A DNA stretch of 64,000 nt. It comes from Natrinema salifodinae. GTDB lineage: Archaea; Halobacteriota; Halobacteria; Halobacteriales; Natrialbaceae. The position numbers and the translations under genes are program-made. Under the pieces are notes generated by a model, which did not search any database, had not been told where the DNA came from, and was given only the letters and a program-made list of their open reading frames with translations. Location: positions 761,491 to 825,490 of the forward strand of contig NZ_FOIS01000003.1 of the NCBI RefSeq assembly GCF_900110455.1. Direction: 5' to 3'. Positions 1 to 64,000 of this stretch are shown here, piece after piece. How positions within the stretch are numbered: the first letter of the stretch is position 1; every line of letters begins with the position of its first letter.

Positions 1-73
1 CGTGAAAAACGCTCGTACACGCTCCGAACCGCGGACTGCGACCCGCGCCGCACGGATCAGGCCGATCCGCTCG

Positions 74-946
74 TCACCGTAGCCCGTCGGCCACCCGGCC
101 GGCGACCCGCGCGCCCGTCCGCCGGTCGATGCGGCGACGCTCGAAGATCGCTCGCGCCCGCTCGGCCGCTTCCTCGTCGACCTCGAACGTGAGGTCGGGA
201 TAGGCCACGTCGGTTAGGACCAGCGGCTCCGGCGGCGCGGGGGCGATGCCCTCGTGACCAGGCAGCGGCTCGGACCCGAGCGCGCGGTCGATCTTCTCGC
301 GGGGCGCGTCCCCGGCGCCGATCGCGCGAGCCAGCGAGACCAGGCGACGGACGAGTTCGCGCGCGAAGCCGCCCGCGCTGACGGTGACGACGAGGTAGTC
401 GCCGTCGCGGGTCGTTTCGAGCGTCGGCGAGCGCTCGGTGTTGCGGTCGTCCGGCGTCAGGTTGTGGAAGTCGTGCGTACCTGACAGCGCCCGACAGGCC
501 GCGTGGAAGCGGTCGTCGTCGACGGTCGGCGCGGCGCCGGCTCGGTTCCGATCCGACGCGTCCGACCCTGGATCGGACGAGGCCGCGGGCGGCGCGTACA
601 GGTGATACGCGTACTCCCGGCGGCTCGCGTGGTGGGTCGCGTGGAATTCGGCCGGCGCGTCTGCGGCCGACCAGGCGCGGACGTCGGCGGGGAGTTCGGC
701 GTTCAGCGCCCGCGGCGAGAGCCAGTCGGGCGCATCGAAGGCGACTGTTTGAGCGAGCGCCGAGACGCCCGCATCGGTGCGGCCGGCGGCGGCGTAGCCC
801 GCGGGCTTATCGGCGTCGGGAGCGAGAATCCTGTGGCCGCGAAGGGCGTCGAAAATGGCGTCCTCGACGGTCGGAACGTCGGGCTGGCGCTGGAAGCCGT
901 GATACTCCGTCCCGTCGTAGGCGATCCGAAACGCGCGGCGTTCCAT
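74..946 (-). CDS. truA: tRNA pseudouridine synthase A
   Basis: Isomerises uridine to pseudouridine in the tRNA anticodon arm (positions 38-40 in the family). The 290-residue protein carries the TruA signature GRTDAGVSA at residues 55-63, with Asp58 as the expected catalytic nucleophile, and an N-terminal RIAYDGTEYHGFQRQ stretch typical of the family. It is slightly longer than the bacterial enzyme (about 270 residues) because of an acidic, Ser/Asp-rich insertion near residues 120-145, common in haloarchaeal versions. It is the first complete gene in the window. The 73 bases beyond its stop contain no recognisable gene. Confidence 0.95.
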   Translation of the reverse strand: MERRAFRIAYDGTEYHGFQRQPDVPTVEDAIFDALRGHRILAPDADKPAGYAAAGRTDAGVSALAQTVAFDAPDWLSPRALNAELPADVRAWSAADAPAEFHATHHASRREYAYHLYAPPAASSDPGSDASDRNRAGAAPTVDDDRFHAACRALSGTHDFHNLTPDDRNTERSPTLETTRDGDYLVVTVSAGGFARELVRRLVSLARAIGAGDAPREKIDRALGSEPLPGHEGIAPAPPEPLVLTDVAYPDLTFEVDEEAAERARAIFERRRIDRRTGARVAGRVADGLR

Positions 947-1083
947 CGGTTCTCGAGTCGATCCAGCGGGTCGAAGGTGTTAGGGGTATCGACCGCGACT
1001 CGGATCAATCTGGATCGGGGTCGGAACCAGAGCTGAACCCGAGAACGAAACCAGGCGTCGCGCGCCGACCGGAACCGGGTCCC

Positions 1084-1608
1084 TCAGAACTCGTCGCCGG
1101 TATCGAACCGATCGGGGTCGGACTCGTCGAAATCGAACTCGTCGGTCCCGGGCCCGACGCGGTCGGCGTCGCCGTCGATGTCGAACTCGTCGGTCTCGAG
1201 TTCCGACCCGTCGACGCTGACGGCGCCGTCCTCGATCTCGATCGTGACACCCTCGTCGGGATCGCGTCCGGCGAGCAGCCTGGTCGTCGTCGACTCGAGT
1301 TCCTCGTTGACCGACCAGACGAATCGCAGTACTGACTCGAGTTCGGTGCCGACCTCGCGGACGCCGCGCTGAGGCGAGAGCTCGCCAAGGCTCTTGGCGC
1401 CCTCCGGATGGAGGTACTGGATCGGGTGCTCGTTCGGGACTTCCTGCAGGTCGACATCGAACGACCAGAGGTACGGCAGCAGTTGGATGGCGTACCCCTG
1501 GGGTTTCGGTGCGCGCCGGCCGGCGGCGGTCAGGGCGACGTTGATCGCCGTTGACTCCGCGTCGGTGTCGAAGTAGACGCCGGGAACGCCCGGAATCGAG
1601 AGTCGCAT
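1084..1608 (-). CDS. Conserved haloarchaeal hypothetical protein
   Basis: A 174-residue acidic protein I cannot assign to a function. The first 120 residues look like a folded domain (VYFDTDAESTAINVALTAAG, then a Pro/Gly-rich linker and a helical part). The last 50 are an Asp/Glu-rich tail that is probably disordered. Codon use is typical of the surrounding core genes, and the frame is longer and better conserved in character than the overlapping frames on the other strand. A TATA-like CTATAAAA on the minus strand lies near 1664-1673, about 60 bases upstream of the ATG, so this mRNA may have a short leader. It follows truA on the same strand with a gap of 137 bases and may be a neighbour by conservation only. 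Confidence 0.75.
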   Translation of the reverse strand: MRLSIPGVPGVYFDTDAESTAINVALTAAGRRAPKPQGYAIQLLPYLWSFDVDLQEVPNEHPIQYLHPEGAKSLGELSPQRGVREVGTELESVLRFVWSVNEELESTTTRLLAGRDPDEGVTIEIEDGAVSVDGSELETDEFDIDGDADRVGPGTDEFDFDESDPDRFDTGDEF

Positions 1609-1727
1609 ATTCGAGCGAGGGGGTCAGGGACGGGTGAGTCTACACCCGGCAGTGCCAACCCGGTTTTATAGGGCACTAGCCGCGGTTGCGCCGGGTGACC
1701 CGTCTCCCGCAGCCGGCCCCACCGCCG

Positions 1728-2471
1728 TCAGTTGAAGGTGTCGGCGAACTTGTCCCGCCGGTTGATGTCGAGTTCGCTCACGCTCGAATGGTCCTGACTC
1801 GCGGCGAAGCGGATCGCCGCGGCGACCTCCGAGGGGGCGCTGGCCTCGTCCTCGTCGTAGCGCTTGGCGAAGGTCTCGCCGTCCGGCGTCTCGAACTCGG
1901 TGCGGACCTCGGCCGGATTGACGATCGTGACGCCGACGCCGCCGTCGCCGATCTGGGCCGCCAGGCTCTTGGCGAACCCGCGAACCCACCACTTCGAGGC
2001 GGCGTAAACCGGATTGGCCGGTCGCGGGTGTCGACCGGCGAAACTAGCGACGAAGATCAGGTGGCCGTTGCGCTCTCGGACGTGGGGAATCGCTGCCTGG
2101 GAGGCGTAGAAGACGCCGTCGACGTTGGTCTCCTGCATCGTCTCGTACGCCTCGGTCGACAGCGATTCGACCTCGCCGCCGCGGGCCAGGCCCGCGTTGT
2201 TCACCAGCACGTCGATGCCGCCGAACTCGTCGACGGCGGCCTCGATGAGCGCGTCGACGTCGTCCTCCTCGCGGACGTTCGTCGGGACAACCAGCGTCTC
2301 GACTTCGTGGGTCGTCTCGATCTCGTCCGCAAGCTCTGTCAGTCGGTCCTCGCTGCGGGCCGCGAGGACGACGTTCGCGCCGGCGGCCGCGAGTTCGCGG
2401 CAGGTCGCTGCGCCGATGCCGGAACTCGCACCGGTTACGATCGCCGTCTGCTGATCGAGTGCGTCGGACAT
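1728..2471 (-). CDS. SDR-family NAD(P)-dependent oxidoreductase
   Basis: A classical short-chain dehydrogenase/reductase of 247 residues, the normal family length. The Rossmann cofactor motif TGASSGIG is at residues 13-20 and the structural NNAG at 91-94. The catalytic set is Ser143, Tyr156 and Lys160 (YAASK). The substrate cannot be deduced; the call is limited to oxidoreduction of an alcohol/ketone pair with NAD(P)(H). The basic residue in AARSEDR after strand 2 may favour NADP but this is inference. A TTTTTAG element on the minus strand near 2498-2504 sits about 28 bases before the ATG, which fits a leaderless transcript and supports this start. Confidence 0.92.
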   Translation of the reverse strand: MSDALDQQTAIVTGASSGIGAATCRELAAAGANVVLAARSEDRLTELADEIETTHEVETLVVPTNVREEDDVDALIEAAVDEFGGIDVLVNNAGLARGGEVESLSTEAYETMQETNVDGVFYASQAAIPHVRERNGHLIFVASFAGRHPRPANPVYAASKWWVRGFAKSLAAQIGDGGVGVTIVNPAEVRTEFETPDGETFAKRYDEDEASAPSEVAAAIRFAASQDHSSVSELDINRRDKFADTFN

Positions 2472-2585
2472 CGTCCGAAGGGTAGGCGAGCCGCGACCCT
2501 AAAAACGGGGGTCGCGGCGGTATCGACGGCGATCGCCGGCGGCCGGCGTGGTCGTCGCGCGGGAGACGGGAAAACGGGGTCGCGG

Positions 2586-4118
2586 TCAGTAGTCCTCGAG
2601 GTCGTACAGGTCGCCGTACTTCGACGTGACGTACTCGAGGAAGTGATCGGCGGTCAGCCCCTCGCCGGTGGCGCGCTCGATCAGGTCGGGCGTGACGTAG
2701 CGCTTGCCGTGCCGATGCACGTTCTCGCGGAGCCAACCGTTGAGTTCGTCGAACTCGCCCTCGCGGATCTGCGCGTCGAATTCCCCGAGGTCGTCCGCCG
2801 CGGCGGCGTACAGCTGGGCCGCGAGCACCGAGCCCAGCGAGTAGGTCGGGAAGTAGCCGAAGTCACCGTGGGACCAGTGGATGTCCTGGAGACAGCCTTC
2901 CGCGTCCGTCTCGGGGCGCACGCCGAGGTACGCCTCGTACTTGTCGTTCCAGACCTCGGGCACCTCGGAGACCTCGAGCTCGCCGTTGATCAGGGCGCGC
3001 TCGATCTCGAAGCGGATCACGATGTGGAGGTGGTAGGTGAGCTCGTCCGCCTCGACCCGAATGAGGTTGTCGTCGTAGACCTGGTTGGCCGCCTCGTAGG
3101 CCGCCTCGGGAGAGACGTCTGCGAGTTCGGGGAACCGCTCGCGGGCGATCGGCAGGAAATGCTCCCAGAAGGGCCGCGAACGGCCGACGTGGTTCTCCCA
3201 GAGCCGGGACTGGGACTCGTGGACCGAGAGGTCCCGCGCCTCGCCCAGCGGCGTGCCGTAGCCGTCGTCGGGCAGCCCGAGCGTGTAGTTGGCGTGGCCG
3301 AACTCGTGGATCGTCGAGGTGATCGAGCCCAGCAGGTCGTCCTCCTCGAATCTGGTCGTCACGCGGGCGTCGAACTGCGTCCCCGAGGAGAACGGATGGG
3401 GAGCCGTATCCAGGCGGCCACGATCCCAGTCGTAACCCAGCGAGTCGAGGACGTCGCGGGCCAGCGCCTCCTGATCGTCGTCCTCGAACTCGCCCGCGAA
3501 GGCGTCCGTCTCGAGGTCGGCGTCGCTCTCCTGGATCGCGTCGATCAGCGGGACGAGTTCCTCGCGGAGCCGCTCGAGAACTCGCTCCGCGGTCTCGAGA
3601 TCGATGTAGGGCTCGTACTCCGAGAAGAGCACGGCGTAGGGCTCGGCGTCGGGATCGATCTGTTCGGCGTACTCCCGTCGGAGTTCGACCAGCTTCTCGA
3701 GCGTCGGCGCGAAGCGCTCGAAGTCGTCCTCCTCCTTGGCCCGCTTCCACTTCGGATGGGCGTTCGACGCCGTCGCGGAGATTTCCTCGACGAGTTCCTG
3801 CGGGACGCTCGTCTCGCGGTCGTACTGCCGGCGGAGCTCCCGGACGACCGCGGCCTGGTCGTCCGCTAACTCGCCTTCTTCGAGTTCGTCGAGGAGGTCG
3901 CCCGTCTCGTCGGCTGTCAGAAGCTCGTGACTGATCGATGACAGCGTCGAGAGCTGCTGTGCGCGGGCGGGCGTCCCTTCGTCGGGCATTACGACTTCCT
4001 GGTCCCACTGGAGGATGCCGGCGGCGTTGCCGACGTTCGAGATCCGTTCGACTCGCCGTTCGAGCCGGTCGTACGTGTCGGCCTCGTCGGCGTCGCTCCG
4101 GGCCTGATCGGTCGCCAT
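2586..4118 (-). CDS. M32 family metallocarboxypeptidase
   Basis: Zinc (or cobalt) carboxypeptidase of the M32/Taq family that removes C-terminal residues from peptides in the cytoplasm. The protein is 510 residues when started at the ATG at 4118; the frame is open further upstream to 4472, but that extension is arginine-rich, unlike the family, and was rejected. The active-site HEFGH is at residues 271-275 with His271, Glu272 and His275. The third metal ligand is expected at Glu301 in HESQSR (300-305). Other family segments such as GILQWDQEVVMP (34-45) are present. It sits alone between the SDR gene and a divergent membrane protein and is probably monocistronic. Confidence 0.93.
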   Translation of the reverse strand: MATDQARSDADEADTYDRLERRVERISNVGNAAGILQWDQEVVMPDEGTPARAQQLSTLSSISHELLTADETGDLLDELEEGELADDQAAVVRELRRQYDRETSVPQELVEEISATASNAHPKWKRAKEEDDFERFAPTLEKLVELRREYAEQIDPDAEPYAVLFSEYEPYIDLETAERVLERLREELVPLIDAIQESDADLETDAFAGEFEDDDQEALARDVLDSLGYDWDRGRLDTAPHPFSSGTQFDARVTTRFEEDDLLGSITSTIHEFGHANYTLGLPDDGYGTPLGEARDLSVHESQSRLWENHVGRSRPFWEHFLPIARERFPELADVSPEAAYEAANQVYDDNLIRVEADELTYHLHIVIRFEIERALINGELEVSEVPEVWNDKYEAYLGVRPETDAEGCLQDIHWSHGDFGYFPTYSLGSVLAAQLYAAAADDLGEFDAQIREGEFDELNGWLRENVHRHGKRYVTPDLIERATGEGLTADHFLEYVTSKYGDLYDLEDY

Positions 4119-4440
4119 GGCCGACCGTTCGCTCGGAAGCGGTATCAACGTCCGGGTTCCGGGCATTTCGAACGCGGCCGGGCCCCGGTTGCGCAGATGT
4201 GTGGGCGTACGGCTGCGTCGCTCGCGACCGGTCGAACGGCGCCGCGATCCCGATGGTAATGCCGTATCGCGGAGCCGATCCCGATAGCGATCGCTGTATC
4301 TGTCGAGTTCGGAGACGATCCATCCGCCGGCTCGGTCCCGGCGTCCGCGTCCGTACCAGGCGATACCGAAACGCCGTCCTCGCCGTGTAGAACTTGCAAG
4401 CAACGGGCTGTTCGGCCAAGCTGACGAATAGACAACTACA

Positions 4441-4809
4441 ATGGCCGTTGCATCACCAATCGCGTCAGCCATCGTGTTCGTCGTGAGCCTACTGATCGGT
4501 GCGCTCGGTATCTACATCGGCGCACGCGTCATCGTCGGCCGAGCGGACTACGACCACGCCATCGTCACCGCGTTGATCGGGGCGATCGTCTGGGCAATCG
4601 TCGGTTTCGTCGTCGGCTGGATCCCGCTCGTAGGGCCGTTACTAGCCCTGCTCGCCTACATCGCGGTGATCAATTTCCGGTACCCCGGCGACTGGACCGC
4701 CGCGGCGATGATCGGCCTGGTCGCCTGGGTCACCGTCCTGATCGTGCTGTACGCCATAGCCGCGCTCGGAATTACGAGCTTCGGTGCGGTCGGCGTGCCG
4801 GGCGTCTGA
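4441..4809 (+). CDS. Small four-helix membrane protein
   Basis: A 122-residue hydrophobic protein with about four predicted transmembrane helices (near residues 8-28, 38-58, 62-76 and 88-112) and very few charged residues. A GWIPLVGPLLALLAYIAVI segment in the middle is typical of haloarchaeal small membrane proteins of unknown function. No catalytic motif is visible. It is divergent from the M32 peptidase gene, with 322 bases between the two start codons, and convergent with the M20 peptidase. I do not recognise a defined family and assign no function. Confidence 0.8.
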   Translation: MAVASPIASAIVFVVSLLIGALGIYIGARVIVGRADYDHAIVTALIGAIVWAIVGFVVGWIPLVGPLLALLAYIAVINFRYPGDWTAAAMIGLVAWVTVLIVLYAIAALGITSFGAVGVPGV

Positions 4810-4861
4810 CGCACTGGAATCAACCGACGAACCGGTCGAGATCGAGCACACCGCGGCGGCG

Positions 4862-5983
4862 TTACCGCGCCGTCGGCCATTCTTCCGCGACCCGCCGGTA
4901 GGTCTCGCGACACCGCTCGAGAACGGCGATCGAGACGCTCTCGTCGTCGGTGTGGGCCTCGCCCGGCTCGGAGGGGCCGTAGATCACGCACTCCGTCCCG
5001 GCCTCGGCGAGCCAGCCCGCGTCGGTTGCGTGGGGTTTCGTCACCAGTTCGGGCTCGCCGTCCTGCGCGCCGTCGGCGGCCGCCAACACGGCTTCGGCGA
5101 ACGCTCGGTCGTCACAACGCATCGGCGGCAGATCCTGATCGACACGCCACTCGACGTCCTCGAGTTCCTCGACGCGCCCGAGCGGCGCCCGCTCGCCCGG
5201 AACCGTCCGCTCGTCGACGGTGAACTCGCACCGGGCGGGAACGACGTTCATCGCCGAGCCGCCCTCGATCTCCGTGACGGTGAGCCGGCCGTCGAGTCGC
5301 TCACCGGCCACCTTGACCGACGGCGGCTCGAGGTCGCGAACCAGGTCAACGGCCGCGGTGGCGCGGTAGATGGCGTTCTCCCCGGCGTCGGCCTCGCTGG
5401 CGTGGGCCGCCTGGCCGCGGGCGGTGATCGTGCTCCCCCGACGACCCTTGTGCGCGACGGCGACGTCGGTGACGTCCGGCCCCGAGTAGTTGGTCGATCC
5501 CTCGCCGACGACGGCGTAGTCGGGCGCGAATCCCGATTCGATCGCGTGTCGCGCGCCGACGCCGCCGACCTCCTCGCCCACGAAGCTCGCGAAGACGAGT
5601 TCTCCCGCAGGGGTCGCGTCGCGGAACGCGAGCATGGCGGCCGCCAGCGCCCCTTTCATGTCCGCCGCGCCGCGCCCGTAGAGGCGGCCGTCGCGTTCCG
5701 CGACGACGTACTCGGTCGCGCCGTCGCCGGTCCTGGCCGCGTCATCGCCCGCGTTGACGACCTGTGACTCGGCCGGCTCGACGACATCGTGGTGGCCTAC
5801 GAGCGCGAGCGTCTCTGCGTCCGCTCCCGTTCCCTTGCGAGCGATCACGTTCCCTGCCTCGTCCCGGCGTACCTCGGCGTCGGTCTCACGGCGAAGCCAG
5901 GCCTCGACGAAATCGCCGGCGGCGGTCTCGTCCTCGTGGCTCGGGATCGAGACCAGGTCGCGCGTCAGTTCGACGACGGACAT
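4862..5983 (-). CDS. M20 family metallopeptidase / deacylase
   Basis: A 373-residue dinuclear zinc amidohydrolase of the M20 family (ArgE/DapE/CPG2 group). Metal-binding motifs are seen in order: GHHD at 63-66 (His64, Asp66), GRGAADMKG with Asp108, GEE with Glu137 and Glu138, then VVGEGS (158-163) and a C-terminal AHTDDES with the last histidine. The exact substrate is unknown; many haloarchaeal members act in amino-acid deacetylation or on [LysW]-linked intermediates, but no lysine or arginine biosynthesis genes are adjacent, so no specific name is given. The frame is open upstream to 6874, but the ATG at 5983 begins the family homology and the extension overlaps the PINA gene. Confidence 0.9.
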   Translation of the reverse strand: MSVVELTRDLVSIPSHEDETAAGDFVEAWLRRETDAEVRRDEAGNVIARKGTGADAETLALVGHHDVVEPAESQVVNAGDDAARTGDGATEYVVAERDGRLYGRGAADMKGALAAAMLAFRDATPAGELVFASFVGEEVGGVGARHAIESGFAPDYAVVGEGSTNYSGPDVTDVAVAHKGRRGSTITARGQAAHASEADAGENAIYRATAAVDLVRDLEPPSVKVAGERLDGRLTVTEIEGGSAMNVVPARCEFTVDERTVPGERAPLGRVEELEDVEWRVDQDLPPMRCDDRAFAEAVLAAADGAQDGEPELVTKPHATDAGWLAEAGTECVIYGPSEPGEAHTDDESVSIAVLERCRETYRRVAEEWPTAR

Positions 5984-6130
5984 GGCGGCGACTTCGAGCG
6001 GCAGGGTGTTGATCCCACCGGTGTGGGTCGTCGCCGAGGGCGGGACCCGCGGCGTCGAGCGCGAACCGCGAGCCCGCGACGGCTGCCATTGCGAGGACAT
6101 CCTTAATGGCGCGGGGACCCAAGCCCCGGT

Positions 6131-8011
6131 ATGAACGTCGTGCCGGATACGAGCGTGGTCATCGACGGCCGCGTCTCGGCGACAGTCGACGACGGGCAGT
6201 TCGAGGGAGCGACGATTTCGGTGCCGGAAGCCGTCGTCGCGGAACTCGAAGCGCAGGCCAACGACGGGATCGACACCGGCTGGGACGGACTGGAGGAACT
6301 CCAGCGTCTCGCCGACCTCGCCGACGAGGGCGTCATCGAACTCGAGTACGTCGGCGAGCGGCCCAACGCCATCGAGCGGGGCCACGCCTCCGAGGGCGAA
6401 ATCGACGCCCTGATCCGCGACCTCGCGGAGGACCTCGGGGCCACGTTCCTCACGAGCGACGTCGTCCAGGCGGAGGTCGCCCGGGCGAAGGGCCTCGACG
6501 TCGAGCACGTCTCCCCCGAGACGCGCGAGGTGGGGACACTCACCGTCGAGAACTACTTCGACGAGAGCACGATGAGCGTCCACCTCAAGACGGACGCGGT
6601 CCCGAAGGCCAAGCGCGGCGACCTCGGCGAGATGCGCTACGAGGCGATCGCCGACGAACCCCTCGACGAGGCGACGATGGACGAGTACGCCCGCGAGATC
6701 GTCGACGCCGCCAAGGAGGCGTCGGGCGGCTTCATCGAACTCTCCGAGCCCGGGATGAAGATCGTCCAGTTCCGAGACTACCGGATCGCGATCGGTCGCC
6801 CGCCCTTTTCCGACGGCATCGAGATCACCGCCGTCCGGCCGATCGCCCAGACCGACATCGAAGACTACGAGCACGCCGACGAACTCAAGGAACGACTACT
6901 CGAGCGCCAGCGCGGCGTCCTCATCTCGGGCGCGCCCGGGGCCGGGAAGTCGACGTTCGCCCAGGCGGTCGCCCGCTACATCTCCGATCACGACTACTCG
7001 GTCAAGACCATGGAGAAGCCCCGCGACCTTCAGGTCGGCCCGGACATCACCCAGTACACGGAACTGGCAGGCGAGATGGCCAACACCGCCGACGCCCTGC
7101 TGATGGTCCGGCCGGACTACACCATCTACGACGAGGTCCGCAAGACCGACGACTTCGAGGTCTTCGCGGACATGCGCCTGGCCGGCGTCGGCATGATCGG
7201 CGTCGTCCACGCGACCCGCCCGATCGACGCGCTCCAGCGCCTGGTCGGCCGGGTCGAACTCGGGATGATTCCGCAGGTCGTCGACACCGTCGTCTACATC
7301 GAGGCCGGGGAGGTCGAGACCGTCTACGACGTCAAAACCGAGGTCAAGGTCCCCGCGGGACTCACCGAGGAGGACCTGGCCCGTCCGGTCATCCAGGTCA
7401 CGAACTTCCGGACCGACGAACCCGAGTACGAGATCTACACGTTCAACCGCCAGGTCGTCACCGTTCCGCTCAAAGACGAGGAGGGCGGCCCGGCCAACGA
7501 GTCCGGCGTCGACCGCATCGCCAAACAGGAGATCGAGCGCGAGATCCGCTCGGTCGCCCGCGGCTACGTCGACGTCCAACTCAAGAGCCAGGACAAGGCG
7601 GTCGCCTACGTCGAGGAGGACGACATCTCGAGCGTCATCGGCAAGGGCGGCGGTCGCATCACCGACATCGAGAACCGCCTGGGGATCGACATCGACGTCC
7701 GCACCCACGACGAGAATCCCAACTACGGCGCGGGCGGCGCCGGTCCCGGCGGCACCAGCGCGAACGGCGGCGGCGGTACCGGCGGCCAGGCCGGCCAGAT
7801 CGTCCAGCCCGAAATCACCTCCCGGCACATCGTCATCCCGGTAGACGGGAACCACGGCGAGACCGTCGAGGTGCAGGCCGCCGGCGACTACCTCTTTACG
7901 GCGACGGTGAGCCGCGGCGGCGAGATTCAGGTTTCGCGCGGGAGCGCGATCGCGGAGGAACTCGAGCGGGCGATCGATCGGACGGATCCGATCACGATCG
8001 TGCCGTCGTAG
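6131..8011 (+). CDS. PINc/VapC-type ATPase with KH domain (PINA)
   Basis: A 626-residue archaeal protein joining an N-terminal PIN domain, a central PilT/VirB11-like ATPase and a C-terminal KH RNA/DNA-binding motif. PIN acidic residues are Asp6, Asp92 and Asp110. The Walker A is GAPGAGKST (267-275), the Walker B-like acidic pair is Asp334-Glu335, and the KH signature VIGKGGGRI is at 502-510, followed by a Gly-rich linker. The Sulfolobus homologue PINA is known as a Holliday-junction branch-migration ATPase; whether the PIN site cleaves nucleic acid here is open. A CCTTAATGG box near 6101 lies 28 bases before the ATG, suggesting leaderless transcription. It is divergent from the M20 gene. Confidence 0.93.
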   Translation: MNVVPDTSVVIDGRVSATVDDGQFEGATISVPEAVVAELEAQANDGIDTGWDGLEELQRLADLADEGVIELEYVGERPNAIERGHASEGEIDALIRDLAEDLGATFLTSDVVQAEVARAKGLDVEHVSPETREVGTLTVENYFDESTMSVHLKTDAVPKAKRGDLGEMRYEAIADEPLDEATMDEYAREIVDAAKEASGGFIELSEPGMKIVQFRDYRIAIGRPPFSDGIEITAVRPIAQTDIEDYEHADELKERLLERQRGVLISGAPGAGKSTFAQAVARYISDHDYSVKTMEKPRDLQVGPDITQYTELAGEMANTADALLMVRPDYTIYDEVRKTDDFEVFADMRLAGVGMIGVVHATRPIDALQRLVGRVELGMIPQVVDTVVYIEAGEVETVYDVKTEVKVPAGLTEEDLARPVIQVTNFRTDEPEYEIYTFNRQVVTVPLKDEEGGPANESGVDRIAKQEIEREIRSVARGYVDVQLKSQDKAVAYVEEDDISSVIGKGGGRITDIENRLGIDIDVRTHDENPNYGAGGAGPGGTSANGGGGTGGQAGQIVQPEITSRHIVIPVDGNHGETVEVQAAGDYLFTATVSRGGEIQVSRGSAIAEELERAIDRTDPITIVPS

Positions 8012-8093
8012 GGCGCCGAACCGGAACGAACGGGCGGGAAGAACTTTTTTCGAGGGGCATAATTGGACGAACAGTCAGTAATTATTCAACAGA

Positions 8094-8150
8094 CCTCCTG
8101 TGCGGATTCGAACCACGGCCACGTCTACTAGTTGTTTAAGGACTAGCTTG
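8094..8150 (-). other. tRNA-3'-end-like fragment (possible decayed attachment remnant)
   Basis: Read on the minus strand this stretch contains a T-arm-like GTGGTTCGAATCCGC (8103-8117) and, upstream of it, an anticodon-loop-like CTTAAAC flanked by partly complementary TAGT/ACTA. That pattern recalls the 3' half of a tRNA-Leu(UAA). The first T-stem pair and the closing anticodon pair are mismatched, no matching 5' half or acceptor strand is visible, and the discriminator base is not A. It cannot be a functional tRNA. It may be chance or a worn integration scar. Confidence 0.25.
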
Positions 8151-8203
8151 ATATGCGAGACAATCGTCCGGTCAAACCAGCCAACACGAAGTGATCCGAA
8201 CAT

Positions 8204-9121
8204 ATGGGCGCAGATAGCAAAACGTTCGTCTACGAGAGCATCGAACATACGAACGGGCCGTTTTTCACTGACCAGCACTCGCTCGCGGCGGTCCGCGAGC
8301 GGATCGTCGCCGACGTTCGGGCGACCGTCGCCGACGCGGACGCGGACGGCGTCGTCGTCGCGATGAGCGGCGGCATCGACTCGACGCTGACGGCAGCTTT
8401 GGCGGTCGAGGCTGTCGGCGCCGACAGCGTGCTCGGGCTCGGCCTCCCCTCTCACAAGACCGACCAGGCGGACGTCAGTGACGCCCGCACGATCGCGGCG
8501 GGACTGGGAATCGACTTCGAGGAGATCCAATTACGACCGATCCTCGACGCCTTCGAGGACACCGTCGCAACCGCGCTCGAACCGGAACCGGACGCCGACG
8601 AGCGGCCGATCGAGCGGAACCGTGAGATCGGAAACGTCACCGCGCGGCTCCGAATGGTTGCGGCCTACTACGCGGCCAACCGCCAGGCGCGGGTCGTGCT
8701 CGGCACCGCGAACCGGTCGGAGCTGTTGCTCGGCTACATCACCAAACACGGGGATGGCGCGGCCGACGCCTATCCGATCGGGGACCTCTACAAGACGGAG
8801 GTCCGGGCGCTCGCGAAGCAGATGGGGCTGCCCCGCCGGATCGTCAGCAAGGAACCGACGGCGGGCTTCTGGGCCACCCAGACTGATGCCGACGAGCTCG
8901 GCGCGCGGTACGACGTCATCGACCCGCTGCTGTCCCGACTCGTCGACGAGGACCGGTCGATCGACGACGCCGTCGCCGAGTTGCGACTCGATCGCGAGAC
9001 GGCCGTCGAGATCGCGTCGCTGCACGCCGATACCGCGCACAAACGTGCGCTCCCGCCGACGCCGGGGATCGGCGGGCGCGACGGTGGAACCGCCGTCGAC
9101 GGCGCCGATTCGCTCGATTGA
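8204..9121 (+). CDS. nadE: NAD+ synthetase
   Basis: Converts nicotinate adenine dinucleotide to NAD+ with ATP and an amide donor. The 305-residue protein has the N-type ATP pyrophosphatase P-loop SGGIDS at residues 55-60 and later family blocks: LGTANRSELLLGY, TKHGDGAADAYPIGDLYKT and the AKQMGLPRRI/KEPTAGFW region that closes on deamido-NAD. No N-terminal glutaminase domain is present, so it is the short, ammonia-dependent type or depends on a separate glutaminase. The ATG at 8204 precedes the conserved N-terminus. The upstream 190 bases hold a TTTAAG element near 8134 and the tRNA-like fragment described separately. Confidence 0.95.
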   Translation: MGADSKTFVYESIEHTNGPFFTDQHSLAAVRERIVADVRATVADADADGVVVAMSGGIDSTLTAALAVEAVGADSVLGLGLPSHKTDQADVSDARTIAAGLGIDFEEIQLRPILDAFEDTVATALEPEPDADERPIERNREIGNVTARLRMVAAYYAANRQARVVLGTANRSELLLGYITKHGDGAADAYPIGDLYKTEVRALAKQMGLPRRIVSKEPTAGFWATQTDADELGARYDVIDPLLSRLVDEDRSIDDAVAELRLDRETAVEIASLHADTAHKRALPPTPGIGGRDGGTAVDGADSLD

Positions 9122-9237
9122 TCGGCGGCCGTAGCGGCCCCGTCAGTGCAGCGGCGACCGATCCGGAGTCGGTCTCGGCGTCGCCTGGCCGTGGCCGCGG
9201 TGGCGACGGTACTACACGTGTCCGCCCCGACTCGGCG

Positions 9238-9648
9238 TCAGCGCTCGACCGTCTCGCCGTACATGTCCGGATTGCGCCACCAGAACAGCCCCCAGGCCAG
9301 CAGGAAGCCGGTGGCCATCGCGGTGACCTCCTGAAGGAACTGCGAAATTCCCAGGTCGACGACCGCGACGAGCGCGAGCGCGGAGCCGAGCGCGGCGCCC
9401 GACACCACGTACAGGACGTCACCGACGATGCGCGCCCGCGACTGCTCCCAGTAGTGTCGGCGGTCCTCGTCGTACCAGACGCCGATGTAGATCAACACCG
9501 GGGCCATCGCGGTGATGACCGTGATCGTTCGGTACGCGTCGGGAAGAACCGTGGGCACCAGAACCAGATTGAGCAGGTTCGCGCTCAACGCAGCCACAAA
9601 GAGGCCGACCAGCAGCCAGCCCCATCGCGGTAACCGCTCTCTGTCCAT
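9238..9648 (-). CDS. Small membrane protein of unknown function
   Basis: A 136-residue membrane protein with about four hydrophobic segments. A charged WYDEDRRHYWEQSRAR loop lies in the middle and the protein ends with WWRNPDMYGETVER. No family is recognised. An in-frame ATG exists five codons upstream (9663), but a TTATTT promoter element on the minus strand at about 9671-9679 lies roughly 27 bases before 9648, which favours the downstream start and a leaderless mRNA. It is convergent with nadE, separated by 116 bases. Confidence 0.8.
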   Translation of the reverse strand: MDRERLPRWGWLLVGLFVAALSANLLNLVLVPTVLPDAYRTITVITAMAPVLIYIGVWYDEDRRHYWEQSRARIVGDVLYVVSGAALGSALALVAVVDLGISQFLQEVTAMATGFLLAWGLFWWRNPDMYGETVER

Positions 9649-9718
9649 GCTGAGGACGCTCACCGCTGGAAAATAATAGTGCCGTTCTCTTCGCTTCTGC
9701 TAGTCTCTCGAGAAGCCG

Positions 9719-10018
9719 TTATTCCGCACAGCAGGCGTCTTTCTTCGGGGTCTGGGATTCGTCGACGCCGTTGCCGTCGGCCGCGACCGGTTCTTCCAGC
9801 CGATAGAGGCTCTGACGGGCGTCAGCGAAGTAGATGTCCTCGTCGACGATACCGATCTCTTCGAGGCGCTCGAGCGCGTACCGAACCGTCCGGGCCGAAA
9901 GCATCGATTCCTCGACGATCTGCTTCTGCGTCAGCGGCCCGTCGTACTCGAGGACCTTGAAGACGAGTTTCGCGCTCGGTGGCAAGTCTTCGATCTCCTC
10001 CCCGTCGGTCTCTGCCAT
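9719..10018 (-). CDS. Winged helix-turn-helix DNA-binding protein
   Basis: A 99-residue regulator of the MarR/ArsR-like winged-helix class. Residues about 15-70 hold the wHTH fold: LVFKVLEYDGPLTQKQIVEE, then the recognition helix region LSARTVRYALERLEEIGIV and a short wing. The C-terminus ends in DACCAE with a Cys pair that could sense redox state or metal, which is inference. The start at 10018 is supported by a TATA-like element about 29 bases upstream; the frame continues upstream to 10099, but that would run through the promoter. No obvious target operon is adjacent; it is transcribed in the same direction as the membrane protein at 9238. Confidence 0.87.
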   Translation of the reverse strand: MAETDGEEIEDLPPSAKLVFKVLEYDGPLTQKQIVEESMLSARTVRYALERLEEIGIVDEDIYFADARQSLYRLEEPVAADGNGVDESQTPKKDACCAE

Positions 10019-10040
10019 ATTACGAATCGAAAGGCCCCAG

Positions 10041-10050
10041 CAGTATAAAA
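10041..10050 (-). promoter_or_regulatory. TATA-type promoter of the winged-helix gene
   Basis: On the minus strand this reads TTTTATACTG, a good haloarchaeal TATA box, centred about 29 bases upstream of the ATG at 10018. The spacing predicts transcription start at or next to the start codon. Confidence 0.6.
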
Positions 10051-10405
10051 GTTGAGCCTTACGAGGAGCGATCATAAAAGATTGCAATGGACTTTCCACG
10101 ACAAAGTGCTGGCAGCGGCATCGAACGGCGGGATATGAGCAGCGTGCCGAACAGGTTGGCCCGCGGATACAGTCGCGGCAGCGAACACGTCACCGGCGTC
10201 GGTCGGCGGCCGTCGAAGCCGACGGCTATCGGACACGACGGTCGGATCGGTGGCCGCTCGTCCCGCGGCCGGCACGCTGACGGTCACTCGTCGCTTGCTC
10301 CGAGCGCCGCGCTCAAAGCTGTGGTGCCGACAACTTCCGGCATCTGAGTGCTGCCCTCGCAGTCGGTCGTCCGCGACCGTGAGAGACTGCGGGCACCGTC
10401 ACAGT
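10051..10405. other. Intergenic stretch without a supported gene
   Basis: About 355 bases between the winged-helix promoter and the end of the DUF5305 gene. Short open frames exist on both strands but are Arg/Ser/Pro-rich in the way of non-coding frames in GC-rich DNA. No RNA gene or strong inverted repeat was seen. Confidence 0.6.
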
Positions 10406-11590
10406 TCACAGCTGTTCCCAGACCTCCTCGTCGTCCTCGAACCCGTCCGGATCGTCGGGGGCCGCGAACTCGTCGCTCCCGTCGAGTTCCGAGAGTTCGT
10501 CGGCGGACAGCGTTCCGCCGGCGTCGACGACTGCCGACTGATCCTCCAGATCCAGTTCCGGCCAGGCGGTCTCCGCCCAGCGGCCGCGGTCGCTGTAGTA
10601 GTAGACGACGCTGTCGTTGACGACCGCGAACAGGCCGCGTTGTCGGTCGTGGACGACGCGCTCGTTCGTGTCGATCGCGACGTCGACGACGTCCTCCAGC
10701 GTGTCCAGCGAGACGTGGTAGTCGCCGATCCACATCGGGATCGAGCCCTCCGAGATCCACTCGGCGTACCGCTGTTCGTGGACTCGCCGACGAGCGGCGT
10801 CGGCGTCGGTCGGCGAGCGGCGGGCGACGAGGGCCGCGCCGGCGAGCGAGAGCGTCCCCAACAGCGACAGGCCGCCGATCAGCGCCGGGCTCCGGGACTC
10901 GGTCGTTCGCGCCGTGCCGCTCCGGTGGCTGTGAAGGGCCGACTCGGAGAGCGATCCCTCGAACCAGTAGGCCTCGTCCGTTATCACCACCGGTGTTTCG
11001 GTCGTGATCGTTCCCTGATGGTGTCCGGTATCGTACTCGGTCCGGAGTTCCATCACCAGGTCGACCGAACCGACGCCGGCGATCTCGCGCTCGAGTTCCC
11101 GCTGGCGCTCGCGGTGGGCCTCGACGTCGATCGTCGCTGCCGACGTCGCGACCCCGTTCTCGACGGTCGGCGACTCGCGCAGGACCCGGTGGGTCTCGTT
11201 CCAGAACGCGGCCCCGTCGCGGACCGCCTCGAACCGGAGCACGAGTTCGTGCGTGACATCCCCGTCTTCGATCAGCGTTTCCCCGGTCTCGTTTCGCAGG
11301 CGCGTCTCGGGTTCGACCGTCAGCGCCGGCGAGGCGTCGAGCAAGTAGACGGAGCTGTCGGTGATCCGGTCGCCCTCCGTCCAGAGCGTCCCGTTCTCGG
11401 TGACGACGGCGCTCGTATGCGCTTGGGACTTGACCCGCTCCTCGCCGAACTGCGGTGCGGTCGTCGTCTCCGGATTCGCGACGGCCCAGCCGGTCGCGCC
11501 GATCGAGAGCACGCCGAGAACGGCCAGTGCGATCGCGATCGAGCGGCCGTGTTCCGCGAGCAACAGATCGATCCGCGGATTGCCGATCAT
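10406..11590 (-). CDS. DUF5305-type membrane protein
   Basis: A 394-residue haloarchaeal membrane protein of the DUF5305 type. It has an N-terminal transmembrane anchor (about residues 18-40), an extracytoplasmic domain of roughly 170 residues (FGEERVKSQAHTSAVVTENG onward), a second transmembrane helix near 238-260, and a cytoplasmic part with a DYHVSLDTLEDVVDVAID and VVYYYSDRGRW region. It is the last gene of a leftward set that begins with the DUF1102 protein at 14879 and includes the S26B signal peptidase. That context suggests a role in surface-protein export or assembly. The molecular function is unknown. An acidic tail ends in EDDEEVWEQL. Confidence 0.85.
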   Translation of the reverse strand: MIGNPRIDLLLAEHGRSIAIALAVLGVLSIGATGWAVANPETTTAPQFGEERVKSQAHTSAVVTENGTLWTEGDRITDSSVYLLDASPALTVEPETRLRNETGETLIEDGDVTHELVLRFEAVRDGAAFWNETHRVLRESPTVENGVATSAATIDVEAHRERQRELEREIAGVGSVDLVMELRTEYDTGHHQGTITTETPVVITDEAYWFEGSLSESALHSHRSGTARTTESRSPALIGGLSLLGTLSLAGAALVARRSPTDADAARRRVHEQRYAEWISEGSIPMWIGDYHVSLDTLEDVVDVAIDTNERVVHDRQRGLFAVVNDSVVYYYSDRGRWAETAWPELDLEDQSAVVDAGGTLSADELSELDGSDEFAAPDDPDGFEDDEEVWEQL

Positions 11591-11747
11591 CCGTCAACAT
11601 CCCCCGATCGGTCCGCCACCCACACCGATTCGAACGTCCCAGTGACTCGATCAGTTCGATCCGGAACTGGTTGGAAATCGGGACGATTCATGTACAACCG
11701 AACAGAATGTACTCACATAAGGATAGTGGCCACACCGCGTGCGCGAG

Positions 11748-12947
11748 CTACTCACGATCACGCTCTCGGTCCCGACGCCACTTCCGCAGCGTCCGGTTCC
11801 ACCGGGTCGACAACGGAACGTGATCGCCCGCAGTCCGGAAGCGGACGTCCCCCGTGCCGACGGCCGCGAGCACGGTCGTGATCGCAATCACGACGATAAC
11901 CCCATTGACCGCCGCGATGGCGGCCAGCGGGGTGACGCCGTGTAGCCAGACGAGCACGGGCGGCGGCAACACGGCGAGGTAGCGATACTCCCCGAGGTGA
12001 CGCGTGTACTCGCCCGTCTCGTCGGGCGCGGACAGCGTCACCGACGTCTCACTGCTGTCACGGATGCCGATCATCTGCCACTCTGAACTGGGGTCGATAC
12101 CGCCGCTCTCGGCCTCGTGAACGACGACGACGGGCAGGTACCCGGCGTTGTCGACGGTGCGGGTAAGTTCCGTTCGCCCGCCAGGCGCGACGACCTGCGG
12201 ATCGTCGCTCGGCGACTCGGCGCTGACGAGTTCGTACTCGTAGGTGCCCGACGGAACTACCATCGCCGCGGTCGCGAACGTGACGAACACGAGCAAGACG
12301 AGTCCGAGCGCGGTCCGGAACGCGATCACGTTCTCGCGCGAGCGGGACCTGGTCGTCTCGCGCCTGGCGGGACCGAGTCGATCGAGGACGGTGCCGAACC
12401 CGAGCGTGGCGACGCCGATCGCGACCAGCAGCGCACCGAGGTCGTCCGCGGACGCCGTCGTCGTCACGCCGACGATCGACGCGGCGGTCCCGGACGCCCG
12501 CTCGGCGAGCCCCTGAATGCCCATCACCGCGGTGCCGAGGTGGGGGATCGTCACGACCTCGCCGTCGACCCGCCAGGCCTCGGCGACGATCTGGCCGTCC
12601 GTGACGTGGGGTTCCCCGCCGTCCTGGTCGGTAAACGGGTTCGCGTCGCCCTTCGTCACGTACCCCTCCTCGGTCTCGTCGACTACGCGGTGGGTCGTCA
12701 GCCCGCCGTCGTGGAGGTCCCTGGCCTGGTAGACGACGACGTCGCCCTCCTCGACGTCGCCGGCCACGAGATCGGGAATCGCGACGAACCCGTCGCCGGC
12801 GTCGATCGTCGGCTCCATGCTGCCGGTCGCGACGTAGCCGAGCAAAATCGGTTGGCCGAGCGCCTGGCCGACGAGCAGCAGGATGATCGCCAGCGCGACA
12901 CCGAATCCGAGACCTCGCTTAGCGAGCGCGGCAGTCGTCATCGGCAC
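11748..12947 (-). CDS. Signal peptidase I, archaeal S26B type, with long C-terminal extension
   Basis: A 399-residue membrane serine protease. The N-terminal third is the peptidase: a transmembrane anchor (about 14-34), catalytic Ser43 in ATGSMEPT, and THRVV with His86 in place of the bacterial Lys, as in ER and archaeal signal peptidases, followed by GDANPF (100-105) with the conserved Asp. The remaining 250 residues are unusual: two more transmembrane segments flank a DUF5305-like or CARDB-like extracytoplasmic domain, and a final helix precedes a basic RKWRRDRERDRE tail. It lies next to SipW-type substrates, so it is probably a dedicated peptidase rather than the general one. It follows the CARDB-like gene by 105 bases. 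Confidence 0.9.
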   Translation of the reverse strand: MPMTTAALAKRGLGFGVALAIILLLVGQALGQPILLGYVATGSMEPTIDAGDGFVAIPDLVAGDVEEGDVVVYQARDLHDGGLTTHRVVDETEEGYVTKGDANPFTDQDGGEPHVTDGQIVAEAWRVDGEVVTIPHLGTAVMGIQGLAERASGTAASIVGVTTTASADDLGALLVAIGVATLGFGTVLDRLGPARRETTRSRSRENVIAFRTALGLVLLVFVTFATAAMVVPSGTYEYELVSAESPSDDPQVVAPGGRTELTRTVDNAGYLPVVVVHEAESGGIDPSSEWQMIGIRDSSETSVTLSAPDETGEYTRHLGEYRYLAVLPPPVLVWLHGVTPLAAIAAVNGVIVVIAITTVLAAVGTGDVRFRTAGDHVPLSTRWNRTLRKWRRDRERDRE

Positions 12948-13052
12948 GTGAGTGGGTGAATCATAGTCGGGTACCAGTTCGGACGGCCGCTATTTCGGAG
13001 CCAATGGGATGCCGATCGGGAGAAGAGACGAGACGCGGACTCGAGGGGCCGG

Positions 13053-14195
13053 TCATCGAACGACCACCCGCCGGCGATTCGCGGCGACCAGCAGCGCTAC
13101 CAGGCCCGCCGTCGCCGGTGGTGCCAGCGCTGCGGCCGTCGACGCCGCGAGTTCGCGGTCCCGGATCGAGAACGCGCCCGGCTCGTCGACCGACACCGTC
13201 CCCGCGGGCACCCCGCTGACAGCGACGTCGGAAGTTCCTGGCTCGTCGAACGTCCGCTCGAACGTCACCATCCGCTCGCCGTTCGCCGGGACCGAGACGG
13301 CCCGACTGTCGACGACGATGCCGTCGACCGCGAGTTCGAGCGTGCGCTCGACTCCCTCGTCGGACGGATTTCGAACCGTCGCCCGGACGGTGGTCGACTC
13401 GCCGGCGGTGATTGTCGCGTCGTCGACCGTCGCATCGACGACGTCGATCGGCGGTCCATCGACGGTCACCGGTTCGCTCGCATCCCCGTCGATCCCGACC
13501 GCGTACGTCCCCGGCCACTCCATTGGCCGCTCGAACGTGACCGATTCCGTCTCGCCTGGTTCGACCGCGACCGTCCGCTGGTCGACGACGATGCCGTCGA
13601 CGGTCAGCGAGGCGGTCGTCTCGCCCGGGGCTTTGCCGTAATTTCGGTACGTCGCGGTCGCCGTCACCGTCTCTCCAGTTTCGACCGTCGTCGGCGAGAC
13701 GTTCAACTCCGAACGCTGGATTGCCGACGAGGGAGCGCTGCGATCGTTCGACCCGTCTTCGTATCGTGCGACGACCGAGAACGTCTCCGGTCGGTTCTGG
13801 GCGACGTGAGTATCGACCGCGACGCCGACAGTCGCGGTATCGCCGGCGGACAGCTCGAGGGGATTCGATTCGCTGATCGTGGCGGACGGATCGTCACCCC
13901 GGTAGAACGCGATCCCGGCGACGTCGTGATCGATCCAAACGCGGTCGACATCGGAGCCGGTGACCACGATCGTGAAGACGTTATCTACGCGCGTGATCGC
14001 GCGGTCGTTGAGGGACTCGAGGTCGAGTCGGAGTTCGTCGTCGACCGTCGCGTATCGGGTATCGGTCGGTTTGAGGACGACCCCATCTTCGCCGTGGACG
14101 ACCTCGTCTTCGCCGAACGTCACTGCCGCTGTCGGAACGACAAGGACGACGAGAAAGCAAACACCGGTCGCAGTGAGCAGTGGCGTAGACGACAT
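13053..14195 (-). CDS. Exported membrane-anchored protein with CARDB-like repeats
   Basis: A 380-residue protein with a signal/anchor at residues 7-26 (LTATGVCFLVVLVVPTAAV). A DUF1102-like extracytoplasmic part to about residue 160 precedes two tandem CARDB-type beta-sandwich repeats. Each repeat has a VDGIVVDxRxVxVxxxxxxxVTFER core (near 200-225 and 285-310). A C-terminal transmembrane helix (about 350-372) ends in basic residues. The architecture is that of a surface-displayed adhesion or scaffold protein held at both ends. It sits 48 bases downstream of the DUF1102 gene and upstream of the signal peptidase, so co-transcription is likely. Confidence 0.8.
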   Translation of the reverse strand: MSSTPLLTATGVCFLVVLVVPTAAVTFGEDEVVHGEDGVVLKPTDTRYATVDDELRLDLESLNDRAITRVDNVFTIVVTGSDVDRVWIDHDVAGIAFYRGDDPSATISESNPLELSAGDTATVGVAVDTHVAQNRPETFSVVARYEDGSNDRSAPSSAIQRSELNVSPTTVETGETVTATATYRNYGKAPGETTASLTVDGIVVDQRTVAVEPGETESVTFERPMEWPGTYAVGIDGDASEPVTVDGPPIDVVDATVDDATITAGESTTVRATVRNPSDEGVERTLELAVDGIVVDSRAVSVPANGERMVTFERTFDEPGTSDVAVSGVPAGTVSVDEPGAFSIRDRELAASTAAALAPPATAGLVALLVAANRRRVVVR

Positions 14196-14243
14196 CGTGG
14201 GGTCCTCGAGCCGATATGCTTCGTGTCCGTCGAAAGCCGATCG

Positions 14244-14879
14244 TTACAGCGACGACTCCGCAACGAACGTGACGCTATCGATGTCGACGCTGTAAGCGGA
14301 AATGTCTCCCGCGGACCCGTCGACGCTCGTCGTGTCGATCTCCAGTCCGATGTCCTCGTTACTCCCGCTACCGATACTGGTGTGTGGCGGAGCGCTGGTT
14401 TCGTCGTCAACGATACTGCTAGTGGTGCCGCCGAAGAACTTCAGGTCTACCGTCCCAGCGGAGGTGTTATCACTCGTCGTGACGTCCACCCGGAGAACCT
14501 GATCACCGTCGGAATCGGTAGCACTCGTGACGGAGTCCCCGATGTCGGGCGAACTAACGTACAGGCCGACGCCGGCGTCTCCCTCGTTTGCGACGTTGAT
14601 CAGCGGATCGATGACCGTCGTGGCGTCTATGTTCAGCCCGTCGGCGTTCCCCGTTCCGGCGGAGCCATCCAAATTGATCGTTATCGTTCCGTTCGAGCTG
14701 GACGCGTATCCGCTAGCGGTGTCGTCGAGCGAGAGGAGTGCGCTTGCGTCACCGGCCGTCGAAACGGTGATCGTCCGATCGGCTTCCACGGTACTAAACG
14801 CGCCCGTCCCGAGTGCGGTTCCACCGCCCGCGACGATCGTCCCGAGTCCAAGCACCACGTTGCGTCGATTCAGTCTCAT
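14244..14879 (-). CDS. DUF1102 exported protein with SipW-type signal peptide
   Basis: A 211-residue secreted protein. The N-terminus MRLNRRNVVLGLGTIVAGG followed by GTALGTGAFSTVEADRTI is a SipW-dependent type signal, with a long hydrophobic run and a GAFSTVEADR cleavage zone. The mature part is beta-rich and dominated by Thr, Ser, Asp and Gly. This family is recurrent in haloarchaea beside S26B peptidases. By analogy with bacterial TasA/CalY and archaeal bundling pili it may be a filament subunit, which is inference. The ATG at 14879 is preferred over one ten codons upstream because it begins the basic n-region. It is the first gene of the leftward set. Confidence 0.85.
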   Translation of the reverse strand: MRLNRRNVVLGLGTIVAGGGTALGTGAFSTVEADRTITVSTAGDASALLSLDDTASGYASSSNGTITINLDGSAGTGNADGLNIDATTVIDPLINVANEGDAGVGLYVSSPDIGDSVTSATDSDGDQVLRVDVTTSDNTSAGTVDLKFFGGTTSSIVDDETSAPPHTSIGSGSNEDIGLEIDTTSVDGSAGDISAYSVDIDSVTFVAESSL

Positions 14880-15011
14880 GATTGTAATCTCCGTACCGCG
14901 TTCCAGCACCGGTCCGCGACGGGTCCGGAACGCAGTTCTTACTCGTCTTCACGACCGTCACCCACTTTGTATTGAGTAGCCAGAACCGCTGAAAGACCGG
15001 CCATACGGCCG

Positions 15012-15028
15012 TTCAAGACGGTCTTGAA
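15012..15028. promoter_or_regulatory. 17-bp palindrome, candidate operator
   Basis: TTCAAGAC-G-GTCTTGAA is an exact 8-base inverted repeat with a one-base centre. It sits in the 443-base gap between the divergent DUF1102 and pilin-like genes. The perfect symmetry suggests a binding site for a dimeric regulator; the membrane-bound winged-helix protein at 18663 is one candidate. A shorter GC-rich inverted repeat follows at 15089-15095 and 15110-15116. Confidence 0.45.
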
Positions 15029-15290
15029 GGCAGTTCGTCGGCCGTCAGAACGCGCAAGTGGTCGCTGAAATCGCGTTCGCGGTCGCTGGCTCGCCACTGA
15101 GGCGAACCAGGCGAGCGAGCCATTCACTTCTGACTCCGCAGAGACCAGATTCCCGACGTAGCAATACAACGATCCCGGAATTCATAGTGTTCGTCAGATA
15201 GCTATTCCCGAAGAGAGGCGCGTACGACGGCCATCAAGGGTTACTTGAGCCGATTATCGGGCATCAGATATGTATGTACGGCCGTGCATG

Positions 15291-15298
15291 TTTTTATA
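15291..15298 (+). promoter_or_regulatory. TATA box of the pilin-like gene
   Basis: TTTTTATA lies about 27 bases before the ATG at 15323, matching archaeal promoter spacing for a leaderless transcript and deciding this start over the in-frame alternative at 15245. Confidence 0.6.
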
Positions 15299-15322
15299 GT
15301 CATTCTTGAGTACCGACGTTCA

Positions 15323-18300
15323 ATGGCCGGTAAAGAAATAGATCTGCGACAGCAGACGGGCGATAGCGAGACGCGGGGTGCGAGTCCGGTTATCGGGCTC
15401 GTCATTCTCTTCGCGCTCGTTATGGTCGGAGCACTGCTGGTATTCGCCGTCGGTTCGTCGATGTTCGATGCGCTCGAATCGGAGGCTAATCGAGAACAGA
15501 CCAGGCAATTCGTAAGCGAAACCGATCACAGAATCGCGACGGTTACAGAGACGGGCCAGGAGCAGCCGCTCCCGATCGACGAACTGTCAGCGGCACAGGT
15601 GACAGTGGTAGACGACGGTCGAATCGAAGTCGCCTGGTACAACGAGACGACCGGCAGTCACTGTTCCGCCAACGGCACGCTCCGCGCGCTCGAATTCGAA
15701 CTCGAGGATCGGACGGTCGCCCATCAAGGCGGTGGAATCTGGGAGTACAATGACGGGACGACGTCCGTCATCTCGGAGCCCAATATCGGGTACGACGGTG
15801 AATCGCTCCAATTACAGATCCTTCAACTCGAAGAGGGGGATTTCAACGCGGCCGAACCGGTCGCGCGAGCCGACCACGGCAAGGCGTCGGCACTGACCGG
15901 GGAGATCAACGACGCTGCGAATCGCTGTCCCGACGCGACCGATGTTGAACTCCGGATTAACGAGAGTACATACTACGACGGGTGGCATCGATATCTCGAG
16001 GATGCTGTCGGCGAGGACGACTATGACAACGTCGACGTTAAGTCCGACCCGACGAACGAATCCGTCGAAGTTCGGATCGAAGGTATCAGAGAACCTACTG
16101 AAGAAGCGACGTTACTCATCGAATCCGATGATGGCATCAAAAAGACAGTCGGTTCGAGCGACCAACGAGTCGAATTCGGGGATAACCTCCGATTCCAAGC
16201 AACACTGAACAACACTGGTGGCGACACGGTCAAACCACCGACGATGCGTGTCGTTATCGATGGCGGAACAATACAAGGAGAGGACAGCGGCAGTGCGGCC
16301 GTTCCCGCCGAGAAGACGAAACAGCGATCGGTCAAGATCGACTCGTACAAAGAGGTACTCACCCCCGGACGAACGTATGAGTACACGATCCAGACGCTCA
16401 ATGATTCCGGACAGGTCGACGATACACTCGACAAACCAGGAGAGTTCTATCTCGGTAAATCAGGCGACCACTTCAACATAACCGACGACGACATCAAAAC
16501 TGAACCGACCGGTGACGGGAACGTTACCATCAGCGCTGCGGTCCGGAATCAGGGGGTCCAACCCGGGACGCAGCAGGTAACTATCGACTTCGAGGAACTC
16601 GACGTTAGTGCAACCGAGACGGTCACGCTCGACTACGGCGCGACCGGGACGGTCAACTGGACGGTCAACGAGAGCGCCCTGCCGTCGAGTCCCACCGGGT
16701 TTACGATCGAAACGGAAACCGACGATGAAAGTGCACACGGAACCGTCGTTGGTCAGGGAAGCGGCGAAGAGACTTTCGTGGTCGTCGAAGACAAGGGCGT
16801 CGGAGGTGACCAGCTCGTCACCGATGACGGTCCGTTCACCGTCGAAGGTGAAATCGCGAGCACCTACGCTCGTGACGGTGTCACGGGCGAAATCAAGTTG
16901 CAGATTCCGGACACCGGCGTTTCCGAGACCGAGTCGGTGACGCTCGACAGTGGCGGACGTGAGACGGTCGCGTTCGAACTCGATCCCGACGATGGGTTCG
17001 ACGCCGGTAGGGTCTACGAGTACGACATTGTCGCCGACGGCGACGGCCTGAGCGAAACCGGATCGTTCTACGTCGGCAAACACGGGACGTACTTCGACCT
17101 GTCGAACGAGACTGCGACCGTCACCGACGACAGTGTGGTGATCGCTGCCGACTTGGCGAATACCGGCGTCAAAAACGGCTCCCAAGATGTGGCACTCGAG
17201 CTGGAATACCAAGATGATATGCCGCCCGAACTCAAAGACGAGAATCCGTATGGAGCGATCTTCGAGCAGGAGATCGACCGATCGTTCGGCGCGTCGGACG
17301 CCGTCGAACTGGAGCTCAACGAGAGCAATCTCCTCGACGGAGAGTACGAGGCGACGATCCGGACGGCGGACGAGTCGGTGACGACGACGTTCGCCGTCAC
17401 CGCCGGACTCGATCCGGGTCGCGTCGGCCTCGGTGACGTCGAAGACGCGAACGTGACCGTCGAAGTCGTCGGTTCGCAGGTCTCCGGAAACAGACTCAAC
17501 GGCGATCACCAACTCGCCCCGATGACGCTCGACGTCGTCGCGAACAGCGAAACGCAACACTCCTTCCGAAACCCGAACGGTGGAGATAACATCAATATCG
17601 GTCCGTCGTGGCAGGACAAGAACGACGATAGCTACCGGTACGAATTCACGGTAAAGGACGAAACGGAGCTGACTTTACGGAATACGAGATACTCATCGAC
17701 TGATTCGAGGTTCTGGGGGCGCTTTTCGACCTGTGCGGACGAACGCACTGATCCGAACGATCTCCCGCACTATTCGGGTCCGACCGATCAGGACTTCGTC
17801 TGGTGTAATAACGTCCCGAGCGATACCGCGTTCGGGCCGATCGACGCGTCACAAGACCAAAACCTGCAGAACGTTCGAGTCCGGAGCGCCGAAAACGATA
17901 CGATTCCGGCGCTTCCCGCGGGGACCGAGCAACAGCTCAGCGCGACGGAAACCCTCGAGGAACGGGGACTCGTGACGGCCGACGGGGACGAACTCGATCT
18001 CGGACCGGGTGAGTTCGTGTTTCTCTTCGAGAATACTGAAGACTGTGGGAGCGTGGGGTGTGACCCCGACGATATCGACGCGCTCTGGAACAACGCAATC
18101 AACACCTATGAACGAAATCCGGACCGGACTCACGACCCGAACTTTAACGATTTGGTCGTCTACGTTCAGGTCGAACGAGCGGGTGTCGATCCGAAAACAC
18201 CCAGCATTACGATCCAGCCTGGCGGCGGCGATTCGACCGATGTCGGGCACGGGTTCGGTCAGAACACGGGCGGTGGCAGTGACGTGAGCCCGGAACTCGA

Positions 18301-18424
18301 AGGGGGCACTGACGAAGGGAACGCGCCAAGTCTCGGAACCGGCGAGTCTGACGGGACCAGAGCGGAGGACGTGACCGTCGATACCGGAATCGACATCGAC
18401 ACGGATCACATCGTGATCGGATAA
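15323..18424 (+). CDS. Large type IV pilin-like surface protein (DUF7289-like)
   Basis: A 1033-residue secreted or surface protein. The N-terminus carries the haloarchaeal pilin-like motif GASPVIGLVILFALVMVGA (about residues 24-42), preceded by Arg, which suggests a prepilin-peptidase or anchor signal. The ectodomain is long and beta-rich. A repeat of roughly 207 residues is visible: YEYTIQ...GEFYLGKSGDHFNI near residues 353-383 and YEYDIV...GSFYVGKHGTYFDL near 565-590, each followed by a CARDB-like strand set (VRNQGV, LANTGV). Two Cys pairs near residues 805-830 and 906-911 may form disulfides. The C-terminus has no membrane anchor. It is divergent from the DUF1102/signal peptidase set and upstream of a second DUF1102-like gene. 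Confidence 0.83.
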   Translation: MAGKEIDLRQQTGDSETRGASPVIGLVILFALVMVGALLVFAVGSSMFDALESEANREQTRQFVSETDHRIATVTETGQEQPLPIDELSAAQVTVVDDGRIEVAWYNETTGSHCSANGTLRALEFELEDRTVAHQGGGIWEYNDGTTSVISEPNIGYDGESLQLQILQLEEGDFNAAEPVARADHGKASALTGEINDAANRCPDATDVELRINESTYYDGWHRYLEDAVGEDDYDNVDVKSDPTNESVEVRIEGIREPTEEATLLIESDDGIKKTVGSSDQRVEFGDNLRFQATLNNTGGDTVKPPTMRVVIDGGTIQGEDSGSAAVPAEKTKQRSVKIDSYKEVLTPGRTYEYTIQTLNDSGQVDDTLDKPGEFYLGKSGDHFNITDDDIKTEPTGDGNVTISAAVRNQGVQPGTQQVTIDFEELDVSATETVTLDYGATGTVNWTVNESALPSSPTGFTIETETDDESAHGTVVGQGSGEETFVVVEDKGVGGDQLVTDDGPFTVEGEIASTYARDGVTGEIKLQIPDTGVSETESVTLDSGGRETVAFELDPDDGFDAGRVYEYDIVADGDGLSETGSFYVGKHGTYFDLSNETATVTDDSVVIAADLANTGVKNGSQDVALELEYQDDMPPELKDENPYGAIFEQEIDRSFGASDAVELELNESNLLDGEYEATIRTADESVTTTFAVTAGLDPGRVGLGDVEDANVTVEVVGSQVSGNRLNGDHQLAPMTLDVVANSETQHSFRNPNGGDNINIGPSWQDKNDDSYRYEFTVKDETELTLRNTRYSSTDSRFWGRFSTCADERTDPNDLPHYSGPTDQDFVWCNNVPSDTAFGPIDASQDQNLQNVRVRSAENDTIPALPAGTEQQLSATETLEERGLVTADGDELDLGPGEFVFLFENTEDCGSVGCDPDDIDALWNNAINTYERNPDRTHDPNFNDLVVYVQVERAGVDPKTPSITIQPGGGDSTDVGHGFGQNTGGGSDVSPELEGGTDEGNAPSLGTGESDGTRAEDVTVDTGIDIDTDHIVIG

Positions 18425-18662
18425 TACTCGATCTCCGGTACCGTCGCGGTTCACTGTGGTATTTCGACTGAATTGACGCGCTGACGAGCCGAAACTCGAA
18501 CGGCTCTCGCGACGCCACTACCCGAGATGGCGGTACGGGTAACCGAAAGAGCGGGAATCCCGTTGCGGTCGGAGTCTCTTCCCGCTCCCGAAGATGCGAT
18601 CCGTCTCGCTCGGCAACAAGTGTTATCTATCAATAGTGATGTTATTCACACTAACTAGGGGA

Positions 18663-19235
18663 ATGGCAACGACCACTGAGAGCCAATCAGCCACGGAGGG
18701 GACAACGCGTCAGGACGACCAATCGAGACAGGGCGAGATTTTCGACCTGCTGAGCAACCGGCGTCGTCGCTATGCCATCCACTACTGCAAACGAGAGGGC
18801 GAACCGGTCACGCTGGGCGATCTCGCCGAACACGTCGCCGCCTGGGAACTCGACAAGGAGGTCGAAGAGATCACCGCAGCCGAACGAAAACGGGTCTACA
18901 CCTCGCTACAGCAAACGCACGTCCCGACGCTCGAGCGAGCCGACGTGATCGAGTTCGACGATCGAACGATCGAACTGACCAGTGAGGCGACGGAACTCGA
19001 CGTGTATCTCGATATCGTGCCCGCAGACACGATCCCGTGGAGTACCTATTATCTGGGGTTGACCGGCGTCGGGACGATTGTGATGGCGGGCGTGTGGCTC
19101 GAAGCGGTCCCGACCGAGGTGATTCCGGAACTCGGGTGGGCGACGCTGGTGTTCGCGCTGTTCGCCGTTTCTGCAGTCGTCCACGATGTCCAAACTCGAC
19201 GGATGCGACTCGGGGAACTGGAACGACCACCGTGA
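18663..19235 (+). CDS. Membrane-bound winged-helix regulator (DUF7344-like)
   Basis: A 190-residue protein. Residues about 25-110 form a wHTH domain of the haloarchaeal DUF7344 type (EIFDLLSNRRRRYAIHYCKR, then LAEHVAAWE and KRVYTSLQQTHVPTLERADV). Two transmembrane helices follow near 135-175. Such proteins are thought to couple membrane events to transcription. It lies between the two exported-protein genes; the next gene starts 4 bases after its stop, so the two are probably one transcript. It is a plausible regulator of this surface locus, acting at the palindrome at 15012 or elsewhere. The start at 18663 was chosen because the upstream extension is hydrophobic and atypical. Confidence 0.83.
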   Translation: MATTTESQSATEGTTRQDDQSRQGEIFDLLSNRRRRYAIHYCKREGEPVTLGDLAEHVAAWELDKEVEEITAAERKRVYTSLQQTHVPTLERADVIEFDDRTIELTSEATELDVYLDIVPADTIPWSTYYLGLTGVGTIVMAGVWLEAVPTEVIPELGWATLVFALFAVSAVVHDVQTRRMRLGELERPP

Positions 19236-19239
19236 ATTC

Positions 19240-20064
19240 ATGCGTACACTCACCAAATTCGCAGTTGCGTTCATCGTCGTCGGAGTAGCGGTATCCGGAG
19301 CTCCGACGTTCGGATTCAGTTCCGTCGCGAGCGATCGAGGTACCACGGTTTCAATCGCTGAAAATAACAACGCTCTCATCGCACTGATGGATGAGAGTCC
19401 GGCGGAATTTCCGAATAACGAGTTTGTAACGGCCGCTTCGGTCGAAAATAATATCGACGGGGACGTAACGGTCGACTACACTATTTCTGTCAGCGATACC
19501 GCGGTCGGATTGCGATTCGACGGCGACGAAAGCTACGGTGAGCTCACCGGTACGACGACGATTTCCACTTTCAAAGAGATCGAGCTAGACTGCGCGAGTA
19601 GCGGCCAAAGAGAGAGCAATATGGTAACGATGACCGTCGCGATCACCGAAGCCGCAGGCCCCGGCGTCGGAGTTCGGGACGCGGAGATGGAACTCGTATT
19701 CGACTGTGAGGACGGCGGTACGACGGAACCGAGCGATTCAGCCGTCTTCGAACGGCTCGAAGCCGAAGCGGGCCAGGGCAACATCAAAGAGGTCGGTGTG
19801 ACGTTTGAGACGACGCAGACCGTCGACGTCGCTATTCGGGCGTCCGACGGTAGCGGTGAGCTCGGATCGGAAACGGTCACCGGCGTTGAACCCCGGCAGG
19901 AATACGCGCGCACCATCAGTTGGAACGGAAATACCAACCCGGTTCAGGTGGATGTTACTGCCTCTGATCCGGACGATGGCTCCGAAATCGAACGCTGCGT
20001 CGGGGAGGTGAGCCAAAACGATGAGTTCATCAGCCTCTCCGATGGGGGGTTCGATTGCGGCTAA
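19240..20064 (+). CDS. Second DUF1102-like exported protein
   Basis: A 274-residue secreted protein with an N-terminal signal (TLTKFAVAFIVVGVAVSGAP) and a mature start resembling the DUF1102 protein at 14244: TTVSIAENNNALIAL here versus ITVSTAGDASALLSL there. About 170 residues of DUF1102-like beta structure follow. A second beta-rich domain begins at residue ~180 (SDSAVFERLEAEAGQGNI). Cysteines occur in ELDCASS, VFDCEDG, IERCVGE and at the C-terminal FDCG, suggesting disulfides. It starts 4 bases after the winged-helix gene and is the last gene of the rightward set. Confidence 0.78.
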   Translation: MRTLTKFAVAFIVVGVAVSGAPTFGFSSVASDRGTTVSIAENNNALIALMDESPAEFPNNEFVTAASVENNIDGDVTVDYTISVSDTAVGLRFDGDESYGELTGTTTISTFKEIELDCASSGQRESNMVTMTVAITEAAGPGVGVRDAEMELVFDCEDGGTTEPSDSAVFERLEAEAGQGNIKEVGVTFETTQTVDVAIRASDGSGELGSETVTGVEPRQEYARTISWNGNTNPVQVDVTASDPDDGSEIERCVGEVSQNDEFISLSDGGFDCG

Positions 20065-20173
20065 CGGACTCGACGTCCCATGGGTACTCGTGATGCGAGT
20101 ACCGTCCGCTTCGCCTGGTCGCGTCTGATCGAAACCCGAACCCCTTTTCACATCCGACGACGGATCTCTTTCT

Positions 20174-20491
20174 ATGTCGACCGAATCGATCAGTGACCGG
20201 CGCGAGCACATCCGCTCGGTCAGCGTGACCGCCATGTCCGCGCTGCTGGGCGTCGGCGCGGCGGTGGCCTCCGCGACCTGGGTCGGGGTGTCCAATGCGG
20301 CGGCCCAGAACACGCAGGCACTCACGTTCGTGCTCGGCGCGATCCTCGTCCAATACATCCTCATCAACGTCTCGGGGATCTACGGCGAGGACGAGTTCGG
20401 GACGAAACACTACCTGTTCGTCGCGTTCATGACCTTCTCGCTGTGGTTCGTGACGTGGGGGATCCTACTGACCGCGGAGGCGTCGGGCTAA
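20174..20491 (+). CDS. EMC6-like membrane protein
   Basis: A 105-residue protein with three transmembrane helices (about 18-42, 50-68 and 78-100). The HIRSVSVTAMSALLGVGAAVAS beginning and the YLFVAFMTFSLWFVTWGILL end match haloarchaeal proteins annotated as EMC6-like. EMC6 is a core subunit of the eukaryotic ER membrane protein complex, a tail-anchor/multipass insertase; an insertase role in archaea is inference. Its stop lies one base before the ATG of ABCE1, so the two are almost certainly co-transcribed. Confidence 0.75.
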   Translation: MSTESISDRREHIRSVSVTAMSALLGVGAAVASATWVGVSNAAAQNTQALTFVLGAILVQYILINVSGIYGEDEFGTKHYLFVAFMTFSLWFVTWGILLTAEASG

Positions 20492-20492
20492 C

Positions 20493-22307
20493 ATGGCCGA
20501 CGACAGCATCGCCGTCGTAGACTTAGACCGGTGCCAGCCGGATCGGTGTAGCTACGAGTGCAAGAACTACTGCCCGCCGAACCGCACCGGGAAGGAGTGT
20601 ATCACCCTCCGCGGCGAGGAGGCCGACGAGGGCCAACCCGAGCAGATCCACATCTCCGAGGAGATCTGTCTGGGCGAGAGCTGCGGTATCTGCGTCGAGA
20701 AGTGTCCCTTCGACGCCATCGAGATCATCAACCTCCCGAAGGAACTGCAGGACGACCCCGCTCACCGTTACGGCGAGAACGCCTTCTCGCTGTACGGACT
20801 GCCCGCACCGCAGGAGGGCCAGGTCACCGGTATTCTCGGCCCCAACGGGATTGGGAAGACGACCGCCGTCCGCATTCTCGCGGGCGAACTCGAACCCAAC
20901 CTCGGGCGCCACGAGGAGGACGTCGACTGGGACGATGTCCTCGAGGCCTACCGCGGCACGGAACTGCAGGACTACATCGCGGACGTCCGAGACGGCGACG
21001 TCACGGTCGCGCGCAAGCCCCAGTACGTCGACCAGATTCCGAACAGCTTCGACGGCAACACTCGCCAGCTGCTCGAACGAACCAACGAGCGCGGCGCGCT
21101 CGACGATCTGGTCGAGCGCCTCTCGATCGAACCCGTCATGGACCAAGCCATCGACGACCTCTCGGGCGGGGAGCTCCAGCGGGTCGCGCTCGCGGCGACC
21201 CTGGCGCGGGACACGGACTTCTACTTCCTCGACGAGATCACGCCGTACCTGGACATCGGCCAGCGCGTGACCGCGGCGCGACTGATCCGTGAACTCGCCG
21301 AGGAGGAGGACAAGTCGATGCTCGTCGTCGAGCACGACCTGGCGATCCTCGACCTGCTGGCGGACACGCTGCACGTCGCCTACGGTGAGCCAGGCGCCTA
21401 CGGTGTCATCACCGCGCCGAAGTCGGTCCGAAACGGGATCAACGAGTACCTCTCGGGCTACCTCGAAAACGAGAACATGCGGATCCGGCCGGATCCCATC
21501 CAGTTCGAGGAGCACGCGCCGCGGGCCGCAACCCACGGCGACACGCTCGTCGAGTACCCGGACCTCACCAAGAGCTACGGCGACGGCGAGTTCTCCCTCG
21601 AGGTCGAGGGCGGCGAGATCCACGAGAACGAGGTGCTGGGTATCGTCGGTCCCAACGGGATCGGGAAGTCCACCTTCGCGAAGCTCCTGACCGGCAACCT
21701 CGAACCGGACGAGGGTGACGCCGACCTCGATCTGGACATCTCCTACAAGCCCCAGTACGTCACCATCGACCAGCACATGCGGGTCGACGCGTTCCTCTCG
21801 TCGATCACCGACCAGTTCGGCTCCTCGTACTGGAACACCGAGATCGCCCAGCCGCTCCAACTCGAGCGGATCATGGAACAGAACCTCTCGGACCTGTCGG
21901 GCGGCGAGCGCCAGCGGGTCGCCATCGCGGCCTGTCTCTCCGACTCGGCGGATCTGTACCTGCTCGACGAACCCTCCGCCCACCTGGACGTCGAACAGCG
22001 GGTGCAGGCCACCAGCGCGATCCGGCGCTACGCCGAACAGCAGGACGCGACCGTGATGGTCATCGACCACGACATCTACATGATCGACCTGCTCGCGGAC
22101 CGGCTGATGGTCTTCGACGGCGAACCCGCGGTCGAGGGACACGCCGGACAGCCCCAGTCGATGCGCGACGGCATGAACGAGTTCCTCGCGAACTTGGACG
22201 TGACCTTCCGCCGGGACGAGCGCACCGCGCGTCCGCGGATCAACAAGCCCGACTCGCAGCTGGACCGCCAGCAGAAGAGCGAGGGCGAATATTACTACGC
22301 GCCGTGA
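20493..22307 (+). CDS. ABCE1 / Rli1 ribosome-recycling ATPase
   Basis: Splits post-termination ribosomes together with aRF1/Pelota. The 604-residue protein has the family architecture: an N-terminal ferredoxin-like 2x[4Fe-4S] domain with CQPDRCSYECKNYCP and CLGESCGICVEKCP. Two ABC domains follow, with Walker A motifs GPNGIGKTT and GPNGIGKST, signatures LSGGELQR and LSGGERQR, and Walker B segments FYFLDEIT and LYLLDEPS. The first Walker B has Ile-Thr after Glu instead of Pro-Ser, as in other ABCE1 proteins. It is essential in archaea and eukaryotes and full length here. Confidence 0.97.
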   Translation: MADDSIAVVDLDRCQPDRCSYECKNYCPPNRTGKECITLRGEEADEGQPEQIHISEEICLGESCGICVEKCPFDAIEIINLPKELQDDPAHRYGENAFSLYGLPAPQEGQVTGILGPNGIGKTTAVRILAGELEPNLGRHEEDVDWDDVLEAYRGTELQDYIADVRDGDVTVARKPQYVDQIPNSFDGNTRQLLERTNERGALDDLVERLSIEPVMDQAIDDLSGGELQRVALAATLARDTDFYFLDEITPYLDIGQRVTAARLIRELAEEEDKSMLVVEHDLAILDLLADTLHVAYGEPGAYGVITAPKSVRNGINEYLSGYLENENMRIRPDPIQFEEHAPRAATHGDTLVEYPDLTKSYGDGEFSLEVEGGEIHENEVLGIVGPNGIGKSTFAKLLTGNLEPDEGDADLDLDISYKPQYVTIDQHMRVDAFLSSITDQFGSSYWNTEIAQPLQLERIMEQNLSDLSGGERQRVAIAACLSDSADLYLLDEPSAHLDVEQRVQATSAIRRYAEQQDATVMVIDHDIYMIDLLADRLMVFDGEPAVEGHAGQPQSMRDGMNEFLANLDVTFRRDERTARPRINKPDSQLDRQQKSEGEYYYAP

Positions 22308-22449
22308 ATCGCCTCGGGGTCGAGCCCCGAGGCATCCCCTAGACGCGACGAAACCCGATCTGCGACCGCAGTTCACGCGGCCGTCCGTGTCGTTTTTCGA
22401 ACGTCCGAGCGCCGAGCAGTGAGGGGAACGAACCGCGTCCGAGACGCCG

Positions 22450-22971
22450 TTAACAGATCATCCGTTGGCAGGTCCCACAGAGGTTCTCTTCCTTGATGTC
22501 GACCTCACGGACCGTCGGCGAGAAGTTCATCACGCAGCGGTTGTTGTCACAGTGTTCGAGCCCGTAGGTGTGGCCGATCTCGTGGACGATCTCCTTGCGG
22601 ACCCGGTCCTCGAAGATGTCGGTCGCACTCTGGTTCGAGAAGCCGCCGTCGCTCGAGGTCTGGAGCCGGTAGGTGGAGACGACGCTGCCGCTGCCGTCGA
22701 GGTAGGCCAGGCCGAAGACGTAGTTGCGTCGTCGGTAGAAGAGATCGTGCGGCGTGATCGCGATGTTCTTGTCGCCGCGACCGACCCGCTCGGCGAGTTG
22801 AATGAACGTTTCGGCGGAGTACTGGTTCCGGTCGGAGTCGTAAGCGCCGTTGGGGACCGACTGCGAGTCGGTGATCGACACGTCGCAGTCGTAGACCGAT
22901 CGCAACGCGGCGGAGGCCGCCCGCTTGACGTTAGCGGGCACGTTGCCGACCGGCACGATATCCACGAGCAT
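22450..22971 (-). CDS. amzA: Archaemetzincin
   Basis: A 173-residue metzincin-type zinc metalloprotease of the archaemetzincin family. The full signature is seen: HEIGHTYGLEHC with zinc ligands His130, His134 and His140 and catalytic Glu131, then CX4C (Cys141, Cys146), the Met-turn Met148, and the downstream CXXC (Cys165, Cys168) that binds a structural zinc. Physiological substrates are unknown; family members act on small peptides at best. The start at 22971 is supported by a TTTATG element at 22997-23002 on the minus strand, so the mRNA is probably leaderless. Only 39 bases separate it from the divergent UPF0146 gene. Confidence 0.95.
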   Translation of the reverse strand: MLVDIVPVGNVPANVKRAASAALRSVYDCDVSITDSQSVPNGAYDSDRNQYSAETFIQLAERVGRGDKNIAITPHDLFYRRRNYVFGLAYLDGSGSVVSTYRLQTSSDGGFSNQSATDIFEDRVRKEIVHEIGHTYGLEHCDNNRCVMNFSPTVREVDIKEENLCGTCQRMIC

Positions 22972-23010
22972 AGCAAGTGCTATGGCCGCGGGTGGCATAA
23001 ACGTCCCGCC

Positions 23011-23415
23011 GTGGCCCGCTCACACCGGAATCCCGATGTAATAATCGATTACCTTACCGAGTACGAACGGATCGTCGAGGTCGGCATCGGTCGCCGAACC
23101 GGCCTGGCGAGCGCGCTCGTCGATCGAGGGGTGTCCGTCACTGCGACGGACGTTCACGAGCGCGACGTTCCCGATGGCGTGCGGTTCGTCCGTGACGATA
23201 TCGTCGACCCCGACCCATCGGTCTACGCCGATGCGGACGCGATCTACGCGCGGAATCTGCCGCCGGAGCTCCACCGGCCGGCACTCGAGACCGCTCGCGA
23301 GGCCGCGGCAGACTTCCTGTTTACGACGCTAGGTGGCGATCAGCCGGCGATTCCGGTCGAACAGCGGACGGTCGAAACGGGGACGCTGTATCTCGCTCGG
23401 TCGCGGCCGGAGTGA
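23011..23415 (+). CDS. UPF0146 family protein (methyltransferase-like)
   Basis: A 134-residue protein of the UPF0146 group: VEVGIGRRTGLASALVDRG (near residues 20-38) resembles a class I methyltransferase motif I, followed by TATDVHE and the conserved YARNLPPELHRP. It is too short to be a full methyltransferase, and no function is established. The start is a GTG at 23011; upstream reading runs into the amzA gene, whose start is at 22971. The compact divergent arrangement implies overlapping promoters for both genes. Confidence 0.82.
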   Translation: MARSHRNPDVIIDYLTEYERIVEVGIGRRTGLASALVDRGVSVTATDVHERDVPDGVRFVRDDIVDPDPSVYADADAIYARNLPPELHRPALETAREAAADFLFTTLGGDQPAIPVEQRTVETGTLYLARSRPE

Positions 23416-23511
23416 CCGGAGTCGGCGTGGCTTCCGCTCGTCGCGCGGGCCGGAGTCGACCGAGCGACCGAATCCGGACGGCTTTATCCCTATCGACCCG
23501 TGGGAACGGGT

Positions 23512-24393
23512 ATGAACGCAGACGCCGTCGTGCTGGACGTCGACGGAGTGCTCGTCGACGTCGCCGACTCCTACCGGCGGGCGATCGTCGAATCCGTCGA
23601 GTACGTCTACGAACGGACGATCCGCGCGGACGACATTCAGCAGTTCAAGGACGCGGGCGGGTTCAACAACGACTGGGAACTAACGTACGCGGCCGCGCTC
23701 TACGTGCTGGCGACCGAGGAGGGCTACGGCGACTCGATCGCGGCGTTCACCGACGAGATCGCCGCGGCGGGCGGCGGGCTCGAGGCGGCCGAGACCGTCG
23801 TCCGCCAGGCGATCGGCGCGCAGGCGACCCAGCGCGTGCGAGAGCGGTGGGACCGCGAGCGGCTTCGGGACGTCTTCCAGCAGCTGTATCTGGGCGACGA
23901 ACTCTACCGAGGGCTCGAGGGCGGCGAGCCGGACGTCGACCGCGAGCCGCGCGGGTTCATCCACGACGAGCCGGTGTTGCTCGCGGCCGACGCCCGGGAC
24001 CGGCTGCTCGAGGCGTACGACGTGGGAATCCTGACCGGCCGGCCGGAAGCCGAGGCCGAGATCGCCCTCGATCGCGTCGGACTCGACGACGCGATTCCCG
24101 TCGACCGCCGCTTCACGATGGACGACTGGGAGGAGGGCAAACCCCACCCGCGGGCGCTGACGACGCTCGCGGAGCGGTTCGACGCCGACGCGGTCGCCTT
24201 CGTCGGCGACACGTTAGACGACATTCGGACGGCGGTCAACGCCGCCGAGGCCGATTCCGACAGGGAGTATCACGGCATCGGCGTCCTGACCGGCGGACTG
24301 ACCGGCGAGGAGGGACGCCGGAAGTACGAGAACGAAGGCGCAGCGGCGGTCTGCGAGTCGGTCAACGCGGTGCCCGACCTGCTCGATTCGTAA
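23512..24393 (+). CDS. HAD-superfamily hydrolase, TIGR01548 type
   Basis: A 293-residue HAD phosphatase-like protein. Motif I is [10 protein letters not shown] (Asp9 nucleophile, Asp11 acid/base), motif II is [10 protein letters not shown], the motif III lysine is in GKPHP, and motif IV is VGDTLDDI. A large helical cap of about 130 residues lies between motifs I and II. The TIGR01548 group occurs next to or fused with histidine biosynthesis proteins in some lineages, but no his gene is adjacent here, so the substrate is unknown. The ATG at 23512 is supported by TTTAT at 23483, about 27 bases upstream. Confidence 0.9.
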
Positions 24394-24444
24394 GCTGGCG
24401 GTCGCCGCGCCGCGGGAGTTGCAGGTCGCTTTTCGAGCGGTTCG

Positions 24445-24900
24445 TTACGATTCCGACTCCGGACGAGGCAGGCGGACGAACGTCAGCCAGAAGTCCTCGA
24501 ACGACTGGCAGAGCTCGATGAACTCGTCGGGCTCGACCGGTTTCTGGACGTACGCGTTCGCGTGGAGCTCGTAGGACTTGGCGATGTCCTCCTCCGAGGC
24601 CGAACTCGTCATCACGATCACGGGGATCGACCGCAACACCGGTTCGGACTTGAGTTCCGAGAGGACGTCGGCGCCGCTGACCCCGGGCAGTTGGAAGTCG
24701 AGCAGGATCATGTCCGGTCGCGGGCTGTCCGCGTGGTCGCCGCGCTGGTGGACGAAGTCGAGCGCCGCCTCGCCGTCGGTGGCGGTGTGGATCTCGCTCG
24801 CGATGCTCGCGTCGTCGAACGACTCGGAGAACAGCCGCGCGTCGCCCGGGTTGGGTTCGACCAGCAGGATGGTGACGGCGTCCTCGATCGGGGGTGACAT
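24445..24900 (-). CDS. Single-domain response regulator (receiver only)
   Basis: A 151-residue CheY-like receiver without an output domain. The phosphoacceptor is Asp68 in LLDFQLPG, the switch residue is Thr98 and the conserved lysine is Lys120 in VQKPV. The first acidic position is kept (Glu15), but the next, usually Asp in haloarchaeal VEDNPGD motifs, is Pro16 (VEPNPGD), which removes one Mg2+-coordinating side chain. Stand-alone receivers of this Rcp1-like type usually pass phosphate from a hybrid or phytochrome-like kinase; no kinase gene is nearby. It is convergent with the HAD gene. Confidence 0.93.
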   Translation of the reverse strand: MSPPIEDAVTILLVEPNPGDARLFSESFDDASIASEIHTATDGEAALDFVHQRGDHADSPRPDMILLDFQLPGVSGADVLSELKSEPVLRSIPVIVMTSSASEEDIAKSYELHANAYVQKPVEPDEFIELCQSFEDFWLTFVRLPRPESES

Positions 24901-24987
24901 ACCGCTGATTGGAGCGAGTAGTAGAAGTACCGCACGGTTATCGCGGGGAGACGGCCGAAGTCGCGTCCCGATATCGAGTCACGGCCG

Positions 24988-25539
24988 TCACGCGGTCGGC
25001 TCGTCCAAGCGACGGCACGACTCGAACCGATCATCGATCAGGTAAACGACCCCGTCGCGGACGGCGACCGCGATCTGCTCGAGCGCGTCGCCGCGACACG
25101 GCCCGGCCGTACAGACGCCGGCCCCGTCATCGCACTCGAAGCGCGCGCCGTGTTCGTGACACACCAACTGCCCGTCGCGGATGATCGCGCCCGGTCCGGG
25201 GTCGAGCCGGACGTCGGGTTCGTGCGGACACGAGTTTCGCCAGGCGTACACTGCATCGCCCTCCCGATGGAGGATCAGTTCGGTTCCGCGGCGGTCGCGC
25301 AGGGCTTCGCACCGAAGCGTTCCGTCGGTGGGGACGTCCGCAAGCGGGGCGATACAGCGAGAGTCGGGGTCACGGTTGTCTTCGTCGCGGTCGGTGTGCG
25401 AATCGCGCTCGCCGTCGCCGCCGCCGACGCTGAACCGGAAGGTCGCGTCGCCGGTCGAGACGTCGCCCTCGTCGTCGTAGACGCGAACGGACGCGGCGTC
25501 GTCGTCCCCCTCGAGAGTCACGCGGACGGGATCGGTCAT
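24988..25539 (-). CDS. Rieske [2Fe-2S] protein
   Basis: A 183-residue soluble Rieske-type ferredoxin. Cluster ligands are Cys104 and His106 (CPHEPD) and Cys127 and His130 (CHEHGA), with the usual GARF region. An additional CTAGPC follows. The N-terminal 60 residues form an acidic domain (VRVTLEGDDDAASVRVYDDE) with a low-complexity linker that is not part of the Rieske fold. There is no membrane anchor, so it resembles the ferredoxin component of dioxygenases or nitrite-reductase-like small subunits rather than bc1. A TTTTTAGG box on the minus strand at 25562-25569 supports the start at 25539. It has no enzyme partner next to it. Confidence 0.9.
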   Translation of the reverse strand: MTDPVRVTLEGDDDAASVRVYDDEGDVSTGDATFRFSVGGGDGERDSHTDRDEDNRDPDSRCIAPLADVPTDGTLRCEALRDRRGTELILHREGDAVYAWRNSCPHEPDVRLDPGPGAIIRDGQLVCHEHGARFECDDGAGVCTAGPCRGDALEQIAVAVRDGVVYLIDDRFESCRRLDEPTA

Positions 25540-25682
25540 CAGCCACCCTTTTCGGCCAGCCTAAAAATGCGTTGCGGACGTCGCGGCGGCGACGGTCGAG
25601 AGGCGACGTCGGGCCGACGTGCCGAACCCACCCCGCGAAATCGCGCAGTACTCCTTTAGGGATGCCAGGCGAACGATCGGCC

Positions 25683-25916
25683 ATGACTGACTCCGAATCC
25701 GAAGTCACCGTCGACGTCGAGGTCGAAGTCGAAGTGGACTCCGACGAACTCGAGATCGAGGTCGGCGACGAGCGCGAGTTCGAGGGCGAACTCGAGGCCC
25801 CCGGACTGACCATCGAAGTCGAGGCGGAAGTCGAAGTCGAAGGTGAGGAGGAAGAGGCGGAGGCGGCGAGCGGAGACGACGAAGCGACGGACGAAGACGA
25901 GGATACGGAAGAGTAA
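25683..25916 (+). CDS. Very acidic Glu-Val repeat small protein
   Basis: A 77-residue protein with almost no basic residues. Residues 7-58 alternate Val/Ile with Glu/Asp (VTVDVEVEVEVDSDELEIE and later LTIEVEAEVEVEGEEEE), followed by a disordered Asp/Glu tail. The alternation favours an amphipathic beta-strand or a disordered polyanion. A TTTAGG element at 25656 lies about 27 bases before the ATG and supports a leaderless message from 25683. The function is unknown. Polyanionic halophile peptides may act as chaperones or histone-like competitors, but this is speculation. Confidence 0.7.
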   Translation: MTDSESEVTVDVEVEVEVDSDELEIEVGDEREFEGELEAPGLTIEVEAEVEVEGEEEEAEAASGDDEATDEDEDTEE

Positions 25917-26071
25917 CCGCCGCCTCGATCGATCCCTCGAACCGCGGCGTAGAGATCGGAGTATTCCGATATTCTCGTTTCGACGTCTCGCGGGCCGGTG
26001 TTCCGTCGCCCCGTCGTGGAGACGGCTGACCCGGAGTCGGTTTTATTGTCCGTCCATGCGAACGCGTGTCT

Positions 26072-26491
26072 ATGTACCGCGTGTTGATGCCCGTCGACAC
26101 CGAGGAAGACCGCGCGCTGGCCCAGGCCGAGTACGTCGCGTCGCTGCCCGACGCCGCCGACGCGGTCGAAGCGTACGTCCTGTTCGTCTTCACCGAGGAC
26201 AGTGAGGACCTCCCGCAGGAGTTCGAGACGTTCAAATCGGCCTCGCGGATCGCGTCCGTCCGCCGCGCCGCGGAACGGCTCGAGGAGGCCGGTGTCGAGG
26301 TGACAGTCCTCGAGGACAGCGGCGACACCGAGGTGGACATCCTCGACGAGGCCGCGGCCTACGACGTCGATTCGATCGTCCTCGGCGGCCGAAAGCGCTC
26401 GCCCGTCGGGAAGGCGATCTTCGGCAGCGTCACCCAGGGCATCATTCTCACCTCCGAGCGTCCGGTCGTCGTTACCGGCAGCGAGAGCTAA
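26072..26491 (+). CDS. UspA-type universal stress protein
   Basis: A 139-residue universal stress protein. It begins YRVLMPVDTEEDRALAQAEY and ends with the nucleotide-binding signature LGGRKRSPVGKAIFGSVTQGIIL, close to the ATP-binding Usp G-2x-G-9x-G-S pattern. It probably binds ATP and responds to stress; the target is unknown. A GTG at 26066 is an equally possible start (adding two residues), because TTTTAT at 26041 is 25 bases before it. The gene is monocistronic. Confidence 0.92.
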   Translation: MYRVLMPVDTEEDRALAQAEYVASLPDAADAVEAYVLFVFTEDSEDLPQEFETFKSASRIASVRRAAERLEEAGVEVTVLEDSGDTEVDILDEAAAYDVDSIVLGGRKRSPVGKAIFGSVTQGIILTSERPVVVTGSES

Positions 26492-26623
26492 CGGCAGCGG
26501 CGACCGCGGGACGTGAACTGCTCGACTCGCCTGGCGGGACGGGGTCGACGCGTAGCGGCCGGCCGCCGGCCGCTTGTTCGCGCCGGCAGCCTTCTTATCC
26601 GAGTTGCGACCGCATATTCGAGC

Positions 26624-27445
26624 ATGGAGATCCGGGAACCGGAACCCGACGAGGCCGCGCGGATCCAGGAGGTCGTCGACAGTTCGATGACGACTTCGTT
26701 CAGGCTCAGTCCGGGCCAGATCGACGCGATCACGGACGAACAGTTGGGCGAGGAGACCGTCACCGAGAAGATCGACGACGACGAGACGCTCCTGCTCGTC
26801 GCCGAGACGGGCGAAGACATCGAGGGCGACGCCGTCGCCGGGTTCGTCGAGGGCCGACTCGCGGGTGACTGGGGCGAGGTCGCCTGGCTGTTCGTCGATC
26901 CGGAACACCGGGGTCACGGCATCGGAACGGAACTGTACGAGGCCGGGACCGAGGCCCTCCGCGATCAGGGGGCCGAGCACGTCTGCGTCACCGTCCTCGA
27001 AGCCAACACCGAGGGCCACCAGTTCGTCGAGCGGTTCGGCTTCGAGCACGACGGCGATCGGCGCGTCGAGATCGCCGAGGAGTCGTTCGTGAAGTACGTC
27101 TACACGGAACCGGACGTCGACGCGGACCTCCCGAACGAGTCGACCGCGGAGGATGCCGACGAGGACGAGTTCCCCGAAACGGAGACGACGGACGGACAGC
27201 TAACGGCGACGACGGACGACGGCGAGACGGTCTACATCGCTCGCGACGAGGAGGAGTCTGGCACCGCGGCGTCGTTCTACACCGCCTACGAGGACGAGGA
27301 CCATGCGGATCAGTTCGGGTTCTACTGCGCGAACTGCGGCTCGCTCGACACCTCACTGGGCAACATGGACCGGATCGAGTGCGGGGACTGCGGGAACTCC
27401 CACGCGTCCCGCTCCGGGGAATCCTACGACGACTCGTACCTCTAA
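26624..27445 (+). CDS. GNAT acetyltransferase fused to a zinc-ribbon domain (DUF5816-like)
   Basis: A 273-residue two-domain protein. Residues 1-160 are a GNAT acetyltransferase with the acetyl-CoA loop in LFVDPEHRGHGIGTELYEAG (about 87-106) and the late VERFGFEHDGDRR block. After an acidic linker (165-200) comes a C-terminal zinc ribbon with CANCG and CGDCGN (near 242-260). The ribbon may select a protein or nucleic-acid target; the substrate is unknown. A CTTATCC box about 30 bases before the ATG fits leaderless transcription. Its stop overlaps by four bases the end of the convergent membrane protein gene. Confidence 0.9.
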   Translation: MEIREPEPDEAARIQEVVDSSMTTSFRLSPGQIDAITDEQLGEETVTEKIDDDETLLLVAETGEDIEGDAVAGFVEGRLAGDWGEVAWLFVDPEHRGHGIGTELYEAGTEALRDQGAEHVCVTVLEANTEGHQFVERFGFEHDGDRRVEIAEESFVKYVYTEPDVDADLPNESTAEDADEDEFPETETTDGQLTATTDDGETVYIARDEEESGTAASFYTAYEDEDHADQFGFYCANCGSLDTSLGNMDRIECGDCGNSHASRSGESYDDSYL

Positions 27446-27909
27446 TCGCCGTTACTCGCTCCGTTCTTCGCGAAGAGGCTGTCCGCCGTCGCCGCGCCGA
27501 CGACGCTGAACACCGACCCCACGCTCACGGCCCTGAACGTGGTCTCGGCGACCGTCCGAGTCGTCTGATCGTCCCCGAGGAAGGTATCGGGAGCGTCCAA
27601 CAACAGCGCGAGCAACGCCACGGAGCCGAAGGAGACGATCATCAGCGAGATAAAGCGCACCGGGACGCCGGCGACGTCCTGTTCGTCCTCCGCATCGCGG
27701 GTCGCGTCCGCCGCGTACAGCGCCCCGTAGCCGATGCCGAACACCACGATTACCGTCCCGAGCGCTTGCCAGTCGCTCATGTTACCCGCGAGCGTCCAGA
27801 CTTCTTCGGTGACTACGAACGGGCCCGCGAGGAGGAACCCGCCGACGATCTGCTGTGCCGAGTCCGCGAGCCGAAACTGCCGCGGCCGGCGCGGGCGCCG
27901 AAGTTTCAT
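27442..27909 (-). CDS. DUF2391-family membrane protein
   Basis: A 155-residue integral membrane protein with four hydrophobic segments (near residues 20-42, 45-66, 84-106 and 128-148) and a basic N-terminus (KLRRPRRPRQFR). It resembles the TIGR02587/DUF2391 group of uncharacterised membrane proteins. A TTTTATC element on the minus strand at 27932-27938 is about 26 bases upstream, so it likely has its own promoter although it follows two other membrane genes on the same strand. No function is known. Confidence 0.8.
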   Translation of the reverse strand: MKLRRPRRPRQFRLADSAQQIVGGFLLAGPFVVTEEVWTLAGNMSDWQALGTVIVVFGIGYGALYAADATRDAEDEQDVAGVPVRFISLMIVSFGSVALLALLLDAPDTFLGDDQTTRTVAETTFRAVSVGSVFSVVGAATADSLFAKNGASNGD

Positions 27910-28003
27910 GGCTGGTGATTACGGTCGATCGATAAAACGCTCCCGTTCGAGCGACCGGCATCGCTCGCGTCCCCGCTCGGATCGGGCGGTTTCGAAGGCG
28001 GCG

Positions 28004-28747
28004 TCATACGAACAGCAAGAGCGCGGCGTAGCCCGCCGCGCCGGCGGCGAACGCCCAGAACCGACTCTCGCGGTCGGACGGCAACTCCTCCTTGATTACG
28101 TTGAGGATGACGCCGCCGGCCAGAAACGGCACGAACACCGCAACGAGGAGTTCGGTGTCCGCGACCGCGTAGCCGCTCCCGAAGCCGGCGAGCACGGCGG
28201 CCGACAGCACCCACCGCCCCCTCCGGTGGTAGACCCGACCGTGGTGCTCGCGGAGGCCGTCGTCGGTGACGACGAAGTGCAACGCCATCGCGGCGGCGAA
28301 GGTGACCAGGCCGCCGAGCGCGCGGTCCCACAGGAGGTATCCGACGATCCCGTTGTAGAAGGCGAACGCGCCGACGTGGACCCAGAAGACCGCGGTCCCG
28401 GCCGAGTCGTCCCGCTCGACGTCGCGGGGATCCGTCGCGGACCGCCTGGCGAGTTGCTCGAGACCGTAGAAGACGACGAACCCGAGGAGGGCGATCAGAT
28501 AGCCGTGGCGGTCGGCGAAGGCCAGCGCCGCCCCGTGGCGTTCGAGCGTCGTCGCGGCCTCGTGGACCTCGGGGAGAAGGTGGACGAACACGTACGCGAC
28601 CGAGGTACCGCCGGCGGCGGACAGCCACCGGCTCCGGGGGATCCGACCGCCGACGCCCAGACGGCCCGCGAAGAGGTGCGCCAGCGCCAGGCCGAGCGCG
28701 AGCGCGGTGCGGAGCACTGTGTCGGGGACGGGGCCGATCGAGAGCAT
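28004..28747 (-). CDS. ZIP-like multipass membrane protein
   Basis: A 247-residue membrane protein with about seven or eight hydrophobic segments. It shares features with ZIP metal transporters: a VFVHLLPEVHEA motif in an early helix, HFVVTDDGLREHHG in the middle and a C-terminal VILNVIKEELPS. However, the canonical HNxxD/HExPHE pairs of ZIP proteins are not fully present, so zinc or iron transport is not established. Its ATG lies 12 bases from the stop of the upstream cation exchanger gene, so the two are likely co-transcribed and may serve related ion homeostasis. Confidence 0.6.
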   Translation of the reverse strand: MLSIGPVPDTVLRTALALGLALAHLFAGRLGVGGRIPRSRWLSAAGGTSVAYVFVHLLPEVHEAATTLERHGAALAFADRHGYLIALLGFVVFYGLEQLARRSATDPRDVERDDSAGTAVFWVHVGAFAFYNGIVGYLLWDRALGGLVTFAAAMALHFVVTDDGLREHHGRVYHRRGRWVLSAAVLAGFGSGYAVADTELLVAVFVPFLAGGVILNVIKEELPSDRESRFWAFAAGAAGYAALLLFV

Positions 28748-28759
28748 ACGGCGACAAAT

Positions 28760-30151
28760 TCAGTCGTCGACGCTGTGCGGTCGGTCACCGCCGATCGGCA
28801 TCGCGTCGCCGACCGTCCCCGCCGTCCGGCGGATGAGCCGGGCGAACGCGCGGCGGCGGCGGACGAACAACGCCGTTCCCAGGACGATGTAGATCACGCT
28901 GTAGGCGAGCAGGATGTCGGTGCTCGAGAGCGGCAATGCGACGAGCTCCCGGATGATGAGAAACTCCAGGAAGACTTGCGAGGTAAACAGCGTAAGCAGC
29001 GTCACGGCTTCCTTCACGGAGATCTCGAACCGGATCAGTAGGGCGATGGCGAAAAAGGACTGGGCGGCGGTCAGCCAGATCTCGGCCGACTGCTTGAAGT
29101 CGAACGCGAGCACGCCGTACCGTCCCAGCGCGAGCGAGTGAACGACCACGAGCGTCCCGATCAGCAGCGTCCACTGGTTGAGCTTCGAGGAGATGAGCGC
29201 GTTAAAGCCCGCCGTCGAGCGCGCCTTGTTCACCAGGTAGACGACGACGATGAGTTCCGGTGCCTCGGAGGCCAGCGGCGCGATCCACTGGATCATGAAG
29301 AAGGAGGGAATGCCGACGCTCTCGCCCAGATCTTCGAGCCCGTGAGCGAACGGCTCGACGGCCGTGAAGATCATCGCGCCGGAGAAGGCGAACAACAGGA
29401 CGACGGTGGCGATCCGGCGAGACTTCGAGAAGCTCTGGAGGTATGCCGGCACGCCGACGTGATCCATGTCCGGTTCCACTTCGCCGCGGAGGATCACCGC
29501 GATGTAGCAGACGTACAGCCCGACCAGAAACAGCATGTCGAAGAGGTCGATGCCGCCGTTGAGCGGCACGAGGAACGCCCAGAGGGTCGCGATCAGCAGG
29601 AACACGACCTCGAGTCCGATCTCTCGGTCGAGGATGACGACGTCGGAGAGGAATCCGGACCGGCGCTCGACTGCCGGATCCGTCGACGAGCCCGCCCGAA
29701 AGATCGTAAAGAGGGCGACGCCGGCCCAGCCGATACCGATGAGGATGCGGTTCGCGCCGGTCATGTTGGCGACGGCCAGGTTCCCCGCCTCGGCCCCGCG
29801 CGGCGTCCCCGCGAACTGGCCCGCGTTCCAGGCGTAGAGCGCGTCGACGGCGTACTCGGGCGCGACCGCCAGAACGGCGAGCACCGCGATCGCGAACGCC
29901 TGGGGGACGTCCTTCTCCGCGGTCTCGGCGGCCCACGCCAGCAGGAACGCGGCCCCGAGGACGGCCAGGCCGGTCACGATCACCGTCGCGAGCGTCGACA
30001 GCCCGTGGAGCGCAGCCGGCGCTTCGTACACCGGCCCCGGGAGGATGGCCGTCGTGAGCCAGGGAAGGAGGTCGATGGCTCCCCAGACGGCGACCCAGGG
30101 GAGGGTCAGTGCGACCGCGGCCGAAATCGCGCCGAGTGCTCGTCGTCTCAT
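28760..30151 (-). CDS. Sodium/calcium (cation/proton) exchanger family protein
   Basis: A 463-residue membrane antiporter of the CaCA superfamily with around eleven helices. The two inverted alpha-repeats are visible: LAVAPEYAVDALYAWNAG then GNLAVANMTGANR (about 93-135), and IAPLASEAPELIVVVYLVN then FNALISSKLNQW (about 300-340). The acidic residues in PEY and PEL are the expected ion ligands. Whether the ion is Ca2+ or another cation, and whether Na+ or H+ is exchanged, cannot be decided. A first-helix signal region and a basic cytoplasmic end (FVRRRRAFARLIRR) are present. It is upstream of and co-directional with the ZIP-like gene. Confidence 0.88.
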   Translation of the reverse strand: MRRRALGAISAAVALTLPWVAVWGAIDLLPWLTTAILPGPVYEAPAALHGLSTLATVIVTGLAVLGAAFLLAWAAETAEKDVPQAFAIAVLAVLAVAPEYAVDALYAWNAGQFAGTPRGAEAGNLAVANMTGANRILIGIGWAGVALFTIFRAGSSTDPAVERRSGFLSDVVILDREIGLEVVFLLIATLWAFLVPLNGGIDLFDMLFLVGLYVCYIAVILRGEVEPDMDHVGVPAYLQSFSKSRRIATVVLLFAFSGAMIFTAVEPFAHGLEDLGESVGIPSFFMIQWIAPLASEAPELIVVVYLVNKARSTAGFNALISSKLNQWTLLIGTLVVVHSLALGRYGVLAFDFKQSAEIWLTAAQSFFAIALLIRFEISVKEAVTLLTLFTSQVFLEFLIIRELVALPLSSTDILLAYSVIYIVLGTALFVRRRRAFARLIRRTAGTVGDAMPIGGDRPHSVDD

Positions 30152-30524
30152 GCGAATCGTCGTGGACGAAAGTCCGATTGAAGGATCATAGATGGCGTGT
30201 CGAGATGGGGGTAGTGCCTGCTACTGCTACCGGGACCGCGGCCCGCGCTCCGCGAACCGCCGGCCGACGACCCCGCCAGGCCGGTACGCGCGATCGGAAC
30301 GGAGTTATCGGCCGCGTTCGGTTCGTTCGCGCTGACGAATTCGTCGACGGGCGCGGTACTCGAAGCCCCAGTCTGCTCTCCCGCTTTCGTTGGGCGGCCC
30401 CCGTCAAATAGTTATTTATCGTAGACTCTCGCGCCGATTATATCGGCGACCGCCGGCCGACGATATCAACGGCCTGTGCATGTAACGCGAGCGACGAACT
30501 ACGGTCGTGACCCCCGTTCGATAG
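30152..30524. other. Intergenic region, divergent promoters expected
   Basis: 373 bases between the exchanger gene and the LEA-like gene, which are divergent. An AT-rich AGTTATTTATCG block near 30410-30421 could be a promoter element. No gene or RNA is supported. Confidence 0.5.
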
Positions 30525-31502
30525 ATGCCGCCTGGCCGCCGAGCCGCAACGGTGCTCCTCGTCGCGATCGTTCTGATCGTCGCGACCGCAGCGTACGGCG
30601 TCATCGCGATCGACCGTCCGCGGGTCGAGTCCGTCGACAGCGAGTGGGGGACCGTCACGAGCGAGCGGACGGAGGTCGAAACGCGGATCGGCGTCGAGGA
30701 TCCGTTCCTCCTCCGAGTCGGCGACGCCGCGGCGGACGTCTCGTACTCGGTCTCGCTCAACGACGTCGAGATCGCGACGGAGACCGAGAATCGGGCACAG
30801 TTCGACGACGGGACCGTCACCGTATCGACGTGGGTCGACAACGACGAGATTCCGGCCTGGTGGGCGACCCACGTCGACAACGGCGAGACGACCACGGTAC
30901 GGATCGATCCGGACATCACTGTCAGGTACGCGGGCGTTCGGCTTCCGGCGGACGGAGTGACGCGGACCGGAACCGTACAGACGGACCTCCTCGCGCCGTT
31001 GCAGGAGAATCGGAGTCGAGAGTACCGGGCGGCCGGCCGGACGCTGTTCGTCGTCGAGGAAACGGACGCACAATGGGGTAACGCCACGCCGAATCGAACG
31101 CCGATCGACGCGTCGGCGACGGTTACCAACCCGACGTCGCTTCCGATCCCGATCACCGAAATCGGCTACACGGTTCGGCTGAACGACCGCGTCGTCGGTC
31201 AGGGCGTCGCCGGGGAGCAGATCGTGCTCCCGCCCGACGAGACCCGAACGATCGAAGCCAATGCGGCGATCGATACCGAAAAACTCGACGAGTGGTGGCC
31301 CACACACGTCCGAAACAACGAGACGTCGACGCTGTCGGTTGCGTTCACGGCGACCGTCGAATACGGCGGGGTCGAGCGAGAAGTGCCGCTGGACGTGCTC
31401 TCGTACGAGCGGACGTTCCAGACGGACCTGATCGGAGCGGGATCGAACGCGACCGATTCGGTCGAAGACGGAACGAACGACAGCCCGGAGCTGGCGGCCT
31501 GA
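30525..31502 (+). CDS. LEA type 2 / WHy-domain membrane-anchored protein
   Basis: A 325-residue protein with an N-terminal transmembrane helix (about 7-29) and two tandem LEA14/WHy-type beta domains. The copies are recognisable by parallel motifs: SYSVSLNDVEIATE ... WWATHVDNGETTTV (about 65-125) and GYTVRLNDRVVGQG ... WWPTHVRNNETSTL (about 206-268). WHy proteins are linked to desiccation and low water activity in plants and microbes, which is plausible for a halophile, but the molecular role is unknown. The extracytoplasmic location is inferred from the single N-terminal anchor. It is convergent with the DUF5518 gene. Confidence 0.8.
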   Translation: MPPGRRAATVLLVAIVLIVATAAYGVIAIDRPRVESVDSEWGTVTSERTEVETRIGVEDPFLLRVGDAAADVSYSVSLNDVEIATETENRAQFDDGTVTVSTWVDNDEIPAWWATHVDNGETTTVRIDPDITVRYAGVRLPADGVTRTGTVQTDLLAPLQENRSREYRAAGRTLFVVEETDAQWGNATPNRTPIDASATVTNPTSLPIPITEIGYTVRLNDRVVGQGVAGEQIVLPPDETRTIEANAAIDTEKLDEWWPTHVRNNETSTLSVAFTATVEYGGVEREVPLDVLSYERTFQTDLIGAGSNATDSVEDGTNDSPELAA

Positions 31503-31544
31503 CCGCTCCGAGCGAAGGGGACCGCGTCGGCGGCGTCGTGACTC

Positions 31545-31952
31545 TCAGAGCTCGTTTCTGACGTAGACACCGAGATATCCCCCGACGGCGCTTGCACCGA
31601 CGGTATAGAGGATGCTACCGATCAGTACGAAGAGGCCCATCATACCGAACGCGAAGACCGGCCCGCCGGCACCGCCGCCGCGGAAGAACGGGAAGAACGA
31701 CGCGACAGCCAGGCCGAAGAACAGGAACGGGACGAGCATGACGAACCCGGCGATCGCCCCGACTTTTAGTCCGTCTCCGGGTGCCCCGTCCTCGAGGTAG
31801 CCCGCCACAGCACCGCCGAGCAGCGTCGACAGCGGGATAAACGAGAGGATGATGCCGGCGCCTCCGCCGAGCAGCGCGTTGACGAGGCGACGAGAGCCGG
31901 ATGCCGTCCGCTTGGAATCGACCGTCGCGGTCGGAGCAGTGTCGGGGACCAT
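31545..31952 (-). CDS. DUF5518-type membrane protein
   Basis: A 135-residue haloarchaeal membrane protein of the DUF5518 type: a polar N-terminus, then Gly-rich helices (LLGGGAGIILSFIPLSTLLG, a second segment near 68-90 and a third near 103-128) and the short C-terminal YVRNEL. A GGAVAGYLEDG turn is typical of this group. No function is known. A TTATTTTC element on the minus strand near 31980-31988 sits about 30 bases before the ATG. Confidence 0.82.
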   Translation of the reverse strand: MVPDTAPTATVDSKRTASGSRRLVNALLGGGAGIILSFIPLSTLLGGAVAGYLEDGAPGDGLKVGAIAGFVMLVPFLFFGLAVASFFPFFRGGGAGGPVFAFGMMGLFVLIGSILYTVGASAVGGYLGVYVRNEL

Positions 31953-32889
31953 GTCGGAGACATACTAAGACAATAGTGAAAATAATTGGTATCCCTCTGG
32001 TTTTCTGCGAGACGATCGGCGGCGCTAATGACGAGTTCGGCTGTACGCAACGTTCTCGTCGCGTAGTTCTCACACGGAACGCGTCCACTCGATTTCGTCA
32101 GTGAAACGCCCGAACCGAATGGGACTGCACGTATCGATCCGACGCACCGAGCGCACAGGGACGAGTAGTCGTCCCTGCCGCAATACGTGTTCGGGAGGCC
32201 TGCAGATCGGGGATACGACTCACTGACGGAACCGCGACGCTCGGACGAAGTTGGTCGGACGAACGCGGCCGTACGCGATCACCCGGTCGCTTGGAAAGCG
32301 ACCGGTCAGCATCGAGTTGATGGCCGAACAGATATCATACAGTATCTGATAGTAGGGTATATTTCTTTTATACTAGGTATTCTCGGAGGAGCACCGTGCA
32401 GCAGACTGCTCGACCCGGTGGACGAGCGGTCGACGACGAACGCGCTGACCGAGCGACGAACCGGCGAAATCGATGTCATCCGATTCTACGCACCCATACT
32501 CATCGATCACGAACGAATTTCTAGCTGTGAAGGGAACGAACAGCTCTTCTACCGGGTTGCACGCCTTCAGCCCCTCTACCAGTAGTTTATCTCACTTGCA
32601 TCGAGCAGGGTACGAGCTAGCGACCAGCTATCGACAAATCGGCCCTCGCCTGGTCCTCGGATTCGACGGCTCGATTCGTATTCGAACGCCGGCTCGAACT
32701 ACCGCATATACTACTTGAACTAGTTTTTGAGAGGACCACGGAGACCGGTACAACAGGGGAGCGTCGACCGTTCAGTCGTCAGCGGGATGACGATCTTCAC
32801 GCTCCGTTCTGAGAGCCGCATCGGGGCACTCGTTCGCGAATTCGGGCCCCCTCCGCGGATAATGGAATTGACGGCTAACACGCAAGTGA
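31953..32889. other. Gene-poor stretch before the transposon remnant
   Basis: About 940 bases without a supportable gene. An AT-rich block at 32330-32385 contains ATATTTCTTTTATACTAGG and could be a promoter or worn insertion. A 132-codon frame (32187-32585) has one hydrophobic patch but codon use unlike real genes. This looks like accessory or decayed DNA next to the tnpB element. Confidence 0.5.
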
Positions 32890-32895
32890 CATCCT

Positions 32896-32915
32896 CCCCG
32901 CCGTAAACAGCGGGG
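32896..32915. repeat. Right-end hairpin of the tnpB element
   Basis: Stem CCCCGC/GCGGGG with an eight-base loop CGTAAACA, placed downstream of tnpB. In this family the right end is part of the guide (omega) RNA scaffold and the recognition site for the transposase. Confidence 0.65.
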
Positions 32916-32947
32916 CTTCCCGTACCGCAGGTGGGATATTTGCCGGT

Positions 32948-34196
32948 CTACGACACGACCTGTTCTCTCGTGCGAAACACCCCGCTCTCGCGGTCGAACA
33001 GGTGTACCGATGGCTGTGCCACACAGCCGTTACTCCTATCCTCGCCATGAGGACTCGGAGTTATCTTCTGTCGCATGTTCTCCGCCCCGTTACAATCCGC
33101 GTTCCCAACCAACTCGCACGACGAGCAAACGTACAGGCCACGTTCGACACGGTTCGACTTCGTGTCGTCACCACACCGTGAGCAGGTCTTACTGGTGTCC
33201 CACTCGTTCTCCTTCAGCACTTCAACACCGCGTATCTCTCCTTTGTATTCGAGGTACTGGTAGATGCGGTCAAACGCCCACGAGTGCAACTTCTTGTTGC
33301 CGGTTTTGCCCCAGTCAGATTCTCGCACGTCTTCAGGCCAACTCACCGCGAGCGTGCTAACACCGTTCAACACACTCGGTGATGATGGTGTCCGTGAGAA
33401 CGTGGTAGAAGTGGGTTTCACGGTCTGCGAGTTTTCGACGTGCCCACATCGACTTCTCCGAGGGGCCGTTCTCGCCTTCCGTGTCGTACTCTGTGTGGGT
33501 GAAGTAGTGCTTGTCCTGCTTGAGCGAGTTGTCGGGGTACAGAACGTATTCGTCGGGGAACGCGACCGTGGCGATGTTCGTGATGCCGAGGTCGATGCCT
33601 GCCACTTCGTCGCCTGCTGAGTCGTTGGTTTCGAGTTCGACTTTGCAGACGAAGTGCAGTTCCCACTCATTCCCGTTCCAAATCGCACGAACGTTCTGCA
33701 CCTTGTTGACCTCACCGAGGTCAACGTCCGGGCGGGTTTGGTACTCACAGAGGATGAAGTCTGACCACGATTCTTTGAGGTTCGAGCCTTTGCTGAGTCG
33801 GACGCGGTTGTTCTCGGGGTCGTGTTTGAATCCGTCTGCTTTGAACGTCACCGTGGAACGCGGTCGGGTGTCGCCGTGTTTGCGGTATCCGGGCGGATTC
33901 GCCTTCGGGTCTTTCTGTCGCAAGTCGAACCACGACTGGAAAGCGTCAGAAAGTTCTTCAATGACTTTCTGACTGGATTGCGCGTTCAAGTCTTTCCAGC
34001 ACGACTGGTTCGTCATATACGATTTCAGCGGGCCTTCATCTGGAATTTCGCCGGTTGCGTCCCAGATGCGGTCGGCTGTCTAGCGTGCGGCGTTCCAGAT
34101 TTTTGAGGCGGAGTCTCCGAGCGAATCGAGGCCATCACACACCTGTTGGTGGTTCTGGATGGAACCAACGTAGGTGCAAATGACCTCAATCGTCAT
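32948..34196 (-). pseudogene. tnpB: Broken tnpB (RNA-guided nuclease family protein)
   Basis: TnpB/OrfB-type transposon nuclease, now inactive. Read from the ATG at 34196 (MTIEVICTYVGSIQNHQQ), the gene has an in-frame TAG at codon 39 (34080-34082), where a Trp codon is expected, and a frameshift near 33360 (ECVERC then stop; the sequence resumes as GVSTLAVSWPEDVRESDWG in another frame). RuvC-like parts are recognisable: AGIDLGITNIATVAF with the first catalytic Asp, and the C-terminal zinc finger CSRCGDD...CSSC followed by GNADCNGAENM. Length without lesions would be about 415 residues, normal for the family. Two independent lesions make this a pseudogene. Confidence 0.88.
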
Positions 34197-34295
34197 ACAT
34201 AGCCTATGTAGACAAACCTACGTAATGGTGTGGATTGACATTGAATGTCCAACCTGCCATCGACGGTGGTTTGTGTCCGCGTTGTCGGATTCACT

Positions 34296-34313
34296 CCCGC
34301 CGTAAACGGCGGG
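34296..34313. repeat. Second right-end-like hairpin
   Basis: Stem CCCGCC/GGCGGG with loop GTAAAC, same orientation as the hairpin at 32896, and followed by a matching TTCTCTCCTCGCAG (compare TTCCCGTACCGCAG after the other). It implies a second element whose tnpB, expected at higher coordinates, is gone. Confidence 0.55.
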
Positions 34314-34530
34314 ATTCTCTCCTCGCAGAAAGATAGCTATCTAGTCGGTGACGCGGCGTCATTTACACCGGTAGACCTGTAATCGGTGCGCTATTTGACG
34401 ACCGCGAAAAATTCTCATCGACCACTGACGGGATCGACGACGCCGTCCCACCACGAGTTCCCCGATACTCTTCGCCTGGTCGCCCCCGATTTCGAACCGG
34501 AGTTCGATTTGTAAGGCCTGGTGTGACCGC

Positions 34531-34571
34531 GTCGGCGGTCGGTCGGCGGTTGGTCGGCGGTCGGTCGGCGA
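34531..34571 (+). repeat. Short GTCGGCG tandem repeat
   Basis: Four to five near-identical units of (GGTCGGCG plus 1-3 bases) in a row within the 420-base gap before the NhaC gene. The rest of this gap shows no gene. Confidence 0.6.
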
Positions 34572-34700
34572 CTGTGGGGTCCAGTCCGTTCCTCGATAAT
34601 GTACTATCCGGAGACCTCATCGACGTTCGTATTGAACATCCGGCAGTAAACTGCGCTGGCCGATCGCAGATGACTGTTTTTCTCCAGCCATATCCAGAAG

Positions 34701-34709
34701 TTTGAAATA
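34701..34709 (+). promoter_or_regulatory. TATA box of the NhaC-family gene
   Basis: TTTGAAATA about 27-35 bases before the ATG at 34736; consistent with a leaderless transcript. Confidence 0.45.
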
Positions 34710-34735
34710 GGGTTATCGGACTGGATAGTGAATAG

Positions 34736-36505
34736 ATGTCATACGAATCGTTGCCGTTCGCAGCGCTCTCGCTGGCACCGCCGCTGCTCGCGATCGCGCT
34801 CGCGATGTACACGCGGCAGGTGTTAGTGTCGTTGTTCGCCGGCGTCTGGATCGGCGCGCTGCTGATCGCCGACTGGAATCCGATCGCCGCGACGGCGCTG
34901 TCGTTAGACTGGATCGTCGAAGTCGTCAGGTCGCCGTTCGATACCAAGTTCCTCATCCTGATCATGTTCATGGGCGCCGGCGCCGCGTTCATCTACAAGT
35001 CGGGTGGGATCATCGCGCTCCAGAACTGGATCGGCCATCGGGTGACCACCGCCCGCGACTCGCAGATCTTGACCTGGCTCATCGGGATCTTCATCTTCTT
35101 CGACTCGTACACGAGCACCATCGTGACCGGGAACGCGACCCGGGAGCTCTCCCAGAAGAACAACACGTCCCGCGAAATGCACGCGTACGTGCTTGACTCG
35201 ACGACCTCGCCGGTCACGACGTTCGGTCCCGTCTCGAACTGGATCGGCTATCAGGTGTCGATGATCATCGTCGGCTTCGAGGCCGCTCGGTTCACCGCCG
35301 ACGAAGTCGGCATCACCGCGTTCGGGCTCTTCTTACAGAGCATTCCGTGGAACATCTACTGCTTCCTGGCGTTTTTCATGGTCGGGTTCATTTCGATCAC
35401 GCAGCGGTTCTACGGCCCGATGCTAGACGCTGAGTGGCGCTCGCGCAAGGAGAAGAAGACCCACCGGGACGACGCGACGCCGCTCTCTGACATCACGACC
35501 GACGTCGGCGAGCCGAGTGAGAAGAATCCGACGCTGGTCAACTTCTTCGCGCCGATTCTGACGCTGCTCGTCGTCGGGATCGTCTCGATGTGGTGGCTCG
35601 GAGGCGGCCACCAGCCTGGCGTCGACGTCGCGACCGCGTTCCAGGAGACCGACGTCGCGCTCGGGCTCCTGTACGGATCGTTTGCGTTCATGGCCGTCGG
35701 GATGCTCGGTGCCGTCGGCTTCGGAACGATGGATCTCGAGGAGGCGAGCGACACCGTCATCAGCGGCTTCAAGACGATGATGATCGCGGCCGCGATCATC
35801 GTCCTCGCCTGGAGCATCGGCCACGCCGCCGAGCAGGTCGGGACCGCCGAGTACATCGTCGACGTCATGGTCAACAGCGGAATTCCCGGCTCGTTCCTGC
35901 CGCTTCTCATCTTCCTCGCGGCGATGTTCATCGCGTTCACGACGGGGACGTCCTGGGGGACCATGGCGATCCTGACGCCGCTCGCGATTCCGCTGGGCTA
36001 CGAACTGTCCGGACTGTCGATCCTGCCGGTCCTCATGGGCGTTCTGTTCGGCGGGGCGATCTGGGGCGATCACGTCTCGCCGATCAGCGATACCACCGTC
36101 ATGTCTTCAATCTTCGCCGGCTCGGACCACATCGACCACGTGACGACGCAGGCCCCGTTCGCAATGACCGCGGCCGGCGTGACGGTGCTGGCGCTGCTCC
36201 TGTACGCGGTCGGGATCACGTCGGCGGCGGTGTTGCTTCCGCTGTCGATCGTCCTCACTGCGGTCGCCGTCGTCGCGCTGAACAAGCTGGACGCTCGTCG
36301 CAAGAGCCTCCCGGAAGTCATGCCGACCGCCGACGCCATCGACAACGGTGAGATCGACGTCGATGCGGTCGAGAACGGGACCGCCACCGACGGGTCGCGG
36401 ATCAACGGCACGTACGACTACGTCGCGTCGATTCCCCTGATCGCGGTCGGCGTCGTTCTCGCGTACCTCTGTCTCGTGTTCGCGTTCGTGACGCTCGGCT
36501 TCTGA
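34736..36505 (+). CDS. NhaC-family Na+/H+ antiporter
   Basis: A 589-residue membrane protein with about twelve or more helices, similar to NhaC antiporters that extrude Na+ or exchange organic anions with Na+/H+. Family features: MFMGAGAAFIYKSGG, IFIFFDSYTSTIVTGNATRELS in the first half, and FIAFTTGTSWGTMAILTPLA then GAIWGDHVSPISDTTVMSS in the second. The conserved Asp in the FFDSYTS and GDHVSPISD segments are probable ion ligands. A long cytoplasmic loop after residue ~230 (RSRKEKKTHRDD) and a polar insertion before the last helix are haloarchaeal traits. It lies alone between the tnpB remnant and a glycosyltransferase. Confidence 0.9.
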   Translation: MSYESLPFAALSLAPPLLAIALAMYTRQVLVSLFAGVWIGALLIADWNPIAATALSLDWIVEVVRSPFDTKFLILIMFMGAGAAFIYKSGGIIALQNWIGHRVTTARDSQILTWLIGIFIFFDSYTSTIVTGNATRELSQKNNTSREMHAYVLDSTTSPVTTFGPVSNWIGYQVSMIIVGFEAARFTADEVGITAFGLFLQSIPWNIYCFLAFFMVGFISITQRFYGPMLDAEWRSRKEKKTHRDDATPLSDITTDVGEPSEKNPTLVNFFAPILTLLVVGIVSMWWLGGGHQPGVDVATAFQETDVALGLLYGSFAFMAVGMLGAVGFGTMDLEEASDTVISGFKTMMIAAAIIVLAWSIGHAAEQVGTAEYIVDVMVNSGIPGSFLPLLIFLAAMFIAFTTGTSWGTMAILTPLAIPLGYELSGLSILPVLMGVLFGGAIWGDHVSPISDTTVMSSIFAGSDHIDHVTTQAPFAMTAAGVTVLALLLYAVGITSAAVLLPLSIVLTAVAVVALNKLDARRKSLPEVMPTADAIDNGEIDVDAVENGTATDGSRINGTYDYVASIPLIAVGVVLAYLCLVFAFVTLGF

Positions 36506-36882
36506 ACGGCGTCGCGTTCCGGTCCGCTCCGTTTCGGACTCGGGTTCGCTAACTCAGGTGGATCGCCACATCGAGAATCGAGACTACGCACGATCAGCAT
36601 TCGGACCCGTCGGTGTCCATCGACGGGGCCGGCTTACTCACGTCGATGATCTGGCAGTCAAATAACTGTGATAGATCGCTCGACTTTCGGAAACCATAAC
36701 GTCGTCTACAGTTCGGTCGGGCACAAATTCAGGATCTACTACTGCTACGGGCAGACACTCTTCTCTCCGATATTCGTGATCGCACGAAGAGTATTATACT
36801 GCATATGCGAACAACTAGCATGAGATACGACCGAGAATAGGCCGGGACAGGGTCTTTCCGATCGAATCGCGATTATCGGCAA
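36506..36882. other. Intergenic region before the GT39 gene
   Basis: About 380 bases with no supported gene. AGTATTATACTGCATATG at 36788-36806 is a strong AT-rich promoter-like block for the downstream glycosyltransferase. An ATG at 36804 opens only 11 codons. Confidence 0.5.
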
Positions 36883-36930
36883 GTGAGGATACCGACTCGA
36901 GCGCGGACCGGACTTCGAACCGCCGCAGCG

Positions 36931-38673
36931 ATGCTGATCGACTCGGTCGGAACCCTCCGCCCGACCGATCGGGACCGAACCGCGATCACCGTCCTCCTCG
37001 CCGCCGGCGTGTACGTCTACTACGTCGACCTCGGCGGGTCGACGCTCCAGTCCTACGACGAAGCGATCTACGCGTCGATCGCGCGGGGGCTGATCCGCGG
37101 CGGATCATGGTTCGTCCCTCGCGTCGACTGGGCCGCCGACGGGGCCGTCGTCGCCGAGATGCTCTTCCTGCAAAAGCCCCCGGGTGCGTTCTGGCTGCAG
37201 GCGATCTCGATGCGCGTCTTCGGTGCCACCGCGTTCGGCGCCCGCTTTCCGTCGGCGACGTTCGCGATCGCGACCGGCGTGCTCGCCTACGTTTTCGGCC
37301 GGGACCTCTTCGACCGCAGGGCGGGGTTCGTGGCCGGGCTGGTCTGGCTGACGACGCCGCAGGTGTTCGCGGGGATGAACGGCGGTCGGAACGGCGGAAC
37401 CGACACCGCGCTCGTGTTCTTCGGCACCCTGTTCGTCTACCTCGTCTGGAAGGGCATCGCCGACGATCGACGATACCTCGCGTACGCGGGGTTCCCGGCG
37501 GCGGGCGCACTCCTCGTCAAGGGACTGGCGGCCGGTACCTTCCCGCTGGCGCTCCTCGCGCTCGTCCCCTTCGATCTGCTCGGGCGTCGACGGCTCCTCT
37601 CGCGAGAGGCGGCGATCGGCGCGACGGTAACGCTCGTACTGGCGTTGCCGTGGCCGATCCTCGCCTGGCTCCGCCACGGTGACCTGTTCCTCGAGGAACT
37701 CGTTTTCAAGCACGTGATCAATCGGGCGGGCGGCTCGTTCCCACCGTTCCACGAGACGACGTTCGGATTCATATCCTATCCGTACTTCCGGTACCTTCCC
37801 TCGTACTTCGATCCGTGGCTGTACTTCCTGCTCCCGGCGGTCGGCGTCGTCGCCGTCGTCGCGGTTCGCGTTCGGGTTACGGAGGGGCGCTCGCAACCGC
37901 TGCGCGATACGACGTTCCTGCTGTGGTGGGCCGCGAGCGTCTTCAGCTTCTTTTCGGTCACCGGGAACCAGGCCTGGTACATCCTGCCGCTGTACGTGCC
38001 GGCGGGGCTGCTGGCCGGTCGCCTGGTCTCGCTGGTCGCGTCGCCCCGATCGATCGACCGCTCCCTCGCGGTCGGCGGCGTCGTCACGGGCTGTGTCCTC
38101 ACGCTGGTCTTTACGTTTCGACTCGACGTGACCTCACTCGTCCGGTACCGACTGCAGGACCACGTTCCCGGCGGCGTCGCGTTCGCGCTCGTCCTCGTCG
38201 TCGCTGCGATCGCGGTTATCGCCGAGCGTCCGCTCGACTCGACGCTGCGGCGGCGGTGGCGCGACGTCGACGTCTCGCGGCTTCGGACCGTCGCGTTCGT
38301 AGCCCTTGCGCTCCTTCTGGTGTCTACAACCGCCGCACCGGTCGAAATGGGCGGCTCGGCGTTGGACGAGCAACAGGAAGCCGCGGGGACGCTGATCGAC
38401 CACCAGACGCCCCCGGACGCGACGATCTTCGTCGTCCCCGAATCCACGCGGGCTGGTGGGTTTCACTCGCTGGTGTTCTACTCTAACCGGTCGATCGAGC
38501 CGGTCGAGGAGACGCGGGCCGAATCGAACGATCGAATCAGGTATCTGTTCGTCCACCAGGAAGCGGCAGCCGACCTCGATCGGGAGCGCCGCGTCGTCGC
38601 CACACTCCACGACGAGGACGAGACGTACTACGTACTCGAGTTGGGGCCGCCCGACGGCAGATGGTTGGAGTAA
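36931..38673 (+). CDS. GT39/ArnT-like membrane glycosyltransferase
   Basis: A 580-residue GT-C fold glycosyltransferase with about eleven transmembrane helices. It uses a lipid-linked (dolichol/polyprenol phosphate) sugar donor to glycosylate proteins or lipids outside the membrane. The catalytic acidic loop is SYDEAIYASIARG shortly after the first helix, followed by the LQKPPGAFWLQAIS motif typical of the PMT/ArnT group. A GTG at 36883 would add 16 residues, but that segment uses codons poorly (low GC at third positions) and was not chosen. The last few codons (DGRWLE then stop) run into a truncated IS6 element, so the natural C-terminus may have been replaced. Confidence 0.85.
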   Translation: MLIDSVGTLRPTDRDRTAITVLLAAGVYVYYVDLGGSTLQSYDEAIYASIARGLIRGGSWFVPRVDWAADGAVVAEMLFLQKPPGAFWLQAISMRVFGATAFGARFPSATFAIATGVLAYVFGRDLFDRRAGFVAGLVWLTTPQVFAGMNGGRNGGTDTALVFFGTLFVYLVWKGIADDRRYLAYAGFPAAGALLVKGLAAGTFPLALLALVPFDLLGRRRLLSREAAIGATVTLVLALPWPILAWLRHGDLFLEELVFKHVINRAGGSFPPFHETTFGFISYPYFRYLPSYFDPWLYFLLPAVGVVAVVAVRVRVTEGRSQPLRDTTFLLWWAASVFSFFSVTGNQAWYILPLYVPAGLLAGRLVSLVASPRSIDRSLAVGGVVTGCVLTLVFTFRLDVTSLVRYRLQDHVPGGVAFALVLVVAAIAVIAERPLDSTLRRRWRDVDVSRLRTVAFVALALLLVSTTAAPVEMGGSALDEQQEAAGTLIDHQTPPDATIFVVPESTRAGGFHSLVFYSNRSIEPVEETRAESNDRIRYLFVHQEAAADLDRERRVVATLHDEDETYYVLELGPPDGRWLE

Positions 38674-39394
38674 TGCACGAACAGTTCAAGCCCCCTTGGA
38701 CGCTCGCCGACTGCCCACCCATGAATTATGGAAGCGGTCGATTCGCATTTTGTGGGTGTGAAACCGCTTTTCGATGAGGTTTCGGTTGGTATAGTTGACC
38801 CGACCGTTCAGTCCTACCCGAGAGAGGGAAGTCAGATAGCCGAACTGATCAACGAGAAACTCAGCCTCGGAGAGATCGTGTCTCTCACAGATTTTCTGCA
38901 GAAACGCAGACGACGGATCAGTAACATGCCGACTAAATAATAAAACGTCGAGAATCAACTTTGTCTCGAATTATATTGTATCATGCAGACAAGACCACTC
39001 GCCATTGATCTTGACAGCAGTGTCGTCGACAGCGACCCGCGACGGCGTCGCCGTCCTCAGAACGCGAAGCGTTCTGATGGGCCGCACGAGAGCTTCGCTC
39101 TCGTGGACGTCGGCGGGTCGCGTCCGCTGCCAGCCAGCCGATGAACCCAATTCCAAACTGCTCCATGAGAGCGTTCAACGCCTAATTCAGCGAGAATCGT
39201 TGTTGTCTCCCGAAGTGAACAACCGGTCTGATGGAGGTGGACGGCGAACGCCCTGACGGGTGTCGCCGTCCGCTCGTTCTTCCAAGACTCTTCTAAATCC
39301 TCCGTATAGCCCCCGCTGAGCAGGTCTGCGAGCATCAATCCAATCCAACTTCACGACCTGCTCACTTCTCAAACTGGCTTAACTAGACAGTGCC
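38660..39394 (-). mobile_element. Truncated IS6-family insertion sequence
   Basis: A remnant with a haloarchaeal IS6-type end, read on the minus strand as GGCACTGTCTAGTTAAGCC (39394 down to 39376), followed by a broken transposase. The other terminal repeat is missing; the element stops near 38660 where the GT39 gene ends. Confidence 0.72.
38665..39338 (-). pseudogene. Broken IS6-family transposase
   Basis: Fragments of a DDE transposase in several frames. An N-terminal part has an HTH-like segment (VHLHQTGCSLRETTTILAEL, then HGAVWNWVHRLA). A short piece with the first catalytic Asp follows (SRVAVDDTAVKINGEW). Then comes a C-terminal part (LILDVLLFSRHVTDPSSAF, FLVDQFGYL with the second Asp, NRNLIEKRFHT with the Glu, RFHNSWVGSRRA). 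The parts are separated by frameshifts and a stop near 38971, and between the first two lies extra GC-rich sequence. The C-terminus (LELFVHYSNH) is cut off at the GT39 gene. It is not functional. Confidence 0.82.
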
Positions 39395-39654
39395 GATCGT
39401 CCTATTGTGACGGCTGTATTATTGGTCTGGATATTAGCCATATTTTAGATAGGGAGGAACTGCGTCTGGTTTGAGAAGCCGCACAGTGCAGGAATCTATC
39501 GAAGTTGCGGGATCCGAACCGCCTCGGGCCGGGCGCTACTTCGCCTGCGAGAAGTTATCGATGGTGGCCGCACGGAACGCCGACTCGACGTTGACGTGAC
39601 GATCGAGCGCATCGGTGACTGAGGAAACCGGTCGAGCGGCTCTCCATACCCGGA
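39395..39654. other. AT-rich spacer beside the IS6 remnant
   Basis: No gene is supported. The stretch contains TGGATATTAGCCATATTTTAGATAGGG, unlike the core genome in composition, and separates the IS6 end from gldA. Confidence 0.5.
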
Positions 39655-40767
39655 CTACGACAGCCGTTCGGAACCGAGTTCGTCGGCCGCGATCATCGCG
39701 TCGCGGACCTCGTCACTGCTGACGTCGAACGCGTTGTGAATCGTCTCCTCGTCGGCGACCGTCGCCTGCGCGACCCGGTCGAGATCGTCGTGCGAGGGGT
39801 CCTCGACGCCGAGCCCGGCGAGCGTCACGGGAAGACCGACGTCTACCGAGAAGTCGATCACGTCCGCGATGAAGGCGTTGCTTCGCCCCTCGAGGACGAG
39901 TTGCGTGAGCGTCCCGAAGTTCACCTTCTCGCCGTGGGTCGCGTGGTGAGTCTCCTCGAGTTGCGTAAGCCCGTTGTGGATCGAGTGTGCGGCCGCGAGG
40001 CCGCCGTTTTCGAACCCGAGTCCGCTCAGAAGGGTGTTCGCCTCGGTGACCGCTTCGACGCTCTCGGTGACGATGCCGTTTTCGACGGCCCGTATCGACG
40101 ACACGCCGTGATCCCGCAAGAGGTCGTAGCAGAGACTCGAGAGCGAGTGTGCGGCATAGGTGGGGTCCTCGTCGAAGAAGTTCTCGCCGTCGGTTCTGTG
40201 AACCGCGTCGGCCTCGAACCACGTCGCCATCGCGTCGCCGATCCCCGACGCAAAGAACCGAACGGGAGCGCCGGCGATAATCGACGTGTCGACGAGAACC
40301 AGGTCCGGATGCGATTCGTAGAACCGGTACCGCTCGAATTCGCCGTCATCGGAGTAGATCACGGAAAGGCTCGATGTCGGCGAATCGGTCGAGGCGATCG
40401 TCGGCATCGAAACCATCGCCCCACCCACGTTCTCTCGGACGGCTTTCGCCGTATCGAGCGCTTTCCCGCCGCCAGCACCGACGATCACGTCCGCATCGAC
40501 CTCCCGGGCGACCGCCGTTATCCGATCGATCTCCGTCTCGGACGATTCCCCGCCGAACTCCTCGAGCGTCGCGTCGACGTCGCTCCCCTCGAGGCTCGCT
40601 TCGGCCTGGTCGCCGACGATTTCGAGGACGTCCGAATCGCCGAGCACCAGCGCCGTCTCCGCGATCGGCGCGACTCGGTCGCCGAGCTGGCTCAGTGCGT
40701 CGCGTCCTTGCACGTACTCCATCGGGGATTTGAACGATCGAATCACGGTTTCTCCTTTCCCTGCCAA
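39655..40767 (-). CDS. gldA: Glycerol dehydrogenase
   Basis: NAD-dependent oxidation of glycerol to dihydroxyacetone. The 370-residue protein closely follows the bacterial GldA pattern: GAGGGKALDTAKAV (97-110), PTIASTDSPTSSLSVIYSD (122-140), GIGDAMATWFEA, GFENGGLAAAHSIHNGL and HATHGEKVNFGTLTQLV. The zinc ligands are expected at Asp178, His261 and His278, with the same spacing (83 and 17) as in Escherichia coli GldA. This is not the archaeal sn-glycerol-1-phosphate dehydrogenase. No dihydroxyacetone kinase or glycerol kinase gene is in the window. It lies in the disturbed region next to IS6, so transfer is possible. Confidence 0.92.
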   Translation of the reverse strand: MAGKGETVIRSFKSPMEYVQGRDALSQLGDRVAPIAETALVLGDSDVLEIVGDQAEASLEGSDVDATLEEFGGESSETEIDRITAVAREVDADVIVGAGGGKALDTAKAVRENVGGAMVSMPTIASTDSPTSSLSVIYSDDGEFERYRFYESHPDLVLVDTSIIAGAPVRFFASGIGDAMATWFEADAVHRTDGENFFDEDPTYAAHSLSSLCYDLLRDHGVSSIRAVENGIVTESVEAVTEANTLLSGLGFENGGLAAAHSIHNGLTQLEETHHATHGEKVNFGTLTQLVLEGRSNAFIADVIDFSVDVGLPVTLAGLGVEDPSHDDLDRVAQATVADEETIHNAFDVSSDEVRDAMIAADELGSERLS

Positions 40768-41180
40768 GAGGAAAAGCGCCTGCTTGCAGAGTACACCCCG
40801 GTTCGACGCTCTTGATCCCAGTACACTCAGTTTTCAGTGCGGCCAATTTGAAAGTTTAAGGAGCTAATTTTCCCTGTTACTGGTTGGTCTATGAACTCAG
40901 AGTGGATGTCGAAGGGGCTGAGCTAGTAGCGGCCGCTCACCATTCACGCCAGAATTTGTTGCAGCTACCTGGCTTATATACCGACAGAGAGCAAGCTATA
41001 GTACGTGTTAACCGATGGCCTCGGCACTCAGAAAACACGAAACTAAGGTTAGTTGTTACGTTCCTGACTATCGGTCACGACCGTGGCCGATCGCCATAGG
41101 TATGACTGATTGAGTTGTCTCTATGATATCGGGTTGCAGAGGCCGGAGGAATTGAGGGGAGTCGATACGCCGCGGCGCCG
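40768..41180. other. Intergenic region carrying a repeated 14-base box
   Basis: About 410 bases between gldA and the chlorite dismutase gene. It contains GGCCTCGGCACTCA at 41017-41030, the same box found at 42732 and 53102. A GTTTAAGGAGC block near 40854 may belong to a promoter. A 71-codon frame here is not supported. Confidence 0.5.
41017..41030 (+). repeat. Copy 1 of the GGCCTCGGCAYTCA box
   Basis: GGCCTCGGCACTCA. The same 14 bases recur at 42732-42745 (one mismatch) and 53102-53115 (exact), all in the same orientation. Confidence 0.6.
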
Positions 41181-41921
41181 TTACGTCTCCTCCACCGGGT
41201 GGCCGATCAGTCGTTCGACCGCCGTAATCGGTTCGCGGATACGGCCGACCAGCGTCGGGTCGCCGTACCGAACGTACTGATACTCGGGAATCGACTGCAG
41301 TTCGCGAAAGAGCTCCGTGAACGAGACGAGATCGTCCGTCTCGAAGTAGGTGATGAAATCCGCGTCGTCCACGCCGCTGGCGTGGTAGAGCTGGCGCCGA
41401 ACGCGGTCGAGGTACTCGAGCGTCGGCTCGACGTGATCGCGCATCAGTTCGAGCCGGTCCTCGTCCGACAGCGTCCACCAGTCGGCGGTCTTCCGGGCCG
41501 GAATGACGATCGCGTACTGCGGCGGTTCTGGACCGTCGTACGTCGCCGCCTCCAGTTTCGCCTCGAGGTCGGGCGCGTCCGGCGTGTACACGGGCTCTCG
41601 GACGATTCCGATGAAGCAAAACGTTCGCCGGGAGTGCGCGCCGAGCGCCGTCCGGCGAAACGTCCGCAGAAACGCCTGCGCGGTCGCCAGTTCGCGAGCG
41701 TGGACCCGCAGCAGGTAGTCGGTCCCGCTCGTCAGTCCCTCGGTCACGTAGGCGTCTACGAGAACTCGATCCTCGTAGTCGGCGAGGAGATCCGCGATCT
41801 CATCCGAAACCTTCGTCGGTGATTCCGCCCGCCCGCTCCTCCACGTCGGGTCGAGCGCGAACGCGGCGAACACGCCGAACACGCCCGTTTCCTCGAGCAT
41901 CGGTGCACCGTGACTGGACAT
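41181..41921 (-). CDS. cld: Chlorite dismutase family hemoprotein, canonical catalytic residues
   Basis: A 246-residue stand-alone Cld-fold protein. It resembles respiratory chlorite dismutases (ClO2- to Cl- + O2) rather than the longer haloarchaeal Cld-monooxygenase fusion. Matching blocks: YVTEGLTSGTDYLLRVHA, YAIVIPARKTADWWTLSDE, LMRDHVEPTLEYLDRVRRQL, and LYHASGVDDADFITYFETDDL. The proximal heme ligand aligns with His163 and the distal Arg with Arg176, keeping the 13-residue spacing of characterised enzymes. There is no secretion signal, so it would act in the cytoplasm. The ATG at 41921 is preferred to one nine codons upstream. No chlorate or perchlorate reductase genes are in the window. 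Confidence 0.85.
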   Translation of the reverse strand: MSSHGAPMLEETGVFGVFAAFALDPTWRSGRAESPTKVSDEIADLLADYEDRVLVDAYVTEGLTSGTDYLLRVHARELATAQAFLRTFRRTALGAHSRRTFCFIGIVREPVYTPDAPDLEAKLEAATYDGPEPPQYAIVIPARKTADWWTLSDEDRLELMRDHVEPTLEYLDRVRRQLYHASGVDDADFITYFETDDLVSFTELFRELQSIPEYQYVRYGDPTLVGRIREPITAVERLIGHPVEET

Positions 41922-42098
41922 GATTCGTGTCACGACGGCGACGGACAAACCGTTGGTGGAGGTCCTCGGGTCGGTCCGATCGGCCTCCCTCGAGGGGACA
42001 GATTTCCCTGTATTGGCAGGGTTACAGGACGATAATGGCTTCAGAAGTCCTCGTCGAACTGCGCTCCGTCAGCGACCGAAATCAGCGACGTCGATGTG

Positions 42099-42382
42099 TA
42101 TGATCTGGGATTGTCTCAGGCAATGCAACGATATATCGATCTGGGACATGTTGAAGTAGATGACGAAGACGAACCACACGAAATCCGCCAGACGGAGAAG
42201 GGCGAGCGGTATATGAGCGGATACGAGCGAACCAAGCTGCGACTTGACGAAACTTTCCGACAAACAAAGGAGCGGATAGCAGAGACTGTCAAAAAGCACG
42301 GCGACAAGAGCGCAATGGGATGGTCCAAGAGGAGAGCATCCAGGAAGCGAAGGAGAATCCGTTCCGGAAGGACCTGAAGTAG
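42099..42382 (+). pseudogene. 5'-truncated, frameshifted copy of the YwgA/Panacea-like gene
   Basis: This stretch aligns base by base with 51342-51626, the second half of the YwgA/Panacea-like gene, including SQAMQRYIDLGHVEVD and HEIRQTEKGERYMSGYER. The first 160 bases of the gene are absent and one base is lost in GCGCAA-TGGGATGG (versus GCGCAAACGAGATGG on the right), so translation drifts to a basic nonsense tail. The shared TAG stop context GACCTGAAGTAG remains at 42371-42382. It is the left arm of the island repeat. Confidence 0.85.
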
Positions 42383-42401
42383 TTTAGCTCTATCCAGCCA
42401 T

Positions 42402-42475
42402 ATGCGTTCATCGCTCAGAAAGACGACTGAACTGTGATCCCCGAAGAAGTGAGCGGTGGAGAAGATCGGATCGGA
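42402..42475 (+). pseudogene. Stub of the CoiA-like nuclease gene
   Basis: ATGCGTTCATCGCTC here corresponds to ATGCCGTTCATCGCTC at 51646, with one base lost after the start codon, and similarity continues for about 70 bases (ATCCCCGAAGAAGTGAGCG versus ATCCCAGAGGAGGTGGGTG). It then jumps to sequence that matches the region downstream of the intact gene (52825 onward). About 1.1 kb of the gene is deleted. Confidence 0.75.
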
Positions 42476-42731
42476 TTCCCGGTCGTATTTTTGTGCTGGG
42501 TGTGCGAGTGATTGTCACATAGAAGCGATCATTAATCAGATCATGAGTTGCAAGCGTGACTGCCGGCGAACGAATATGGCCTTGGGTGGCCGAGGCCACG
42601 GAACTGATATCAGCTATAGCACGGAAATGCTACAATCAAATAAAATACCGGGCCCAATGTCCGATATTTTCCAGTTAAACAGTTATATCTCAAGAAGAAT
42701 ATTGATTTTACGCAAATCGGAGTTGTAATGG

Positions 42732-42745
42732 GGCCTCGGCATTCA
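42732..42745 (+). repeat. Copy 2 of the GGCCTCGGCAYTCA box
   Basis: GGCCTCGGCATTCA, about 250 bases after the last part of the left repeat arm; copy 3 lies about 275 bases after the same point of the right arm. Confidence 0.6.
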
Positions 42746-42883
42746 TACCGCGCGAAATTAACATTAGATGACACATTCATGGTAGATCGGCATAGGGGTA
42801 GTTGATCACCACGCCTGTAGTGGATCACCGATACGATGGTCACTCGCATGACTGATACAAGGTCTAGCCACGCTAGATAGCGT

Positions 42884-43393
42884 ATGATGACCGATCGACC
42901 GCAATGGGAAGAATCGATGGGATTGGCAGAGGGATCGACACAGATCACGCTCACGTGTAGCAAGAAGGAGCGTGAGATGTGGAGTAAAGAGGCTGCCAAG
43001 GAGGGGTTCAGCAGCCGTTCCAAATATCTCTACATCCTGATCCAGGAAGCTCGGGCGTACCGGCAACACGGCGTGTTCGCCGATCGGAGCAGTGAGGAAC
43101 GCATCGAGGAGTTAGAGGCGCAGGTCGAAGCGATGAAACGGAGACTTGAGAACGAGCAGGGGAAGCCGCGTTTCCGCAAGGAATTGAGCGACCCAGAGTA
43201 CATCGAGTTGTTCCTGGAAGAGACGTATAAGACGTTACCCGAGATTTTGCAGGAGGTCGTGGAGTGTGGTGTATTAGATAACCGAGTACGGAAAGAGATC
43301 GAGAGCGGATTGTATGTTATGGCCGGTAAGGACCAGGTTGAGTACGAACCCGGCTGGGGCTGGAAGCTGACCACTGAGAATACGGAAGACTAG
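42884..43393 (+). CDS. Island protein with RHH-like N-terminus and coiled coil
   Basis: A 169-residue protein of the island. Residues 18-55 (TQITLTCSKKEREMWSKEAA, then SSRSKYLYILIQEARAY) resemble a ribbon-helix-helix DNA-binding unit. A short coiled coil (70-95) and a helical C-terminal part ending in WGWKLTTENTED follow. Such proteins are frequent on haloarchaeal plasmids and proviruses as regulators. A hairpin-capable CCAC-N7-GTGG at about 42809-42823, 60 bases upstream, might be its operator. Composition is more AT-rich than the core genes. Its stop overlaps the convergent stop of the next gene. The ATG two positions downstream (42887) is an equal start. Confidence 0.75.
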   Translation: MMTDRPQWEESMGLAEGSTQITLTCSKKEREMWSKEAAKEGFSSRSKYLYILIQEARAYRQHGVFADRSSEERIEELEAQVEAMKRRLENEQGKPRFRKELSDPEYIELFLEETYKTLPEILQEVVECGVLDNRVRKEIESGLYVMAGKDQVEYEPGWGWKLTTENTED

Positions 43394-43926
43394 CGTTCAG
43401 GGAGCTGGTCTTTGTGGACGAAAACTGGATCTTTCTCCTCCTCCGCTTTACGGAGTGTCTTGAGCAGTGAAACCGCGTCAACGAACTCGTCCGGCAGTGT
43501 AAATGGATCTTCATCGTTATCTGCTCTGGTTTCACAGCTCACGAGGAAACCTCTGAGTCGGAAGGTAACGCTGGCGGGCAGGAAAATCACGTCGTGTTCT
43601 CCAGAGTGGGTTTCCTGCCACGCTGCGATGAGATTCTCTGCACGGGATCGTGTTTCCTTGATACTCTCCTCCAATGTTTCGTCACCGGGCGTCGTCTCTT
43701 CCCAGGTGTCTTTGAGAGCATCTTTGACGAGATCTGCGCCAGGACCGTCGAGATGCGGTGTTTCCCGTTCAGCGTCGATTACGGATTGAAATGCTTTGAG
43801 CTGTGACTGACGGACTGACACGGGATATGCAACAGCGTATTCGTCTTCCGGGAGGTCGATCGTTGGTTCTGAATCCGGTTCTTCTGGCGGCGTAGGCGTT
43901 CCGAGGATTGATTGGAGGAAACCCAT
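43390..43926 (-). CDS. Island hypothetical protein
   Basis: A 178-residue acidic protein. It starts GFLQSILGTPTPPEEPDSEP (a flexible, Pro-rich N-terminus) and continues with a mostly helical domain (RQSQLKAFQSVIDAERETPH, then ESIKETRSRAENLIAAWQET) and a strand-rich middle (HDVIFLPASVTFRLRGFLV). No motif identifies it. The frame is open upstream to 44244, but the ATG at 43926 begins the acidic, haloarchaeal-type sequence. It is the only leftward gene in the island and ends tail to tail with the RHH-like gene. Confidence 0.7.
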   Translation of the reverse strand: MGFLQSILGTPTPPEEPDSEPTIDLPEDEYAVAYPVSVRQSQLKAFQSVIDAERETPHLDGPGADLVKDALKDTWEETTPGDETLEESIKETRSRAENLIAAWQETHSGEHDVIFLPASVTFRLRGFLVSCETRADNDEDPFTLPDEFVDAVSLLKTLRKAEEEKDPVFVHKDQLPER

Positions 43927-43987
43927 GTTGGGATGACTGTTCGGAAACCCTATCAGTTTTCTGCAGCAGCCGCCGGATAGCGGTAGT

Positions 43988-44010
43988 ATCGCACCACCTG
44001 TCGAGGCACT
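43988..44010 (+). repeat. Island CCTGTCGAGG box, copy 1
   Basis: TCGCACCACCTGTCGAGG lies 60-75 bases before the gene at 44065. A near copy, TCGCGCCGCCTGTCGAGG, is at 46102-46119 upstream of the nuclease gene. It may be a shared regulatory element. Confidence 0.4.
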
Positions 44011-44064
44011 CCGAGAAAACCGATACCGGTTAGACTTATCTGTAAGGTAGGACGACGAAATTTT

Positions 44065-44496
44065 ATGATAGACTTGAGTTCGGCTCCGGTTCTTGGTTTT
44101 CTTGGTGGAATCTTCGGTGGTACTGTTGCCCAGGGATGGGCGTTTCTCCGTCGACGGAAACGTCACTTGGACCGACTCCGATCCGTACTGAAAGAGATAC
44201 GTGGTATATCCAAGTACCAACTCGAGGACGCGGATAATGGTCATTCAGAGATGTCGGACGACGATCTGCGTAGGCTCGAGGAAGCGCTGAAGCAGGCACG
44301 TCTTGAAGCATCATATCTTTTGAGCGATGGTCAGAGGAAGAAGATCGACAAAGTGGAAAACCAGTTTAGCTATATTTCTCATGGAGCAGGTGATAATCCG
44401 ACGAGCCTCGATAACAGCCAGTTGGCAGATAACTTCGCGGAGTATTCACAGAAGGCGTTAGATTCGTTAAAGTGGAAGACGGTCAAGGCCTGGTAG
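44065..44496 (+). CDS. Membrane-anchored helical island protein
   Basis: A 143-residue protein. The N-terminal segment APVLGFLGGIFGGTVAQGWAF (7-27) is a probable membrane anchor, followed by basic RRRKRH and a long helical region with coiled-coil character (DRLRSVLKEIRG, then DDDLRRLEEALKQARLEASY). The layout, anchor plus cytoplasmic coiled coil, recalls small phage- or plasmid-associated proteins. No function can be assigned. It is transcribed rightward ahead of the HEPN-like gene with a 169-base gap. Confidence 0.7.
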   Translation: MIDLSSAPVLGFLGGIFGGTVAQGWAFLRRRKRHLDRLRSVLKEIRGISKYQLEDADNGHSEMSDDDLRRLEEALKQARLEASYLLSDGQRKKIDKVENQFSYISHGAGDNPTSLDNSQLADNFAEYSQKALDSLKWKTVKAW

Positions 44497-44665
44497 TAAT
44501 GTCAAAGATCCTGATACGAAAGGGTTCTACTATCAGCCAACGCCGATGCCTTAGCACTAACCCATCGATAATAAATTGACATAATGCAATGTTTTCAGAT
44601 ATTGGGTGAGGTCGATGACGTCGAACTACCCAGGAGTTCTTGTATTGATCCCTCAAATGTAGTCC

Positions 44666-46066
44666 ATGGCTGAAGACGAGTTCTCCGAGGATTTCGAGGG
44701 AGCTGATCCCGAAGAGCTATGGGAAGCCTTCTTGGAACTGGCAGAGGAGCAGCCAATTCTCAAGGAATCGCTGAATTCGGCATTGAAACATGCTGCAGCG
44801 CAGGATTTGGTCGAATCCGACCCGAAATTCGTCGAACCGCTCATGCGGTCATTATACCTGATTTCTGTTGTCTCGCTCAGCGAACTCGATTATTTTATCG
44901 AGCACAATGAGGTCGCGTCGGACGTGTATCAGAAGGTCCTCGAAGATTTTGAAGAGGAGCGCGTCTCTGACGAGTTAGTCGCTCACCATGCTGCTGCAGC
45001 CGAACCCGTACACGAGAAAATCGACGATCTTATCGAGATGCGTAAACGGAAGATATACGGCGATACTCTCGAGGACATACACGAGATCCAAGAATCGGAA
45101 AAGGAGGACAAGGAAGAGATTATTGAGTCGATCAAAGAGCCTTTCCGAGAAAATGAAGAGAACGATGAGCTGTTCGAAGAGATCGACCGCTTGGAGGGGT
45201 GGAAAGACCGGGTAGATGAGTTTCCGTATACCGTCGAAGACATTCGAGAGATCAACGAGGATTTTGGGGCAGTGAGTGGCGATGAGCATTTCTATCAGAA
45301 GCACTATGCAGTGATGATCTGCGATCCAGAGTATCACACGCGCATCTTTGCGTACGAACCGGAGTTCCAGGAATACCCGCTTCGGTGGATGTCACATCTC
45401 ACGACGTACGAGCATCGCTATTACTATAGACAGTTCAAAAATGATGCGTTAGATGATTCTGTCTTAACCGAACCGATCACGGAGGAGTATCTCAATGCTA
45501 TTGTCGACGAAGCCCTGAAATTACCCTTCTTCCAGGATCGCTCCGATTTTATCGAAGAAGCCGCAGAAAATCATAAAGAAGGCCGGTATGCATCCTCAAT
45601 CTGCGTGTTGTTCCCGCAGATCGAAGCGTTCACCTGGGTATATGCTGCGTTCTTGGACGAAAAAGGTATTGAAGAGATCTTTGTCGATATCGATGTCTCA
45701 GAGGACGGGTTTTGGAACTTCAATCCACGTGACTATGACGAGATCACAGCATACAACGAGAACGGGAACGAGATGGTCGTCAATAGTGTAAAGCAATTGG
45801 TCTCGCAAACAGCATTGAATCAACATCTGTACAGCGATGTTGTTGAGTATTTCGCCAATGAGTTATTTGAAGAACGAAATCCGATCCTCCATGGCAACTC
45901 CTCTGATTTCAATACAGAAGTCAACTCTGCAAAGAAGCTGATCTTCTTCCGAAATTTTGTGGAAGAGTTTTCAAGTGATTTAACTGACCCGTCACATTGG
46001 ATGGATGAAATAGAACAAGATATCGACGTTGATTGGAAGGATATTCTCACATCTGACGATGAATGA
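44666..46066 (+). CDS. Island protein with a C-terminal HEPN-like domain
   Basis: A 466-residue acidic protein. The N-terminal 200 residues are highly helical and charged (AHHAAAAEPVHEKIDDLIEM, then EIQESEKEDKEEIIESIKEP). From about residue 300 comes a helical domain with YASSICVLFPQIEAFTWVYA and the ERNPILHG segment. Arg404-Asn-Pro-Ile-Leu-His409 fits the Rx4H motif of HEPN ribonucleases found in abortive-infection and toxin proteins (for example Abi C-terminal types). RNA cleavage is therefore plausible but inferred from one motif. A 168-base gap to the next gene contains the CCTGTCGAGG box. It lies within the defence-like cargo. Confidence 0.75.
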   Translation: MAEDEFSEDFEGADPEELWEAFLELAEEQPILKESLNSALKHAAAQDLVESDPKFVEPLMRSLYLISVVSLSELDYFIEHNEVASDVYQKVLEDFEEERVSDELVAHHAAAAEPVHEKIDDLIEMRKRKIYGDTLEDIHEIQESEKEDKEEIIESIKEPFRENEENDELFEEIDRLEGWKDRVDEFPYTVEDIREINEDFGAVSGDEHFYQKHYAVMICDPEYHTRIFAYEPEFQEYPLRWMSHLTTYEHRYYYRQFKNDALDDSVLTEPITEEYLNAIVDEALKLPFFQDRSDFIEEAAENHKEGRYASSICVLFPQIEAFTWVYAAFLDEKGIEEIFVDIDVSEDGFWNFNPRDYDEITAYNENGNEMVVNSVKQLVSQTALNQHLYSDVVEYFANELFEERNPILHGNSSDFNTEVNSAKKLIFFRNFVEEFSSDLTDPSHWMDEIEQDIDVDWKDILTSDDE

Positions 46067-46101
46067 ATCTTCTTTTAACAGAGATAAACTATCAGGATTG
46101 G

Positions 46102-46124
46102 TCGCGCCGCCTGTCGAGGGCGCT
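46102..46124 (+). repeat. Island CCTGTCGAGG box, copy 2
   Basis: TCGCGCCGCCTGTCGAGGGCG; see copy 1 at 43988. It sits about 115 bases upstream of the nuclease start codon. Confidence 0.4.
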
Positions 46125-46234
46125 CTGAATTAAGAAGACTACAGAGTGTTCGCCGAAGTGGGGTCTGAATATCGTTTTCTCTCACTGAGTCATATCATTA
46201 TTTGGTACTCTCTTGCTTATGCTTCCCTATAGGA

Positions 46235-47317
46235 ATGGACGAGGCTGATCTCACGGAGTATATCGAACGGTCCCAGTCGCTTCTCGAGGATTCTCCGCAG
46301 ATGGGGGAAGAGAACACGAAAGTGAAGATCATCCAGCCTCTGATCGAACTTCTTGGATGGGAAGTCTATTCCTCTGAGGTTGATCTGGAGTATCCGATGC
46401 AGATTGGGCAGGGAAGTGCGCGGGCGGACTACGCACTTCAGGTGGAAGGTGCGCCGGTTGTGTTTATTGAGGCGAAAGGAAGCGATTCCTCGCTGAGTGA
46501 CACTGATCGAAGCCAGCTTGCAAGCTATATGCGGCAAAAAGGTGTGGACTGGGGGCTTCTCACCAATGGAAAGCAGTTCGAAGTCTTCAAACGCCGGACC
46601 GATAGCGATCGACCAGAAGAGGTCTCGTTAGGTCAATTCGACCTCGAGGAGTTGGATGAGAACTGGTCGGTGATACGCCTCCTATCAAAGGACCTTGTTC
46701 AGTCGGGGGAGGCAGATACGATCGCTCAGCGGATCGAGGCACGAAAACAGGCAGTCCGTATCCTGCAGAATGGGAAGGAGGATATCTCCGAGCGCGTAGC
46801 CGAAGTTCTTGTAAACGAAGTCGGTGATACGTTGGCTCAGGAAATCGAAGCGGAGTCGAAAGAGTTCGTAGACAGTTTGATTGAATCACTTGGTACGGAT
46901 CGAGAGGCTGATGTCCGTCTTGCGGAACCAGCATCGGAATCGAACGAACCCGTGGAAGTGGATGCTGACGAGGGGTACAAAATCACGCTTTTAGAGGACG
47001 GGGACACATTCCACGTCTTCACGGATGATCAGCAGGCAGATGCGATGGCCGATGCGATCGACTTCCTCATCCAGGAATTTGATTTGATTGATGAGTTAGC
47101 GCCGCTTCCGTACGTGCCTGGAGAGAAGAACGCGATTTTAAATTCAGAGCCGCGGCATCCGTCTGGGGAAGAGATGCGGTTGTATCGCGAACTCTCTGGT
47201 GATTATTATCTGTATGTGGCGCTCAACCAGATTTCCAAGAAGAGGTATGTGGAGCGATTCGCTGGTTTTTGCGGCTTAGATGCAGAGTTTGAAGGCGAAT
47301 GGGCGGACACTGATTAG
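46235..47317 (+). CDS. PD-(D/E)xK nuclease, type I restriction HsdR N-terminal-like
   Basis: A 360-residue protein. The N-terminal domain (about 1-150) fits the HsdR_N-type endonuclease fold: EENTKVKIIQPLIELLGWEV (25-44), SARADYAL with Asp65, and VFIEAKG with Glu79 and Lys81. DRSQLASYMRQKGVDWGLLTNG (91-112) follows, where Gln94 is the accessory motif residue. There is no helicase domain, so it is not a complete HsdR; stand-alone versions occur in defence islands and with phage-related genes. The C-terminal half is acidic, with an FHVFTDDQQADAMADAIDF region of unknown role. The ATG at 46235 starts MDEADLTEYIERSQ; the eleven codons before it are unlike coding sequence. Confidence 0.83.
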   Translation: MDEADLTEYIERSQSLLEDSPQMGEENTKVKIIQPLIELLGWEVYSSEVDLEYPMQIGQGSARADYALQVEGAPVVFIEAKGSDSSLSDTDRSQLASYMRQKGVDWGLLTNGKQFEVFKRRTDSDRPEEVSLGQFDLEELDENWSVIRLLSKDLVQSGEADTIAQRIEARKQAVRILQNGKEDISERVAEVLVNEVGDTLAQEIEAESKEFVDSLIESLGTDREADVRLAEPASESNEPVEVDADEGYKITLLEDGDTFHVFTDDQQADAMADAIDFLIQEFDLIDELAPLPYVPGEKNAILNSEPRHPSGEEMRLYRELSGDYYLYVALNQISKKRYVERFAGFCGLDAEFEGEWADTD

Positions 47318-47348
47318 ATATTTAAATATTCTTACATAGTATGTACTC

Positions 47349-47618
47349 ATGGCGACGGAGCAGTGGGTGGAGACCCGAAACGGAGAACGATGCGGAAACA
47401 GCGCTCACATCCGGGTGCCGAAACGGTTCCGCGGCAAAACGTTCCATGCAGAACTGGTAGCAGAAGAAGAGGAGTGGCGTGAAACACGGGAAGCCAAAGC
47501 CTGCGGCAACAGCGCCCACATCTTAGTACCGAAGCGATTCCGTGGCAAAACGTTCCGCGTAGAGCTGGTCGGAGATGAGCAACAGAACCCTGCCTCAGAG
47601 GGTGAGAACGATGAATAA
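47349..47618 (+). CDS. Tandem DUF2080/AbrB-like protein
   Basis: An 89-residue protein made of two near-identical halves. GNSAHIRVPKRFRGKTF (16-32) and GNSAHILVPKRFRGKTF (53-69) each follow a Cys and lead into an ELV strand. The unit resembles DUF2080 transposon-encoded proteins and the SpoVT/AbrB DNA-binding swapped-hairpin, which works as a dimer; here two units are fused in one chain. It could bind DNA as an intramolecular pseudo-dimer. It is first in a tight run of small genes (47349-48650), and its last eight bases overlap the start of the lipoprotein gene. Confidence 0.8.
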   Translation: MATEQWVETRNGERCGNSAHIRVPKRFRGKTFHAELVAEEEEWRETREAKACGNSAHILVPKRFRGKTFRVELVGDEQQNPASEGENDE

Positions 47619-47877
47619 GATACTGATCGGGGCGTTGGTCGCTGGAATCGTGCTAGCTGGCTGTACTACGGTCAGGGTAGATGAATCCCAGCTGGATCGT
47701 TATACAGAAACGATCAATGGAACTTCCTTTGGACCAGACTGCTTCAAGGATGGCTATGATACCGCATACACGTTCAGATGTGAAGATGGACGGACAGGGG
47801 AAACGTTCGAATGGGTGGCCTGCGCTGATGGAGACGCGGTAAATTTTCCGGAAAAATCCGTCGAGCATGTGTCGTGA
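47611..47877 (+). CDS. Small exported lipoprotein
   Basis: An 88-residue protein with a lipoprotein signal: NKILIGALVAGIVLAGC, lipobox LAGC with Cys19. The short mature part contains three further cysteines (DCFKD, FRCED, ACADG). It would be lipid-anchored outside the membrane. It overlaps the AbrB-like gene by eight bases, indicating translational coupling. No family is recognised. In some defence or superinfection-exclusion loci small lipoproteins block entry at the cell surface, but this is only a possibility here. Confidence 0.72.
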   Translation: MNKILIGALVAGIVLAGCTTVRVDESQLDRYTETINGTSFGPDCFKDGYDTAYTFRCEDGRTGETFEWVACADGDAVNFPEKSVEHVS

Positions 47878-47949
47878 CCCGGTATCATGGTGAGCTACCG
47901 TGACTATCCGAGTTTTCGTCCAGAATGCTGAGGCAGCAGGTGACTCTTC

Positions 47950-48120
47950 ATGAAAATCGGAGTACTACCAGGAGTGTTTTTCCTGACGATTGCGGCACAT
48001 ATGGCTAATAACGGCCATTGGAACTTGGCCGGAATACCAGGAGTTATCGGAACTATTCTGATAGTCGCCGATTTTGCCCTCGAAGAAATCGTCCAGAACG
48101 GTGGTGCCGGTGGGGGTTAG
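47950..48120 (+). CDS. Very small membrane protein
   Basis: A 56-residue frame starting ATG at 47950: KIGVLPGVFFLTIAAHMAN, then WNLAGIPGVIGTILIVADFA and a polar GGAGGG end. Two hydrophobic segments make it a likely two-helix membrane peptide. It fills the gap between the lipoprotein gene (72 bases upstream) and the next membrane protein, whose start overlaps its end. Evidence is limited to membrane-like composition and tight packing in a run of small genes. Confidence 0.55.
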   Translation: MKIGVLPGVFFLTIAAHMANNGHWNLAGIPGVIGTILIVADFALEEIVQNGGAGGG

Positions 48121-48412
48121 AGCATACATCACGGGACTTGCCGAAGTATGGGCTGATATTCACGAAGAGCTTCGGCGGATGATGTCCTTCTGGTTCGTAT
48201 TAGGGTTCTTCTTCGGAGCCATGTCATCCATGTTCCGCATCACGGGTGATCTAACGGTGGAAAAACTGGTTGGCTCGTTCTTTGGTTTCGTGTTCGTGTA
48301 CGGGCTGCTGGTACTGACGATCGGGCGAACTGTTCTTGAGGATGCAAAGGAGGTCTCTGACCGATACTTCCTAGACTATATTCAGAATTCAGAGAAGGGT
48401 GGTGGTGATTAA
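48101..48412 (+). CDS. Small membrane protein
   Basis: About 103 residues when started at the GTG at 48101 (48104 and 48110 are equally possible). An amphipathic start (VRAYITGLAEVWADIHEELRR) precedes two transmembrane helices, MMSFWFVLGFFFGAMSS and LVGSFFGFVFVYGLLVLTIG, and an acidic cytoplasmic tail. It overlaps the previous small gene, and its stop overlaps the next gene's start (48399), so the run appears co-translated. No known family. Confidence 0.6.
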   Translation: MVPVGVRAYITGLAEVWADIHEELRRMMSFWFVLGFFFGAMSSMFRITGDLTVEKLVGSFFGFVFVYGLLVLTIGRTVLEDAKEVSDRYFLDYIQNSEKGGGD

Positions 48413-48650
48413 CAGGGATAACTTTTTCATCGGAATGCAGTGTGTCGCTGCGGGATGGGCAGCGGCAATGGCTTACTTCCTTATCACCAACTCATTCGCA
48501 AACCGCTTAGACCCACTTGCATCCACGGCCTGGCTATTAGGTTTGATTTCATCGACATATGTAGCAGGCGGCCTTACCGGTGTGATCTACGGAGCGATAG
48601 AGGGCTTTGGACAGAAAGAGGGAAAGAACGCTGAAGCAGGTGGTAGATGA
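48399..48650 (+). CDS. Small two-helix membrane protein
   Basis: An 83-residue protein starting at a GTG (VVINRDNFFIGMQCVAAGWA) with two hydrophobic segments (about 10-30 and 42-68) and a polar GQKEGKNAEAGGR tail. It overlaps the previous gene by 14 bases. It is the last of the 47349-48650 run. The function is unknown; several consecutive small membrane proteins suggest a membrane-associated complex or a set of holin-like or channel-like peptides, which is inference. Confidence 0.6.
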   Translation: MVVINRDNFFIGMQCVAAGWAAAMAYFLITNSFANRLDPLASTAWLLGLISSTYVAGGLTGVIYGAIEGFGQKEGKNAEAGGR

Positions 48651-48705
48651 TGGACTACACTGATGAGGAAGAGATTTAAACGAAGTGTATTGGGTCTACC
48701 CGGTC

Positions 48706-48885
48706 ATGCCGAAGCCCACAGAAATGTTCTTCTCAGGACCGTTCCTCGAGCAAGGCCATCTGTGGGTTTGCACGGAGTGTGAATATGGGACAACAAGCGC
48801 GCTGAGTATGATATTTCATACAGTCCGAGATATTACTTCTAAGATTAAAGGAATGGTGACGAGGAGTGATGGGTCTTCTCTTTAG
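48706..48885 (+). CDS. Possible small CxxC protein
   Basis: A 59-residue frame with VCTECEYG, a CxxC pair that could bind zinc only with outside ligands, since no second pair is present. An upstream in-frame GTG at 48685 would add seven residues. Support is weak: it fills an otherwise empty 270-base gap in the island and its codon use resembles neighbours. Confidence 0.35.
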   Translation: MPKPTEMFFSGPFLEQGHLWVCTECEYGTTSALSMIFHTVRDITSKIKGMVTRSDGSSL

Positions 48886-48924
48886 CTCTTCAGCCATATC
48901 AGCCTGATTTGATCCCTAGCTTTT

Positions 48925-49479
48925 ATGTTATCCTGGTGGGAACATTCGGTACCCTTACCAGATATGCAGATTCCGATAAAAATCTGGGATAGCGGATGGG
49001 GTGCTGTCTTTCTCTCCATATACACTCTCCTCGCGATCCATCAGATTTTCCCCGAGAACCATGTCTACAAATCGTTTGCAGTCTTACCGACTCTCCTTGT
49101 AATGTTTCTTGCAGAACAGTACAGTACCACCCTTGTCGATTTTTGGGCAGGCGGCGAACTCAAACGCGCTACCGAGTATATACACACATTCACAGAGGAC
49201 GACCATTTCTATCACGCCGCGAACGAGAATATTCAGTCAAGTGTTGATGACTTCGATCGTCGCGCATACCAAAACAATATCTCTATCCTCACCGGCTTCA
49301 TCATCGCCGTAACAGCCCCATTTCTTGGCTTCTACCTCCACGACCTCACTGGCGCTGGAGTTGGTTTCGTTATCGCAATCTGTGCAGTGCAGTGGCTGAG
49401 CCGTCGATCGATCGACCAGATGAACACCCTGGCACGGGACATCGCCGAACCATACAAAGCAAAATATGAAAATCAGTAG
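48925..49479 (+). CDS. Membrane protein opening the SMC operon
   Basis: A 184-residue membrane protein with four probable helices arranged as two pairs: about 25-43 and 50-66, then (after a polar 60-residue middle, YIHTFTEDDHFYHAANENIQ) 120-138 and 142-158. A basic cytoplasmic end (RRSIDQMNTLARDIAEPYK) follows. Its 3' end overlaps the SMC-like gene by 14 bases, which ties it to that operon. I do not recognise the family. In a defence reading it would be the membrane effector or anchor; an in-frame ATG at 48964 is an alternative start. Confidence 0.72.
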   Translation: MLSWWEHSVPLPDMQIPIKIWDSGWGAVFLSIYTLLAIHQIFPENHVYKSFAVLPTLLVMFLAEQYSTTLVDFWAGGELKRATEYIHTFTEDDHFYHAANENIQSSVDDFDRRAYQNNISILTGFIIAVTAPFLGFYLHDLTGAGVGFVIAICAVQWLSRRSIDQMNTLARDIAEPYKAKYENQ

Positions 49480-51190
49480 ACTCCACATCGAGAAGTTCGC
49501 ACGAGACGAATTCCCCGAGTTCACTAAGGACGATGTGTCCAGTGATGACCTCCTCATTAAGGGAGGCAATCGATCCGGCAAGACCCTCACATTCAACGCG
49601 CTTCTATACGGCCTATACGGTCCACAAGCGACCTTTGGGGTTTCACCGGGGCGCAAAAGCACAGTCCGATTCCATTTCGACGATGATGACATCGTCGAAC
49701 GCGGAGGTGGAGGTCGAAAATACTCGCATGGCGACGGGACCTACGAAAAGGGAGAAGCAGATCAGAAAATCGAAGAGAGAATTGGTCCAGCGGAACTCGT
49801 AACCCTTCAGTTCCTTCATTCGGAGAAGGACGAGTTACCGCTTGCACGGCTTTCGGGGGATGATCGGCTATCAGTGATTCGGCGTGTTGGGGATACCGAT
49901 CTCCAAGACGAAATCGAGGCACTCCGCGAACAACGAGAAGAATTAGAGTATGAGATTGAACGAATTCAGCGGACAGAACTCCAACCACGGAAAGAAGACC
50001 TGGACGATATCAACATCGGACAGTATGAACGCCGACTGGAGAAAATCGAACATCTTCAATCGCTCATCGACTCTGGACGGATTGAAACCATCAAACAACG
50101 GCTTTTGGATAACGAGGAGATCCGTGAGGAACTGAACGAACTCACCAGTAGGAAACGGGTAGTCACCCAAGAACTTCGGAAAAAACGACGTCAACTACGA
50201 GAAGCACAGCGCTACACGCAACAGGTCAACAACATCATTGTCGACGCAATCCAGGAATTGACCTGTGCCGTTTGCGATCAGATCGTCGTCGAAGAAACGG
50301 CAAAACAACGCCTCCAAAATGGCCGCTGTCCGCAATGTGGTCGGAAGCGTGACTTGGACGAGTTGAAAAGCCACCTCAGCTCCAAAGTTGAACGCGCGGA
50401 TGATGATGTCGAGGCGCTGGAAACGGAAATCGAAGAACTCCAAGAAGAGAAAGGCCAACTCGAGGACGAGATTGAGTCACTACAAGATTCCGTCCCGGAT
50501 TTGTCTGACCTGAACGATCTCACGCAACATACGCTTGAGGATAACGACTACGACATCGATGCAGTAGCAGAACGAACACAAGTGGAACTGGATCAACACC
50601 GAGAGCATGTTGAGAAATTGCGAGAACGCAAAGACCGGCTTGAGACGGAAATTGTAGAGGTTGAGGCTACACTTGCTGATCTGGATGATGAACTCACCGC
50701 TACAAATGACCGTATAGACGAACTCTCTCAGGAGAGCTTTGAAGAGATTATACAATCGTTCCGAGACGCATGGTCGGAGAACTACCAAGCAATGGCTCCT
50801 GAGTTGGCTGTCGAAATTGACATAGAATCTGATGGAACAATTATTCTTCCAGGAAATGAAGGGGCCCGGGAGTATGATGAGCTAAGTACAGGAGAAATCT
50901 GGCTTCTGAACTTGTCGTTTGCATATACGCTAGCAGAACAAGCAACCGAAACCGAGGACGCCGGGCACAACTGGGAGATCCTCGTTCTTGACGAGCCCTT
51001 TGCAAACATCGATGAAGACATTCGAGAGGAGACACTCGAGTACATCCGCGATTCTGATATTCAGTTTATCATCATGACCTCAAACGAGGATCTGGAGTCT
51101 CACTTCAATCCGCAGCAGGTCAAATCCTTAGATCGGATTCAGGTTCAATACACGTTTGACGATATGGAGGAGTTGATTGCGGATGACTGA
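49466..51190 (+). CDS. SMC/Rad50-like ATPase with internal zinc ribbon
   Basis: A 574-residue coiled-coil ATPase, the size of archaeal SMC-related proteins rather than full SMC. Walker A is GGNRSGKT (33-40), the ABC signature ELSTGEIWLLNLSF (472-485), Walker B ILVLDEPFANID (505-516) with catalytic Glu510, and a late switch region IIMTSN. Coiled coils span about 145-260 and 300-425 and meet at a zinc-binding hinge with two CxxC pairs (Cys267/Cys270 and Cys288/Cys291), unlike the single CxxC of a Rad50 hook. No Mre11 partner is adjacent. In this operon it probably acts as the DNA or RNA sensor. It overlaps its upstream neighbour by 14 bases and its downstream neighbour by 8. Confidence 0.88.
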   Translation: MKISRLHIEKFARDEFPEFTKDDVSSDDLLIKGGNRSGKTLTFNALLYGLYGPQATFGVSPGRKSTVRFHFDDDDIVERGGGGRKYSHGDGTYEKGEADQKIEERIGPAELVTLQFLHSEKDELPLARLSGDDRLSVIRRVGDTDLQDEIEALREQREELEYEIERIQRTELQPRKEDLDDINIGQYERRLEKIEHLQSLIDSGRIETIKQRLLDNEEIREELNELTSRKRVVTQELRKKRRQLREAQRYTQQVNNIIVDAIQELTCAVCDQIVVEETAKQRLQNGRCPQCGRKRDLDELKSHLSSKVERADDDVEALETEIEELQEEKGQLEDEIESLQDSVPDLSDLNDLTQHTLEDNDYDIDAVAERTQVELDQHREHVEKLRERKDRLETEIVEVEATLADLDDELTATNDRIDELSQESFEEIIQSFRDAWSENYQAMAPELAVEIDIESDGTIILPGNEGAREYDELSTGEIWLLNLSFAYTLAEQATETEDAGHNWEILVLDEPFANIDEDIREETLEYIRDSDIQFIIMTSNEDLESHFNPQQVKSLDRIQVQYTFDDMEELIADD

Positions 51191-51626
51191 TGACGAAGCC
51201 CACCATCCGCGACTCTTACTATTAGACGAAGCGGATGGGGAAATCGAAGGACGGGCGAAGTACCACAAACTGCTCTACAATTACGTCGATGAGGAAGCTG
51301 AGGACTCAGAGTTATCATTTGTAAGGGAGGAACGGGGTCCATATGATCCAGGGCTGTCTCAGGCGATGCAGCGGTATATCGATTTGGGACACGTCGAAGT
51401 AGATGAAGAGGATGAACCACACGAAATTCGCCAAACGGAGAAAGGCGAGCGGTATATGAGCGGGTACGAGCGAACTAAGATGCGGCTTGATGAAACGTTC
51501 CGACAAACAAAGAAGCGGATAGCAGAGACTGTGAAAAAACACGGTGAAAAGAGCGCAAACGAGATGGTCCAAGAGGAGAACATCCAGGAAGCAAAAGATA
51601 ATCCGTTCCGGAAGGACCTGAAGTAG
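51183..51626 (+). CDS. YwgA/Panacea (DUF4065)-like protein
   Basis: A 147-residue protein. The first 90 residues fit the YwgA/SocA/Panacea pattern: LLLLDEADGEIEGRAKYHKL then LYNYVDEEAEDS, the FVREERGPYDPGLSQAMQRY core (RGPYDPGL is the hallmark) and LGHVEVD. A charged helical tail (RIAETVKKHGEKSANE) follows. Panacea domains are known as antitoxin modules that pair with many toxins; YwgA-like proteins are of unknown function. It starts inside the end of the SMC-like gene (ATGACTGA coupling) and precedes the CoiA-like nuclease by 19 bases, so it may regulate or neutralise that nuclease. A decayed half copy lies at 42099. Confidence 0.7.
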   Translation: MTDDEAHHPRLLLLDEADGEIEGRAKYHKLLYNYVDEEAEDSELSFVREERGPYDPGLSQAMQRYIDLGHVEVDEEDEPHEIRQTEKGERYMSGYERTKMRLDETFRQTKKRIAETVKKHGEKSANEMVQEENIQEAKDNPFRKDLK

Positions 51627-52905
51627 TCTGATTCTATCCGATTAAATGCCGTTCATCGCTCGAAAGGACGACCGGACTGTAATCCCAGAGGAGGTGGGTG
51701 ATGGTGAGGATGTTATCTGCCCGTCCTGTTCTGAGCAAATGCGGGCACGAGGACCGTTCGAGAATGGGACGGCACGTCACTTCTACCATCTGGCGGGCAG
51801 CGATGCAGGCGACTGTAACGGTGTTTCCGGGGGTGAATCGGACACCCATCGAAAATTGAAATCACTCGCGGTGTCCGCACTTCGCCAGAAATACGACGGT
51901 CAGTACACGCGGTGCGTGCCAGAGGCTGCGATAGACGTTAGCCAGACAGAGACTGCGCCGGAGCAGCGGCAGGCCGACGCTTTCCTCGAGTTCACCGAAG
52001 AAAACCGGTTCTTCGGCCGAGGAATAATCGTTGAGGTCCAGTACCGGAACGAGGGAAAGGACGTACAGGCGACCACTCACGACTATCTCTCGCAGAACTT
52101 CAGCGTGTACTGGGCAACACCGGATGATTTCCAGAACGATCGATTTCTAATTGACCAGCTGGAGGAAGCGTTCAACACCGGGAATGAAGACGCATATTCA
52201 CCGTATCAAGATGAACCGCCATCGCTCACCAGTAGGGACCAGACGGGCAAAATTAGCTATGGGAAGGAGCGACCACAATTTACGCGGGAAGATCCAGTTC
52301 CAGACTGTTCGCACGCATTTGTGGACATAGGAGGAAGACGGCGATGTATCCGGTGTGATCTCTGCACTGAGAACCGAGTGTTTGATCCACAGCGACAGCA
52401 ATTCTATCGACCAAAACCGCACTCAGAAGCCGAGACAGATGCGGAGCTCCTCTATGATTTAGAGTCTGTGGAAGAACCAGTTTCACCTCGGCGAATTGAA
52501 GAACGAGGCGAAGAGCCGTCGATCCACAGCCATGACTGGCGAGTGAACTACAATGGGAGGCAAGAAGAGTGGTGTACATGTTCGTGGTCGGGGTGCGAGG
52601 CAACAATAACGCTTGAGCTAGACCGTGTCGTAATTGACCACGCAGTAGATGCTACTCCAGACGACGGACGCCCCAAGTGTGACCATGTCTGGGAGGAACT
52701 CGGATTCACAACAGTGTGTACCGAGTGCGGAAAAGAACGCTAACAGCTCTTTCTGGAACCCCCGTCACGTGGTACTACTTAACCGGCTACGAAACAGCTC
52801 GAAGTTCTGGGATCAACCTCTCCCGGTAGTATTTTTGTGCTGGCCGTGTGATGGGGTGGCATACGGCGTTGTGATCAGCAGCTAGTAATCAGACAATGAT
52901 ATACC
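51342..52905 (+). repeat. Right arm of the island direct repeat
   Basis: The intact counterpart of the left arm at 42099-42560. It includes the second half of the YwgA/Panacea-like gene, the whole CoiA-like gene and about 160 bases of downstream flank. Confidence 0.75.
51646..52743 (+). CDS. CoiA-like nuclease with C-terminal zinc modules
   Basis: A 365-residue protein. Residues 1-160 follow the CoiA layout: an N-terminal zinc finger (CPSC at 25-28 with HFYH at 45-48), the ESDTHRKLK helix (64-72), RQADAFLEF with Asp111, and VEVQYRN with Glu130 and Gln132, which together form a PD-(D/E)xK-type site, then DYLSQNFSVYWATPDDF. CoiA supports natural transformation in bacteria, whereas archaeal homologues are uncharacterised. 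The rest holds several Cys/His clusters (CIRCDLC, CTCSWSGC, CTECGKER) that may bind nucleic acid. It is the last gene of the four-gene operon. A deleted copy of its start lies at 42402. Confidence 0.75.
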   Translation: MPFIARKDDRTVIPEEVGDGEDVICPSCSEQMRARGPFENGTARHFYHLAGSDAGDCNGVSGGESDTHRKLKSLAVSALRQKYDGQYTRCVPEAAIDVSQTETAPEQRQADAFLEFTEENRFFGRGIIVEVQYRNEGKDVQATTHDYLSQNFSVYWATPDDFQNDRFLIDQLEEAFNTGNEDAYSPYQDEPPSLTSRDQTGKISYGKERPQFTREDPVPDCSHAFVDIGGRRRCIRCDLCTENRVFDPQRQQFYRPKPHSEAETDAELLYDLESVEEPVSPRRIEERGEEPSIHSHDWRVNYNGRQEEWCTCSWSGCEATITLELDRVVIDHAVDATPDDGRPKCDHVWEELGFTTVCTECGKER

Positions 52906-53255
52906 GTCAATGGGAGATAACCAATGTTGGATTCGTGGCCTATGGTGACATAGACCGCGAAATCGGCCCTAACTCCGAGCCATCGCACAATGACAATAGA
53001 CCACACGCGTTGTAATAATGCAATCGTACGCGAAACCGGTAATTTGCACCGTGTTTTGCCCGAATCGGCGTTTCTTACGAAATATCTAAGGTTAATTACG
53101 AGGCCTCGGCACTCATAGGGCTCGTCACCACCGGGTGCCGAGTCCGGCTCGGAGCGGGTGCGTCGTCATCGGCCAGGCGACGCTACGGCGGTCGGTCCAA
53201 AGACGGTTTGGGTTCCGTGGTGCGGTGACTGCGTCGGAGGTCGGCCGGCGGCCGG
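52744..53255. other. Island right border, non-coding
   Basis: About 510 bases with no supported gene. It carries the tail of the right repeat arm (to about 52905) and box copy 3. Composition returns to high GC after about 53110, which marks the island edge. Confidence 0.6.
53102..53115 (+). repeat. Copy 3 of the GGCCTCGGCAYTCA box
   Basis: GGCCTCGGCACTCA, identical to the copy at 41017 and one mismatch from 42732. It lies where the base composition shifts back to that of the core genome. Confidence 0.6.
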
Positions 53256-53501
53256 TTACGCGGCGTCGTCGGGCGACGCGTTCGCGAACGCCGCGTTCCA
53301 CTCGTCCATCAGGTTCTCGAGGCGCGCCTGGTTCCGATGAGAGAACGTCCGGGGGGCACGGCCGGTCGCGGATTGGGAGTCCGTCGGTGCGGTGCTCGCG
53401 GACGTCGGTGTCGTCCGTGGTCGCGAGTCAGTTCGGGTCCGGGTTCGCGTGCGGTTCGGCGTCGAGTCGTGATCGGGCTGGATGCGGTGTCGTGTGCTCA
53501 T
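53256..53501 (-). CDS. Small polar hypothetical protein
   Basis: An 81-residue frame from the ATG at 53501. The first 50 residues are Arg/Thr/Ser/Pro-rich and likely disordered; the C-terminus (FSHRNQARLENLMDEWNAAF) is a convincing amphipathic helix followed by ANASPDDAA. The helix with normal haloarchaeal character argues for a real small protein, though the N-terminal part could be an over-extension. It is divergent from the glycosyltransferase at 53795. Confidence 0.5.
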   Translation of the reverse strand: MSTRHRIQPDHDSTPNRTRTRTRTDSRPRTTPTSASTAPTDSQSATGRAPRTFSHRNQARLENLMDEWNAAFANASPDDAA

Positions 53502-53794
53502 GTCGGTCGGGTGGGGAGATCGTCGAAAAGCGGTACTCGTCGTCGGCGACGGAATCAGACTGCTACGTGTACGGGTACGACCGACATCTGTACCCCACCG
53601 TTCTCGGCCCCATATAATAAAAGTTCGTGATAGATACGGACACTGTGAAACGGTAACAGAACTGGAGTCCGAGGAACGTTCGCTACGCTCGTCGGGCCGC
53701 GACGGCGATACCAGTTCGAGCCGGCTGTCCGGTACGCTCCGATCGGGCGACTCCGATAGCTTGAGAACCCGCCCGCGAAATTCCACGCATACCG

Positions 53795-54502
53795 ATGCCT
53801 GGCGACGATCGAGAGGGCCACGCCGACGCCGCGACCGACGCTGGCACGGCCGATATCAGTTTCGTGATCCCGGCGCAAAACGAGGCCGACTACCTCCGCG
53901 GGACGCTGTCGAGCCTGGCCGCGCTGGACACGGACTACGCCTACGAGGTGCTGGTCGTCGACGGCGGTTCGACCGACGGGACGCGGGCGATCGCCCGCGA
54001 GTACGACGCGACGGTCGTCCGCGAGGGCGGCGAAAGCATCGCCGCGGCGCGGAACCTCGGGGCCGACCGTGCGACCGGCGAGTGGCTGGCGTTCATCGAC
54101 GCGGATACGCGGGTGCGGGCGAACTATCTCACTGAACTGCGGGGGTTCGTCGAAGCCGAGCAGCTCGCGGCCGCGAGTTCTTACTGTCGGATCACCGGTC
54201 CCCGCCGGGCCAAACTAATGGAGGCGACGATCAATCACATCTTTTCGCGGCTCGCGTTCCCGATCCTACCCGGGTTCAACTGTTTCGTCCACCGGCGAGC
54301 GTTCGACGAGATCGGCGGCTTTCCCGACGTGGCCAACGAGGATACGGCCTTCAGCCGGCGGCTCGCCCGCCGCTATCCGACGGCCTACTGTCCGACCGTC
54401 CTGGTCGAGAGTTCGGGCCGGCGGATCGCCGAGCACGGGCTGACGGGGACGCTGTGGCACTACCTCCGATTGGACGTCGATCGACTCCGGGCGAACTACT
54501 GA
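53795..54502 (+). CDS. Family 2 glycosyltransferase
   Basis: A 235-residue GT-A fold glycosyltransferase. It has the N-terminal nucleotide-binding region SFVIPAQNEADYLRGTLSSL (22-41), then VVDGGSTDGTRAIA, and the metal-binding DxD in AFIDADTRVR (about 98-107). FNCFVHRRAFDEIGGFPD and the acceptor-side NEDTAFSRRL follow. There is no membrane segment, so it acts at the inner face of the membrane or in the cytosol. Donor and acceptor are unknown; it may take part in lipid or protein glycosylation together with the GT39 gene, although these are far apart. It lies outside the island. Confidence 0.9.
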   Translation: MPGDDREGHADAATDAGTADISFVIPAQNEADYLRGTLSSLAALDTDYAYEVLVVDGGSTDGTRAIAREYDATVVREGGESIAAARNLGADRATGEWLAFIDADTRVRANYLTELRGFVEAEQLAAASSYCRITGPRRAKLMEATINHIFSRLAFPILPGFNCFVHRRAFDEIGGFPDVANEDTAFSRRLARRYPTAYCPTVLVESSGRRIAEHGLTGTLWHYLRLDVDRLRANY

Positions 54503-54711
54503 GCGACTTCTGAACGGCTCTGAAACGCGAGGATGGAGTGAGAACTGCCCTCCCTCACTGGTTCGCCGGCGATCGTTATCGAACGACGAGTCGGCGAGAA
54601 TCAACGTGACGCCTGGTGATCGAGTACGCAACCGCGGCGCGACCGGCACTGACACGGCAGCCGCTTTTGGCGCTCGCCGTAGCTGACACGTTCGTGTCGA
54701 CCGTTCCACCG

Positions 54712-55095
54712 ATGGCGGAGCGCCTGCTCGAAAGCGAGCCGCTGATGGCCCATCTCGGCACGGTCGTCGAGGGGCGACCCCACGTCGCACCGGTCTGGTA
54801 CCGGTACGCGGACGGCGTCGTCGAGATCGTGACGACGGGCCGGAAACTGGCGAACATCAGGGCGAACCCACGGGTGGCGGTTTCGGTCCAGAAGGACGAG
54901 GGCGGGCACACCCGCTGGATGGTGACGCTGCTCGGAACGGCGACGGTCGTCGAGAGCGAGGCCGAGACCGCGGCGGCCCGTCGCCGGATCAACGAGAAGT
55001 ACGGGGCGGAGCCGGACGCCTACGCCGAGAACACGCTCGTTCGGATCGACGTGGGATCGGCGAGCTACCGGACCTACGACGACGCGCTCGAGTAG
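54712..55095 (+). CDS. Pyridoxamine 5'-phosphate oxidase-like (flavin/F420-binding split barrel) protein
   Basis: A 127-residue split beta-barrel protein of the PPOX class (FMN or F420 binding). Features: the start LMAHLGTVVEGRPHVAPVWYR, the middle TGRKLANIRANPRVAVSV and the end RWMVTLLGTATVVES. Such short haloarchaeal members are often F420-dependent reductases or unassigned, not true PNPOx. The ATG at 54712 begins the conserved domain; the upstream open extension (from 54616) is unlike the family. It is convergent with the flavoprotein gene by 18 bases. Confidence 0.85.
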   Translation: MAERLLESEPLMAHLGTVVEGRPHVAPVWYRYADGVVEIVTTGRKLANIRANPRVAVSVQKDEGGHTRWMVTLLGTATVVESEAETAAARRRINEKYGAEPDAYAENTLVRIDVGSASYRTYDDALE

Positions 55096-55113
55096 CGGCC
55101 GCCATCGACGGGG

Positions 55114-56298
55114 TCAGTCGCGACCCCAGCCAGGCGACGGCTCGCGCAGGCCGGGCTGGGGCTCGCGGTCCCGGACCCGTCGCATCCGGGCTCGCAGGTC
55201 CGCCGCCGCACCCGGTACGTCGAGTTCGGGTTCCGCATCGAGATCGGCGTCGACCCTCGAATCGCGCTCGCTCGATCCGTCCGCATCGCCGGGTCCGTCC
55301 GCGTCGAGTTCGTCGACCGGCTTCGGGAACGGCCGGAGGTCCTTGTGGATCGCGATCCCGGCGTAGGCGCCGTCGCCGATGGCGATCGTCGTCTGGTTCT
55401 GCCCGTGGGTAACGTCGCCGACGGCGTAGACGCCGCCGACGCTGGTTTCCCGGCGCTCGTCGACCGCGATCGCGCCGTCGTCCTGTAGCTCACAGCCGAG
55501 CCCCTCGGCGAGGTCGGCGTTGTACGCCGAGCCGTACATCGCGAAGCCGCCCAGGTAGTCCCGTTCGGTCCCGTCGGCGAAGGCCAGGCCGCCCAACCGG
55601 GGCGACCCGTCCGAAGCGGTGCGATCCTCGCCCGCCCCGTCGGCGTAGGCCGAGACGACGGTCTCGTCGATCCGGTCGACCGGGTGGGCCGCCAGCTGGC
55701 GATCGGTCTCGTCGCTCCACTCGGGTTCGCGACCGTCCAGCAGCAGGTCGACGTCGGCGGTGAAGTTGAGCATCGTCATCGCGACGCGGGCGGCGTGCTC
55801 GCCGTGGCCAAGCACGAAGACCGAGCCGTCGCCCAGCGAGTAGGCGTCGCAGTGGAGACAATAGTGCAGTCCGCGGCCCGTAAAGCGCTCCAGGTCGGTC
55901 ACGTCCGGACTGCGATCCCGGAAGCCGGTCGCGAAGACCACCCGCTCCGCGTCGACGGTCGCGTGGACGGCCTCGAGTCGAAATCGGGGCCCGGTGGTCC
56001 CGTCGCCGTCTTCGTCCTCGCCGGTGCCGTCTAAACGCGTCACCGACTCAACGGCGTCGGGATAGAAGTCCCCGCCGTAATGCGTGAGTTGGTCGGTCGC
56101 GTGGCTCGCCAGGTCCGCCCCGGAGACGCTCTCGGAGACTCCCAATAGGTTGTGGACGTGCGCGACCGCCGCGTGGCGGCCGCCCTCCTTCTCGAAGACG
56201 ACGGTGCGGTGACCGAGCCTGGTCGTGTACAGTGCGGTCGTCAGGCCGGCGGGACCGCCGCCCACCACGGCGACCTCGTACGCGGGTGGATCGGACAT
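55114..56298 (-). CDS. Thioredoxin-reductase-like FAD/NAD(P) oxidoreductase
   Basis: A 394-residue flavoprotein of the TrxB type. The FAD site is VVGGGPAGLT (11-20), the redox CxxC is Cys147-Leu-His-Cys150 (HYCLHCD) instead of the usual CATC, and the late FAD motif is VYAVGDVTHG. The NAD(P) loop reads VLGHGEHAAR rather than GGGDSA, so nucleotide preference may differ. A 60-residue acidic tail after the enzyme domain (DELDADGPGDADGSSERDSR onward) ends in an Arg-rich segment and is not part of TrxB. No thioredoxin gene is adjacent. The GTG/ATG at 56298 starts MSDPPAYEVA, the correct length for the family. Confidence 0.88.
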   Translation of the reverse strand: MSDPPAYEVAVVGGGPAGLTTALYTTRLGHRTVVFEKEGGRHAAVAHVHNLLGVSESVSGADLASHATDQLTHYGGDFYPDAVESVTRLDGTGEDEDGDGTTGPRFRLEAVHATVDAERVVFATGFRDRSPDVTDLERFTGRGLHYCLHCDAYSLGDGSVFVLGHGEHAARVAMTMLNFTADVDLLLDGREPEWSDETDRQLAAHPVDRIDETVVSAYADGAGEDRTASDGSPRLGGLAFADGTERDYLGGFAMYGSAYNADLAEGLGCELQDDGAIAVDERRETSVGGVYAVGDVTHGQNQTTIAIGDGAYAGIAIHKDLRPFPKPVDELDADGPGDADGSSERDSRVDADLDAEPELDVPGAAADLRARMRRVRDREPQPGLREPSPGWGRD

Positions 56299-56500
56299 GA
56301 TGCGTCAGTCGGACGCCCAGCGGGTTGAGGGTGGGCCGCGCATATGCACCCGGCCGGTCGGAGCACCCCCGTTCATCCACCCGAAGCGCCTCGGTTACCG
56401 CCGTCGCGACCGCCGTGACGGTATCGGCGTCGTATCAGACAGCCTGGTAGTCGCCCGCGGCGCGAAAGGGATTGAAACGGACGCTCGGTGGAGGACCACT

Positions 56501-57397
56501 ATGCGCCGACTCAGCGATGCCGATATCGACCTCGAGCTTCCGACGGCGGAGACGGACGACGCCGACCTCGAGAACGGGTCGATCTTCTTCGTCGGCACCG
56601 CCACGGTGATCATCGAGTACGCCGGTTTTACGATTCTTACCGATCCGAACTTCCTCCACAGCGGCGATCACGTCCACCTCGGCTACGGGATCACGTCCCG
56701 GCGGCGGACCGACCCCGCCATCGAAATCGAGGAGTTGCCGCCGATCGACTTCGTCCTGCTCTCACACTACCACGGCGATCACTTCGACCGCGTCGCCGAG
56801 GCGAAGTTAGAGAAGGACCTCCCGATCGTGACGACCCCGCACGCGGCCGCCGAACTCGCAAAGAAGGGCTTTCGCGAGACCCATCCGCTCGAGACCTGGG
56901 AGACCTGTCGGATCCGCAAGGGCGACGCTAGGCTGTCGATCACGGCGACGCCTGGCCGCCACGGCCCGCCGATCGTCGCGAAGGGGCTGCCGCCGGTGAT
57001 GGGGAGCGTGCTCGAGTTCCGGCCTGGCGACGCCGGGCCCGAGGAGCCGCCGCTGCTCCGCCTCTATATCTCGGGCGATACGCTCGTCTACGACGCGCTC
57101 GAGGAGATTCCCGAGCGGTACCCGGAGATCGACCTCGCGCTCCTCCATCTGGGCGGCACGCGGATCCTCGGCGTGCTCCTGACGATGGACGCGGAGCAGG
57201 GGGTCGAAGCGGTCGATCTGATCGATCCGGATACCGCGATTCCGATCCACTACAACGACTACGAGGTGTTCCGGTCACCGCTCTCGAATTTCAAGGCGGC
57301 GGTCGAGAAGGCGGGGCTCGAGGACCGTGTGGAGTACCTCGAGCACGGCGAGACGTTCGAGTTCGAACCGTCGGACCGGCGCGATCGGGAGCACTGA
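56501..57397 (+). CDS. MBL-fold metallo-hydrolase
   Basis: A 298-residue metallo-beta-lactamase-fold hydrolase. The metal motif HxHxDH is HYHGDH at 89-94, with the GTATVIIEYAGFTILTDPNF start typical of the UlaG/RomA-like group and later ligands in TPGRHGPP, ISGDTLVYD and IPIHYNDYE. The likely substrate is a phosphodiester or lactone, not decided here. The ATG at 56501 was chosen because the family starts shortly before the FVGTATV segment; a much longer upstream opening is an artefact of GC-rich DNA. Confidence 0.9.
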   Translation: MRRLSDADIDLELPTAETDDADLENGSIFFVGTATVIIEYAGFTILTDPNFLHSGDHVHLGYGITSRRRTDPAIEIEELPPIDFVLLSHYHGDHFDRVAEAKLEKDLPIVTTPHAAAELAKKGFRETHPLETWETCRIRKGDARLSITATPGRHGPPIVAKGLPPVMGSVLEFRPGDAGPEEPPLLRLYISGDTLVYDALEEIPERYPEIDLALLHLGGTRILGVLLTMDAEQGVEAVDLIDPDTAIPIHYNDYEVFRSPLSNFKAAVEKAGLEDRVEYLEHGETFEFEPSDRRDREH

Positions 57398-57686
57398 GCC
57401 GATCCGGCACCTCAACGAGCGACAGACCGTTTTGGATCGTCCCGACCGTTCGAGTTCTATCGAACGTCTCCCGGCACTCGTGCGAGCGGGGACCGTCCGT
57501 CGTCACTTTGTGGGCGAGAATGAGAGATTAGCGGGAGTGCGCTCGTCTCCCGGTGAAATACCGCTTATAACCGCTGAAGCAGTTGTTTTTCGAGTGGCGA
57601 ATCGATTCACAACGGATCCGTCACTGAACGGCCCAGTTCGAGCGGATGAATCCCGACGGAGAGGTGTCCCGGTGACGAGATCAGCG

Positions 57687-58484
57687 TTACTTGCCGCGTT
57701 CGCTCCCGTCCTCGTCATTTCGTTTTCTGTCTGGATCTGCGGTATTCCCCTCGCCGTTGGTGTCGTCATCATCCTCGCCGTCGGGCCGTTCTCCCTCCGA
57801 GCCGAGAACGTCCCCGTGCTCGTCCGTTTGAGAATGGCGGTCCCGTTCAGTACTTGAGTCCGCCGCTTCGGTTGCGTCGTCACCGAGCGCCGTTTCCGAG
57901 AGATCAACGTCGTCGTCTCCCCTGCCTCGTCGTGGATCGTGGACATCCGCATTCAGACTCGGTTGTGATCGTCCCTGGGTCTCAGCGTCAGCGGTGAACG
58001 CCGGATCGGACAGCTCGCCCGGAAGGTCTCCGCCTAACTCTCGGTCGGTTCCGTTCTCACCGCTCGTAGTAGGCTCTGATTCTTCATCGAAACCGTGTTG
58101 ACCGCTCGGGTTACTCACCGCTGCTTCGGACTGCTCGTTATCGTCTAACCGATCGCGCTCGGCCGTCGTGACACCACCCACGGCATTCTCTTCCGAGGAC
58201 GTTCTAGTCGTATCTAAACGGCGTTGACGCACTCCAATGCAGAATACGACGATTCCGAGAGCTACCTGAGCCACCGCTTTGAAAGAGCCGTGACGCGTCG
58301 ATCGAACTGCGCGCCAGAGCAACAGCGCACCAGCCACAATTGCAGGAATTCCGTCTCGAGCACCGGTCTTGACGATTGATGGAACCCGTCCGGATTCCTT
58401 CGTCTCAGCGCGCTGTGTCCCGTCACGTAGTCGTTGGACAAACTCGGTCACCCGATCCGTCAAACGCCCCGGAGCGTTACTCAT
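57687..58484 (-). CDS. Acidic membrane-anchored haloarchaeal hypothetical protein
   Basis: A 265-residue protein. Two hydrophobic segments occur near residues 46-60 (DGIPAIVAGALLLWRAV) and 70-85 (SFKAVAQVALGIVVFCIGV). The following 175 residues are a long, low-complexity Asp/Glu/Ser/Gly/Arg tail, likely disordered. No domain is recognised. The ATG at 58484 begins MSNAPGRLTDRVTEF; an upstream ATG at 58562 would add a Cys-rich, unusual N-terminus. It is divergent from the MazG-like gene. Confidence 0.65.
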   Translation of the reverse strand: MSNAPGRLTDRVTEFVQRLRDGTQRAETKESGRVPSIVKTGARDGIPAIVAGALLLWRAVRSTRHGSFKAVAQVALGIVVFCIGVRQRRLDTTRTSSEENAVGGVTTAERDRLDDNEQSEAAVSNPSGQHGFDEESEPTTSGENGTDRELGGDLPGELSDPAFTADAETQGRSQPSLNADVHDPRRGRGDDDVDLSETALGDDATEAADSSTERDRHSQTDEHGDVLGSEGERPDGEDDDDTNGEGNTADPDRKRNDEDGSERGK

Positions 58485-58774
58485 GGCGAGCGAACTACAG
58501 CAACGAGAAGGTTGAACCTTTGCCCGTGTACAACTACCCGCGGGGTCCGTTCCTGCAAGCACGACCGGGAATCTTCCGCTTCACACCGAGGAAGATAGTA
58601 ATTCGATCTCGCGGGCGATTCGTAGTGCCTTTCCCATCGACAATTCGTTCAAGCCGCTTTCTAAATATTTTCGGTTGTTTATCCAGTACGGAAAGACCGC
58701 CGTCCGCTGAGGCGTAGAACGTGGCATTCATTGCGGGGTTCAGCAGGGCCAACGTTCACTAATTCGCTCTCGGA
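58485..58774. other. Intergenic region
   Basis: About 290 bases without a supported gene, separating two divergent genes; promoters for both must lie here. An AAGATAGTAATTCG stretch near 58592 is the most AT-rich part. Confidence 0.5.
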
Positions 58775-59101
58775 ATGCAGACTGTGACGCGAGAATACGA
58801 CAAACTTGTCCGCGACGACATTCCAGCAGTCATCAAGCGAAACGGGGAGGTTCCCGTCGTTCGAACCGCGAGCGACGACGACGAATACGAGTCGTATCTC
58901 CTCGAGAAACTCCGGGAAGAGGTCGACGAGTACGCAGCGAGCCGAGAACACGAAGAGTTGGCCGACATTCTGGAAGTCGTCCGCGTGATTCGGGAGTTCG
59001 AGGGACTTTCCGAGCGAGAACTGCAGGAACTCCGGGATCGGAAAGCCGAATCGAGAGGCGGATTTTCGGATCGAATCGTCCTCGAGCACGTCGAGTCGTA
59101 G
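58775..59101 (+). CDS. MazG-like nucleoside triphosphate pyrophosphohydrolase
   Basis: A 108-residue all-alpha NTP pyrophosphatase. The start EYDKLVRDDIPAVIKRNG is the typical N-terminus of this house-cleaning group, and KLREEVDEYAASREHEELAD (45-64) holds the ExxE...ExxD Mg2+ motif. It would hydrolyse non-canonical NTPs to NMP and pyrophosphate. It is adjacent to but convergent with deoxyhypusine synthase (30 bases between stops). Confidence 0.9.
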   Translation: MQTVTREYDKLVRDDIPAVIKRNGEVPVVRTASDDDEYESYLLEKLREEVDEYAASREHEELADILEVVRVIREFEGLSERELQELRDRKAESRGGFSDRIVLEHVES

Positions 59102-59131
59102 CGTCGGCCGATAACGGTCGTCGCGACTCGC

Positions 59132-60202
59132 CTACTCCTCGAGTCGCTCGAGCGCCGCTGCGACCACCAGCGGGAGCGAAATCGTCGCGTCGCCGTAGAC
59201 CGAGACGTTGTCGGCGTCCTTCTCGAGTTTGCCCCACGAGCGGGCCTCGTCGAGCGTCGCGCCGGAGAGGCCCCCCGTCTGCTTGGGGTCCATCGTCAGC
59301 TGGACGGCGTAGTCGTAGGCGTCGGGCGTGACCAGCATCGTCTGGAGGGTGAAGTTCTTCGGCACGCCGCCGCCGACGACGAACGCGCCGGCCTCCTCGG
59401 CCTCGAAGGCGATGTCGGTCAGCGGCGTCATGTCCGCTAAGGCGTCCAGCGAGAACGGCGAGGTCTGGGAGTACATCCAGGCCTGCAGCCCGAGCACGGA
59501 GTCCTGGACGGCCGGACAGTAGATCGGCACGTCGTTCTCGTAGGCCGCGGCGGCGATGCCGGGGCCCTCGTCGACGTCGTCGCGCTCGTTGACCTCGGCG
59601 TTGGCCCGCCCGAGTTCCTCGGTGAGTCGTTGAATCGAGACCGGACCGTCCTCCGCGGACTCTTCCTCGAGGACCGGGAACACCTCGTCGCGCAGGTGCG
59701 ACTCGAAGGTCGCGAAGAACTCCTGGGGCAGGTAGACGTTGTAGATCCGGTCGACGCCCTCGTCCCGGAGCGTCTCGTCGTGTTCGCGCTCCGTTTTGCC
59801 CTCGGCGTGGACCTCGCCGTGGTGGTGTTTCCCGCCGATGGCCTCGATGGCGTCGTGGGTGAGGTTCGCACCCGTCGTCACGAGTACGTCGATGTGGCCG
59901 TCTCGGATCAGGTCCGCGACGATCCGACGCATCCCCGTCGGCACCATCGCGCCCGCCAGGCTGAAGAAGACCGTGACGTCGTCGTCGAACATCGATTCGG
60001 TGACGTCGACAGCCTCGTGGAGGTCGGCCGCGCCGACGCCGGCGTTGCCGTACTCGTCGGCGAGTTCGCCGACGGTCATGCCGGCCCGGACCTCGGCGTG
60101 GCCGATCGGGTCGTGAGAAAACGTCTCTCTGTCGGGTTCGTGGTGGCCCTGCTCCGCGTCCTCGCCGTCGGCGTCGCTCCCGTGGTCGTGCTCGTCGCTC
60201 AT
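59132..60202 (-). CDS. Deoxyhypusine synthase
   Basis: First enzyme of aIF5A hypusination: transfers the aminobutyl group of spermidine (or a related polyamine) to a lysine of aIF5A using NAD+. The 356-residue protein has family blocks FSLAGAMVPTGMRRI, VTTGANLTHDAIEAIGG, IYCPAVQDSVLGLQAWMY, VVGGGVPKNFTLQT and the catalytic-lysine block GATLDEARSWGKLEKDA. The His-rich N-terminus is a haloarchaeal feature. The ATG at 60202 is used; seven more codons upstream are possible but unlike the family. It is essential in archaea studied so far. Confidence 0.95.
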   Translation of the reverse strand: MSDEHDHGSDADGEDAEQGHHEPDRETFSHDPIGHAEVRAGMTVGELADEYGNAGVGAADLHEAVDVTESMFDDDVTVFFSLAGAMVPTGMRRIVADLIRDGHIDVLVTTGANLTHDAIEAIGGKHHHGEVHAEGKTEREHDETLRDEGVDRIYNVYLPQEFFATFESHLRDEVFPVLEEESAEDGPVSIQRLTEELGRANAEVNERDDVDEGPGIAAAAYENDVPIYCPAVQDSVLGLQAWMYSQTSPFSLDALADMTPLTDIAFEAEEAGAFVVGGGVPKNFTLQTMLVTPDAYDYAVQLTMDPKQTGGLSGATLDEARSWGKLEKDADNVSVYGDATISLPLVVAAALERLEE

Positions 60203-60272
60203 GTCACCGCATCCGCGAGCCACCGGTTTGAACGTCGCGGTCTCGTTCGCACGGGGCCGCGTCCGAATGCCG

Positions 60273-61100
60273 TCACCGGTAGCAGTTCCACCGGATCGGG
60301 CCCGAACACGGCTCCGCCGCCCCGCTCGAGGCGGTGGCCAGCACCTCGCCGTCGTCGCAGAGATCGACGGTCGCGAGCCCGTCCGTCGCAGCGACGGTGA
60401 AACAGCGCGTCCCGTTCGGCGGGACGGCGAGGGTGTTGGGGCCGGTCGCGCCGTCGCCCTCGGATTCGAGTCCGCCGGACGCCGACGTATCGGAGCCGCT
60501 CCGCGCCGCGCCGTCGTCGATGATCTCGCCGAAGAACTCCTCCTGACACGCTTCGTACGTCGGATTCGTTTTCGAGATATCGCCGCCGCCGGGAACGACG
60601 GGCGTCCCGTCCCGGAACGCGTCGACGCTTCCGACGATCGCGTCCTCCGGGATATCGTCGACGTCGGCGACGTCGAAGACGGCGGACCCGTCGACCGCGC
60701 CGAAGTCCCAGTACATGTCGCCGACGCCGCTTTCGGTATCGAACACGGCCTGAACCATCACTTCGGCGAAGTCGCCGACGACGCGGACCCGCTGGCAGTC
60801 GAGATACGCGATCCCGTCCTCGACGGGCGACGCGGTCCACTCGAGAAGCGCCGGCCCGTCACCGTCGTTGATCGCCCGGAACAGCGCCGTGTCGCGATCC
60901 GCGTCGAGACAGACCGCTTCGAGCCCGATCAGTTCCGGCTCGACTCCGCCCGGGCCGCGGTCGCCCGGCCAGGCGGCCGCGCTCGCACTCGACGTCCCGA
61001 GACCGAAGATGCCGCCGCCCGCGACCGCGCCGGTCGCCGAGAGGGTACGCAACCAGTCCCGCCGCGTCCGTGACTCGTCGGTGTCGTTGTCGTTGGGCAT
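60273..61100 (-). CDS. Tat-exported hypothetical protein
   Basis: A 275-residue secreted protein with a twin-arginine signal: TRRDWLRTLSATGAVAGGG then IFGLGTSSASAAAWPG, a probable Tat cleavage around residue 42. The mature protein has about six cysteines (VCLDAD, LDCQRV, EACQEE, RCFTVA, DLCDDG, PCSGPIRWNC) and a Ser/Asp/Gly-rich stretch near 200-220, so disulfides are likely. YWDFGAVDGSAVFDVADVDD suggests a calcium- or metal-binding beta domain. Function unknown. It is monocistronic, between deoxyhypusine synthase and Nif3-like genes. Confidence 0.78.
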   Translation of the reverse strand: MPNDNDTDESRTRRDWLRTLSATGAVAGGGIFGLGTSSASAAAWPGDRGPGGVEPELIGLEAVCLDADRDTALFRAINDGDGPALLEWTASPVEDGIAYLDCQRVRVVGDFAEVMVQAVFDTESGVGDMYWDFGAVDGSAVFDVADVDDIPEDAIVGSVDAFRDGTPVVPGGGDISKTNPTYEACQEEFFGEIIDDGAARSGSDTSASGGLESEGDGATGPNTLAVPPNGTRCFTVAATDGLATVDLCDDGEVLATASSGAAEPCSGPIRWNCYR

Positions 61101-61342
61101 GAGTGTGGGTGTGGGTGCCCCCGGATCAGGTCCGAGAGGTAGTCGTCGATCGGACGGCGGCGGCTATTGTTATCCTCCGATTGTCGAAATGAGCGAATAT
61201 CCGTCGTCGTCGAGGCGACAGTTTTCGGTAGCGAAACCGTCGGTAGGTGGTGCCTGGTCGACTGGCACGATTCGATCGAGCGCGCGACCGGTCCGGTGTC
61301 GAAGACCGTCCGCCACCCTCCGGTACCCGGCCGCGAGCGGTC

Positions 61343-62122
61343 TCAGAGTCCCGTGGGAACCTCGATGTAGGTCGTTTCGAGATCGTCGTCCCACTCGGCG
61401 ACCAGCTCCTGCAGCGACCGGACGCCGAACGTCTCGGTGGCGTAGTGGCCGGCGAGGACGACGTTGATGTCCGCCTCCTGCGCTTCGTGGTAGACCTTCT
61501 GTTTGCCCTCGCCGGTCACCAGTGCGTCGACGTCGGCCGCGACGGCCTCGTCGAGCCAGTCGGCGCCGCTGCCGGTGACGATCGCCACGTCCTCGATCTC
61601 GTCGGGGCCGAAGTCGAGCACCCGGGCCGCCTGGCCGCCCGTCTCGAGGGTCGAATCGAGACGGTCGCGGAGGCCGTCGGGCGCGTAGGGCTCGGTCGCC
61701 GTCCCGCGCTGGCCGATGTACTCGGGGCCGAGTTCGCCGAAGGGCGCTCGATCCGCGAGGTCGAGCACGTCGGCAACGCCGGCGGCGTTGCCCAGGTCCT
61801 GGTGGCCGTCCAGCGGGAGGTGGGAGACGTACAGCGCCAGATCGTTCTCGATCAAGGGCGCGATCCGGTCGTAGGTCCGGCCCGTCACGCGGTCGATCCC
61901 GCCCCAGGAGATGCCGTGGTGGACGACGAGGGCGTCCGCGCCGGCCTCGACCGCGCGGTCGACCGTCTCCCGGACGCCGTCGACGGCGAAGGCGACGTGA
62001 TCGATCTCCGCTCGGTCCGGGCCGACCTGGAGCCCGTTCTCGCTGGCGTCGAGGTCGGCGTAGTCGTCGTGGCGTAGCTCCGCGTCGAGTCGGTCGGTGA
62101 ATTCGGCGAGATCCATGGACAT
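61343..62122 (-). CDS. Nif3-like dinuclear metal centre protein (DUF34/NIF3)
   Basis: A 259-residue member of the NIF3 family, a hexameric protein with a two-metal site. Motifs: ADALVVHHGISWGG with the first His pair, LYVSHLPLDGHQDLGNA, VAIVTGSGADWLDEAVAADV, VTGEGKQKVYHEAQEADI and LAGHYATETFG. Proposed roles include GTP cyclohydrolase-like activity and metal handling, but the function is unresolved. An ATG two codons downstream (62116) is an equally likely start. It is divergent from the acetamidase gene. Confidence 0.92.
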   Translation of the reverse strand: MSMDLAEFTDRLDAELRHDDYADLDASENGLQVGPDRAEIDHVAFAVDGVRETVDRAVEAGADALVVHHGISWGGIDRVTGRTYDRIAPLIENDLALYVSHLPLDGHQDLGNAAGVADVLDLADRAPFGELGPEYIGQRGTATEPYAPDGLRDRLDSTLETGGQAARVLDFGPDEIEDVAIVTGSGADWLDEAVAADVDALVTGEGKQKVYHEAQEADINVVLAGHYATETFGVRSLQELVAEWDDDLETTYIEVPTGL

Positions 62123-62274
62123 GGTCGTTTGCGGTCGGGGCTATTCGGCCGAAGGGCAGTATGCTTACGGTCGTCGATCCGGCCCGGCACCGAGAGCCGC
62201 AGTCGAGTCGCCGCGACCGCGACCCGAGCGCTCGGAGGGATCGATTTACCACCCTCCCGCCGAAAGGGACTCGT

Positions 62275-63204
62275 ATGTCGCGTCAGACTATCACTCACAA
62301 GGACGGCGTCGTCTACGAGTTCGCGCCCGATCTCGAGGGGGTCGAAACGGTCGAATCGGGCGCGGAACTGACGATCGAAACGCGAGACAGTCTCGACGGT
62401 GCGGTCCAGTCCGAGGCGGACGTAATCGAATCGGTGCCCGAGGAGGTCAACGCCGCGACGGGACCGATCGCCGTCGAGGGCGCCGAACCAGGCGACGCGC
62501 TCCGCGTCGAGATCGAGGAGATCCGCCTCACCGAGGACCAGGGGCGCGTCATCACCATCGACGGGTTCGGCCTGCTCGACGGCGACGAGGGGATCGAGGC
62601 CCCGCGGACCCGCATGACGCCGGTCGACGACGGCGGCGAGGGAGAGAAGGCAACGATCGCGTTCGACGACCTCGCGGTCCCGGTCGAACCCGTCGTCGGC
62701 ACGATCGGCGTCGCGCCGGCCGCGGAGTCGTACACGACGCTCGTTCCGCACGACCACGGCGGCAATCTCGACACGACGGACGTGACCGGCGGGAACGCGA
62801 TCTACTTCCCCGTCTTTCAGGCGGGAGCGATGCTCGCGATGGGCGACTGCAAGGCCGCCATGGCCGACGGCGAGATGTGCGGGACTGGCGCGGAGATCGG
62901 CACCGAAATCGACGTCACCCTCGAGGTGATCGACGGGGCCGCGACTGACGTCGGCCTGGCGCGCCCGCTGATCGAGACCGACGACGCCTGGAAGACCGTG
63001 GCGAGCGCGGAGACGCTCGAGGCGGCCTGCGAGCTCGCGAACCGGGACGCGGTCGACCTGCTGGCTGCGGCACACGGGTTCGACGACACCGACGCCTACC
63101 TGTTCTCGAGTCTCGCCGGCGGGCTGGAGATCAGCCAGGTGGTCGATCCGCTGGTGACGGTCAGGAACGCAATTCCGAAGGACTATCTCCCGTCGCCATT
63201 CTGA
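62275..63204 (+). CDS. Acetamidase/formamidase family protein
   Basis: A 309-residue amidohydrolase of the FmdA/AmdA family, which releases ammonia from short amides. Blocks: GDALRVEIEEIRL, TIGVAPAAE, VPHDHGGNLDTTDVTGGNAI (metal-binding His and Asp), FPVFQAGAMLAMGDCKAAM, DGEMCGTGAE and ISQVVDPLVTVRNAIPK. The zinc or calcium site is inferred from these His/Asp residues. No urea, amide transporter or ammonia-assimilation genes are adjacent, so the physiological amide is unknown. A TTTACC element at 62246 lies 29 bases before the ATG, supporting this start over an upstream one. Confidence 0.9.
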   Translation: MSRQTITHKDGVVYEFAPDLEGVETVESGAELTIETRDSLDGAVQSEADVIESVPEEVNAATGPIAVEGAEPGDALRVEIEEIRLTEDQGRVITIDGFGLLDGDEGIEAPRTRMTPVDDGGEGEKATIAFDDLAVPVEPVVGTIGVAPAAESYTTLVPHDHGGNLDTTDVTGGNAIYFPVFQAGAMLAMGDCKAAMADGEMCGTGAEIGTEIDVTLEVIDGAATDVGLARPLIETDDAWKTVASAETLEAACELANRDAVDLLAAAHGFDDTDAYLFSSLAGGLEISQVVDPLVTVRNAIPKDYLPSPF

Positions 63205-63249
63205 GCCGCGAATAGAGAGCCGAGCGGGCGAGGAAAGCCGCCCTCCGCC

Positions 63250-64000
63250 CTACATCAGGTAGAACAGCGGGAACAGGAACACCCAGACGATGTCGACGAA
63301 GTGCCAGTAGAGGCCGAAATACTCGACCGGCCGGTCGTCCTGCAGATAGGCGTCGATGGTCAAGACTCGGTAGATCATGAACCCCGCGATAAGCAGGCCG
63401 AGGATGACATGGAACGCGTGCAGACCCGTCGTCACGAAGTACAGCGAGTAGTGGAGTTCGGTGAACCAGTAGATGCCGTGGGCGAACTCCTGGCTCCACT
63501 CCCAGCCCTTGACGCCGAGGAACGTCAGGCCGAGCGCTACCGTGGCGCCCAGCGATCCCAACAGGCCGCGCTTGTTCCCACGTTCGGCCATCACCAGGGC
63601 GAGGACGACGGTGAAACTCGAGGTCAACAGGACGTAGGTGTTGACCAGGCCGACGAGCTCCGAGGGCGGCACGGTCTCGAACTCCCCCCAGCCCTCGTGG
63701 AGCCGCATGAAGATGTACGCGCCGATGGCGGCCCCGAAGACGACCACGTCTGACGCCAGGAAGAACCAGACGCCGAGTTTCGTCCCGCCGACGCCCTCGA
63801 ACGGCCAGCGCTCGGCCACGGCTAACTCGGGCGCGTGGAACCGCTCGCGGCCGTACTCGAAGAGCGTATACCCCAGAATCGCGACGCCGAGGAGCAACAG
63901 CGCCGGATGCACGAGGTCGGTCGAGCCGGTCTCCTGTATCTCGGCTCCCCGTGCCGTCGCGAACTCCGCGACCCACGGGGTGACCCCTGAGAGCCCGAGG
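63250..64000 (-). CDS. Cytochrome c oxidase subunit III (5' end beyond window)
   Basis: Subunit III of a heme-copper oxidase, an integral membrane protein. Typical motifs: GTKLGVWFFLASDVVVFGA, LLTSSFTVVLALVMAERGNK, WEWSQEF, GLHAFHVILGL and EYFGLYWHFVDIVWVFLFPL, with the conserved His and Glu of the HCO III core. The frame stays open to the window end before the ATG at 63912 (LGLSGVTPWVAEF precedes it), so the true start lies beyond 64000 and only the C-terminal ~250 codons are present. Subunits I and II are expected upstream outside the window. Confidence 0.93.
   Translation of the reverse strand, partial: LGLSGVTPWVAEFATARGAEIQETGSTDLVHPALLLLGVAILGYTLFEYGRERFHAPELAVAERWPFEGVGGTKLGVWFFLASDVVVFGAAIGAYIFMRLHEGWGEFETVPPSELVGLVNTYVLLTSSFTVVLALVMAERGNKRGLLGSLGATVALGLTFLGVKGWEWSQEFAHGIYWFTELHYSLYFVTTGLHAFHVILGLLIAGFMIYRVLTIDAYLQDDRPVEYFGLYWHFVDIVWVFLFPLFYLM

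Follow-up and report, generated by a model that had tools for sequence, protein, structure and literature searches.

A probable tafi (Tat-fimbriae) locus in Natrinema salifodinae and proposed parts for its neighbouring genes

Identification of the locus

The locus at positions 10406-20064 of the window (the whole stretch of N. salifodinae DNA analysed here, 64,000 nucleotides) very probably makes a tafi pilus, a thin surface fibre (Tat-fimbriae). This kind of fibre is already known. The name tafi, for "Tat-fimbriae", was published by Galeva et al. (iScience 2025), according to a paper that cites it (PMC12687288), and the filament was solved by others for the orthologue in Natrinema sp. J7-2. 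The preliminary description of this DNA had proposed a dedicated locus that exports and assembles SipW-type surface proteins, possibly as filaments. We agree that the locus serves a surface filament and that its SipW-like peptidase (SipW model 2.6e-9) is probably dedicated to it, although the system it thought might be undescribed is tafi, already represented by NCBIfam models TafA, TafC, TafE and TafF and by PDB 9P0A. What the sequence comparison appears to add is which neighbour genes of unknown function belong with the tafi locus, and we propose three additions: DUF5305 as a core partner, a TafF-like protein as a pilin-type anchor, and a split of the subunits between the Tat and Sec pathways. 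The identification draws on homology, synteny, fold and the solved filament of the orthologue; from these we infer the roles of the genes, and expression and filaments in N. salifodinae are predicted from the genes. An unnamed cluster becomes a located tafi locus in which each gene has an assigned or proposed part.

Gene organization

Homologues of TafC, TafE, TafF, the peptidase and DUF7344 are all encoded in the locus, with matches of varying strength. On the minus strand, the order of transcription is the pilin, of the TafE family and orthologous to 9P0A (14244-14879); a CARDB protein resembling TafF (13053-14195; CARDB 1.6e-11); an S26B signal peptidase (11748-12947), tentatively named TafD-like; and a DUF5305 membrane protein (10406-11590; Pfam PF17231, 8.2e-50). 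Divergently, the plus strand encodes a large type IV pilin-like surface protein of DUF7289 (15245-18424; PF23960 2e-17), a DUF7344 winged-helix regulator with two C-terminal transmembrane (TM) segments (18594-19235; PF24035 9.1e-30), and a second secreted protein, the TafC-like subunit (19240-20064, within ORF 19186-20064). A cytoplasmic winged-helix regulator is encoded at 9719-10099 on the minus strand (HTH_24 4.5e-6). All the genes named in the preliminary description are open at their coordinates, with likely start codons at 14879 for the pilin (the listed ORF, 14244-14909, begins with GTG at 14909), 19240 for the second subunit, 15323 for DUF7289 and 18663 for DUF7344. The DUF7289 protein has 1033 aa counted from its internal ATG. 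A scan for bacterial-type promoters between the divergent genes found nothing, such a scan not being meaningful in archaea.

The pilin

In a PDB sequence search, the product of 14244-14909 matched one solved chain, the "Pilin" of 9p0a, over its full length (E 1.6e-25, aligned from M11). This entry, titled "Structure of Natrinema sp. J7-2 Tafi pilus" and released on 2025-07-23, contains a pilin that is 100% identical over 214 aa to the product of L047:7935-8612 of Natrinema gari JCM 14663. The N. gari gene shares gene order and flanks with the pilin gene of the window. Between the two loci, amino acid identities are 93% for ABCE1, 94% for the HTH protein, 76% for both DUF5305 and DUF7344, 74% for the peptidase, 61% for the CARDB protein, 41% for the pilin and 29% for the TafC-like protein. 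The pilin is also the fastest-changing core part within Natrialbaceae: its mean pairwise identity is 0.36, and those of the peptidase, DUF5305 and the TafF-like protein are 0.75, 0.69 and 0.58, respectively.

The NCBIfam TafE model matched the window pilin over its full length (3.4e-20, 72 bits), below the 155-bit cut-off, and the solved 9P0A pilin likewise stayed below it with 77 bits. The curated NCBIfam Taf cut-offs, which the window pilin does not reach, are naming thresholds and not biological definitions. With the mature chain alone as query, the TafE model matched 71 of 73 pilin homologues. An AlphaFold (AF2) model of the mature pilin, built from the 73-sequence alignment, had a pLDDT of 82 and a pTM of 0.80. 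In a structure search, it superposed on 9p0a with Z 15.3 over 155 residues at 2.5 A; the second-best PDB match was the AbpA pilin (7UEG, Z 8.3 over 131 residues), slightly above FimA-type pilins (Z about 7.7).

NCBIfam calls TafE a fimbrial adapter, and canonical loci encode TafA separately, so that the protein of the window might be an adapter only, its main shaft subunit being encoded elsewhere. We consider this unlikely. The 9P0A pilus consists of the TafE-family protein. TafA is absent from the gene order called for the N. gari locus, and a model search of the N. salifodinae genome returned no TafA at E<=1e-10. TafA exceeded its cut-off in 14 of 145 genomes of the class; a corresponding Natrialbaceae locus with TafA over cut-off was seen in N. 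salsiterrestre (L033, 212 bits) and in G010. Because the TafE-family protein is the solved N. gari-type pilin and TafA was not seen, the name "adapter" seems unfit in this lineage, and we keep to the reading of the TafE-family protein as the pilin.

The label "DUF1102-like", given to both secreted proteins in the preliminary description, was dropped: neither matched Pfam DUF1102 (PF06510) at E<=1, nor did any other protein of the genome. The pilin of a distant, non-haloarchaeal taf-type locus (L120) does match DUF1102 (6.7e-35).

Signal sequences, cleavage motif and signal peptidase

The pilin has a predicted Tat signal at nt 14802-14879 (MRLNRRNVVLGLG...GTG), with the motif NRRNVV and a weakly hydrophobic h-region, lacking a strongly hydrophobic segment as judged from the sequence. 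The predicted mature chain begins at nt 14801 with AFSTVEADR. The preliminary description did not mention this Tat signal. The second subunit has a hydrophobic segment and no RR, and its mature chain is predicted to start at nt 19312 with GFSSVASDR. The pattern G|AF(S/T/D)..(V)..A.R.V.V...D..A.L recurs in the 80 named loci described below, and a profile-profile comparison related the pilin and second-subunit families with 98.1% probability over the N-terminal region. Therefore, the shared pattern is not due to chance. A mature start pattern common to the two proteins had been noticed before; it is real in both families, but the likely mature start lies about 10 residues before the pattern then quoted. 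Among 112 family members, which were selected through the motif pattern itself, the motif reads G|AF(S/T/D)xxxxA.R. The 9P0A chain comprises 188 of 215 residues and ends at 215, lengths that would fit an ordered start at F28, just past the cleavage site, and a mature start at AF27-28.

The distribution of RR motifs suggests a split between subunits. The operon pilins of Natrialbaceae have RR in 34 of 37 cases and RK in the remaining three, whereas 29 of the 32 divergent subunits in this family are without RR; outside the family, RR is present in 25 of 27 divergent subunits. The window follows the Natrialbaceae pattern, with an RR pilin, an RR-less second subunit and the cleavage motif in both. 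The pilin is predicted to use Tat and the second subunit Sec. The evidence for this prediction is the RR motif together with the called hydrophobic segments, and not the mean hydrophobicity of the h-region, which hardly separates all RR from non-RR signals (1.63 vs 1.69). A Tat/Sec split between the subunits of one locus would be directly testable in culturable, mutable haloarchaea.

The peptidase (11748-12947) scored over the TIGR02228 cut-off in addition to its SipW match. Its catalytic set of Ser (GSMEPT), His (TTHRVV) and Asp (TKGDANPFTDQD) corresponds to the S26B motifs, and S43, H86 and D101/D107 are invariant in the peptidase alignment (A1). The extra domain noted earlier was found as a TM-beta-TM module, which is common to the window and canonical taf peptidases. 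The genome encodes two further S26 peptidases, adjacent to each other, Sec11a/b-like and not near any pilin gene. Therefore, the peptidase of the locus is probably a dedicated SipW-like enzyme of the tafi locus.

The cleavage motif places Phe at P2', and a passage in PMC10269814 ties Phe at P2' of TasA to dependence on SipW, not LepB. Together with the SipW-like peptidase, the second-best fold match to AbpA, and peptidase-DUF5305 pairs adjoining TasA/camelysin-type proteins in other archaea, this might be taken as a sign of a TasA/SipW matrix-fibre system of haloarchaea that is separate from tafi and not yet described. Such a system is very improbable here, since the orthologous pilin is that of the solved tafi pilus, with 9P0A identical to the syntenic gene, and since a profile comparison of mature tafi pilins with archaeal TasA-type proteins gave a probability of 0.4%, leading us to reject a relationship in sequence. 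Likewise, Pfam showed no match of the pilin to PF12389 (TasA/camelysin). Bacterial TasA was not among the matches listed in the structure searches, though it may still be related in fold. Of the TasA/AbpA likeness suggested in the preliminary description, a relation in fold to AbpA is likely, its Z being only slightly above that of FimA-type pilins, and sequence kinship with TasA is not shown. We thus retain the assignment to tafi.

The TafF-like and TafC-like proteins

The CARDB protein (13053-14195) has a hydrophobic segment at both ends, in agreement with its earlier description as double-anchored, and shows a TafF-like layout: a signal/TM segment, a pilin-homologous domain (residues about 29-145), CARDB repeats and a C-terminal TM segment. 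The TafF model matched nine of 27 CARDB family members, the TafF of the taf locus itself among them. An iterated CARDB profile recruited pilins, by which the homology between TafF and the pilin was noticed; a curated alignment (A4) was used in its place. A profile-profile comparison matched the N-terminal domain to the pilin with 98.7% probability (E 4.3e-16), from about pilin residue 16 on, and the AFS..A.R donor segment is missing from it. Since a pilin-type domain without the donor motif is combined with a hydrophobic segment at each end, the protein may be a membrane-held acceptor and anchor, which amounts to a proposal for how tafi are anchored.

The NCBIfam TafC model gave a weak match to the second subunit (8.9e-5, under the curated cut-off) and none to its mature chain alone, and was matched by 16 of 29 second-subunit homologues. 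A PDB sequence search with the protein found no match. Structure prediction, which had been suggested for both secreted proteins with a view to a TasA/AbpA-type fold, linked the pilin to 9p0a and AbpA as above. For the second subunit, it gave a model (AF2, pLDDT 74, pTM 0.54) with an N-terminal sandwich and a C-terminal domain resembling Fn3/Ig-like domains at Z about 10, a common arrangement.

Conservation of the locus

A search with the peptidase alignment yielded 80 named loci, nearly all of them from haloarchaea according to their titles. According to a simple ORF picker, which can miss genes, DUF5305 was present in 74, DUF7344 in 64 and pilin-type proteins in about 70 of the 80. The winged-helix regulator at 9719-10099 was found in 23 of 80 and is a syntenic neighbour in Natrialbaceae only. 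DUF7289 occurred in 16 of 80 loci, almost all of Natrialbaceae. The 1033-residue protein that the preliminary description included in the set is thus a lineage-specific neighbour, mainly of Natrialbaceae, and not a core part. It is very improbable that the locus is a cluster for a type IV pilus or adhesin built around this protein, with the small proteins as accessories. Its type IV pilin-like N-terminus (Pilin_N 0.027, UpsA 5e-4) and its gene's position inside the locus speak for that reading, but it was not found in 64 of 80 loci, in which pilin, peptidase and DUF5305 remain, and neither an ATPase nor a platform gene was noticed nearby.

Outside haloarchaea, DUF5305 could be called in 21 loci from other classes of the phylum; an S26 peptidase lay no more than 6 kb from it in 19 of them, and a pilin-type protein in 16. 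Some of its partners outside haloarchaea are of the TasA/camelysin type (PF12389 above cut-off, GTLAYFSDTETS signals) and others of the taf type. A single genome carries both locus types (L114 and L142). DUF5305 is found next to the peptidase in the majority of taf loci and, in other euryarchaea, next to proteins of the TasA/camelysin type; we therefore regard it as a core partner. This gives a family of unknown function a functional context, since throughout the euryarchaea it appears to go with SipW-type peptidases as a core component.

Proposed assembly

In N. salifodinae, the pilin would be folded and then exported through Tat. The S26B peptidase may cut ahead of AFS..A.R and set free an N-terminal donor strand, which would insert in the groove of a neighbouring beta-sandwich and so join the subunits; both the exchange and its direction are proposed here. 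Held in the membrane, the TafF-like protein most likely accepts the strand of the first pilin and anchors the fibre. The TafC-like protein would enter through Sec and be cut at the shared motif, and we would guess from its extra domain and its link to TafC that it is a tip or minor subunit. DUF5305 may work alongside the peptidase in the membrane, probably during assembly or release, and we infer that DUF7344 controls the tafi locus.

More broadly, one S26B peptidase and DUF5305 module could serve both tafi and TasA/camelysin-type fibres, maturing Tat- and Sec-crossed subunits at one motif, with the Natrialbaceae fibre mixing both on a TafF-like acceptor; we hold the chances of this to be about even. 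If true, a single Natrialbaceae fibre would be built from Tat- plus Sec-exported subunits on a membrane-anchored pilin-type acceptor.

Comparison with known systems

The closest known system is the Natrinema sp. J7-2 tafi pilus. Its pilin is orthologous and syntenic to that of the window, with a common fold, Tat signal and mature motif, and the peptidase, TafF-like protein, DUF5305 and DUF7344 are neighbours in both. The differences are a pilin identity of about 41% and a much diverged TafC-like protein (29%).

Canonical taf loci, as defined by NCBIfam TafA, TafC, TafE and TafF, likewise have TafE-type, TafC-like and TafF-like proteins and an S26B peptidase with the extra module. DUF7344 is present in L013 and L122-L124, the latter three additionally encoding DUF5305. 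The canonical locus of G028 combines TafA, TafC and TafE above their cut-offs with a TafF match, DUF7344 and a peptidase of the window type. Unlike canonical loci, the window is without TafA, has CARDB repeats in its TafF-like protein and carries a Sec-type signal on its TafC-like protein.

The AbpA bundling pili of Pyrobaculum (PDB 7UEG) give the second-best match in fold to the window pilin (Z 8.3, 131 residues), at 12% identity. AbpA is, to our knowledge, not Tat-exported.

The Bacillus TasA/TapA/SipW system resembles the window in its dedicated SipW-like peptidase and in Phe at P2' of the cleavage site, and it follows an N-terminal donor-strand logic (PMC9674648). However, its export is by Sec, whereas that of the window pilin is predicted to be by Tat. 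Tafi pilins and the TasA-type proteins of archaea show no detectable kinship in sequence; therefore, what the two have in common would be the pairing of peptidase and DUF5305, the logic of cleavage and possibly a fold.

Variation among taf loci

In the tafi locus, a large DUF7289 protein with a type IV pilin-like N-terminus is encoded at 15245-18424 of the window, between the pilin and the regulator. The DUF7289 gene is nearly confined to Natrialbaceae loci, and its position differs in some of them. The operon pilins of three loci (L040, L050 and L052) carry an RK signal, not RR, with a more hydrophobic core. Judging from these signal sequences, it is as if these species had switched export of the main pilin from Tat to Sec. 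Many TafE-family genes are clustered at G033:C1:2522000-2561800 (loci L024 and L025), in a genome with 13 TafE matches, and additional peptidase and DUF7344 genes accompany them. A haloarchaeal-type taf locus (L077) was also found in PULR01000059.1, a record titled as a Mollicutes MAG, which is probably a mis-binned contig.

Other genes in the window

An archaemetzincin-like metalloprotease (Peptidase_M54, 1.8e-21) is encoded on the minus strand at 22450-22998. On the opposite strand, the first half of an ORF at 22465-23415 overlaps this gene in antisense, and part of that ORF is probably spurious. The minus-strand gene at 33357-34016, which lies in one of two lower-GC stretches of the window, weakly matches Csx1-type models (3e-7).

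Between 41000 and 53500, GC content drops to 0.47-0.52, compared with about 0.66. This low-GC stretch contains an HSDR_N protein (46202-47317) and an SMC-like protein (49466-51190) matching Lamassu LmuB models (5.6e-28), and it may represent a defence island.
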